In this document: in pieces, positions 1 to 29,863 of the stretch
Layout: each line of letters begins with the position of its first letter
Position numbering within the stretch: the stretch's first letter is position 1
From: a virus
IMG/VR virus record: IMGVR_UViG_3300025413_000091
Span: 1 to 29,863 of that record
DNA length: 29,863 bases
Reading direction: 5' to 3' (one strand)
Notes under the pieces: generated by a model
Seen by the model: only the letters and a program-made list of their open reading frames with translations
Database searches by the model: none
What the model was told of the DNA's origin: nothing
Translations under genes and position numbers: made by a program

Positions 1-1
1 A

Positions 2-247
2 AAAGATGAGCCTGTGGCATTGGTAGCAGAAGTTCACATAAGTCGCTATACCATTGAATGGACAAATGGACCACTGCCACAAGGTACAAAGCTCTACACC
101 ACACCACAACGCAAGCCTTTGACGGATGAACATATTGACGAAATACCCTTTGCTTTATTTGAGCAAGACCAAAACGGAATTTCTGCAACAGAGGCATTAC
201 GAGAGTTTGCTAGAGCAATCGAAGCCGCTCACGGCATAAAGGAATAA
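2..247 (+). CDS. Partial small phage protein with EPVA...LYTTPQR module (5' end outside window)
   Basis: The reading frame is open to the left edge of the window and reads KDEPVALVAEV at the edge. The GTG at 14 is therefore probably internal and the true start lies upstream. Visible motifs are KDEPVA, then LYTTPQR followed by PLTDEHIDEI, and a C-terminal helical stretch (EALREFARAIEAAHG). Short proteins with an EPVA...LYTxPQR...LTDEEI pattern are widespread in phages of Proteobacteria and have no known function. The next gene downstream carries the same two motifs, and the DNA under them is identical, so the two look like tandem paralogues. Only two bases separate its stop from the next start, which suggests one transcript. 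Confidence 0.75.
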   Translation, partial: KDEPVALVAEVHISRYTIEWTNGPLPQGTKLYTTPQRKPLTDEHIDEIPFALFEQDQNGISATEALREFARAIEAAHGIKE

Positions 248-493
248 GAATGACTAAAGATGAAGCATTAAAACTTGCATTAGAGGCGTTGAAATTGTGG
301 CTCAATCATAAACTGGATGAAGATACCGCATGGGAGGCCCATAACGCCATTAAAGAAGCACTAAAAATAAAAGATGAGCCTGTTGCGTGGGGCATGGAAA
401 AAGACGGAGTTATCCTTGATGTAATCTGCCCTGAAGAACATGAGCGTGAAGAAGGTGAATATACAACACCTCTCTACACCACACCACAACGCA
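92..493 (+). repeat. 22-bp perfect direct repeat in two tandem paralogues (92-113 and 472-493)
   Basis: The bases at 92-113 and 472-493 are identical over 22 positions and encode LYTTPQR in both genes. A second identical stretch of 15 bases, under KDEPV, lies at 1-15 and 369-383. The sequence between each pair (76 and 88 bases) is not conserved. The entry spans from the first to the second copy of the 22-bp repeat. Confidence 0.9.
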
Positions 494-627
494 CATGGGT
501 AAAACTGACTAAAGAGGAAATAAATCAAGTTTTACTACGATCTTTTTATGTTTTGGAGAAAGCTAGAGCGTGGCGAGATGGTGTTGCATGGGCAGAAGAA
601 ATTTTGAAGGAGAAAAACAATGTTTAA
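250..627 (+). CDS. Small phage protein, paralogue of the preceding gene
   Basis: This 125-residue soluble protein has an N-terminal helical part (TKDEALKLALEALKLWL), then the KDEPVA and LYTTPQR motifs seen in the previous gene, then a second helical part ending in WAEEILKEKNN. The N-terminal part preceding EPVA probably shows what the truncated neighbour also had upstream. It follows the previous stop by two bases and overlaps the next gene by eight bases, so the group is probably translated from one message. Function is unknown. The family is a common phage accessory type; the call rests on motif resemblance only. Confidence 0.8.
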   Translation: MTKDEALKLALEALKLWLNHKLDEDTAWEAHNAIKEALKIKDEPVAWGMEKDGVILDVICPEEHEREEGEYTTPLYTTPQRTWVKLTKEEINQVLLRSFYVLEKARAWRDGVAWAEEILKEKNNV

Positions 628-793
628 TGATCTAGAAAGCGATTACCAAGTTCAAGAATCAAAGATCATCAATCATCCCGCATATTGGCAACCTGTATTG
701 ATGACACGATATGGATGGGCTAAACGAGGGCATGAAACGAATTGGTATGAAACAAAGATTGAACCAATTAAAACAGAGGAGAAAAACACATGA
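620..793 (+). CDS. Hypothetical 57-residue protein
   Basis: A 57-codon frame starts at an ATG that overlaps the end of the previous gene by eight bases and ends in an ATGA overlap with the next gene. The tight overlaps on both sides are the main support. The protein begins MFNDLESDYQ, contains an NHPAYWQP segment and a WYETKIEP segment, and is rich in aromatic and charged residues. No signal peptide or membrane segment is visible. I do not recognise the family. Confidence 0.6.
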   Translation: MFNDLESDYQVQESKIINHPAYWQPVLMTRYGWAKRGHETNWYETKIEPIKTEEKNT

Positions 794-1113
794 GCGATTT
801 ATTTAACATGATGAACTTACCTAGTTTTGGCACTTTGCCTAAGTTCTTGGCAAGAAAAGAAGCCCCAGAAACGTCCAAAGAGGCAGCAGAGAAGGTAGAT
901 ACCCAAACCCTTGAAAGAATCGTTTATGAGGTCATTAGAAGCCATCCAGAGGGCTGTATATCAGACCAAGTGCTTGCCCAACTCCATAACTTGCCTTATG
1001 GGTCAGTTACAGCTCGTTATGCTGCTTTAAAACGCAAGAAGTTAATCTACACAACAGACGAAAAACGCAACGGTAAAGCTGGTAGACCACAGTACGTTAT
1101 GAAGGCGGTTTAA
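790..1113 (+). CDS. Winged-helix-like DNA-binding protein
   Basis: This 107-residue protein has a disordered N-terminus with the sequence APETSKEAAE, common in small phage proteins of this type. A compact helical domain follows at about residues 40-85 (ERIVYEVIRSHPEGCISDQV, then LPYGSVTARYAALKRKKLI). A basic tail with GKAGRPQYV completes a winged-helix pattern. The helix SVTARYAALKRK would be the recognition helix and the TTDEKRNGKAGRPQYV hairpin the wing. It probably binds DNA, but a target cannot be named. It begins within the previous gene's stop codon. A sigma70-like promoter lies directly after it, so it closes the first gene group. Confidence 0.65.
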   Translation: MSDLFNMMNLPSFGTLPKFLARKEAPETSKEAAEKVDTQTLERIVYEVIRSHPEGCISDQVLAQLHNLPYGSVTARYAALKRKKLIYTTDEKRNGKAGRPQYVMKAV

Positions 1114-1121
1114 AAAAGTAG

Positions 1122-1147
1122 TTGACAAACTTAAATTGTGATATAGT
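1122..1147 (+). promoter_or_regulatory. Sigma70-like promoter with extended -10
   Basis: A perfect TTGACA lies at 1122-1127 and TATAGT at 1142-1147. The spacer is only 14 bases, which is short, but TG sits one base before the -10 (TGATATAGT), the extended -10 arrangement that tolerates poor spacing. It lies in the gap between 1113 and the start at 1198 and would give a leader of about 45 bases. A small hairpin (CTAC, five A, GTAG) followed by a T run lies in this leader. Confidence 0.6.
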
Positions 1148-1197
1148 GGAATGGCTACAAAAAGTAGTGTTTTTTGCAAAGAAACAAAGGATTTATC

Positions 1198-1536
1198 ATG
1201 GGTTATCCAAAAATGGAAAAAATGCCTAAAGGTGTTATGTCTTCTGATATGACAGGTGACAAAAAGATAAAAGTGCCTAAAAAGGACAAAGAAGAGTTTG
1301 TGCCAGGCGCATCAGGCGAGAAAATCCCTAAAGGCGCATTGTCTAGCGACACAAGTGGTGAGCGTCGTATGCCCATCATGGGCGGAGTCGGCATGGGAAA
1401 GGCCGATGGTATCGGAAGCCGTGAAGCAAGTCACATGGGCCATCACGATGGTCGTATGGGCGAAATGAAGGGTATGGTTACTGAGAAGTCAGTCTATGAC
1501 CACAAGCGTTACGAACACGACCAAAACGGTATGTAA
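1198..1536 (+). CDS. Met/His-rich repeat-containing small protein
   Basis: The ATG at 1198 is chosen over a TTG at 1174 because AAAGGA lies six bases upstream of it. The 112-residue product is hydrophilic. It has an internal repeat: residues 9-24 (MPKGVMSSDMTGDKKI) match residues 43-58 (IPKGALSSDTSGERRM). The second half is glycine, methionine and histidine rich (SHMGHHDGRMGEMKGM), with no cysteines and no membrane segment. Such composition could bind metal, but this is inference. A promoter stands just upstream and an inverted repeat just downstream, so it may be a separate transcription unit. I do not recognise the family. Confidence 0.75.
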   Translation: MGYPKMEKMPKGVMSSDMTGDKKIKVPKKDKEEFVPGASGEKIPKGALSSDTSGERRMPIMGGVGMGKADGIGSREASHMGHHDGRMGEMKGMVTEKSVYDHKRYEHDQNGM

Positions 1537-1545
1537 AAAGCGAAA

Positions 1546-1573
1546 CCCATCTAAGTGAGCATACCTAGATGGG
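1546..1573 (+). other. Inverted repeat, possible weak terminator
   Basis: CCCATCTA (1546-1553) and TAGATGGG (1566-1573) form a perfect 8-bp stem with a 12-base loop, starting nine bases after the stop of the previous gene. No strong T run follows (CTTCTAATC), so it is a weak terminator at best; transcript processing or 3'-end protection are alternatives. Confidence 0.5.
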
Positions 1574-1604
1574 CTTCTAATCAAGAAAGTAAGAGGGTAC
1601 TTCC

Positions 1605-1850
1605 ATGACTGAAAGAGATTGTAAATCATGCAATCATTTCTATGGCAAAGATTTAGGTGTTTGTAGACGGTATCCTGTCTACCAAATGCGCCATGAAAAT
1701 GAAGTGTGTGGAGAGTTTGCAAAGAGAGCAGTTGCCAAGCCTTTGCCCGATTCGAGTGAGTCGGGTGTTTTTTCGCACATGGAACGTCAATTGATTGAAT
1801 TGCCAGTACTGGAAGAACCTCCAAAGCGTAGAGGAAGGCCAAAGAAATGA
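1605..1850 (+). CDS. Four-cysteine small protein with AT-hook-like tail
   Basis: This 81-residue protein has cysteines at 6, 9, 20 and 35 in the pattern CxxC-HF...GxCRRYP...CGEF. This is a recurring pattern in small phage and bacterial proteins and probably binds zinc or an iron-sulphur cluster. The cysteine domain ends near residue 40. The remainder is a low-complexity linker ending in KRRGRPKK, which resembles an AT-hook and may touch the DNA minor groove. The DNA of the linker (codons 48-57) contains a terminator-like hairpin with a T run. The stop overlaps the start of the GroES-like gene (ATGA). Function is unknown; metal binding is likely. Confidence 0.75.
   Translation: MTERDCKSCNHFYGKDLGVCRRYPVYQMRHENEVCGEFAKRAVAKPLPDSSESGVFSHMERQLIELPVLEEPPKRRGRPKK
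1745..1773 (+). terminator. Rho-independent terminator-like hairpin inside a gene
   Basis: CCCGATTC (1746-1753) pairs with GAGTCGGG (1758-1765) around a GAGT loop. This gives eight pairs including one G-T, followed by TG and six T at 1768-1773. The form is that of an intrinsic terminator, yet it lies within the coding region of the four-cysteine protein, upstream of the GroES-like gene. A translating ribosome would mask it. Confidence 0.6.
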
Positions 1851-2125
1851 TTAAACCACTCAGAGACAAGATTATTGTCAGACCCGAAAGACGCATAAAG
1901 TCTGACTTATGGATACAGACCGCAGAAGCGGACACCGTTGGGTACGTTTTAGCGGTTGGCGATGAAGCTGCTGAAGAAGGCTTAAAAGTCGGTGACAAAA
2001 TTTACTTTGGTACATTAGCCAAAGAGTACAAAGACGAATACTTAAAGTTTAAAGATTTAAAAAACGGTGATGAACGCATCATCGTTATGTCATGGCAAGA
2101 CGTTTGCTTTGTGGAGGAAGTATGA
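1847..2125 (+). CDS. GroES-like co-chaperonin (10 kDa chaperonin family)
   Basis: At 92 residues the length fits the Cpn10 family. It opens with IKPLRDKIIVRPE, the family's first beta strand. TVGYVLAVGDEA matches the GEVLAVG strand of GroES, then come GLKVGDKIYFG and a C-terminal RIIVMSWQDVCFVEEV. Between the first strand and TVGYVLAVG the segment equivalent to the GroEL-binding mobile loop is short (RRIKSDLWIQTAEAD), with LWI in the place of the usual IVL tripeptide. Phage co-chaperonins such as T4 gp31 work with host GroEL to fold the coat protein; that role is inferred here. No GroEL gene is in the window. It overlaps both neighbours by four bases. Confidence 0.85.
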   Translation: MIKPLRDKIIVRPERRIKSDLWIQTAEADTVGYVLAVGDEAAEEGLKVGDKIYFGTLAKEYKDEYLKFKDLKNGDERIIVMSWQDVCFVEEV

Positions 2126-2271
2126 AAGAATTGATTGAAAAACGCATTCAGGACCTTTTAGTAAAAGGGAAAGAATTAGAGCAACAGTTACAACAAGTAA
2201 ACGGTGCTTTACAACAATGCCAATGGACCTTAACCGAACTTGAAAAGGGAGAAGAAGATGCCTCTAAGTAA
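2122..2271 (+). CDS. Small coiled-coil protein
   Basis: A 49-codon frame starts in an ATGA overlap with the GroES-like gene and overlaps the next gene by 14 bases. The product is almost entirely helical (MKELIEKRIQDLLVKGKELE), then a glutamine-rich stretch (QQLQQVNGALQQCQ) and an acidic end, with heptad-like spacing of leucines suggesting a coiled coil. Tiny coiled-coil proteins of this kind (LxxRLxxLxxxxxQ type) are common in phages. Function is unknown. Confidence 0.6.
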   Translation: MKELIEKRIQDLLVKGKELEQQLQQVNGALQQCQWTLTELEKGEEDASK

Positions 2272-2419
2272 AGGAACTTCAGACAAATCACGTCAAAAAA
2301 ACATCAAGAAAGAGATTGAGGTTGGTAAGCCAATTAAGCAAGCAGTAGCGATTGGCTATGCCAAACAACGTGAAAACATTGCTAAAAAGGGTGGCAAAGC
2401 CGAGGCCAAAAAGAAATGA
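2258..2419 (+). CDS. Small basic protein with KQAVAI motif
   Basis: This 53-residue lysine-rich protein begins MPLSKGTSDKSRQKNIKKEI, contains GKPIKQAVAIGYAK and ends in a run of lysines. The pattern xxxKGxS...NI...GxPxKQAVAIA is well known in small phage proteins encoded near terminase genes (similar to DUF6496-type proteins); function is unknown. The ATG lies inside the previous gene and the stop overlaps the next start. High charge suggests nucleic-acid contact, but that is inference. Confidence 0.7.
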   Translation: MPLSKGTSDKSRQKNIKKEIEVGKPIKQAVAIGYAKQRENIAKKGGKAEAKKK

Positions 2420-2688
2420 AAAAGCACGACAAGCCCATTCCGCATAAAACGACAGGAAAAGACAAAACGTACAATCCTACCGAAAAAGGTGCAGGAATGA
2501 CGGCTAAAGGTCGTGCTGAATACAATGCCAAGAATGGAAGCAATTTAAAGCCACCTGCTCCCAATCCAAAGACAGAAAAAGACAAAGGTCGCAAGGCCAG
2601 TTTCTGTGCAAGGATGGAGGGAGTTGTTAAGAACGCTAAAGGTCCAGCAACTCGGGCCAAAGCATCATTAAAGAACTGGAATTGCTGA
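2416..2688 (+). CDS. Small basic protein of the DUF6321 type
   Basis: This 90-residue protein contains GAGMTAKGRAEYNAKNGSNL in the middle and RKASFCARMEGV...PATRAKASLKNWNC at the end. The order T-AKG...YN..NGSNLK...RK.SFCARM...P.TRA..SL..WNC matches a recurrent phage protein family (recalled as DUF6321) usually found near terminase and portal genes. Two cysteines are present, one in FCARM and one as the last residue. There is no membrane segment. The role is unknown; the basic character and position suggest a virion or packaging accessory. It overlaps both neighbours. Confidence 0.75.
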   Translation: MKKHDKPIPHKTTGKDKTYNPTEKGAGMTAKGRAEYNAKNGSNLKPPAPNPKTEKDKGRKASFCARMEGVVKNAKGPATRAKASLKNWNC

Positions 2689-2852
2689 TGGCTACTAAAA
2701 ACGGCTTGTATGCCAATATCCATAAAAAGCAAGAACGCATAGCCAAAGAAAAGGCCGAAGGTAAACCTGTCGAAAGAATGCGTAAGGTTGGAGAAAAAGG
2801 AGCACCAACGGCTAAAGCGTTTAAAGAATCCGCAAAGACCGCCAAGAAATGA
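2688..2852 (+). CDS. Small lysine-rich protein (GLYANIHKKQ type)
   Basis: This 54-residue protein begins MATKNGLYANIHKKQERIA and ends with GAPTAKAFKESAKTAKK. The combination GLYANIH..R.RI...MRK.G.KGAPTA.AFK.AAKTAK is a recurrent tiny basic phage protein, typically near structural genes. It starts one base into the previous stop (TGATG) and its stop overlaps the start of the small terminase gene (ATGA). Function is unknown. Confidence 0.7.
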   Translation: MATKNGLYANIHKKQERIAKEKAEGKPVERMRKVGEKGAPTAKAFKESAKTAKK

Positions 2853-3268
2853 CTGAAACACTAAAGCCTTTTGGTAGACCAACTCTATATGACCCATCAT
2901 ATTGCGATCAGGTCAGGGAATTGGGCGCTTTAGGCAAAAGTATAGAACAAATTAGTTACAAATTAGGTGTTTCGTTAAGGACGATTTACGTTTGGAAAGA
3001 GGCTTATCCTGACTTTTTGCATGCCTTGGAAGATGCTAAAGCTGCAGAACAAAATTGGTGGGAAGAACAAGCTCAAGCGTATCTTTTAGAACATAAAGAT
3101 GGGGCCAAGCTGAACGCAAGCATTTGGTCTAGAAGCATGGCAGCAAGGTTTCCAAAGAAGTATAGAGACAATACAAAGTTAGAGTTAACAGGTGAAGGTG
3201 GCGCACCATTGATTCCAAGTATTCAGGTGTCGTTTGTCAAACCTCCGATTGTTGGTGAAACGGATTAG
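2849..3268 (+). CDS. Terminase small subunit
   Basis: This 139-residue protein has an N-terminal DNA-binding helix-turn-helix: the segment QISYKLGVSLRTIYVWKEAY at about residues 35-54 fits a helix, turn and recognition helix. PDFLHALEDAKAAEQNWWEEQAQ follows as the oligomerisation helix. This matches small terminase subunits that recognise phage DNA and present it to the motor. It lies directly before the large subunit gene, as expected. The C-terminal tail (APLIPSIQVSFVKPP) resembles tails that contact the large subunit. A gap of about 48 bases separates it from the next gene. Confidence 0.85.
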   Translation: MTETLKPFGRPTLYDPSYCDQVRELGALGKSIEQISYKLGVSLRTIYVWKEAYPDFLHALEDAKAAEQNWWEEQAQAYLLEHKDGAKLNASIWSRSMAARFPKKYRDNTKLELTGEGGAPLIPSIQVSFVKPPIVGETD

Positions 3269-3316
3269 CCCCGTGGATGGGTTTCATAGAAGTGTTGTCC
3301 TGTCCAACCCTGCTTC

Positions 3317-4618
3317 ATGGGAACACCAACAATGAATATTCAAGAAGTCATTAACCGAGTTGAGTTTCCTGAAAAGCTCGAATGCTTATTCAATCCTGAG
3401 TCAGTTCGGTATAGAGTGCTTTTTGGCGGACGTGGCGGTGCAAAATCTTGGGGGGTGGCCCGCAGTTTATTGATTAAGTGCCTACAAAGGCCATTGCGTA
3501 TTCTTTGCGCTAGGGAGTTTCAGACTTCTATTAAAGATTCAGTACACAAGCTCTTGAGCGACCAAATCTATGCTTTGGGGCTTGAGTCGTTTTATGAGAT
3601 TACCCAAAACCAAATCAGGGGTAAAAATGGGTCAGAGTTTAACTTTGTTGGCCTAAAGAACAACGTCTCAAACGTTAAGTCGGTTGAAGGTGTTGACATT
3701 TGTTGGTGCGAGGAAGCACAAAATATTAGTAAGAACTCGTGGAATGTTTTAATTCCTACGATCCGTAAAGAGAAATCAGAGATTTGGGTAACATTTAATC
3801 CTGAATTGGAGACGGATGAGACTTACCAACGTTTTGTAGCCAATCCGCCTGAGAATTCGGTGGTTGTTAAGATTAACTATTACGACAACCCTTGGTTTCC
3901 TGAAACTTTGCGCTTGGAGATGGAAAGCCTAAAAAACCGTGATCCAATGGCTTACAGAACGGTTTGGGAAGGAATGTGTAGGTTAACAGTCGATGGCGCT
4001 ATCTTTGCCCGAGAGGTCCAAGAAGCCGAATTTGACGGTCGCATAACTAAAGTGCCGTACGACTTTACCAAGCCAGTTCATGCCGTCTTTGACTTGGGAT
4101 GGTCCGATGCTACTGCGGTGTGGATGCTTCAGTTTATTGGCATGGAAACACGGTTAATCCGTTACTTTGAGACTAGCCAAGAAACGATCACGTCAATCTT
4201 GTCTAAGATGCAAGGGTTTGGCTACGTTTACGATACGCTATGGTTGCCTCATGATGCCCATAACAAGACTTTGGCATCGCAAGGGCGGTCAATTGAGGAA
4301 ATCGTCAGGTCATCAGGGTATAAAACTAGGGTTTTGGAGCGTGTGCCGATTGTCGATTCTATTAACGCTGCAAGGACAATTTTCAAGAACTGTTATTTTG
4401 ATAGAGAAAATTGTATGGAAGGGTTACAATGTTTAAGACATTATCGTTATGAGGTTGATTCAAACACAAACCAATTTAGCAAAACACCGCTTCATGACAA
4501 CTATTCTCATGGTGCGGATGCTTTTAGATATATTGGATTGATGGTGAATGAGCCAAAGCAACGTAGAAAGTCCTCCAACAATTACCAGTACGGTAGCCAA
4601 CATTCATGGATGAGTTAA
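3317..4618 (+). CDS. Terminase large subunit (packaging ATPase-nuclease)
   Basis: This is the DNA-packaging motor: ATPase plus headful nuclease. The 433 residues carry a Walker A-like GGRGGAKSW (37-45) and a Walker B VDICWCEEAQ (126-135). A coupling segment WVTFNPE follows near 157-163. The RNase H-like nuclease domain has acidic residues at D259 (VFDLGWSD), D313 (PHDAHN) and D401 (HGADAFRY). The layout fits the PBSX/Terminase_3 group. The start is unclear: ATG at 3317 or at 3332, neither with a strong ribosome site; the frame has a stop at 3287. The stop codon directly abuts the portal start. Confidence 0.95.
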   Translation: MGTPTMNIQEVINRVEFPEKLECLFNPESVRYRVLFGGRGGAKSWGVARSLLIKCLQRPLRILCAREFQTSIKDSVHKLLSDQIYALGLESFYEITQNQIRGKNGSEFNFVGLKNNVSNVKSVEGVDICWCEEAQNISKNSWNVLIPTIRKEKSEIWVTFNPELETDETYQRFVANPPENSVVVKINYYDNPWFPETLRLEMESLKNRDPMAYRTVWEGMCRLTVDGAIFAREVQEAEFDGRITKVPYDFTKPVHAVFDLGWSDATAVWMLQFIGMETRLIRYFETSQETITSILSKMQGFGYVYDTLWLPHDAHNKTLASQGRSIEEIVRSSGYKTRVLERVPIVDSINAARTIFKNCYFDRENCMEGLQCLRHYRYEVDSNTNQFSKTPLHDNYSHGADAFRYIGLMVNEPKQRRKSSNNYQYGSQHSWMS

Positions 4619-6712
4619 ATGGAAGATTCACAACTTAGCGACTACGATCCTAGAATTGACGAAGCCAAGAAGTTTCTGCGTATGGCTAATGACGCAGACA
4701 CCATGAATCGTCAGGAAGCCCTAGAAGACCTTAAATTCGTGGGTGGTGACCAATGGCCTGTTGAGCTACAAAATAGCCGTAATCTTGAATCTAGGCCTGT
4801 TCTGACCATCAATAAGCTCGATGGTTATTGCCGTCAAGTTGTGAATCAAATCAGACAACAAAGACCAAGACCCAAAGTTCACGGCATGAACTCAGATGCT
4901 GATGAAAAGACCGCAGAGGTCATTCAGGGCATCATTAGGCACATTGAGGCCAATTCCAACGCTGATGACGCATACGACCAAGCGGTTGATTATGCGGTGC
5001 GTATGGGATGGGGTTATATGCGTTTGCGTACAGACTATGTGTCTGAAGACTCATTTGACCAAGAAATCTACATTGAGCCTGTTGACAACCCATTTACCGT
5101 TTATTACGACATCAATTCCGTAGCCATTGACGGTTCAGACGCAGAGCGTTGCCTAGTCACAACGATGATGGCTAAAGATGACTTTGAGGCCATCTACCCA
5201 AATGCCGAGGTTGACTCATTTACTCAGCGTGGAACTGGTGATTCACAATCAGAATGGATTACCAAAGAAGACATTAGGCTTGCTGAATATTGGTACACAG
5301 TTCACGAACGTGCCAAGTTGATTCAGTTGAGCGATGGCACAGGCATTTTTGAGGATGAATACAAAAAACGCAAAGATTTGTATACCGAAGCAGGTATTTA
5401 CAAAGTCGATGAGCGTATGTCGATCCGCAAAAAGATTAAATGGTGCAAGTTAACCGCCATTGAAATCCTTGAGGAAGGCGAATGGGCAGGTAAATACTTG
5501 CCAATTATTCCTGTTTACGGACGGCACACCGTTATTGGTGACAAGCGCAAGAAGTTTGGTATGGTGCGTCAAGCCAAAGATGCCCAAAGAATGTACAACT
5601 TTTGGCAAACCTCTATTACAGAAAGCGTTGCGCTTGCTCCTAAAGCCAAGTGGATCATGGCGGAAGGCCAAGACGAGGGTTATGAGAACGAATGGGCACA
5701 AGCCAATACCAAGTCTTATCCTTTGCTCAGATACAAGCAAACGGACATTGAAGGAAGGCCAGCTCCTCCTCCACAACGCTTGCAACCTGAACCGCCTCCT
5801 GCTGGTGTGATGGCTGCGGCAGCGGTCATTTCTGACGATATTAAGACTTTGATGGGCATATTTGACCCTGCTGAACTAAAGCAAGGCAATATTTCAGGCA
5901 AAGCGCTTAACGGTCAACAACAACAGGTTGATTTGTCTAATTTTGACTTTTACGACAACTTTACCAAGTCTTTGGCGCACCTTGCGACCTGTATTCTTGA
6001 CCTGATTCCCAAGATTTACGATACCCAAAGGGTTTTACGCATCATTGGAGACGATGGCAAGCCTGATTTGGTGACTTTAAACGAGCGTGATGCAGTTAAC
6101 AACGTTATTAAAAACAACGTGGCAACAGGTTTGTATGATGTGGTGATGGACACAGGACCTGGCTACAACTCCAAGCGTGAAGCATCAGTCGAGGCGATGA
6201 CACCTATCTTAGCTGCTCAACCTCAGTTGATCCAACAGATTGGTGACTTGTGGTTTAGGAATCAGGATTTCCCTGGCGCTGACATCATTGCGGACCGTTT
6301 GGCTACGCTTAACCCATTGGCGCAGATTGACAAGAAGTCTGATATACCGCCACAAGCGCAGATGGTCATCAAGCAGTTGCAATCTCAAAATCAGCAGTTG
6401 CAACAACAAATGCAACAAATGCAGATTGCAATCAAACAACGTCAAGACATTGAGCAAGTTAAGCAAGATGCTGAGACTAAGCGCACGTTAATTAAAGAAT
6501 CAAATAGGGCACATGACATTGAGTTGCGTGACCAAGAAAGACATCGTGACATGATGTTAAGGACGCAAACAACGGCACAAGACACGGTTACCAAGACGCA
6601 AACGCAATTGGAAATCGAAAACATCAAGGCAAATTTAGCAATTTATTTGGCGCAATTGGACCAATTATCCATGCGTGAATCGAGTGCTGAAGCTATTGAA
6701 CGAGCAATTTGA
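4619..6712 (+). CDS. Portal protein, P22-like
   Basis: The 697-residue protein forms the dodecameric ring at the packaging vertex. The N-terminal region (AKKFLRMANDADTMNRQEAL, then DLKFVGGDQWP, then RPVLTINKLDGYCRQVVNQI) is typical of P22-type portals, and the length is close to P22 gp1. A proline-rich loop (RPAPPPQRLQPEPPPAG, about 379-395) occurs mid-protein. The C-terminal 110 residues are a glutamine-rich helical barrel or coiled coil (QSQNQQLQQQMQQMQ), again as in P22-like portals. It follows the large terminase with no gap. The -35 box of the next promoter overlaps its last codons. Confidence 0.93.
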   Translation: MEDSQLSDYDPRIDEAKKFLRMANDADTMNRQEALEDLKFVGGDQWPVELQNSRNLESRPVLTINKLDGYCRQVVNQIRQQRPRPKVHGMNSDADEKTAEVIQGIIRHIEANSNADDAYDQAVDYAVRMGWGYMRLRTDYVSEDSFDQEIYIEPVDNPFTVYYDINSVAIDGSDAERCLVTTMMAKDDFEAIYPNAEVDSFTQRGTGDSQSEWITKEDIRLAEYWYTVHERAKLIQLSDGTGIFEDEYKKRKDLYTEAGIYKVDERMSIRKKIKWCKLTAIEILEEGEWAGKYLPIIPVYGRHTVIGDKRKKFGMVRQAKDAQRMYNFWQTSITESVALAPKAKWIMAEGQDEGYENEWAQANTKSYPLLRYKQTDIEGRPAPPPQRLQPEPPPAGVMAAAAVISDDIKTLMGIFDPAELKQGNISGKALNGQQQQVDLSNFDFYDNFTKSLAHLATCILDLIPKIYDTQRVLRIIGDDGKPDLVTLNERDAVNNVIKNNVATGLYDVVMDTGPGYNSKREASVEAMTPILAAQPQLIQQIGDLWFRNQDFPGADIIADRLATLNPLAQIDKKSDIPPQAQMVIKQLQSQNQQLQQQMQQMQIAIKQRQDIEQVKQDAETKRTLIKESNRAHDIELRDQERHRDMMLRTQTTAQDTVTKTQTQLEIENIKANLAIYLAQLDQLSMRESSAEAIERAI

Positions 6713-6737
6713 CAGAATTAACTAATTCGGGTTAAAT
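6709..6737 (+). promoter_or_regulatory. Sigma70-like promoter before the scaffold and coat genes
   Basis: TTGACA at 6709-6714 is a perfect -35, and TTAAAT at 6732-6737 matches four of six -10 positions, with an ideal 17-base spacer. The -35 overlaps the portal stop. The predicted start point is near 6743-6745, just before the leader hairpin. Confidence 0.6.
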
Positions 6738-6746
6738 TGCACAAAA

Positions 6747-6780
6747 CCTACCTGTGGGTTCACAGGGCTTAAATCGTAGG
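6747..6780 (+). promoter_or_regulatory. 5' leader hairpin of the scaffold-coat transcript
   Basis: CCTGTG (6751-6756) and CACAGG (6761-6766) form a perfect stem with a GGTT loop. Outside it CCTA (6747-6750) can pair with TAGG (6777-6780), which overlaps the probable ribosome site before the ATG at 6788. If the upstream promoter is used, this hairpin sits almost at the 5' end of the message. Confidence 0.55.
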
Positions 6781-6787
6781 GATACGT

Positions 6788-7678
6788 ATGTCTGAAAACA
6801 ACGTTAGCAATGTGCTAACAAGTGAAAATGCGGCTGAGTTCTATGCACAAAAATTGGGTTTAGCCCCAACAGAAACCAAGACTGAGGCTACTGAAGAAGT
6901 AGAGCCAGTAAAGGAAGAAGTTGAAGGGAGTGAACCGCAAGCGGAAGAGGAAGCCAAACCACAGGAAGAGCCTAAAAAGCAAAATCCTAAACTTGAGAAA
7001 AGATTTAGCGAAATCACTAAGCAACGTGAAGAAGCACGTAGGGAAGCGGAGGAAGAGCGTCAAAGACGTTATGAATTAGAGCAAAAGTTACAGAGTTATG
7101 AGAGGCAAGCGCAACCGCAAGTTGCACCTACTGATCAAGAACCGCAACCAAGCCAATTTCAAGACGCATTTGAATATGCAAAGGCTTTAGCTGAATACAC
7201 CGCTGATAAGCGTTTTGAGGCGATGAAGCAAGAGGAGGCGCAAGCAAAGGCACAAGCAGAAATGCAACGTGTTATACAATCTTGGGCTACAAAAGTTGAG
7301 CAAGCGAAAGCTGAACTACCTGATTTTGATGCCATCGTTGCATCATCTGATGTTGTAGTGAATGATGCGGTAAGGGACGCAATTCTGGAGAGTGATGTAG
7401 GACCAAAGATTCTGTATCACCTAGCTGAAGATGCTGACTATGCTCGCAAAGTTGCGTCAATGCCTATTCGATCTGCTCTTAAAGAGATAGGAAAACTTGA
7501 GGCGAGATTTGAAGCGAAAGCGGAAGATAAACCTGTGGCAAGAAGTAAAGCACCTGCGCCTGTGACACCGATTCGAGCAACTACTGGTATAGCTGAAACA
7601 AAATTGGACAGTAATGGAAAATGGTATGGAAGCTATGCTGAGTGGAAAGAAGCAAGAAAAAGTGGCAAGGTAAGGTAA
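6788..7678 (+). CDS. Capsid scaffolding protein
   Basis: This 296-residue, highly charged helical protein lies directly before the coat gene. Residues 30-70 are strongly acidic (EATEEVEPVKEEVEGSEPQ). A long coiled coil spans about 75-115 (REEARREAEEERQRRYELEQ). The C-terminus is short and basic, ending in YAEWKEARKSGKVR, the part that in P22-type scaffolds binds the coat protein. It would nucleate procapsid assembly and leave before packaging. It has its own promoter and leader, which suits the high demand for scaffold and coat. Confidence 0.85.
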   Translation: MSENNVSNVLTSENAAEFYAQKLGLAPTETKTEATEEVEPVKEEVEGSEPQAEEEAKPQEEPKKQNPKLEKRFSEITKQREEARREAEEERQRRYELEQKLQSYERQAQPQVAPTDQEPQPSQFQDAFEYAKALAEYTADKRFEAMKQEEAQAKAQAEMQRVIQSWATKVEQAKAELPDFDAIVASSDVVVNDAVRDAILESDVGPKILYHLAEDADYARKVASMPIRSALKEIGKLEARFEAKAEDKPVARSKAPAPVTPIRATTGIAETKLDSNGKWYGSYAEWKEARKSGKVR

Positions 7679-7724
7679 CCCTTTTTTGTTCATCGAAATT
7701 TAATTTTTTTATAAAGGAGTAGTC

Positions 7725-8981
7725 ATGAGTAACCAACTTCTGACGATATCAAAAATCACCAATGAAGCCCTTATGGTGTTGGAGAATGAGTTGACCTTCA
7801 CATCAGAGGTCAATAGAGATTATGACGATCAGTTTGCCGTAGTTGGCGCAAAGATCGGCAATACCGTGAATGTCCGCAGACCAGGCAGGTTCGTAGGGGC
7901 GGTGGGTCCCGCACTCGTAATTGAAGACTTTAACGAGACATCAAGTCCTGTTACTTTGTCTACTCAATTCCAAGTGTCAACGCAGTTCACAACTCAAGAT
8001 TTGGCATTGTCCTTGGACATGTTCTCTGATCGTGTTTTGAAGCCTGCAGTTGCTGCGATTGCCAATAAGATTGACCGTGATGGTTTGACTATGGCAGTTT
8101 CACAAACCGCTAACATCGTTGGTACTGCTGGTACACCTCCAACAGGATTGATCACCTACTTGACCGCAGGTGCTTATCTTGATTCTGAAGGCGCACCAAG
8201 AGACGGACGTAGAGCTTGTATCGTTGAGCCTTTCACAAGCGCAACAATCGTTGATTCACTCAAAGGTTTGTTTGTCCCTCAAGAAGCCATCGGTGAGCAA
8301 TACCGTAAAGGGCTTATGGGAAGAGATTCTGCGGGGGTCAACTGGAAACTCGATCAAAACGTTGTGAGCCAAACATTCGGTACAAACAGTACAACTACTA
8401 TTACTGCTTCTGTTAACACAACAACTGGTACAGGTTTCTTGACATCAGGTTGGGCATCAAGTTCAACAATTACATTGACTGCAGCTAACACAGGTAACTT
8501 TGTGTTGAACGCAGGTGACGTGATTCAGATTGCTGGTGTGTATGCAACCAACCCACAAAATCGTCAACCTTACGGTTCAAACAAGTTGCGTAACTTTGTT
8601 GTTAAAGCACCTGTGACAATCGCTTCAGGTTCAAGCGTTTCTGTAACTGTATCTCCTGCGGTTATCACTTCAGGTCAGTTCCAAAACGTGTCGATTCCCA
8701 CAACATCAAGTGCAGCAAACGTAACCCAGTTTAACAACACAGGTTCTGTTTCTCCACAAAATATGTTGTTCCATCGGTCAGCATTTACGTTAGCGACTGC
8801 TGATCTCGAGCTACCCGAGGGGGTCCATTTCGCTGGTCGTGCAAGCGATAAAGAAATCGGACTCTCACTCCGTGTGGTTAGGCAGTACACCATAAATAAC
8901 GATAGTATTCCTACTCGTCTTGATGTGTTGTACGGTTGGGCACCTTTGTACCCTGAGTTGGCTTGCCGTATTGCAGCCTAA
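7725..8981 (+). CDS. Major capsid protein, P22 coat type
   Basis: The 418-residue protein begins LLTISKITNEALMVLENELTF, the N-terminal arm typical of P22 gp5-like coat proteins, followed by GNTVNVRRPGRF and a segment with QFTTQDLALSLDMFSDRVLK. The length is close to P22 coat (430). Residues about 214-330 are Thr/Ser-rich and beta-like and probably correspond to an inserted domain. A strong ribosome site (AAGGAG) precedes the ATG. It folds as an HK97-type shell protein; phage or host chaperonin help is plausible given the GroES-like gene upstream. Confidence 0.92.
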   Translation: MSNQLLTISKITNEALMVLENELTFTSEVNRDYDDQFAVVGAKIGNTVNVRRPGRFVGAVGPALVIEDFNETSSPVTLSTQFQVSTQFTTQDLALSLDMFSDRVLKPAVAAIANKIDRDGLTMAVSQTANIVGTAGTPPTGLITYLTAGAYLDSEGAPRDGRRACIVEPFTSATIVDSLKGLFVPQEAIGEQYRKGLMGRDSAGVNWKLDQNVVSQTFGTNSTTTITASVNTTTGTGFLTSGWASSSTITLTAANTGNFVLNAGDVIQIAGVYATNPQNRQPYGSNKLRNFVVKAPVTIASGSSVSVTVSPAVITSGQFQNVSIPTTSSAANVTQFNNTGSVSPQNMLFHRSAFTLATADLELPEGVHFAGRASDKEIGLSLRVVRQYTINNDSIPTRLDVLYGWAPLYPELACRIAA

Positions 8982-9003
8982 TTTTATTTAAGGAGAAAAG
9001 ATC

Positions 9004-9426
9004 ATGGCGAATACTAATCCAGGACCCTCAATCACCACAACGATTCACCCACAGAACGTATTGTCCAATCAAGCTATTCGCTTGTTGGCGGTCGCAACTG
9101 GTGTGAACGTTAACGCAACTGGTGACACAGTATTGAATGTTATTAACGCTGCCAACTGGAGTGTTTCAAACGTTGTTTTCACTAACGCATCCATTAGCTT
9201 AACAACTGCTGCGGCAGGTGTGTTTACGGCTCCTGGTGCTCAAGGTGCAATCGTTTCTAACGCTGCATTGTCCGCATTAACAGGACCTACTGTTGTGTCA
9301 CAACGCACCGTAGCTTCTACCGCAACGAACACAGGTACTTACCTGTACGTTAACGTAGGAACTGCTCAAGGCGCAGCGGCTACTATGGATGTTTACATCT
9401 ATGGTTACGATTTCAGCACTTATTAA
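9004..9426 (+). CDS. Small beta-rich virion protein, possible head decoration
   Basis: A 140-residue Ala/Thr/Val-rich protein with alternating polar and hydrophobic residues, few charged residues and no cysteines, as expected for a beta-sandwich. It is preceded by AAGGAG and follows the coat gene by 22 bases, so it is probably made in quantity. The position immediately after the coat suggests a head decoration or fibre-base protein; no specific family is recognised. A terminator or attenuator-like structure follows its stop. Confidence 0.65.
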   Translation: MANTNPGPSITTTIHPQNVLSNQAIRLLAVATGVNVNATGDTVLNVINAANWSVSNVVFTNASISLTTAAAGVFTAPGAQGAIVSNAALSALTGPTVVSQRTVASTATNTGTYLYVNVGTAQGAAATMDVYIYGYDFSTY

Positions 9427-9443
9427 GATGCTAGAAAGAAGGC

Positions 9444-9494
9444 TACCACTCTGCGGTGGCTAAGAAAGGCCACCTCAAAAGGGTGGCTTTTTTT
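9444..9494 (+). terminator. Intrinsic terminator with alternative upstream hairpins (attenuator-like)
   Basis: GCCACC (9469-9474) and GGTGGC (9482-9487) form a 6-bp stem with a 7-base loop followed by seven T at 9488-9494, then C and more T. The same GCCACC can instead pair with an upstream GGTGGC (9455-9460), which would prevent the terminator. That upstream arm can in turn pair through GTGG with CCAC (9446-9449). This gives four segments with mutually exclusive pairings. A TACAAT at 9506-9511 could be a -10 box, but no good -35 is present. Confidence 0.75.
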
Positions 9495-9535
9495 CTTTTT
9501 TAAGTTACAATGTTTTTGTTTTAAAGGAACTTATT

Positions 9536-9871
9536 ATGTCCTCCACAACCATCACTCGTGGCAATTCTCACGAGACGTTTTACATAACTCCAACGTTTAG
9601 CAATGCGTCTAACACCTTGGCAGCAAACACAACCACCACCGTTACATATTCTGTGCCTGGCCTTCAGACCACAGACATCGTGACCGTGTTGGGTGCAGTT
9701 GGCGCACAAACCGCAGGTGTATTCATTGCTGAAGCTGATTGCTTGACCGCAGGTATTTTGTCAGTTCAATTTGGCAACTTAACAGGTACGGCAACTTTGA
9801 CACCAGTTTCAGGTCAATACGTGATTGCTATCACTAGACTTGAAGGTCCAGCTCCTGTTACGGCAGTTTAA
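9536..9871 (+). CDS. Small beta-rich virion-associated protein
   Basis: This 111-residue protein consists of beta-prone segments: TFYITPTFSNASNT, then TTVTYSVPGLQTTDIVTV, then GILSVQFGNLTGTATLTPVSG. The order 'GL.t.D.V.V ... l.v.F.N.tg.a.TP..g.Y.v' resembles a recurrent small phage structural protein encoded between the head genes and fibres. There is no signal peptide or membrane segment. AAAGGAAC precedes the ATG. It could decorate the capsid or form part of a fibre base; the exact role is unknown. Confidence 0.65.
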   Translation: MSSTTITRGNSHETFYITPTFSNASNTLAANTTTTVTYSVPGLQTTDIVTVLGAVGAQTAGVFIAEADCLTAGILSVQFGNLTGTATLTPVSGQYVIAITRLEGPAPVTAV

Positions 9872-9873
9872 TC

Positions 9874-10218
9874 ATGGCAGGTTCAACCGTTCAACGTAAT
9901 GCAGGTCAAACCTACGCATTAGCGGTCACTACATCTGCACATTCAGCGGTGCAGATCAACGACACAACGAACGATCAAGTTAACTACACCAGTTTTTTAA
10001 ACATTGGTTCAAGTGCTTGTGCAATTCGTTGGAATCAGACAAATGCAAATTTGTCAGGTGTAGCCATTCCTAGCGATGGAAATTCAGGAGACTATGTATT
10101 GCCTCCTAACATGACCACTCCTTTGATTTTGGCAACACCTACGACACCGTATTACCTAACTGCAATTGGCGCAGGTAGTACGACACTTTATGTAACTCCC
10201 GCTGCGGATCAATCGTAA
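9874..10218 (+). CDS. Small beta-rich virion-associated protein
   Basis: The 114-residue protein has a beta-sandwich-like pattern: QTYALAVTTSAHSAVQIND, VNYTSFLNIGSSACAIRWN, then PYYLTAIGAGSTTLYVTPA. The segment about a 'FLNIGSSACAIRWN' strand resembles small phage surface proteins. It starts two bases after the previous stop and precedes the large fibre gene by six bases, so the three are likely one transcript. The specific function is unknown. Confidence 0.65.
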   Translation: MAGSTVQRNAGQTYALAVTTSAHSAVQINDTTNDQVNYTSFLNIGSSACAIRWNQTNANLSGVAIPSDGNSGDYVLPPNMTTPLILATPTTPYYLTAIGAGSTTLYVTPAADQS

Positions 10219-10224
10219 AAAACT

Positions 10225-12339
10225 ATGGCTGCTCCTTCCAACTCTACTGTTCAAAATCTTGTACCTATTCAGGGTCTATTCGACACTTCAGGTAATTTTC
10301 AAACATTTATTGGTCAGGGGCAGCCTTTCTATGCCATTCCAAACCCTTATCAATCAGGGTTGATCATCACAAATAGCACAATTGACAGTACGACAATTGG
10401 GGCTACAACACCGTCAACTGGTGTTTTTTCAGCAGCACAAGTTAACTCTGCGCCTGTTGGAGTTTATGACGTTACGAACAAACAATATGTAGATTCTGCA
10501 ATTCTTGGAATCTCATGGAAACCACCTGTTAACTACGGCACAACAAACAATGTGACCCTTTCAGGCTTGGGTACACAAAGCGGTGGTGATTGGCCTAGTG
10601 CATTGACATCGGGAATGCGTGTGTTGGTCAAGAATCAGTCTAACCAACCTGATAACGGCATTTACGTGGTCGCATCAGGCGCATGGGTGAGGTCGCAAGA
10701 TGCAAACACATGGACAGAATTGGTTTCTGCTTTGGTTTTTGTTGAATCAGGCAATACTTTGGGTGGTAGTGCTTGGTATTGCCCTGTACAACCAGGTGGC
10801 ACATTAGGCACAACCAACGTCACATGGTCCAACTTTAGTGTTGCAGCGACTTATACCGCAGGAACAGGCTTAACTTTAAGCTCTTATCAATTCAGTATTA
10901 CTAGTACTGCGGTGTCAGCAGGTAGCTATGGAAGCGCTTCAAGCGTTCCAACCTACACCGTAAATGCTCAAGGTCAGTTGACGGCAGCTTCAAACACATC
11001 AATTTTGATTGCCAACACTCAAGTCACAGGCTTGGGCACAATGTCTACGCAAAATGCGTCATCTGTGGCAATTACTGGTGGCACGATTACTGGCCTATCT
11101 GCAGCGATTCCTGTGGCTTCAGGAGGCACAGGAGCGACCACATTGACAGGTTATGTCAAAGGATCAGGAACAACGGCCCTAACAGGCGCTACAACGATTC
11201 CTAACACCGATATTACTGGTCTTGGAACGATGTCAACGCAGAATGCGAACAACGTTTCAATAACTGGTGGTTCAATTACAGGTTTGTCATCACCTTTGCC
11301 TGTGGCTTCAGGTGGTTCAGGTGCATCAACTTTAAGTGGTTATCTATTTGGTAACGGAACAGGTGCATTTACCGCTAGTTCAACTATTCCAAGCACCGCA
11401 ATTAGTGGTCTTGGCACGATGGCTACACAAAATGCAAGTAGTGTTGCTATCACAGGCGGTACGATTAACGGTGCGTCAATTGGTGCAACAACAAGAGCAA
11501 GCGGTGATTTCACCACTTTGTCGGCTAATACGGTCACAAGTACCACACCAGTTTTAAGTTTTAACGCATCAAATTCAATAGCGACATTTGGTAGCACAAC
11601 TTCAAGTTCTTATAACCAACTTGTTATACAAAATAAGAGCACAAGTGCTGGCGCATCTGCTAACTATGTAATTTCTAACGACCAAGGCACAGACTCATCA
11701 TATTATGGTGAGTTTGGGATGAACTCATCGACATTCAGCGCATCAACACCAAATGATTTTTTCTCGATCAACAACGGTGTTTATTTCTCGGGACATGATG
11801 GTGACATTACATTTGGTTCGGGAAATGGATACAAATCTTATTTTGCTTGGGGAACAACAGGACAATCAGCGCACGTTATCAATGCGGTTGGTGCGTTAGG
11901 GTTTACCACTAACTTGGGCACAACACCTGCATTAAGTGGCACAACAGGTTATGGAACTTCAGGTCAAACATTGATTACGGCAGGTTCAACAGGTGCGCCA
12001 TCTTGGGGTACTTTAGGAATTACAGGCGGAGGTACAAATGGTACGGCTACTCCTACTGCTGGCGCTATTGCCTACGGTACTGGTTCTGCATACGCATTTA
12101 CTGCTGCAGGTACAACAGGTCAAGTGTTAACTTCAAACGGATCAAGCGCACCCACATGGGCAACTCCTGTGGCTTATGCAACCGTGACAGACGATACGTC
12201 TACTAATGCAACTCGGTATTTGTTGTTTGCAAATCAGACAACAGGTAATTTGACAACTGAATACACAAGTTCAACAAAGCTCCAATTTAACCCAAGCACA
12301 GGGGCTTTGACCTCTGGTAAACTCATCATACTGCCATAA
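10225..12339 (+). CDS. Large tail-fibre-like structural protein with 63-residue repeats
   Basis: A 704-residue Gly/Thr/Ser/Ala-rich protein with almost no cysteine. The N-terminal part (about 1-80) includes TTIGATTPSTGVFSA and a VTNKQYVDSAI linker. A globular domain at about 110-180 contains GMRVLVKNQSNQPDNGIYVV and LVSALVFVESG, known from many phage fibre proteins. Residues 269 onward hold repeats of a GLGTMSTQNASS...ITGGTI unit. The C-terminal part has NATRYLLFANQTTGNLTTEY and STKLQFNPSTGALTSG, a common fibre end module. Trimeric receptor-binding fibre is the likely role. No strong ribosome site is seen before the ATG. Confidence 0.8.
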   Translation: MAAPSNSTVQNLVPIQGLFDTSGNFQTFIGQGQPFYAIPNPYQSGLIITNSTIDSTTIGATTPSTGVFSAAQVNSAPVGVYDVTNKQYVDSAILGISWKPPVNYGTTNNVTLSGLGTQSGGDWPSALTSGMRVLVKNQSNQPDNGIYVVASGAWVRSQDANTWTELVSALVFVESGNTLGGSAWYCPVQPGGTLGTTNVTWSNFSVAATYTAGTGLTLSSYQFSITSTAVSAGSYGSASSVPTYTVNAQGQLTAASNTSILIANTQVTGLGTMSTQNASSVAITGGTITGLSAAIPVASGGTGATTLTGYVKGSGTTALTGATTIPNTDITGLGTMSTQNANNVSITGGSITGLSSPLPVASGGSGASTLSGYLFGNGTGAFTASSTIPSTAISGLGTMATQNASSVAITGGTINGASIGATTRASGDFTTLSANTVTSTTPVLSFNASNSIATFGSTTSSSYNQLVIQNKSTSAGASANYVISNDQGTDSSYYGEFGMNSSTFSASTPNDFFSINNGVYFSGHDGDITFGSGNGYKSYFAWGTTGQSAHVINAVGALGFTTNLGTTPALSGTTGYGTSGQTLITAGSTGAPSWGTLGITGGGTNGTATPTAGAIAYGTGSAYAFTAAGTTGQVLTSNGSSAPTWATPVAYATVTDDTSTNATRYLLFANQTTGNLTTEYTSSTKLQFNPSTGALTSGKLIILP
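11029..11466 (+). repeat. 63-codon (189-base) tandem repeats in the fibre gene
   Basis: The unit starts at 11029, 11218 and 11407, exactly 189 bases apart. Two full copies and the first 20 codons of a third (GLGTM[S/A]TQNA..V.ITGG[T/S]I) are present. The protein is well conserved between copies, while many third codon positions differ. Confidence 0.9.
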
Positions 12340-12348
12340 GGAAACGAC

Positions 12349-13017
12349 ATGGGACAATTAGTTTTTCAAGCGACTTTAGGTGGGGCAATTAACCTTGCTG
12401 GTCCAAATACTGCATCTACTGTAACTTTTACGCTTCCAAGCGCTGATGGTTCTAGTGGTCAAGTTTTGCAAACCAATGGAGCAGGATTACTTTCATTAGG
12501 TAATGTTGCATTGGGTTCAGCAGTAAGTGGCACATTACCTGTTGCAAATGGAGGTACTGGATCAACAACTTCAACAGGTTCAGGTTCAGTTGTCTTAGCA
12601 ACTTCACCATCACTTACTACTCCTGTTTTGGGAACACCCACTAGTGGAAATTTAAGCAATTGCACCGCAGATGGAACTAATGCAGTTGGTTTTCTTACAA
12701 TTCCAATTAACTCACAGTCTGCTGCTTACACAACTGTTTTAGCTGATTCAGGAAAAATTATTTTCCATCCATCAACTGATGCGAATGCTAGAACTTTTAC
12801 TATTCCTGCTAATTCAAGTGTTGCTTATCCAGTTGGAACAACATTAAGTTTTATCAACATGACTTCTCAATCCGTGACGATTGCAATTACAACGGACACA
12901 ATGTATTTGTCTAGTGCAGGTACAACAGGTTCACGCACATTAGCACAATATGGTTCAGCAACCGCAGTAAAAATGACATCAACAACTTGGTTAATTTCAG
13001 GGAGTGGTTTGACATGA
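12349..13017 (+). CDS. Fibre-like structural protein
   Basis: The 222-residue protein opens with GQLVFQATLGGAINLAGPNT and TVTFTLPSADGSSGQVLQTN, then GTLPVANGGTGSTTSTGSGS, VVLATSPSLTTPVLGTPTSG and NLSNCTADGTNAVGF. These are recurrent motifs of phage fibre and surface proteins. The C-terminal half has RTFTIPANSSVAYPVGTTLS and an ITTDTMYLSSAGTTGSRTL segment, likely a beta-helical or sandwich end domain. It follows the large fibre gene by nine bases and overlaps the glycine-rich gene. A second fibre component or receptor-binding module is likely. Confidence 0.75.
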   Translation: MGQLVFQATLGGAINLAGPNTASTVTFTLPSADGSSGQVLQTNGAGLLSLGNVALGSAVSGTLPVANGGTGSTTSTGSGSVVLATSPSLTTPVLGTPTSGNLSNCTADGTNAVGFLTIPINSQSAAYTTVLADSGKIIFHPSTDANARTFTIPANSSVAYPVGTTLSFINMTSQSVTIAITTDTMYLSSAGTTGSRTLAQYGSATAVKMTSTTWLISGSGLT

Positions 13018-13850
13018 GTGGAGCAACAGTTGCTTTTTGGCAAAATGAACGCAGTTTTGGTGCGCCTCCTGGATCGCAATCTTACACAACCTCAGGTACT
13101 TACACTTGGGTTGCTCCAACAGGAGTGACTAAGGTTTCAATAGTTGCCGTTGGAGGTGGTGGAGCTGGTGGCGGTGGATATAATTACCGTCCTTGTTGTT
13201 GCACTTGTATTCAATACTTTGGAGGTGGATCAGGCGGTGGTGCTTTGGTTTACAGAAACAATATTTCTGTAACTCCTGGTAATTCATACACCATCGTTGT
13301 TGGTAAAGGCGGATGCGCTTTTAGTGTTAGTGGAGTTGCTAGTTCTGCATTTTGTGCGGTTGCTGGAGGAGGTCAAAGCATACCAAATTCACAAAGTGGT
13401 GGTGGTGGTGGTTCTCCTAGCGGTACTTACACAGGCGGACATTCAGGCGGTGGCGGTGGAAATGGATATGGCAATACCGCTTCGGGTGGGGGCGGTGGTG
13501 CTGCTGGCTATTCAGGTAATGGTGGTAATGGAACAAATGGAAATTATTCAGGTTGGTCAGCAGGAGCAGGAGGCGGTGGTGCTGGCGGTTGTAGACAATG
13601 TGGAGGTTCTTGCTCACCAAATAACAATGGCGGAGGTGTAGGTATATTAGGTCAAGGCGCAAGTGGATGCACACAAGGTAAAGGTGGATCAGGTGGTGGA
13701 AATAGTTGTAGGTTTTATGGCGGTGCTTATGGGGGAGGTGGTAAGGGATTGTCTTATCGTCCCGCAGGTTTAGGAGGTTCGGGAGCAGTACGGATTATTT
13801 GGCCTGGAAACACTAGATCATTCCCATCAACTTGTGCAGGAAATCCATAA
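13014..13850 (+). CDS. Glycine-rich, cysteine-containing putative receptor-binding protein
   Basis: The ATG at 13014 overlaps the previous stop and has AGGGAG about nine bases upstream. The 278-residue protein starts with a beta domain (YTTSGTYTWVAPTGVTKVSI, about 24-43). Long glycine runs follow to about residue 257, then a fixed end GAVRIIWPGNTRSFPST. Such proteins are common at phage fibre tips, and the glycine runs could form polyglycine-II helices as in the T4-like S16 adhesin (known for that family; inferred here). Unusually it has twelve cysteines, at 61-63, 65, 101, 114, 193, 196, 200, 219, 232 and 274. Host-range determination is the likely job. Confidence 0.75.
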   Translation: MSGATVAFWQNERSFGAPPGSQSYTTSGTYTWVAPTGVTKVSIVAVGGGGAGGGGYNYRPCCCTCIQYFGGGSGGGALVYRNNISVTPGNSYTIVVGKGGCAFSVSGVASSAFCAVAGGGQSIPNSQSGGGGGSPSGTYTGGHSGGGGGNGYGNTASGGGGGAAGYSGNGGNGTNGNYSGWSAGAGGGGAGGCRQCGGSCSPNNNGGGVGILGQGASGCTQGKGGSGGGNSCRFYGGAYGGGGKGLSYRPAGLGGSGAVRIIWPGNTRSFPSTCAGNP

Positions 13851-14305
13851 TGGCTTTATATATACAAATTCAAAATGGTCAACCTCTAAATCATCCTGCA
13901 ACGGATGAAAATTTGATTGATGCTTTTGGTTCAATTCCATCTGATTGGGCCCCTTTCAATAGAATTGAATTACCATCAGGCTCATTGACACCTTTTCAAA
14001 CTTCAGTAAACACATATACTCTTAGTTCTGATGGTGTTACTTGGCAAGATAATTGGACTATTGTTGAAAAATCTGACCAAGAAAAAGCTGAAATAATTGC
14101 TTTAATCCAAGCCAATCCACCTTTCCCAAATGCAATATTAGATACATCCAATTTAAATTGGTCGAGGCCACCAAAACCCACAGATGGGCAAAATTACTTG
14201 TTTAATCATTTAGTAGGAGAATGGCAAGTTGTTCCTTTAAAACCCACAGATGGACAAAAATATTTGTGGAATTGGACACAAATGGCATGGATAATACAAG
14301 CCTAA
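13850..14305 (+). CDS. Small fibre-associated protein with KPTDGQ repeats
   Basis: The ATG at 13850 shares a base with the previous stop. The 151-residue protein begins ALYIQIQNGQPLNHPATDEN and LIDAFGSIPSDWAPFNRIEL, a pattern seen in small proteins next to phage fibre genes. The C-terminus carries two 22-residue copies starting KPTDGQ, each with aromatic residues (NYLFN...W and KYLWN...W). Similar C-terminal repeats occur in phage fibre-associated proteins and may be carbohydrate- or protein-binding. It could be a fibre chaperone or a minor fibre part; the sequence does not decide. Confidence 0.65.
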   Translation: MALYIQIQNGQPLNHPATDENLIDAFGSIPSDWAPFNRIELPSGSLTPFQTSVNTYTLSSDGVTWQDNWTIVEKSDQEKAEIIALIQANPPFPNAILDTSNLNWSRPPKPTDGQNYLFNHLVGEWQVVPLKPTDGQKYLWNWTQMAWIIQA

Positions 14306-14329
14306 ACATTTATTTAAAAAGAGGGATAA

Positions 14330-15028
14330 ATGGCTAAAACAAAAAAAGTTTGCAAAGCTGCTGAGCAAGTTAAGGAAGTTTTAAAAAATACTGAATTGCA
14401 AGTTGCATTTCATTTTCCTTGTCCTATTTATTTGATTGAACGACCTGATTTTATTGAATCAGTTAATCTTGTTTCTGAAGAATCACTATCCAAGCAACAC
14501 GCTGAACGCAAGTTAGATGAAATTTACCCAGTAATGATGACTGGTAGTTTTGCTGATGATGCTCGAATAAAAGAATTTGCAGAATTTGTTGGTGGTACTG
14601 CTTGGAACATCTTGTCAGACCAAGGTTATGCAATGCAAGATAAAGTGGTAACGTTTACAGAAATGTGGACGCAAGAACATCACAAGCATTCAGCAATGGA
14701 GCAACACGTTCATGGATTTGGCGCACAAATTGTTGGTTTTTATTTTTTAGAAGTGCCTGAGAATTCATCAAGAGTGGTATTTCATGACCCAAGACAAGGC
14801 AAAATTATGTCTAGTTTGCCTGAACAAGATATGAGTTTAGCAACTCCTGCTAGTCAAATGATTAACTTTGAACCAAAGGCAGGTCTTTTGATATTTTCTA
14901 ATTCTTGGTTGCCTCATTCATTCACACGTCATTCAAGTGAAAAACCAATTAAATTTGTTCATTTCAACTTAAACGTTCAAGTTGCACAACAAGTATCTTG
15001 TCCTGCTCCTGCTGCTGAAATTATATGA
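14330..15028 (+). CDS. 2OG-Fe(II) oxygenase-like protein
   Basis: This 232-residue protein has the pattern of phage 2-oxoglutarate and Fe(II)-dependent oxygenases. MEQHVHGFGAQIVGFYFLEV gives metal-ligand histidines (H126, H128). VVFHDPR includes D153. LLIFSNSWLPHSFTRH carries the distal histidine (H196), and the segment ending IKFVHFNLNV is the last strand of the double-stranded beta-helix. Cyanophages and other aquatic phages carry related enzymes; their substrates are mostly unknown. It lies among virion genes, with AGAGGG before the ATG, and overlaps the next gene by four bases. Modification of a virion, host or nucleic-acid target is possible but not shown. Confidence 0.8.
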   Translation: MAKTKKVCKAAEQVKEVLKNTELQVAFHFPCPIYLIERPDFIESVNLVSEESLSKQHAERKLDEIYPVMMTGSFADDARIKEFAEFVGGTAWNILSDQGYAMQDKVVTFTEMWTQEHHKHSAMEQHVHGFGAQIVGFYFLEVPENSSRVVFHDPRQGKIMSSLPEQDMSLATPASQMINFEPKAGLLIFSNSWLPHSFTRHSSEKPIKFVHFNLNVQVAQQVSCPAPAAEII

Positions 15029-15291
15029 ACACATACAAAATCAGATTTAATAAAAACAGAGGACAAGCAGGAAGAGGCACTATTGATCATGTTTGGAGAG
15101 TTTTTGAAAACAATAAAGAATATTTATTTAAAAACTTAGATATAAATACTCCAATAAAAAGTGAAAAAGATGAAAATGGGTCTGACTACAATATTGTTTG
15201 TCAAGGCTATCTAACAATAGACCGTGAAACTTCAACGGCAAAAATAACTACAAAAATCAAGGAAAAGTCTCATGAAATGGCAAATTCTTGA
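15025..15291 (+). CDS. Hypothetical phage protein
   Basis: The 88-residue protein contains KIRFNKNRGQAGRGTIDHVW and RVFENNKEYLFKNLDI, then DYNIVCQGYLTIDRETSTAKI. This pattern is recognisable from aquatic phages, often close to oxygenase or tail genes, but no function is known. It overlaps the oxygenase by four bases (ATGA) and the next gene by 20 bases. The tight linkage to the oxygenase suggests co-expression and perhaps a related role. Confidence 0.65.
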   Translation: MNTYKIRFNKNRGQAGRGTIDHVWRVFENNKEYLFKNLDINTPIKSEKDENGSDYNIVCQGYLTIDRETSTAKITTKIKEKSHEMANS

Positions 15292-15553
15292 ACTCAATGG
15301 CGCTAACAATACCGTTGCTAATGTGCGGTATAAAGTTGACCATGAATGCATAGAAACAGAAGGTTATTGGCATTTTGAGACACCAAAACCTTTGGATGGT
15401 GCGACTGAAGAATCTGTGATTGAATGGGTTCGTCAAGCCACTATGAAAAACGGAATAAATGCCGTAGAATCACGTTTAATCGAGCAATATGAAGCTCAGA
15501 TTTCTGCAATTCATCCTCCTTGGAAAGCAAAAACATTTAAGGTGACAGTATGA
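15272..15553 (+). CDS. Hypothetical phage protein
   Basis: The ATG at 15272 lies inside the previous gene, with GGAAAAG just upstream. The 93-residue product begins with beta-like KWQILELNGANNTVANVRYK, includes a CIETEGYWHFE segment, then helices ESVIEWVRQATMKNGINAVE and a C-terminal [12 protein letters not shown]. Small proteins with this order are found in freshwater phages; no function is known. It ends in an ATGA overlap with the next gene. Confidence 0.65.
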   Translation: MKWQILELNGANNTVANVRYKVDHECIETEGYWHFETPKPLDGATEESVIEWVRQATMKNGINAVESRLIEQYEAQISAIHPPWKAKTFKVTV

Positions 15554-15708
15554 AAGAGGTAAAACTAGAACTTACTGTCGAGGAATTACAACTTATTGCT
15601 GGCTCATTGCGAGAACTGCCTTATAAAGTTGTTGTGAACTTACTTCAAAAAATTGATAGACAAGTAGTACCACAACTGCAAGAGGCCCAAAATGACAGCC
15701 CCAATTGA
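15550..15708 (+). CDS. Small helical protein ([11 protein letters not shown] type)
   Basis: A 52-codon frame starts in an ATGA overlap and overlaps the gp4-like gene by 17 bases. The protein, [20 protein letters not shown] then [18 protein letters not shown], matches a very common tiny phage protein. The pattern is a short strand followed by an E-E helix and a LPY...V..L...I helix. It is typically encoded close to structural genes. Function is unknown. Confidence 0.7.
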
Positions 15709-16675
15709 CTTCATTAGTCGTGCTTTAAAAGACATCGGAGCATTAGAGGCAGGTGAACAACCTACTCCTGAAGCAGCACAAGACGCTTTTGATATGTTCA
15801 ATGACCTCGTGGACCAATGGTCTAACGAGAATGGCATGGTCTTTAACGTCACAGAAATCGTCTTTCCTGTAATTGCAGGACAAACGCAATACACAATTGG
15901 ACCAACCGCATCTACGGCTAATTTTATTGGCGCTGCTTTTACAGGCTCAATCACAGGCAATATTTTAACGGTTACTGGCATCACATCAGGCGCAGTAGCC
16001 CAAGGTCAGACGCTATCGGGCACAGGAATATTGCCAGGCACTAAGATCAACCGCTTTTTGACAGGCGCAGGTGGCAATATCAATGAAACAGGCACTTATG
16101 AGGTTAACATCAACCAAACGGTTGCATCTACTTCAATTACTGCTTACTACCAAAAGCCACTCAACCTTAATTCTGCTTTTGTTAGGATAAACACCTATTC
16201 CAACGGTCAACCCATCACAAATGGCGGTTTGGATTACCAAGTTGACGTTTTGACCCTTCAGCAATATGAGTTGATTGGCCTTAAAACGCTTAACGGACCT
16301 TGGCCTAAAGCGGTTTATTACAACCCCAATCAGGACTCAGGTAACGTATTTGTTTGGCCTAATCCTGCTCAAGGCGAGATGCACCTTTTTGCCAATACAT
16401 TGTTCACAAGATATGACTCAATGTATAACACAATCAGTATGCCACAGGGCTATAACATGGCCTTCAGGTGGTGTTTAGCCGAGCGTTTGATGCCTATGTA
16501 TGGCAAATCAGATCAAGGCCAAATGGCGATGATTACAAGCTACGCAGCACAGGCCAAGGCTACGCTGAAGCGCACAAATATTGCACCGTTGCAAGTTGCT
16601 CAATATCCTGACGCATTGATGATTGGCAGGGCCAAGGATGCAGGTTGGATATTGACAGGTGGATTCATGAGGTAA
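15692..16675 (+). CDS. Head-to-tail connector, P22 gp4-like tail accessory factor
   Basis: P22 gp4 seals the filled portal and links it to the tail. The 327-residue protein starts [20 protein letters not shown], then [20 protein letters not shown], the typical helical N-terminus. It ends with [14 protein letters not shown] and a helix [12 protein letters not shown] as in the family. It is longer than P22 gp4 (about 166 residues), in part because of an inserted beta module at residues 81-152 ([13 protein letters not shown]...[13 protein letters not shown]) related to modules in the next gene. It lies directly before the gp10-like gene, the P22 neighbour order. Confidence 0.85.
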
Positions 16676-16679
16676 AGCC

Positions 16680-18674
16680 ATGCCTGATTTTGGATTTGTT
16701 GGCCCAAGTTATGAAGCACCATCTATTTACCAAGATGCTCAAGAATGTATTAACTTCTTTCCTGAAATTGATTATTTAAAGCAAGCAGGTGATAGAGGGG
16801 TAGTTGCGCTTTACCCAACACCAGGACTCACTACAAAGGCTTTGTTGCCCAATTTCCAAGAGGTAAGGGGTATGCGTACCCTTTCAGGTGGAACGCAGAT
16901 GGTGGCGGTTTGTGGGCCTTACGTCTACGTTTTATCAGCTAACCTAGTTCCTGAAGTCATTGGCTTACTTAATACATCATCAGGTCGTGTTGGTATTTCT
17001 GACAACGGAGTAAATGCTTACTTTGTTGACGGTGCTTATAGATATACATGGCGCATCAGTAGCCCTAATCAAGCCGTTTTTGTAGGTTCTGTAAGTGGTA
17101 CTGTTTTAACCGTTACTGCGGTTTCTAGCGGAACAATTGCGGTAAATCAGCAACTTTTTGGTGTTGGAGTAACTGGCGAAACCATTATTACAAGTTTAGG
17201 TACAGGTACAGGTGGTGTAGGAACTTATAACCTAAATCTTTCTTCAACAGTTTCTGCATCCTCATTAAATACTGCAGCAATATCAACAAGATTCCAAGGC
17301 ACTATTTCAGGTACTGTTTTGACTGTCACAACTGTTACCGCAGGTAGCGTTTATTTAGGTCAAACTATTCAAGGCGCTTCAATACCTGCTAATACAACTA
17401 TTGTTTCTTATGGCACAGGTAGTGGTGGATTAGGTACTTATAACATAAGCGCATCTGCAACCATAGCATCACCTGAAGCTATGTATGGGCTAGATTTTTC
17501 TGTTTTGCCAAGTTCTGATGGTGCTTTTTCAGGCGGTACATCGGTTGATATTGTTGACAACTATTTTGTTTATTCTCGTCCCAATTCACAATGGTGGGGT
17601 TCATCTGATCTTTTGTCTCCAATTTCAGGTCAATCTTCTTACAGTTTGAAAGACGGTGCGCCTGATAAGTTGGTGGCTTTGATTGTTGACCATCGTGAAG
17701 TTTATTTGATGGGTGAGCAATCATCTGAAGTTTGGAATGACGTAGGCGCAGTTCCTTTTCCATTCCAACGCATACCTGGCACATCAACACAACACGGTAT
17801 TGCTGCACCCAATTCACTAGCTCGTGTCGGTAATTCTTTTGCTTATGTTAGCAAAAATAACCGTGGTCAAGCTGAAATCATGCAAATGAGTGGTTATCAA
17901 CCAGCTCGTATTTCTACCCATGCGGTTGAGAATACATTGGTAAATCAAGTCATCAACGATGCCGTGGCTTGGACTTACCAACTTGAAGGCCATGAAGTTT
18001 ACGTTATTACTTTTCCCAGTATTGGTCCTAACGGCTTGACTTGGGCTTATGACTCAACCACTAATATGTGGCATAAATGGATGTATTGGACAACCGTTTA
18101 TGAGCGTCACAGAGGAAATTGTTGTGCGGTGTTTCAGAACATGGTTTTGGTTGGGGATTATTCCAACGGCAAAATCTATATGTTGGACAAGACAAACTTT
18201 ACTGATGATGGCAACACAATCAGACGCATGAGACGTGCGCCTCATTTGGTAACTGACCTTCAGCGTCAGTATTTTGAAGAGTTGCAGATTCAATTTCAAC
18301 CTGGTGTTGGAACATCAGGCTTGTGGTTCAACAATCCAACTTATTCTAGTAATCCAACTCAAATCACAATTGCACCTGATCAACTCTTATCAATTGGTCC
18401 AAACGACACTTTGATTATTGGTACAAACTCACAACAAAATCAAGTTGACACAACAAATAACCCACAAGCCATGTTGCGTTGGTCAAATGATGGTGGCTCA
18501 ACTTGGTCAAATGAACATTGGGTTTCTATTGGACCTTTGGGTAAATACAAGAATCGTGCCATTTGGAGACGTTTGGGATGGTCAAGAGATAGAGTGTTTG
18601 AGGTAGTGGTTAGTGATCCTGTTAATGCCGTGATCATTTCTGCTAACTTAAAAGCCAAAGTGGGGACTAACTAA
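16680..18674 (+). CDS. P22 gp10-like DNA-stabilisation / tail hub protein
   Basis: P22 gp10 helps close the portal channel after packaging. The 664-residue protein starts with FVGPSYEAPSIYQDAQECIN and FFPEID, then ALYPTPGL, a clear match to the Phage_stabilise family. A beta-propeller-like middle region includes VDIVDNYFVYSRPNSQWWGS and LVALIVDHREVYLMGEQSSE. The C-terminal third has RMRRAPHLVTDLQRQYFEEL and LRWSNDGGSTW. Two tandem copies of a beta module, at 132-200 and 204-264, interrupt the N-terminal part; they resemble the module in the gp4-like protein. It shares one base with the next start. Confidence 0.88.
   Translation: MPDFGFVGPSYEAPSIYQDAQECINFFPEIDYLKQAGDRGVVALYPTPGLTTKALLPNFQEVRGMRTLSGGTQMVAVCGPYVYVLSANLVPEVIGLLNTSSGRVGISDNGVNAYFVDGAYRYTWRISSPNQAVFVGSVSGTVLTVTAVSSGTIAVNQQLFGVGVTGETIITSLGTGTGGVGTYNLNLSSTVSASSLNTAAISTRFQGTISGTVLTVTTVTAGSVYLGQTIQGASIPANTTIVSYGTGSGGLGTYNISASATIASPEAMYGLDFSVLPSSDGAFSGGTSVDIVDNYFVYSRPNSQWWGSSDLLSPISGQSSYSLKDGAPDKLVALIVDHREVYLMGEQSSEVWNDVGAVPFPFQRIPGTSTQHGIAAPNSLARVGNSFAYVSKNNRGQAEIMQMSGYQPARISTHAVENTLVNQVINDAVAWTYQLEGHEVYVITFPSIGPNGLTWAYDSTTNMWHKWMYWTTVYERHRGNCCAVFQNMVLVGDYSNGKIYMLDKTNFTDDGNTIRRMRRAPHLVTDLQRQYFEELQIQFQPGVGTSGLWFNNPTYSSNPTQITIAPDQLLSIGPNDTLIIGTNSQQNQVDTTNNPQAMLRWSNDGGSTWSNEHWVSIGPLGKYKNRAIWRRLGWSRDRVFEVVVSDPVNAVIISANLKAKVGTN
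17073..17471 (+). repeat. Tandem beta-module repeat in the gp10-like gene
   Basis: Two copies of a module of about 60-70 residues (17073-17279 and 17289-17471) follow the scheme GS[VI]SGTVLTVT.V.[SA]G....Q.[LI].G......T.I...GTG.GG.GTYN. A third relative lies in the gp4-like gene at about 15932-16147, where it reads [13 protein letters not shown]...GTYEVN. Confidence 0.8.
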
Positions 18675-18916
18675 TGAGTGGCGGTTTATATTCTTCACCT
18701 CAAGTTAACTCTTATCCACAATCAGAGTTTTTGGATAAGTCTACCAATCGTCCTACAAGGGCTTGGCAACAGTTTTTTTTAAACTTGGTCAACTTCACAA
18801 GTTCTAGTAGTGCGAACACTCAATCAGGTGGTCCAAGCGTACCAGCTAACCCAGTTGGATTCATAAACATTACTGTAAATGGTAAGCCATTTAAAGTTCC
18901 ATATTACAATCCTTGA
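18674..18916 (+). CDS. Small virion-associated protein
   Basis: The 80-residue protein has an N-terminal part with DKSTNRPTRAWQQFFLNLVN and a Ser-rich linker. It ends in PVGFINITVNGKPFKVPYYN, a short beta end seen at the C-termini of many phage fibre and tail proteins. The 'G.PTRAW..FF' segment is also typical of proteins encoded after P22 gp10-like genes. It probably joins the tail or a fibre. It overlaps the gp10-like gene by one base and is followed after one base by the cupin gene. Confidence 0.65.
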   Translation: MSGGLYSSPQVNSYPQSEFLDKSTNRPTRAWQQFFLNLVNFTSSSSANTQSGGPSVPANPVGFINITVNGKPFKVPYYNP

Positions 18917-18917
18917 T

Positions 18918-19268
18918 ATGACATTAGCCAACGAATTCAAAGAAAAAGAGGGTACTTTTAAGTGCCAACCTGACGTAGAACACCATTTTTCGGATGGTTT
19001 ATACGCAAAGGAGATTTCTTTGCCCAAAGGTTATGTAATTGGTCAACACGCACACAAGTATTCCCATTTATCGGTTTTAGCCAAAGGCAAGGTTTTGGTT
19101 GAAACTGATGATTGGAAAAAAGAGTATTCAGCACCTGCTTGCATTGATATAAAAGCAGAAACTTATCACAAAATCACAACGATTGAAGACACAACATGGT
19201 TTTGCATTCATGCAACTGAGGAAACCGATCTTCAAAAAATTGATGAAGTCTTGATCCAAAGGGGTTAA
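18918..19268 (+). CDS. Cupin-domain protein
   Basis: The ATG at 18918 comes one base after the previous stop. The 116-residue protein contains a cupin motif GYVIGQHAHKYSHLSVLAKG with histidines 44, 46 and 50; the usual glutamate of cupin motif 1 is replaced by H50. A second metal-site histidine (H84) lies in ETYHKITT. The small single-domain fold probably binds a divalent metal. Cupins occur in aquatic phages without assigned reactions. It is inserted between tail and ejection genes, so it is presumably expressed late. Enzyme, binding protein or virion component are all possible. Confidence 0.75.
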   Translation: MTLANEFKEKEGTFKCQPDVEHHFSDGLYAKEISLPKGYVIGQHAHKYSHLSVLAKGKVLVETDDWKKEYSAPACIDIKAETYHKITTIEDTTWFCIHATEETDLQKIDEVLIQRG

Positions 19269-19270
19269 TT

Positions 19271-20674
19271 ATGTACGGCTATGTTGACGAAAGCGGAAAC
19301 ACACAAGTTGGCGATACAGGCCAAGGCGGAGCAGGTTATTCAGGCTCTGCTGGTTCACTAGGTGATTTATCAAACGCTTCTAGTGGCCTTGGCGGTTTGC
19401 TTGGTGGAGGTCTAGGAACAGGATTAGGCTTATCTGCACTTGGTACGCTTTTAGGTACTTATGCCAATCAACAAGGTATTCAAAATGCCTCAAACACAAT
19501 TAACCAATATGGTCAGCAAGCTCTTACAGGCTTGGGCAACACCATTCAAGGTCAAATTGGACAAAACCAAGCTAATCGTAGTGATGTAATAAATTCAGCG
19601 TTATATGGTGAAAATGCGTTAAGCAATGTTTTGGGTCAACAAGTTGGTTATGGCAACCAAATGGCTAATACTTATACTGGCAACACAAATGCTGGTCAAA
19701 ACACCATTGGTAACATTTATAACGCACAACAAGGCCAAGCAAATGCCAATCAAAACAATTTGGCTAATTTGTATAACCAAACTCAAGGCCAATTAGGTAG
19801 TGTTTACAATCAACAATTAGGTTTTCAATCACCTTATCAAACAACTGGTCAGGTTGGTGCTAATGCTTTGGTGCAAAACGTACCATATTTGACCAATCAG
19901 TTTAACGCTAGTGACCTTAATGCTCAATTAGCGCCTAACTATGCCTTCCAATTGCAACAAGGCCAAATGGCTAACCAACGTGCTGCAAACGCAATGGGTG
20001 GGGGTTTTGGTGGAAATGCTTTGCAAGGTTTAAATAATTACACTCAAAACTTTGCACAAGGCGCTTATCAACAAGCATTTAACAATTACCAAGCACAACG
20101 TCAAAACATCTACGGTAACTTGGCAGGTATGGCAGGTATCGGAACGACTAGCGGTGGTCAGTTGGCAAGCCTTGGCAACGCTTATGGAAGCAATCTTGGT
20201 AGCTTGTCATCTAACTTGGGCGGTAATTTAACCACCAATACTGGTAACCTGTTGAATGCAGGTAACACATATAGTGGAAACACTACAAGTTTAACCAATG
20301 CTTTGAACAACGCTTTGGTTGCTAATGCAGGTCAAGTACAGGGTGCTGCCAACAACTATGGAAGCAACATTGCAGGAATGGCTAACAATGTCGGTAGCAA
20401 TTTGACTTCAGCATCAAACGCTTTGACAGGTGCAGGTACACAATACGGCACAAACTTGGCTTCACTAGCCACAGGACTTGGACAAGCTCAAGCGCAAAAC
20501 GCAGTTGCAGGTGCTAATGCCAATGCAGGTGCTTTACAGTCTATTGGTAACACCGCTTTGCTTGCTTCTATCTTGGGAAGCAAAGGATCAAGCGGTGGTG
20601 GTGGAGGCGGTGGTGGTGGCCTTGGTGGTTTGGTCAATAGCGTCAGCAGTATTGGCAGCTTTTTAGGCTTATAA
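19271..20674 (+). CDS. Putative ejection protein, P22 gp7-like (DNA transfer)
   Basis: This 467-residue protein is rich in Asn, Gln, Gly and Ala and poor in charge. A hydrophobic glycine-rich segment (about 37-63) could insert in a membrane. Residues about 215-296 (LNAQLAPNYAFQLQQGQMAN, a gly-rich GGGFGGNAL, then FAQGAYQQAFNNYQAQRQNI and AGMAGIGTTSGG) match the pattern of podovirus DNA-transfer proteins such as P22 gp7. Before it are repeats of NANQN and LYNQTQG types; the C-terminus has a run of nine glycines. It would be carried in the head and ejected with DNA. First of three large genes in a row. Confidence 0.65.
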   Translation: MYGYVDESGNTQVGDTGQGGAGYSGSAGSLGDLSNASSGLGGLLGGGLGTGLGLSALGTLLGTYANQQGIQNASNTINQYGQQALTGLGNTIQGQIGQNQANRSDVINSALYGENALSNVLGQQVGYGNQMANTYTGNTNAGQNTIGNIYNAQQGQANANQNNLANLYNQTQGQLGSVYNQQLGFQSPYQTTGQVGANALVQNVPYLTNQFNASDLNAQLAPNYAFQLQQGQMANQRAANAMGGGFGGNALQGLNNYTQNFAQGAYQQAFNNYQAQRQNIYGNLAGMAGIGTTSGGQLASLGNAYGSNLGSLSSNLGGNLTTNTGNLLNAGNTYSGNTTSLTNALNNALVANAGQVQGAANNYGSNIAGMANNVGSNLTSASNALTGAGTQYGTNLASLATGLGQAQAQNAVAGANANAGALQSIGNTALLASILGSKGSSGGGGGGGGGLGGLVNSVSSIGSFLGL

Positions 20675-20684
20675 GGAATAAATC

Positions 20685-22121
20685 ATGCCTGATTTTTCAT
20701 TCAACGTTCAATATCCACAACAGCAACAAATGAGTTTGGGCGATATGCTCAACCTTGCTCGTGGCGCACAGGCTTACCAACAAGCTCAACAACTAAATCC
20801 TGTCCAACTTGAAACTGCTAGGCTCGAACAACAAACCAAGCAACAAGCGTTAAACCAAGCACAACAATTAAATCCTGTTGAATTAGCTAAAGCCAAAGAA
20901 GAGTTGTCTCAAAAGGGGATGACAACAGAAAAGCAAAGATCAGAATTAAAAGGCTATTACACAGACCAAGCTAGAAAAGCGTATGGTGGATTGTTAACTG
21001 ATCCTGATTTTGATCCTCGGAGCCCTAATGTTGACGGCATTAAAGCAAAACTAGAAGAAACAAAAGATTACCTTAAAAACGTAGTTGGTTTGCCTGAACA
21101 CGATTCAAATATGCACGATAAACTAATCAAGCATATTGAAGATCATGGGGAAGTTGGCGCACAAAGAGTGATTCAAACCATTAGAAATGGTATTCAACAA
21201 GGTCAGACACTTGCTACACAAGGTCAAGAACTTAACGCTAACCCACAATTTGTTAGCACAGGTCAATACCAAGTACCTGTTTACACTAGCCCATACCAAG
21301 GTGGTGGTCCAGGCCGTACTCCTGCGGTTAAACAACAACTTGCACCAGGTTCTGTTGAATCTATTGATACCGATCCAATCACAAATGCTAAAGTCATTGT
21401 GACTAAAGACCCCAACGGACAAATCATTGGTTCTAGGCCAGCAGGTCAACAAAACCCGATGAGTGGGTTTACAAATTTGCCACCTGGTGAAACTAAAACT
21501 TCATTTGACCAAGCTAAAGAACTTGTTACTAATGCAAGTAACACATCAATTCCTGCTCAAAATTCTATTTTCAATAGCAACAAAATTGTTGATTTGGCTG
21601 ACAAAGCCTTTACAGGTGTTGGCGCAGATGTGTTGAGTAAACTTGGTGGTGGTTATGCTGCGTTACCTTGGACATCAGATTCAACCACAAATATGCAAAT
21701 TTTGGGTCATCAAATGGCTTTGGAAACTGCTAACTTAGCAGGTGCATCAGGCCTTGGTACTGATGCTGCTAGGGGTTTGGCTGCTCAAATGGCAGGTACA
21801 ACAAATTGGACTCCTGATGCTATTAAGGCAACGGCAAGAATGAATCGTGCGTTGTCAACAGGTACTTTATTATTTAATCAAGGTGTAGACGCTGCTGTAA
21901 AAGCAAATAATGGTAATCCATTTGCTGCTAGAGAATTCCAAAAACAATGGGGTAACACACCTAATCTAGTGCCAACTTTGCAATTTATTGATGCCTATAA
22001 AAATAAAGATAATGACGAATTACGTCAAATTGTTGAATCTGTTGGTGGCCTAGGATCAAAAGGTTATACTCAATTGCTACAAAGCGCACAGGGTATCAAA
22101 TCCTTAATTGGGGGTAAATAA
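20685..22121 (+). CDS. Putative internal/ejection protein with coiled-coil N-terminus
   Basis: The 478-residue protein has a glutamine-rich N-terminus. AQQLNPV occurs at 34-40 and again at 59-65 within a 25-residue repeat, which suggests a coiled coil. A charged helical part follows (EELSQKGMTTEKQRSELKGY), then a Gly/Pro linker and a C-terminal helical domain (ALETANLAGASGLGTDAARG, TARMNRALSTGTLLF). The position between the gp7-like gene and the 681-residue gene matches the P22 ejection cassette (gp7, gp20, gp16), so an ejection role is inferred from position and composition. No direct sequence match is recognised. It shares one base with the next start. Confidence 0.6.
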   Translation: MPDFSFNVQYPQQQQMSLGDMLNLARGAQAYQQAQQLNPVQLETARLEQQTKQQALNQAQQLNPVELAKAKEELSQKGMTTEKQRSELKGYYTDQARKAYGGLLTDPDFDPRSPNVDGIKAKLEETKDYLKNVVGLPEHDSNMHDKLIKHIEDHGEVGAQRVIQTIRNGIQQGQTLATQGQELNANPQFVSTGQYQVPVYTSPYQGGGPGRTPAVKQQLAPGSVESIDTDPITNAKVIVTKDPNGQIIGSRPAGQQNPMSGFTNLPPGETKTSFDQAKELVTNASNTSIPAQNSIFNSNKIVDLADKAFTGVGADVLSKLGGGYAALPWTSDSTTNMQILGHQMALETANLAGASGLGTDAARGLAAQMAGTTNWTPDAIKATARMNRALSTGTLLFNQGVDAAVKANNGNPFAAREFQKQWGNTPNLVPTLQFIDAYKNKDNDELRQIVESVGGLGSKGYTQLLQSAQGIKSLIGGK

Positions 22122-24166
22122 TGCCTATCGGTAACATAGACGTTGCGGTTCGACAAGCGCTTGGGGCTTCACCTCAAAAAAGCCCTATGTCGGGAAGAAA
22201 TCCTCAGTTACAACCAACTGAAGAACAAAGTCAACCTGCTTCTGACTTTGGTGATTTTGATGCCGTAACGTTACATAAAGCCGTTGCAAGTGCTTTAAAG
22301 GAAAAGAAACCTGAAACTTCTAGTTTTTTTAGTAAATTGTGGCAAGGTGCTAAAGAGACTGGACAAGGTGTTGCTGCCCTTGGCGATGTTACTTTGGGCG
22401 GTGTTATTCCTGCGGTGGCTGGTGGTGTTACTTATGCAGGTGCTAGAGCATTGCAAAAAACACCTCAAGAAGCTGCTGCGCTTGAAAAAGCAGTAACAGA
22501 AAGCACAAGCCAACCATTTGGTAAAGCGTTTGGTGTCACGCAAACACCTGGTTACCAAAATGAGGCAACCAACCAAGCCATGAATTTCATTAGTCAAAAC
22601 ATGGGCAAAGGTGCTTCATGGATTGCTAGAAATACTGGTTTGCCTCTTGGTGACGTTCAAAATATGATGGGGACAATTACAACAGCTATTGCGCCTGAAG
22701 CAGGTAAAGCGGTTGGTAGAGAATTGTCTTATATGGGTGAGGCTGCCAAACAAGGCGCTAAAGCCGTTACTGCACCTTTGTCTGATTTAACAGAACAATT
22801 TAAATCTAAGTTGCCAACTGTCAGAATTGAAAAAGGCTTGCAGAGTGCTGGTGCTGCTGCCGTACCTGACGAGCGAATGATTCAAGCTGCTATTTCACAA
22901 GTTAGCCCTGAATTACAACAAGAAATAGGTAAGATACCTGTTAACAAGGTTAATGTTCCTGTATTGCAACGTCACGTTGAAGCAGATACTTTACCTATTC
23001 CTATTAGGCTTACAGAAGGCCAAGCAACAGGCGATCCTGTGATTATTTCGCAAGAGATGAACAGACGTGGTGTGCCTGGCAATGAAGCGCTTGTAACTCG
23101 TTTAAATCAACAAAACGGACAACTGATTGACAACCTAAGAGAACTTAGAGGTCATGTTGCTCCTGACGTTGGTGCGTCTAGACCAATTGAATTAGGCCAA
23201 AACATTATTGATTCTTACAAAGAAATCAACGATAAGTTGGAAAAAGAAATTGGTGGTAAATATCAAGCGTTAAGAGATGCTGCTGGCGGTCAATTTCCTA
23301 TTGATGCCAAACAACTATTGAATAACGTTGATAGCAAATTAAAAAAAGAATTGTTATCTAATGAAGTTCCTGCGGGCCAATACAAAGAATTGCAAAGGCT
23401 TGCTAACGATAACAATATGACGTTTGAAGACTATTTGTCTTTACGCAGAAACCTTGGTGATGTTGCTAGAACAAGTCAAGATGGTCAGACTAGAAAAGCA
23501 GCTAGTTTTATGATTCAAGAGTTAGAGAATTTACCCTTGAGCAAAGAAGCTGCAAACCTTAAACCTTTGGCTGACGATGCTAGAAATGCTGCCAAGAATA
23601 GATTTAAGATGCTTGAAGTTGATCCTGCGATGAAAGCTGCGGTAGAGGATTCTGTTCCTGCTGACAAGTTTACACAAAAGTTTGTTGTAAATGGAATCAA
23701 CAAAAACATTGAAAAAATGATTGGTCATTTGGGTGAAAACTCACCTGCTCATCAAAGTATGAAAGCATCCATCATTTACCACTTGGCTGATCGAGCTGGT
23801 GTGCCTGACTTGACAGGTAACTTTACCCAAGCGGGTTACAACAAAGCCTTGATTGCATTAGACAAGATGAATAATCTCAATACTGTAATGCAAGGCGATG
23901 CAGTACCGTTGAAGACTTTGGGTAATGTGGCTGGTTATATTCAACAACAACCCAAGGGATCGTTTGTCAACAATTCCAATACTTTGGTTGGTGCTTTGGC
24001 TGGTCGTGCTGCTGGAGCTGCTGAAACATTGGCAAACGCTATGGGTGGCGGTAAATATGGAATTCCTGTTGGCTCTATCATTAGAAATGAAGCTAGAAAA
24101 TTTAAAGCAGGACAAGAAACTGAAAAGTCATTAAAGCCTGGTGCAGGTGTGGAAATAAAGGAATAA
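22121..24166 (+). CDS. Putative large ejection protein (gp16-like position)
   Basis: The 681-residue protein is mostly helical. A hydrophobic alanine/glycine-rich stretch at about 82-110 (GVAALGDVTLGGVIPAVAGG) could contact membrane. Charged helices cover 320-560 (LRELRGHVAPD, EINDKLEKEIGGKYQALRDA, FEDYLSLRRNLGDVART). Another small-residue stretch sits near 625-650. Long helical proteins of this type at the end of the podovirus virion operon are commonly injected with DNA and help form the trans-envelope channel; this is inferred from position. No lytic transglycosylase or peptidase motif is seen. It is followed after one base by the fibre gene. Confidence 0.6.
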   Translation: MPIGNIDVAVRQALGASPQKSPMSGRNPQLQPTEEQSQPASDFGDFDAVTLHKAVASALKEKKPETSSFFSKLWQGAKETGQGVAALGDVTLGGVIPAVAGGVTYAGARALQKTPQEAAALEKAVTESTSQPFGKAFGVTQTPGYQNEATNQAMNFISQNMGKGASWIARNTGLPLGDVQNMMGTITTAIAPEAGKAVGRELSYMGEAAKQGAKAVTAPLSDLTEQFKSKLPTVRIEKGLQSAGAAAVPDERMIQAAISQVSPELQQEIGKIPVNKVNVPVLQRHVEADTLPIPIRLTEGQATGDPVIISQEMNRRGVPGNEALVTRLNQQNGQLIDNLRELRGHVAPDVGASRPIELGQNIIDSYKEINDKLEKEIGGKYQALRDAAGGQFPIDAKQLLNNVDSKLKKELLSNEVPAGQYKELQRLANDNNMTFEDYLSLRRNLGDVARTSQDGQTRKAASFMIQELENLPLSKEAANLKPLADDARNAAKNRFKMLEVDPAMKAAVEDSVPADKFTQKFVVNGINKNIEKMIGHLGENSPAHQSMKASIIYHLADRAGVPDLTGNFTQAGYNKALIALDKMNNLNTVMQGDAVPLKTLGNVAGYIQQQPKGSFVNNSNTLVGALAGRAAGAAETLANAMGGGKYGIPVGSIIRNEARKFKAGQETEKSLKPGAGVEIKE

Positions 24167-24167
24167 C

Positions 24168-24716
24168 ATGAGCGTCTTACTTTCTCCTATTGGTAACGGT
24201 TTTCAATTCTTTTCATCTGTTGGCCCATCTGTGCCATTATCAGGTGGATATATTTACACCTATCAAGCAGGTACATCAACCGCTTTAGCAACTTATACAA
24301 CCAACGCAGGTACGATTGCTAACACCAATCCTATCGTGTTAGGCGCTGATGGAAGACCTCCACAAGAGATTTGGTTGACAAGTGGTTCTAACTACAAGTT
24401 TGTGTTGACAGACTCAAGCAACAATCAAATTGCTACCTATGACAACCTTTATGGTATTGTAAATAGCGCACCTGTGGCTAATCCTGTTCCATCAGGCTCA
24501 ATCATTATGTGGAGTGGCTCAATTGCAGCTATTCCTTCAGGATATGTTATTTGTAACGGTAGCAACGGAACTCCTAACTTGTTGGATTCTTTTGTTGTCG
24601 GTGCAGGTAATACCTACGCAGTTGGAAATACTGGTGGATTTACAAGCTCAGTAACATCTAACGTTGGCACTAACTTGCCTTTGTACTACGCATTGGCTTT
24701 CATAATGAAAACCTAA
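24168..24716 (+). CDS. Short tail fibre with head-binding-like and collar-like domains
   Basis: Residues 1-95 resemble the virion-binding domain of tailspikes (VPLSGGYIYTYQAGTSTALA, then NPIVLGADGRPPQEIWLTSG and a strand YKFVLTDSSNNQIATYDN). Residues 108-182 match the phage tail-collar domain: PSGSIIMWSGSIAAIPSGYV, CNGSNGTPNL, DSFVVGAGNTY, ending LPLYYALAFIMKT. In many collar fibres a longer histidine/threonine-rich segment lies between VGAG..YAVG and the end; here it is only about 15 residues. It probably attaches to the tail hub and contacts the cell surface. Confidence 0.78.
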   Translation: MSVLLSPIGNGFQFFSSVGPSVPLSGGYIYTYQAGTSTALATYTTNAGTIANTNPIVLGADGRPPQEIWLTSGSNYKFVLTDSSNNQIATYDNLYGIVNSAPVANPVPSGSIIMWSGSIAAIPSGYVICNGSNGTPNLLDSFVVGAGNTYAVGNTGGFTSSVTSNVGTNLPLYYALAFIMKT

Positions 24717-24717
24717 A

Positions 24718-24927
24718 ATGGATGAGAAGATGATCACAATGACAGAACATCGTTTATCGGTTCATGAGCAAGTGTGTGCCGAACGTTATGAAGGCATTCA
24801 GAATGCTTTGTACAAAGGCGAAAAGCGCATGAGCAAGATTGAATACTTGCTTTATACGGTTATTGTTTGTGTGCTGATGGGGCCTGGCGTTGCAGCAACC
24901 TTTTTCCACAAGTTGTTTGGTATGTAA
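24718..24927 (+). CDS. Small membrane protein of the lysis region
   Basis: The 69-residue protein has a charged helical N-terminus (TEHRLSVHEQVCAERYEGIQ, then YKGEKRMSKIEYLL) and one hydrophobic helix (YTVIVCVLMGPGVAATFF, about 47-64), with a short basic tail. Small proteins with a coiled N-terminus and one C-terminal helix are typical before phage lysis genes and are sometimes called holin-like; this one could be a holin partner or antiholin. It starts one base after the fibre stop and abuts the next gene. Confidence 0.6.
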   Translation: MDEKMITMTEHRLSVHEQVCAERYEGIQNALYKGEKRMSKIEYLLYTVIVCVLMGPGVAATFFHKLFGM

Positions 24928-25626
24928 ATGCCTCTTGCGTTTGTTGCTTTAGCTTCAAGTGCCGTCAAGATAATAAAGGAATCCTGTGAACTCTATAAAG
25001 AAGGTCGGCAAATCGTTACTGACATTGCCCATGAAGTTGATGGAGTTGTCAAAGACGTTAAGACAGTACAAAAGAAAGCCAAAGGGTTACTTGGGTTCTT
25101 AGGCGCTTTATTTGGTGAAAAAGAAAAACCAAAAGAAGAAGTCCAAGCACCAGTTGTTAAAAAGAAAAAGAAGCAACCACCGCCTGAGTTTGATGAGAAT
25201 CTGATCTACAAACAAGTAGCAGATTCTTTAACAAAGTTCTTTCAAGCCTACAATGGCCTAAAGAATTATGTTAAGGAAAAACAAGAGTTATCGTTGCACG
25301 TTGATGACGAGGAAGGTCAGGCTTTGGCTATTCAAATCACGATTGCAGAATTGCAAATGGAGAAGATTTCATCTGATCTTAGCAATTTTATGGTTTACTC
25401 TGTTCCTAATGAACTAAAGGATTTGTACACAAGGATCAACGCAACGATTGGGGATATTGCAACAAAACAAGCATTGGCTAGAAGGGAAGAACTACTGAAG
25501 GAAAGAAGAGCAAGATGGCAACGTCAGCAAAAGGCAAGCCTAATCCAAAATCGAGTGGCGGTTTCAGTAATTACAGTTCTGATGCTTCTGTACGTGTGGA
25601 TTCTGATCATAAGTCTGACTCACTAG
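24928..25626 (+). CDS. C-terminally membrane-anchored helical protein
   Basis: The 232-residue protein begins with a mildly hydrophobic stretch (PLAFVALASSAVKII), followed by a long helix and a basic, proline-containing linker (about 66-90: EKEKPKEEVQ, then VKKKKKQPPP). A second helical region contains FFQAYNGLKNYVKEKQELSL and YTRINATIGDIATKQALARR. The last 25 residues form a transmembrane helix (VAVSVITVLMLLYVWILIIS). I do not recognise the family; such proteins recur near freshwater-phage lysis genes. The last 112 bases overlap the next gene in another frame. Confidence 0.6.
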   Translation: MPLAFVALASSAVKIIKESCELYKEGRQIVTDIAHEVDGVVKDVKTVQKKAKGLLGFLGALFGEKEKPKEEVQAPVVKKKKKQPPPEFDENLIYKQVADSLTKFFQAYNGLKNYVKEKQELSLHVDDEEGQALAIQITIAELQMEKISSDLSNFMVYSVPNELKDLYTRINATIGDIATKQALARREELLKERRARWQRQQKASLIQNRVAVSVITVLMLLYVWILIISLTH

Positions 25627-25757
25627 CCATTTTGTTAATCATTGTTCTTTTGGTCATTATTCTTTTGTTTTTGCCGTTGTTGGCTTGGATGTATACCGAT
25701 ATCAGAAAGATGGAAATCAGAGTTGATAAAGCTCTAACGAGGATTGAAGGCAAATGA
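25515..25757 (+). CDS. Small single-helix membrane protein
   Basis: The ATG at 25515 lies within the preceding gene, with GAAGGAAAG upstream. The 80-residue protein has a polar Ser/Asp-rich N-terminus and one very hydrophobic helix (LAILLIIVLLVIILLFLPLL, about 38-57). A charged coiled end follows (MYTDIRKMEIRVDKALTRIE). The LLPLLAxMYxDI pattern followed by a short coiled coil recurs in phage lysis regions. It could be a holin-type or antiholin protein. The stop overlaps the next start (ATGA). Confidence 0.6.
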   Translation: MATSAKGKPNPKSSGGFSNYSSDASVRVDSDHKSDSLAILLIIVLLVIILLFLPLLAWMYTDIRKMEIRVDKALTRIEGK

Positions 25758-26014
25758 TTAAAAAATCAAGTTTTCTATACACGTCTATACTGATATGTAT
25801 ACTTTTTCCGTTTTTGTGTACAAGTTGTAATGACACATATAGGTACTATTGCCAAGACCCCGATAACTTTAGCAAAGAGCGTTGCCAAAAACCAAGATGC
25901 GAATTTAACCAAGATTGCCCCGAATATTTAGTTGCCCCAGTATTGGAGAAGAAAATTGAAGGAATTACTACTGCTCCTCCTCAACAGCCCCAAGGAACGA
26001 CTGTCTGCCGATGA
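25754..26014 (+). CDS. Cysteine-rich exported lipoprotein-like protein
   Basis: The 86-residue protein has a signal sequence: a basic MIKKS start, a hydrophobic core (FLYTSILICILFPFL) and CTSC as a possible, imperfect lipobox, with the likely lipidated cysteine at 25. The mature part has conserved-looking cysteines (YYCQDPDNFSKERCQKPRCE, NQDCPEYL), a pattern I associate with small exported proteins in freshwater-phage lysis regions. It would lie in the periplasm or be membrane-anchored. Function is unknown. It overlaps the gene before by four bases and the next by about 59. Confidence 0.65.
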   Translation: MIKKSSFLYTSILICILFPFLCTSCNDTYRYYCQDPDNFSKERCQKPRCEFNQDCPEYLVAPVLEKKIEGITTAPPQQPQGTTVCR

Positions 26015-26414
26015 GATAGAAATCAGGGTCCGATCCTTTGTGATCATTGTGGTGACCTTGATTCTTGCTTTTATCGTGATGGCTTTGCTTTATTCGGTGA
26101 CGTTTGTAAGCCAACCAATCAAGGCTATGGCCCCTATTGATCAAGCGTATACCAAGATGCTCAACGACATTGTTTTGTTGATTGTGGGCGGTATTGGGGG
26201 CATTCTGACCAAGGGTTTGACAAATGAAGCTACCAACATGATGAATGCAGCTAAAGCAAACAAGGATGCTTATGTCGCACCGCCACCACCACCACCTTCT
26301 CCTATTATTGTTTCTAGCCCTAATTGGACGGCTCCTCCACCACCTACGACACCGCCAACGTTAGAAGCGGACCATGAGAGAGAGAGAATGGCGCAAGCAA
26401 GGGCAGGGTTATGA
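25956..26414 (+). CDS. Holin candidate with two membrane segments and proline-rich tail
   Basis: The TTG at 25956 is chosen because GGAGA lies seven bases upstream; a TTG at 25932 and a CTG at 26004 are alternatives. The 152-residue protein has a cytosolic-like N-terminus (NSPKERLSADEIEIRVRS). It then has one membrane helix (FVIIVVTLILAFIVMALLYS), a loop and a second hydrophobic segment (DIVLLIVGGIGGILTKG). The C-terminus is proline-rich (APPPPPPSP, APPPPTTPPT). Two helices and the place just before spanin and endolysin genes suggest the holin, but family assignment is not certain. ATGA overlap with the spanin gene. Confidence 0.6.
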   Translation: MKELLLLLLNSPKERLSADEIEIRVRSFVIIVVTLILAFIVMALLYSVTFVSQPIKAMAPIDQAYTKMLNDIVLLIVGGIGGILTKGLTNEATNMMNAAKANKDAYVAPPPPPPSPIIVSSPNWTAPPPPTTPPTLEADHERERMAQARAGL

Positions 26415-26989
26415 GTTGGTTGTCATGGTTTATTGATGACTTGTTTTATTGGATTGCCGTTATTGCATTGATTGGAGGCGCAATAGCGTATGTTTTAAGC
26501 AACTTCATAGGGTTTATCCCTATGCTTAAAGCTCATGCCATGATCCTTAAGGTCGTGGGTTTATTGTTGGTTATATCAGGAGGTTACTATGTCGCAGATC
26601 ATCACGGCTATGAAAGAAGGGTTGCTGAAGATAAAGCAGAAATTGAACGACTTAATGCAGAAGCTCGTGCAAAAGAAGTCGAGTTAAGTGGCAAACTAGC
26701 CAAGGCAAATGGTCAACTAAAGAAAGCAAAAGATGACATTAAAACCAAACAGGCTAGTATTGATTCTCGCATTGACAATGGTGAGTTGCGCCTCCCCTCC
26801 ACCTGTGGTTTACAAGCCGATTCAAGTTCCACCGTTGGGGATGGACCCAATCGAGCCGAATCTGACAAACAGGCTCTTAAAGATATTGTCTCCATCGCAA
26901 CAGAAGGAGACGCAGCCATCGTCAGCTACAACTCCTGTATTGCCCAATACGAAACCGTAAGACAAATGGTCAATGAGGGGGTTAAATGA
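26411..26989 (+). CDS. Rz: i-spanin (Rz-like)
   Basis: The inner-membrane spanin subunit fuses inner and outer membrane at lysis. The 192-residue protein has hydrophobic segments at about 12-34 (YWIAVIALIGGAIAYVLSNF) and 44-61 (MILKVVGLLLVISGGYY). A long coiled coil follows at about 66-112 (AEDKAEIERLNAEARAKEVE), then a periplasmic part with two cysteines (STCGL and YNSCIAQY). The C-terminal region contains an embedded second gene in another frame coding the partner lipoprotein, which is diagnostic of Rz/Rz1. Two membrane segments are more than the single one of classical Rz. ATGA overlaps join it to both neighbours. Confidence 0.85.
   Translation: MSWLSWFIDDLFYWIAVIALIGGAIAYVLSNFIGFIPMLKAHAMILKVVGLLLVISGGYYVADHHGYERRVAEDKAEIERLNAEARAKEVELSGKLAKANGQLKKAKDDIKTKQASIDSRIDNGELRLPSTCGLQADSSSTVGDGPNRAESDKQALKDIVSIATEGDAAIVSYNSCIAQYETVRQMVNEGVK
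26733..26960 (+). CDS. Rz1: o-spanin lipoprotein (Rz1-like), embedded in Rz
   Basis: The 75-residue gene lies entirely within the i-spanin gene in another frame. Its product has a signal peptide (NRLVLILALTMVSC) with a lipobox ending at C19, followed by a proline-rich mature part (ASPPPVVYKPIQVPP). This matches Rz1-type outer-membrane lipoproteins that bind the Rz periplasmic domain. The ATG is preceded by GAAAG-type purines. The mature lipoprotein of about 57 residues is within the usual range. Confidence 0.88.
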   Translation: MTLKPNRLVLILALTMVSCASPPPVVYKPIQVPPLGMDPIEPNLTNRLLKILSPSQQKETQPSSATTPVLPNTKP

Positions 26990-27582
26990 TCAGCGCTGAA
27001 AAACTTCATGCTTTGGGTATTGGGTCAGAATGGTCCGAACCTTTGACCACAACCTTTACAACGTTTGGGATCAATGATGTTAACCGCCAAGCTGCGTTTA
27101 TTGGACAATGTTCACACGAGTGCAACCACTTCAAAACATTGGAAGAAAACCTCAACTATCGACCCGAAACCCTTCAAAGATTGTTTGGTCACAAATTCAA
27201 GCCTGAAGAAATTGCCCTTTATGCCCACAATCCCCAAAAAATCGCAAACCGCATTTACGGTGGCAGAATGGGAAACAGAGGGGAAGAAAGTGGAGATGGA
27301 TGGAAGTTTCATGGTCGTGGATGTATACAGTTAACTGGTCACGACAATTATTGGCATTTTGGTCAAGCTATCAAGCAAGACATGGTTGCCCATCCTGAGT
27401 TAGTAGCCACACCGATGTACGCTGCACTTTCAGCAGGTTGGTTTTGGCAAACACATGGGTGCAATGACTTAGCAGAATCCGAGAATTGGGTAGGATTGAC
27501 CAAGCGGATCAATGGTGGAACAATTGGGTTAGATGAGAGAATTTCATTAACTAAACGTGCGTTAAGCGTACTAGGAGCATAA
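26986..27582 (+). CDS. Endolysin, glycoside hydrolase family 19
   Basis: This enzyme cleaves peptidoglycan glycan strands at lysis. The 198-residue protein is a GH19 domain without signal peptide. AAFIGQCSHECNHFKTLEEN carries the likely catalytic E45 and a second glutamate in TLEENLNY. GWKFHGRGCIQLTGHDNYWH (106-125) is the family's substrate-cleft motif, and AGWFWQTHGCNDLAE follows with the expected tryptophan pair. The C-terminal part has LTKRINGGTIGLDERI. Lack of a secretion signal means it needs the holin to reach the wall. It overlaps the i-spanin gene by four bases. Confidence 0.92.
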   Translation: MISAEKLHALGIGSEWSEPLTTTFTTFGINDVNRQAAFIGQCSHECNHFKTLEENLNYRPETLQRLFGHKFKPEEIALYAHNPQKIANRIYGGRMGNRGEESGDGWKFHGRGCIQLTGHDNYWHFGQAIKQDMVAHPELVATPMYAALSAGWFWQTHGCNDLAESENWVGLTKRINGGTIGLDERISLTKRALSVLGA

Positions 27583-27583
27583 A

Positions 27584-27808
27584 TTGGCTACAAATTTCAA
27601 ATACACCAAGGGTGAAACCAAGCAAGAGATGGACAAGCATTTTGTCATCAAAAAAGATTGGGAAAAAGAGCGTGAACACGTGATGAAATTGGAAAAGGAA
27701 CTCAAAAAGCATGAGAAAACAGATATTTCTCGTGCCCATCCAATGCACTCACACGATGGCGGTATGCGTCAACCTTCAGCAGGTATTCCAGCCCTTCGTA
27801 AAGGCTAA
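27584..27808 (+). CDS. Small charged protein at the end of the plus-strand genes
   Basis: The TTG at 27584 has GGAG six bases upstream. The 74-residue product is strongly charged and helical in the middle (DKHFVIKKDWEKEREHVMKL). It ends with a histidine/methionine/glycine-rich part (HPMHSHDGGMRQPSAG) that recalls the composition of the protein at 1198-1536. Function is unknown. It is the last plus-strand gene and its end overlaps the minus-strand HNH gene by 33 bases. Confidence 0.6.
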   Translation: MATNFKYTKGETKQEMDKHFVIKKDWEKEREHVMKLEKELKKHEKTDISRAHPMHSHDGGMRQPSAGIPALRKG

Positions 27809-28204
27809 ATAGATTTCAGTCAATGGTATGTTTGGAGGCCATTGATCTGTTACGCAAAGATGGTAAAGCGTTTTAATGTGCGCTTCTTCCCATTCTTGTC
27901 TTCGTTCTTCTTTAGTAAAGAAGATACCTTGATCTATTTTGTAATGGCACATTTGGCATAAAGCAGCGATGTAGTTATCGCTTGCTTTAATGCCTCTGCC
28001 CTTTCCGCCATGCCAATTACTGTGCGCTGCTTGGGCTAGATGGAAACCACACCGCTGACAGTTTAGGGTAGATACTAAGCGGAGTAGATTCTTGTTCCGC
28101 ACATATTGATTCTTCGGAAATGCCCTCAAGGGTGGTGAATCTGTGTCGGTTTTGGCATTCATAGCGCCTTCTTCTTGTATTGTTGTCATTAACTCTTGAT
28201 TCAA
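27776..28204 (-). CDS. HNH-type nuclease-like protein
   Basis: The conserved domain contains LNCQRCGFHLAQAAHSNWHG, GKGRGIKASDNYIAALCQMC and HYKIDQG, then FTKEERRQEWEEAH. The two CxxC pairs and the histidine/aspartate pattern fit a small HNH (DUF968-like) zinc-stabilised nuclease known from phage recombination or packaging regions. The longest frame gives 142 residues from 28204, but the first 30-35 residues overlap the zinc-ribbon gene and look unconserved. Starts at an internal ATG (28162), TTG or GTG (28102) are possible. The 3' end overlaps the last plus-strand gene. Confidence 0.72.
   Translation of the reverse strand: MNQELMTTIQEEGAMNAKTDTDSPPLRAFPKNQYVRNKNLLRLVSTLNCQRCGFHLAQAAHSNWHGGKGRGIKASDNYIAALCQMCHYKIDQGIFFTKEERRQEWEEAHIKTLYHLCVTDQWPPNIPLTEIYLAFTKGWNTC
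27820..27845. other. Inverted repeat at the convergent gene junction
   Basis: TCAATGG (27820-27826) and CCATTGA (27839-27845) form a perfect 7-bp stem with a 12-base loop, twelve bases after the last plus-strand stop and inside the minus-strand HNH gene. No T run follows on either strand, so ordinary intrinsic termination is not supported. It might stall or protect convergent transcripts. Confidence 0.35.
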
Positions 28205-28241
28205 TTGTTCTTGTTTTGGCTTCGCAAATTGGACATTTCAT
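28017..28241 (-). CDS. NrdR-like zinc-ribbon protein
   Basis: The first 40 residues, MKCPICEAKTRTIESRVNDN then NTRRRRYECQNRHRFTTLE, match the N-terminal zinc ribbon of NrdR-type regulators as found in many small phage proteins. C3, C6, C29 and H33 are possible metal ligands. The arginine run would contact nucleic acid. The remaining 34 residues overlap the HNH gene in another frame and look unconserved. It may be a small transcription regulator. The ATG overlaps the stop of the upstream gene by four bases. Confidence 0.72.
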   Translation of the reverse strand: MKCPICEAKTRTIESRVNDNNTRRRRYECQNRHRFTTLEGISEESICAEQESTPLSIYPKLSAVWFPSSPSSAQ

Positions 28242-28567
28242 TCATGACTCCTGATGGCTAGACGTTCTGAGGCTTCTCTTGTGCGCCAAATTTGGATTGA
28301 TAGGTCCGCAGATTGGAGTTGTAGTTTAAGCGTTTCTTCGACTTCTACGGCTTTTGCTAACGCATAAATCAGCTTTCCATAGGCCTCACTACTAAGTGCT
28401 TCACGTTCTTGCGCTACGGCCTGTTTGAAGCCGTTTTGGAGGGCTTCTGTCATCAAGAATGCTTTGGTGGCCTTTAATTCCAACTCAACCTTAACCCTTG
28501 CAGCTTTGGCTTGGGCATAAAGAGAGGCATTATTGTAGATAAATTCAGCGTTTTGTTCAGGAGTCAT
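28238..28567 (-). CDS. Helical phage protein of unknown function
   Basis: The 109-residue protein is helical throughout: MTPEQNAEFIYNNASLYAQA, KVELELKATKAFLMTEALQN, VAQEREALSSEAYGKLIYAL, AVEVEETLKLQLQSADLSIQ, ending IWRTREASERLAI. The order AQERExxx...Y..L...L..AVEVEE.L...L..A...I.IWRT is a recurrent phage protein encoded among replication and recombination genes. The function has not been established to my knowledge. It overlaps both neighbours in the minus-strand operon. Confidence 0.75.
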   Translation of the reverse strand: MTPEQNAEFIYNNASLYAQAKAARVKVELELKATKAFLMTEALQNGFKQAVAQEREALSSEAYGKLIYALAKAVEVEETLKLQLQSADLSIQIWRTREASERLAIRSHE

Positions 28568-28673
28568 GGTTCACCATTAAGTAAGCTAACCAAATACAAA
28601 TCATTACCAAGCCAGCACTCATGCAAGCACAAATCAAAGAAATGAGGGTAATCACAAAAGTTAACAGGGTCAT
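28557..28673 (-). CDS. Tiny membrane peptide, 38 residues
   Basis: The ATG at 28673 overlaps the upstream stop (ATGA), and the stop overlaps the next gene's start by eleven bases. The peptide is almost wholly hydrophobic: MTLLTFVITLISLICACMSA, then GLVMICIWLAYLM and a short polar end. This could be one long or two short membrane segments, with three cysteines. The coupling at both ends and the absence of another gene in this gap support it. Function is unknown. Confidence 0.55.
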   Translation of the reverse strand: MTLLTFVITLISLICACMSAGLVMICIWLAYLMVNHDS

Positions 28674-28924
28674 TCTTGTCCCCTTGTTCTGATATCTTGT
28701 GCAATGCTTTGTTGAGCAAACAAATATCCTTTTTTTATATCTTTATTTTCATCATGCAAAATTCTGTTTTCTGCAATCTTTGCACAAGCCTCACGTTCTT
28801 TTTCTGCTACCAGTTTGGCAAAGCGTAATAAATCATCATCATCTAAACGCCATTCTTCTGGATATTTTTTAGGGCTATAACCTCCAGCTTCTTTAGCCAT
28901 CTCTATGATTTCATCTTTAGTCAT
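28670..28924 (-). CDS. Small phage protein with EREACAKIAE motif
   Basis: The 84-residue protein starts with a short helix (MTKDEIIEMAKEAGGY), then a DDDDLLRFAKLVAEKEREAC segment and AKIAE, ending with IAQDIRTRGQE. The combination of LxRFAxLV...EREACAKxxE...AIRxRG is a very common small phage protein motif of unknown function, usually in early operons. It overlaps the RusA gene by four bases and the membrane-peptide gene by four bases. Confidence 0.72.
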   Translation of the reverse strand: MTKDEIIEMAKEAGGYSPKKYPEEWRLDDDDLLRFAKLVAEKEREACAKIAENRILHDENKDIKKGYLFAQQSIAQDIRTRGQE

Positions 28925-29340
28925 TTTGCCTCCCTAATCATTATTTCTACATAAGGTTCACCATAAACCTTGGTTGCGTGTAAATCCACAATCTGTGTGT
29001 CATCATCGTAAACAACCCCATTCATGGCATCTAAATAGGCTTTAATGATATTGTCAATGTCAGGCTTTTTAGAAGGCCTTTCTGCGCCTATTAAACAGGC
29101 CTCCCTGCGTTTTTTTGAGTACGACTTAGGCACAGGCATAGAAATGTAAATAAACGCTTCTAAATCGGTTTTAAAAGGTTCTGATGCACCCATCGCACGT
29201 TTAGCTTTGTCAACAATGAAATCTTCATATTCAAGCGTTGACTTGGGTGTGTAGGTAGAAACAAAGTTTCCTCGTCTGGCAAACCGCGGCCTTGCCTTAC
29301 CTTTGGGTAGTCCATCGACTTTAAACATGACGATCAGCAT
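28921..29340 (-). CDS. rusA: RusA-like Holliday-junction resolvase
   Basis: RusA cleaves four-way DNA junctions during phage recombination and before packaging. Starting at 29340 (AAGGA five bases upstream, preferred over 29364) gives 139 residues. The N-terminal DGLPKGKARPRFARRGN fits the family's first strands. KPDIDNIIKAYLDAMNGVVY (92-111) holds the catalytic aspartates D94 and D96, followed by DDDTQIVDL with the third acidic site (D112-114). The length fits the family (about 120-140). It overlaps the neighbours on both sides. Confidence 0.9.
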   Translation of the reverse strand: MLIVMFKVDGLPKGKARPRFARRGNFVSTYTPKSTLEYEDFIVDKAKRAMGASEPFKTDLEAFIYISMPVPKSYSKKRREACLIGAERPSKKPDIDNIIKAYLDAMNGVVYDDDTQIVDLHATKVYGEPYVEIMIREAK

Positions 29341-29491
29341 TGAGTTCCTTAATTCTTTGGGCAATTAACTTGCCTATTCCATGAAAAGCAGGTTCTTGTT
29401 CCATTAGCTTAACTTGTTGACGAACATAGTCAAGCCATGCAGGTTTAATGGCTAATTTGGCATAATGTTCGACAATAAGTTCAATCTTCAT
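29321..29491 (-). CDS. Hypothetical 56-residue protein
   Basis: A 56-codon minus-strand frame starts in an ATGA overlap with the upstream putative replication gene and ends 20 bases inside the RusA gene. The protein is helical: MKIELIVEHYAKLAIKPAWL, DYVRQQVKLMEQEP, then a GIGKLIAQRIKELN end. Small proteins with this order (a VxHY-A...P.W..YV...V..L start) are encoded before RusA-like genes in some phages. No function is known. Without it there would be a 147-base gap in an otherwise gapless operon. Confidence 0.6.
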   Translation of the reverse strand: MKIELIVEHYAKLAIKPAWLDYVRQQVKLMEQEPAFHGIGKLIAQRIKELNADRHV

Positions 29492-29863
29492 TTCCCGCCT
29501 TTTAGCATTTGAAACTTTGCTTTAATATCTTCAGGCATTGCAACGGCTTTTTTAGCATCTTCTTCCAGCTTAACAAGCACGGGATCGCGTTCTTTAGATG
29601 ATGGAACGGTTTGATGAACAATATCGGTTTTATTGGCTATCCATTCGGCTTTAAAGGTTGTCCAACCCCTGACGCAACATTCCTTAATGGCATCTTCTAA
29701 ACTAATCTTTGCTTTGTCCGCTTCTTTTTGAATGGAGTTAAGCAAGGTTTGAGTTAAGGGTTTGTTTTTGGCTTTCAGAACTTTTTCAAAATCCATATAT
29801 ATATGGTTATTGGTTATTGGTTCTTGGTTATTGGTTGCTATTGGGGTGGCATAAGGGGGGTTA
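29488..29863 (-). CDS. C-terminal part of a putative phage replication protein (5' end outside window)
   Basis: The frame stays open to the right window edge. The ATG at 29796 has no ribosome site, so it is probably internal and the gene continues beyond the window. The visible part begins with a linker rich in Asn, Pro and Thr (about 22 residues, with NNQEPITNN), then PLTQTLLNSIQKEADKAKIS and LEDAIKECCVRGWTTFKAEW, then a charged tail. The 'REAxxAxxxLExAxxxCCxRGWxxFKAxW' pattern is typical of the C-terminus of phage replication initiator or helicase-loader-like proteins. The linker DNA holds tandem heptamers and an AT palindrome. Confidence 0.6.
   Translation of the reverse strand, partial: NPPYATPIATNNQEPITNNHIYMDFEKVLKAKNKPLTQTLLNSIQKEADKAKISLEDAIKECCVRGWTTFKAEWIANKTDIVHQTVPSSKERDPVLVKLEEDAKKAVAMPEDIKAKFQMLKGGK
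29793..29834 (-). repeat. Tandem heptamers and AT-rich palindrome in the replication gene (candidate origin)
   Basis: On the plus strand four heptamers of the form TT[A/C]TTGG lie head to tail at 29807-29834 (three TTATTGG and one TTCTTGG), with a related TATTGG at 29839-29844. Directly beside them at 29793-29806 is a perfect 14-base palindrome, CC, ten alternating A/T, GG. Direct repeats next to an AT-rich element inside a replication gene recall the lambda origin within gene O. Confidence 0.55.

Follow-up and report, generated by a model that had tools for sequence, protein, structure and literature searches.

A probable replication origin within the initiator gene of DUF1376-type phages

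Comparison of a 29,863-base stretch of viral DNA (the window; a whole virus record, classed as linear) with related sequences suggested that a phage replication origin probably lies inside the phage's own initiator gene, in the stretch encoding a disordered linker between an N-terminal DUF1376 domain and a putative helicase-recruiting C-terminal domain. In the relatives, the elements of this stretch follow one order: 11-bp direct repeats come first, AT-rich AACCAAT heptamers follow, and a hairpin or palindrome comes last. The 11-mers, most of which lie beyond the window, are the better iteron candidates, and the heptamers would probably serve as an unwinding or single-strand region rather than as iterons. 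The initial annotation had proposed that the heptamers beside a palindrome form a cis-acting origin; the comparison gave good support to an origin within the initiator gene, but the heptamers are probably not the iterons. The features of the window are listed in Table 1.

Table 1. Positions of the features discussed in the text (window coordinates)
Feature	Position	Strand	Basis
Heptamer array AACCAAT AACCAAG AACCAAT AACCAAT AACC	29805..29836	-	Direct reading, shuffles, tandem-repeat ranking
Perfect palindrome CCATATATATATGG	29793..29806	.	Direct reading; sits where relatives carry a hairpin
Initiator gene, 3' part	29488..29862	-	Open frame running off the contig end; PHROG 678 match
O-like C-terminal domain region	29617..29796	-	PHROG 678 match and predicted helical domain
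11-bp direct repeats: two complete copies (TTATGCCACCC, CAATAGCAACC) and a third cut to nine bases (TAACCCCCC)	29833..29863	-	Comparison with L002, period-11 signal

The window array consists of four heptamers, one of them with one substitution, and four bases of a fifth. On the minus strand it is preceded by TAACCCCCC TTATGCCACCC CAATAGC and followed by ATATATATATGG; the set of 11-bp repeats is cut by the contig end, and most copies are off the contig. None of the dinucleotide shuffles of the window matched a three-heptamer pattern, even with two mismatches allowed, and the array had the highest score of all tandem repeats in the window. The head-to-tail heptamers match the description in the initial annotation. 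The adjacent palindrome that it had reported was also found, a perfect one of 14 bases with ten alternating A/T, whose edge is overlapped by the array. The G in the AACCAAG unit avoids an in-frame TAA.

The visible frame matched PHROG 678 ("replication initiation O-like") at residues 23-82 (E 1e-11), and a search of viral contigs with the visible protein yielded 24 loci. In one of these, L002, the visible 102 aa are 100% identical, the heptamer linker is shared and the sequence extends upstream of the window's end. The full L002 protein comprises, from N- to C-terminus, PF07120 (DUF1376; E 2.3e-18), the linker and the O-like domain; the 5' part of the window gene is off the contig, and its DUF1376 domain is predicted from L002. 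By sequence comparison, the window gene represents the 3' portion of an initiator gene for phage replication, and near-identical contigs supply the rest. The earlier suggestion of an initiator gene running off the window end was therefore borne out by the PHROG match and by L002, in which the array falls between the DUF1376 N-domain and the O-like C-domain, that is, within the initiator linker as had been supposed.

An AlphaFold2 model built on an alignment of 59 relatives was confident for the N-domain (block pLDDT about 92-97 up to residue 90) and for the helical C-domain, and poor for the linker (block pLDDT 49-61, residues 101-130), which is predicted to be disordered between the two domains. 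The N-domain model contains helices and a two-strand wing, and its closest structural matches were winged-helix regulators. Because the VIA-align Z of these matches was at most 5.3 and a Foldseek search with the predicted structure gave no match at E<=0.001, the assignment of the DUF1376 N-domain as winged-helix-like and DNA-binding is suggestive. A PDB sequence search found no relative. As for the DNA-binding N-terminus that the initial annotation had recommended looking for, the full gene has a DUF1376 N-domain, whose winged-helix matches are weak.

The initiator is followed in the window, downstream on the same strand, by an annotated RusA-type Holliday junction resolvase gene (28921-29364). 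A helicase gene (DnaB-like or replicative) lies directly 3' of the initiator gene in Vibrio phage 1.137.O and AbP2, and a helicase or helicase-loader gene is also found beside it in Shewanella X14. In L010, the neighbor is a methylase-like frame, and the initiator gene is preceded by a small frame that resembles, by eye, a regulator of the Cro or YdaS type, an order like that of lambda.

The pattern (ACCAAKA)3ACC was scanned over 2.9 million viral contigs, and the frame through each of 120 listed matches was taken blind to domains. Among the matches listed, 111/120 frames contained DUF1376 by Pfam, 113/120 matched phage primosomal-protein PHROGs, and in 110/120 the array was in sense inside the DUF1376 frame. 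The heptamer AACCAKA was dropped as a control, as 20 of its 38 matches were DUF1376 genes; it is a variant rather than a control, and the permuted heptamer CCAAAKA was therefore used instead. CCAAAKA was present in just 7 viral contigs, with DUF1376 in none. A perfect, TAA-bearing array pattern was associated with DUF1376 in 7 of 34 matches and lay mostly elsewhere, which is expected, since no frame stays open through three perfect copies. In bacterial genome contigs, DUF1376 was found in 0/120 of the (ACCAAKA)3ACC matches listed; the link is therefore with phage genes and not with the heptamer motif generally.

The reverse test started from eighty DUF1376 loci picked with the domain alignment, by protein only. 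With no motif assumed, 75 of the 80 loci in this sample, which is biased toward relatives of the first sequence, had a best tandem period of 7, 14 or 21 in the linker. Among linkers of DUF1376 genes selected on the protein alone, 78 of 81 contained at least three heptamers. A broad sampling by Pfam from 398 Pseudomonadota genomes (23 linkers counted, the masked locus L467 left out) gave significant 7-bp arrays in 6 linkers and significant 11-bp arrays in 8, and a spaced CCA core was seen in several linkers even there. The layout therefore marks the phage-initiator part of DUF1376 and not the whole family. Five of six whole genomes of cultured phages that were examined carried arrays (BA3, Vibrio 1.137.O, P19250A, phiAC-1 and AbP2); the sixth, DC33, had no DUF1376 match. 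Arrays were also found in phages of Moraxella, Chlorobiaceae CV-1-33, Pseudomonas phPA-G and Shewanella X14. The repeats, whose absence from close relatives had been named as evidence against an origin, were present in all close relatives and in most viral DUF1376 genes. ACCAAKA arrays were also frequent outside DUF1376 genes in chromosomes of cyanobacteria and Bacteroidota (L233-L352).

L002 carries six consecutive 11-mers upstream of the heptamers (AATAGCCCCCC TATAGCCACCC CATTGCCACCC CATAACCCCCC TTATGCCACCC CAATAGCAACC). In the 55 nt upstream of 167 distinct arrays, lag-11 identity was 0.504 vs 0.259 in codon shuffles (z 44); lag 22 gave z 31, and side peaks appeared at 12 and 23. In the protein-picked set alone, lag-11 identity upstream of the arrays was 0.528. 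Subtypes have different 11-mers, e.g. AACGCAATGCG or ACATGATGGGT, and at least three different N-domains, each accompanied by its own 11-mers, occur in combination with the C-domain and heptamers of the window (L002, L005, L006). Across the 167 loci, upstream sequence similarity showed a partial r of 0.36 with the N-domain and -0.02 with the C-domain. Shared 6-mers amounted to 0.255 for pairs with similar N-domains and unrelated C-domains, and to 0.032, equal to background, for pairs with dissimilar N-domains and similar C-domains. By these measures, the 11-mers go with the N-domain and not with the C-domain, a correlation to which physical linkage contributes because the 11-mers adjoin the N-domain. 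Mannheimia phage 587AP2 (L441:370-1143) has a related C-domain on another N-domain; its linker contains 19/22-bp palindromic repeats of the TCGGATTTAAATCCGA type as well as an AT-rich tract, and heptamers are absent. The heptamer type therefore goes with DUF1376.

Neither repeat period, 7 or 11, is a multiple of three, so the repeats ignore the codon frame. As a null model, each linker of the 167 loci was synonymously recoded using the gene's own codon usage. Lag-7 identity, a figure partly conditioned on array calling, was 0.816 vs 0.539 after recoding, and lag-11 identity was 0.496 vs 0.357. The best-period test on the 80 protein-picked linkers is free of the array-calling condition. When one sequence was taken per N-domain cluster (20 clusters), z above the recoding null was 13.6 for lag 7 and 9.5 for lag 11. 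An explanation of the repeats at the protein level was ruled out by the synonymous recoding. Base choice in the heptamers depended on whether a stop would be created: across the 167 loci, T occupied position 7 in 67-72% of units in either harmless phase and in 2% of units where TAA would arise, with G, A or C otherwise. The lone substituted heptamer of the window is in exactly the TAA-avoiding phase.

The arrays had a GC content of 0.32 vs about 0.5 in both flanks, and their coding strand contained 3.4% G. The AT-rich region of lambda also shows strand asymmetry, there for purines (PMC5043065). Hairpins were frequent in the first 25 nt or so on the 3' side of the array: the mean best arm was 5.48 vs 4.14 in shuffles, and at least 7 pairs were formed in 20% of cases vs 1% in shuffles. 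No hairpin excess was seen farther downstream of the arrays. Hairpins just 3' of the arrays in L360, L401, L414, L372 and others have stems of 6-9 bp and small loops, e.g. TGAA, TAAA, TAAC, TGAC or TTCG; the sequence varies and the structure is kept.

Heptamer copies per array ranged from 3 to 9. Fifteen Moraxella phage records carry the gene at 97-100% identity; the match has one common length in 12 of them, falls 33 bp short of it in one and 11 bp short in two. The 33-bp-shorter copy has three 11-mers fewer and encodes an intact protein of 264 aa, in frame. Mcat25 (L451:59-875) and Mcat28 (L440:498-1314) have lost one 11-mer, and their frame ends inside the heptamers at 144 aa. In-frame lengths are thus kept in 13 of the 15 records, a pattern compatible, at the sequence level, with copy number being selected modulo three and broken copies arising now and then. 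The initial annotation had argued that gain or loss of one heptamer would shift the frame, making copy number either strictly fixed or a switch. Loss of one copy does truncate the protein, but this was seen for the 11-mer in Moraxella and not for the heptamer. Strict fixation is contradicted by the range of heptamer numbers and by the Moraxella 11-mers, which differ by three, and no evidence for a regulated switch was obtained, most Moraxella records being in frame.

Several other readings of the repeats were considered. They could have arisen by slippage and be tolerated because the linker is unstructured, with no function in cis; the predicted disorder of the linker, the varying copy number and the heptamer arrays without DUF1376 that are common in bacterial chromosomes, above all in cyanobacteria and Bacteroidota, agree with this. 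However, slippage would yield varied units and periods, and the linkers instead have two fixed periods in fixed order, a single heptamer core across 20 N-domain clusters, and a base choice that shifts solely where a stop would arise. We consider slippage improbable, and just as improbable a recombination boundary for swapping N- and C-terminal domains. The pairing of 20 N clusters with 11 C groups among the 167 loci is what such a boundary would give, as is the occurrence of one C-domain and its heptamers, those of the window, with three or more N-domains; the N-domain-specific 11-bp repeats, the hairpin and the AT-rich array would nevertheless be left unexplained, and the exchange may be a by-product of the conserved stretch.

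Binding by the N-domain would look identical in sequence if the repeats, instead of being an origin, acted as an operator for autoregulation or as a site for partition or packaging, and plasmid iteron arrays often do both jobs, as operator and as origin. The position deep in the gene, the AT-rich tract and the adjacent helicase gene of the relatives nevertheless suit an origin better, which makes these roles less probable still. Least probable of all is phase variation, with the repeats switching the C-domain on and off. Neither seven nor eleven is divisible by three, and Mcat25 and Mcat28, with one 11-mer fewer, are truncated; but these two may be defective prophages, 13 of 15 Moraxella records keep in-frame lengths, the arrays are short and impure, and switching is hardly to be expected of a replication gene.

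In its layout, which combines the linker of the initiator gene, candidate iterons, an AT-rich tract and a hairpin, the stretch resembles a lambda-type origin, with differences in repeat lengths and initiator family. Lambda ori in gene O and the Stx phage origins likewise lie in the middle of the initiator gene, have several iterons adjoining an AT-rich region and a strand-asymmetric unwinding tract, and show in-frame differences in iteron number among relatives, two extra iterons corresponding to 13 aa (PMC7466680, PMC5043065). Of the lambda-type features, repeats between the N- and C-domains inside the initiator gene and an AT-rich tract beside the iteron candidates were found here. The 19-bp inverted iterons of lambda were not, the DUF1376 phages having 11-bp direct repeats; AACCAAT heptamers are not described for lambda, and the DUF1376 family is not known as a relative of lambda O. 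Vibrio cholerae ori2 is chromosomal and located outside its initiator gene, unlike the arrangement in DUF1376 phages. It is similar in its short initiator sites (12-mers) and in the short repeats of its unwinding region, which are bound as single strand (PMC5395669, PMC10797057), but its initiator, RctB, is unrelated and the repeat of that system is (G/A)ATCA. Unwinding-element repeats are also read as single strand in RK2 oriV, with its 13-mers, and in DnaA-trios (PMC10797057); these have 13-bp and 3-bp units and other initiators, and lie outside the initiator gene.

The Rac prophage of E. coli K-12 contains a DUF1376 gene, ydaU (L433:3620-4477), with 11/12-bp linker repeats (ACAGGTGTTCAA ACAGATGTTGAA GTGGTGTTTGAA) but without a clear heptamer array. 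Because Rac carries a known origin, oriJ (PMC3945230), ydaU is a candidate for the oriJ site; no source placing oriJ in ydaU was found in the literature searched. Judged by titles and abstracts, none of the papers there that mention DUF1376 concerned an origin, and searches on the heptamers, 11-bp repeats, ydaU and oriJ, from which subscription journals were mostly absent, returned no description of the arrangement.

On the origin model, the DUF1376 domain, predicted to be winged-helix-like, would bind the 11-bp repeats cooperatively, one helical turn apart. The adjoining A/C-rich, low-GC heptamer array would then open, with one strand held through the repeated AACCA core, and the C-domain would recruit a helicase or helicase loader, so that replication would start at the linker. 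The hairpin or palindrome next to the array may mark the far edge. We infer these steps from the sequence comparisons. Detrended cumulative GC skew, a check suggested by the initial annotation, had its minimum no more than about 3.3 kb away from the linker in BA3, Vibrio 1.137.O, phiAC-1 and AbP2 (the closest), four of the five cultured phage genomes, but far from it in P19250A; the support is weak because transcription direction also shapes skew.

More tentatively, and with the balance somewhat against it, these phages might represent a distinct DUF1376 origin class in which the subtype-specific 11-mers are read as duplex and the near-universal AACCAAT as single strand, with one protomer per seven bases. 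Such a class would be a phage counterpart of the DnaA-trio, placed within the initiator gene and over all three reading frames. Pfam assigns no function to DUF1376, a family widespread in phages and prophages, and the pattern predicts for it a function (initiator), DNA sites (11-mers) and an unwinding tract (heptamers). The linkers are a clear case of DNA signals laid over a protein-coding linker with periods blind to the reading frame, and the position of the origin would be predictable from sequence alone in many uncultured phages.
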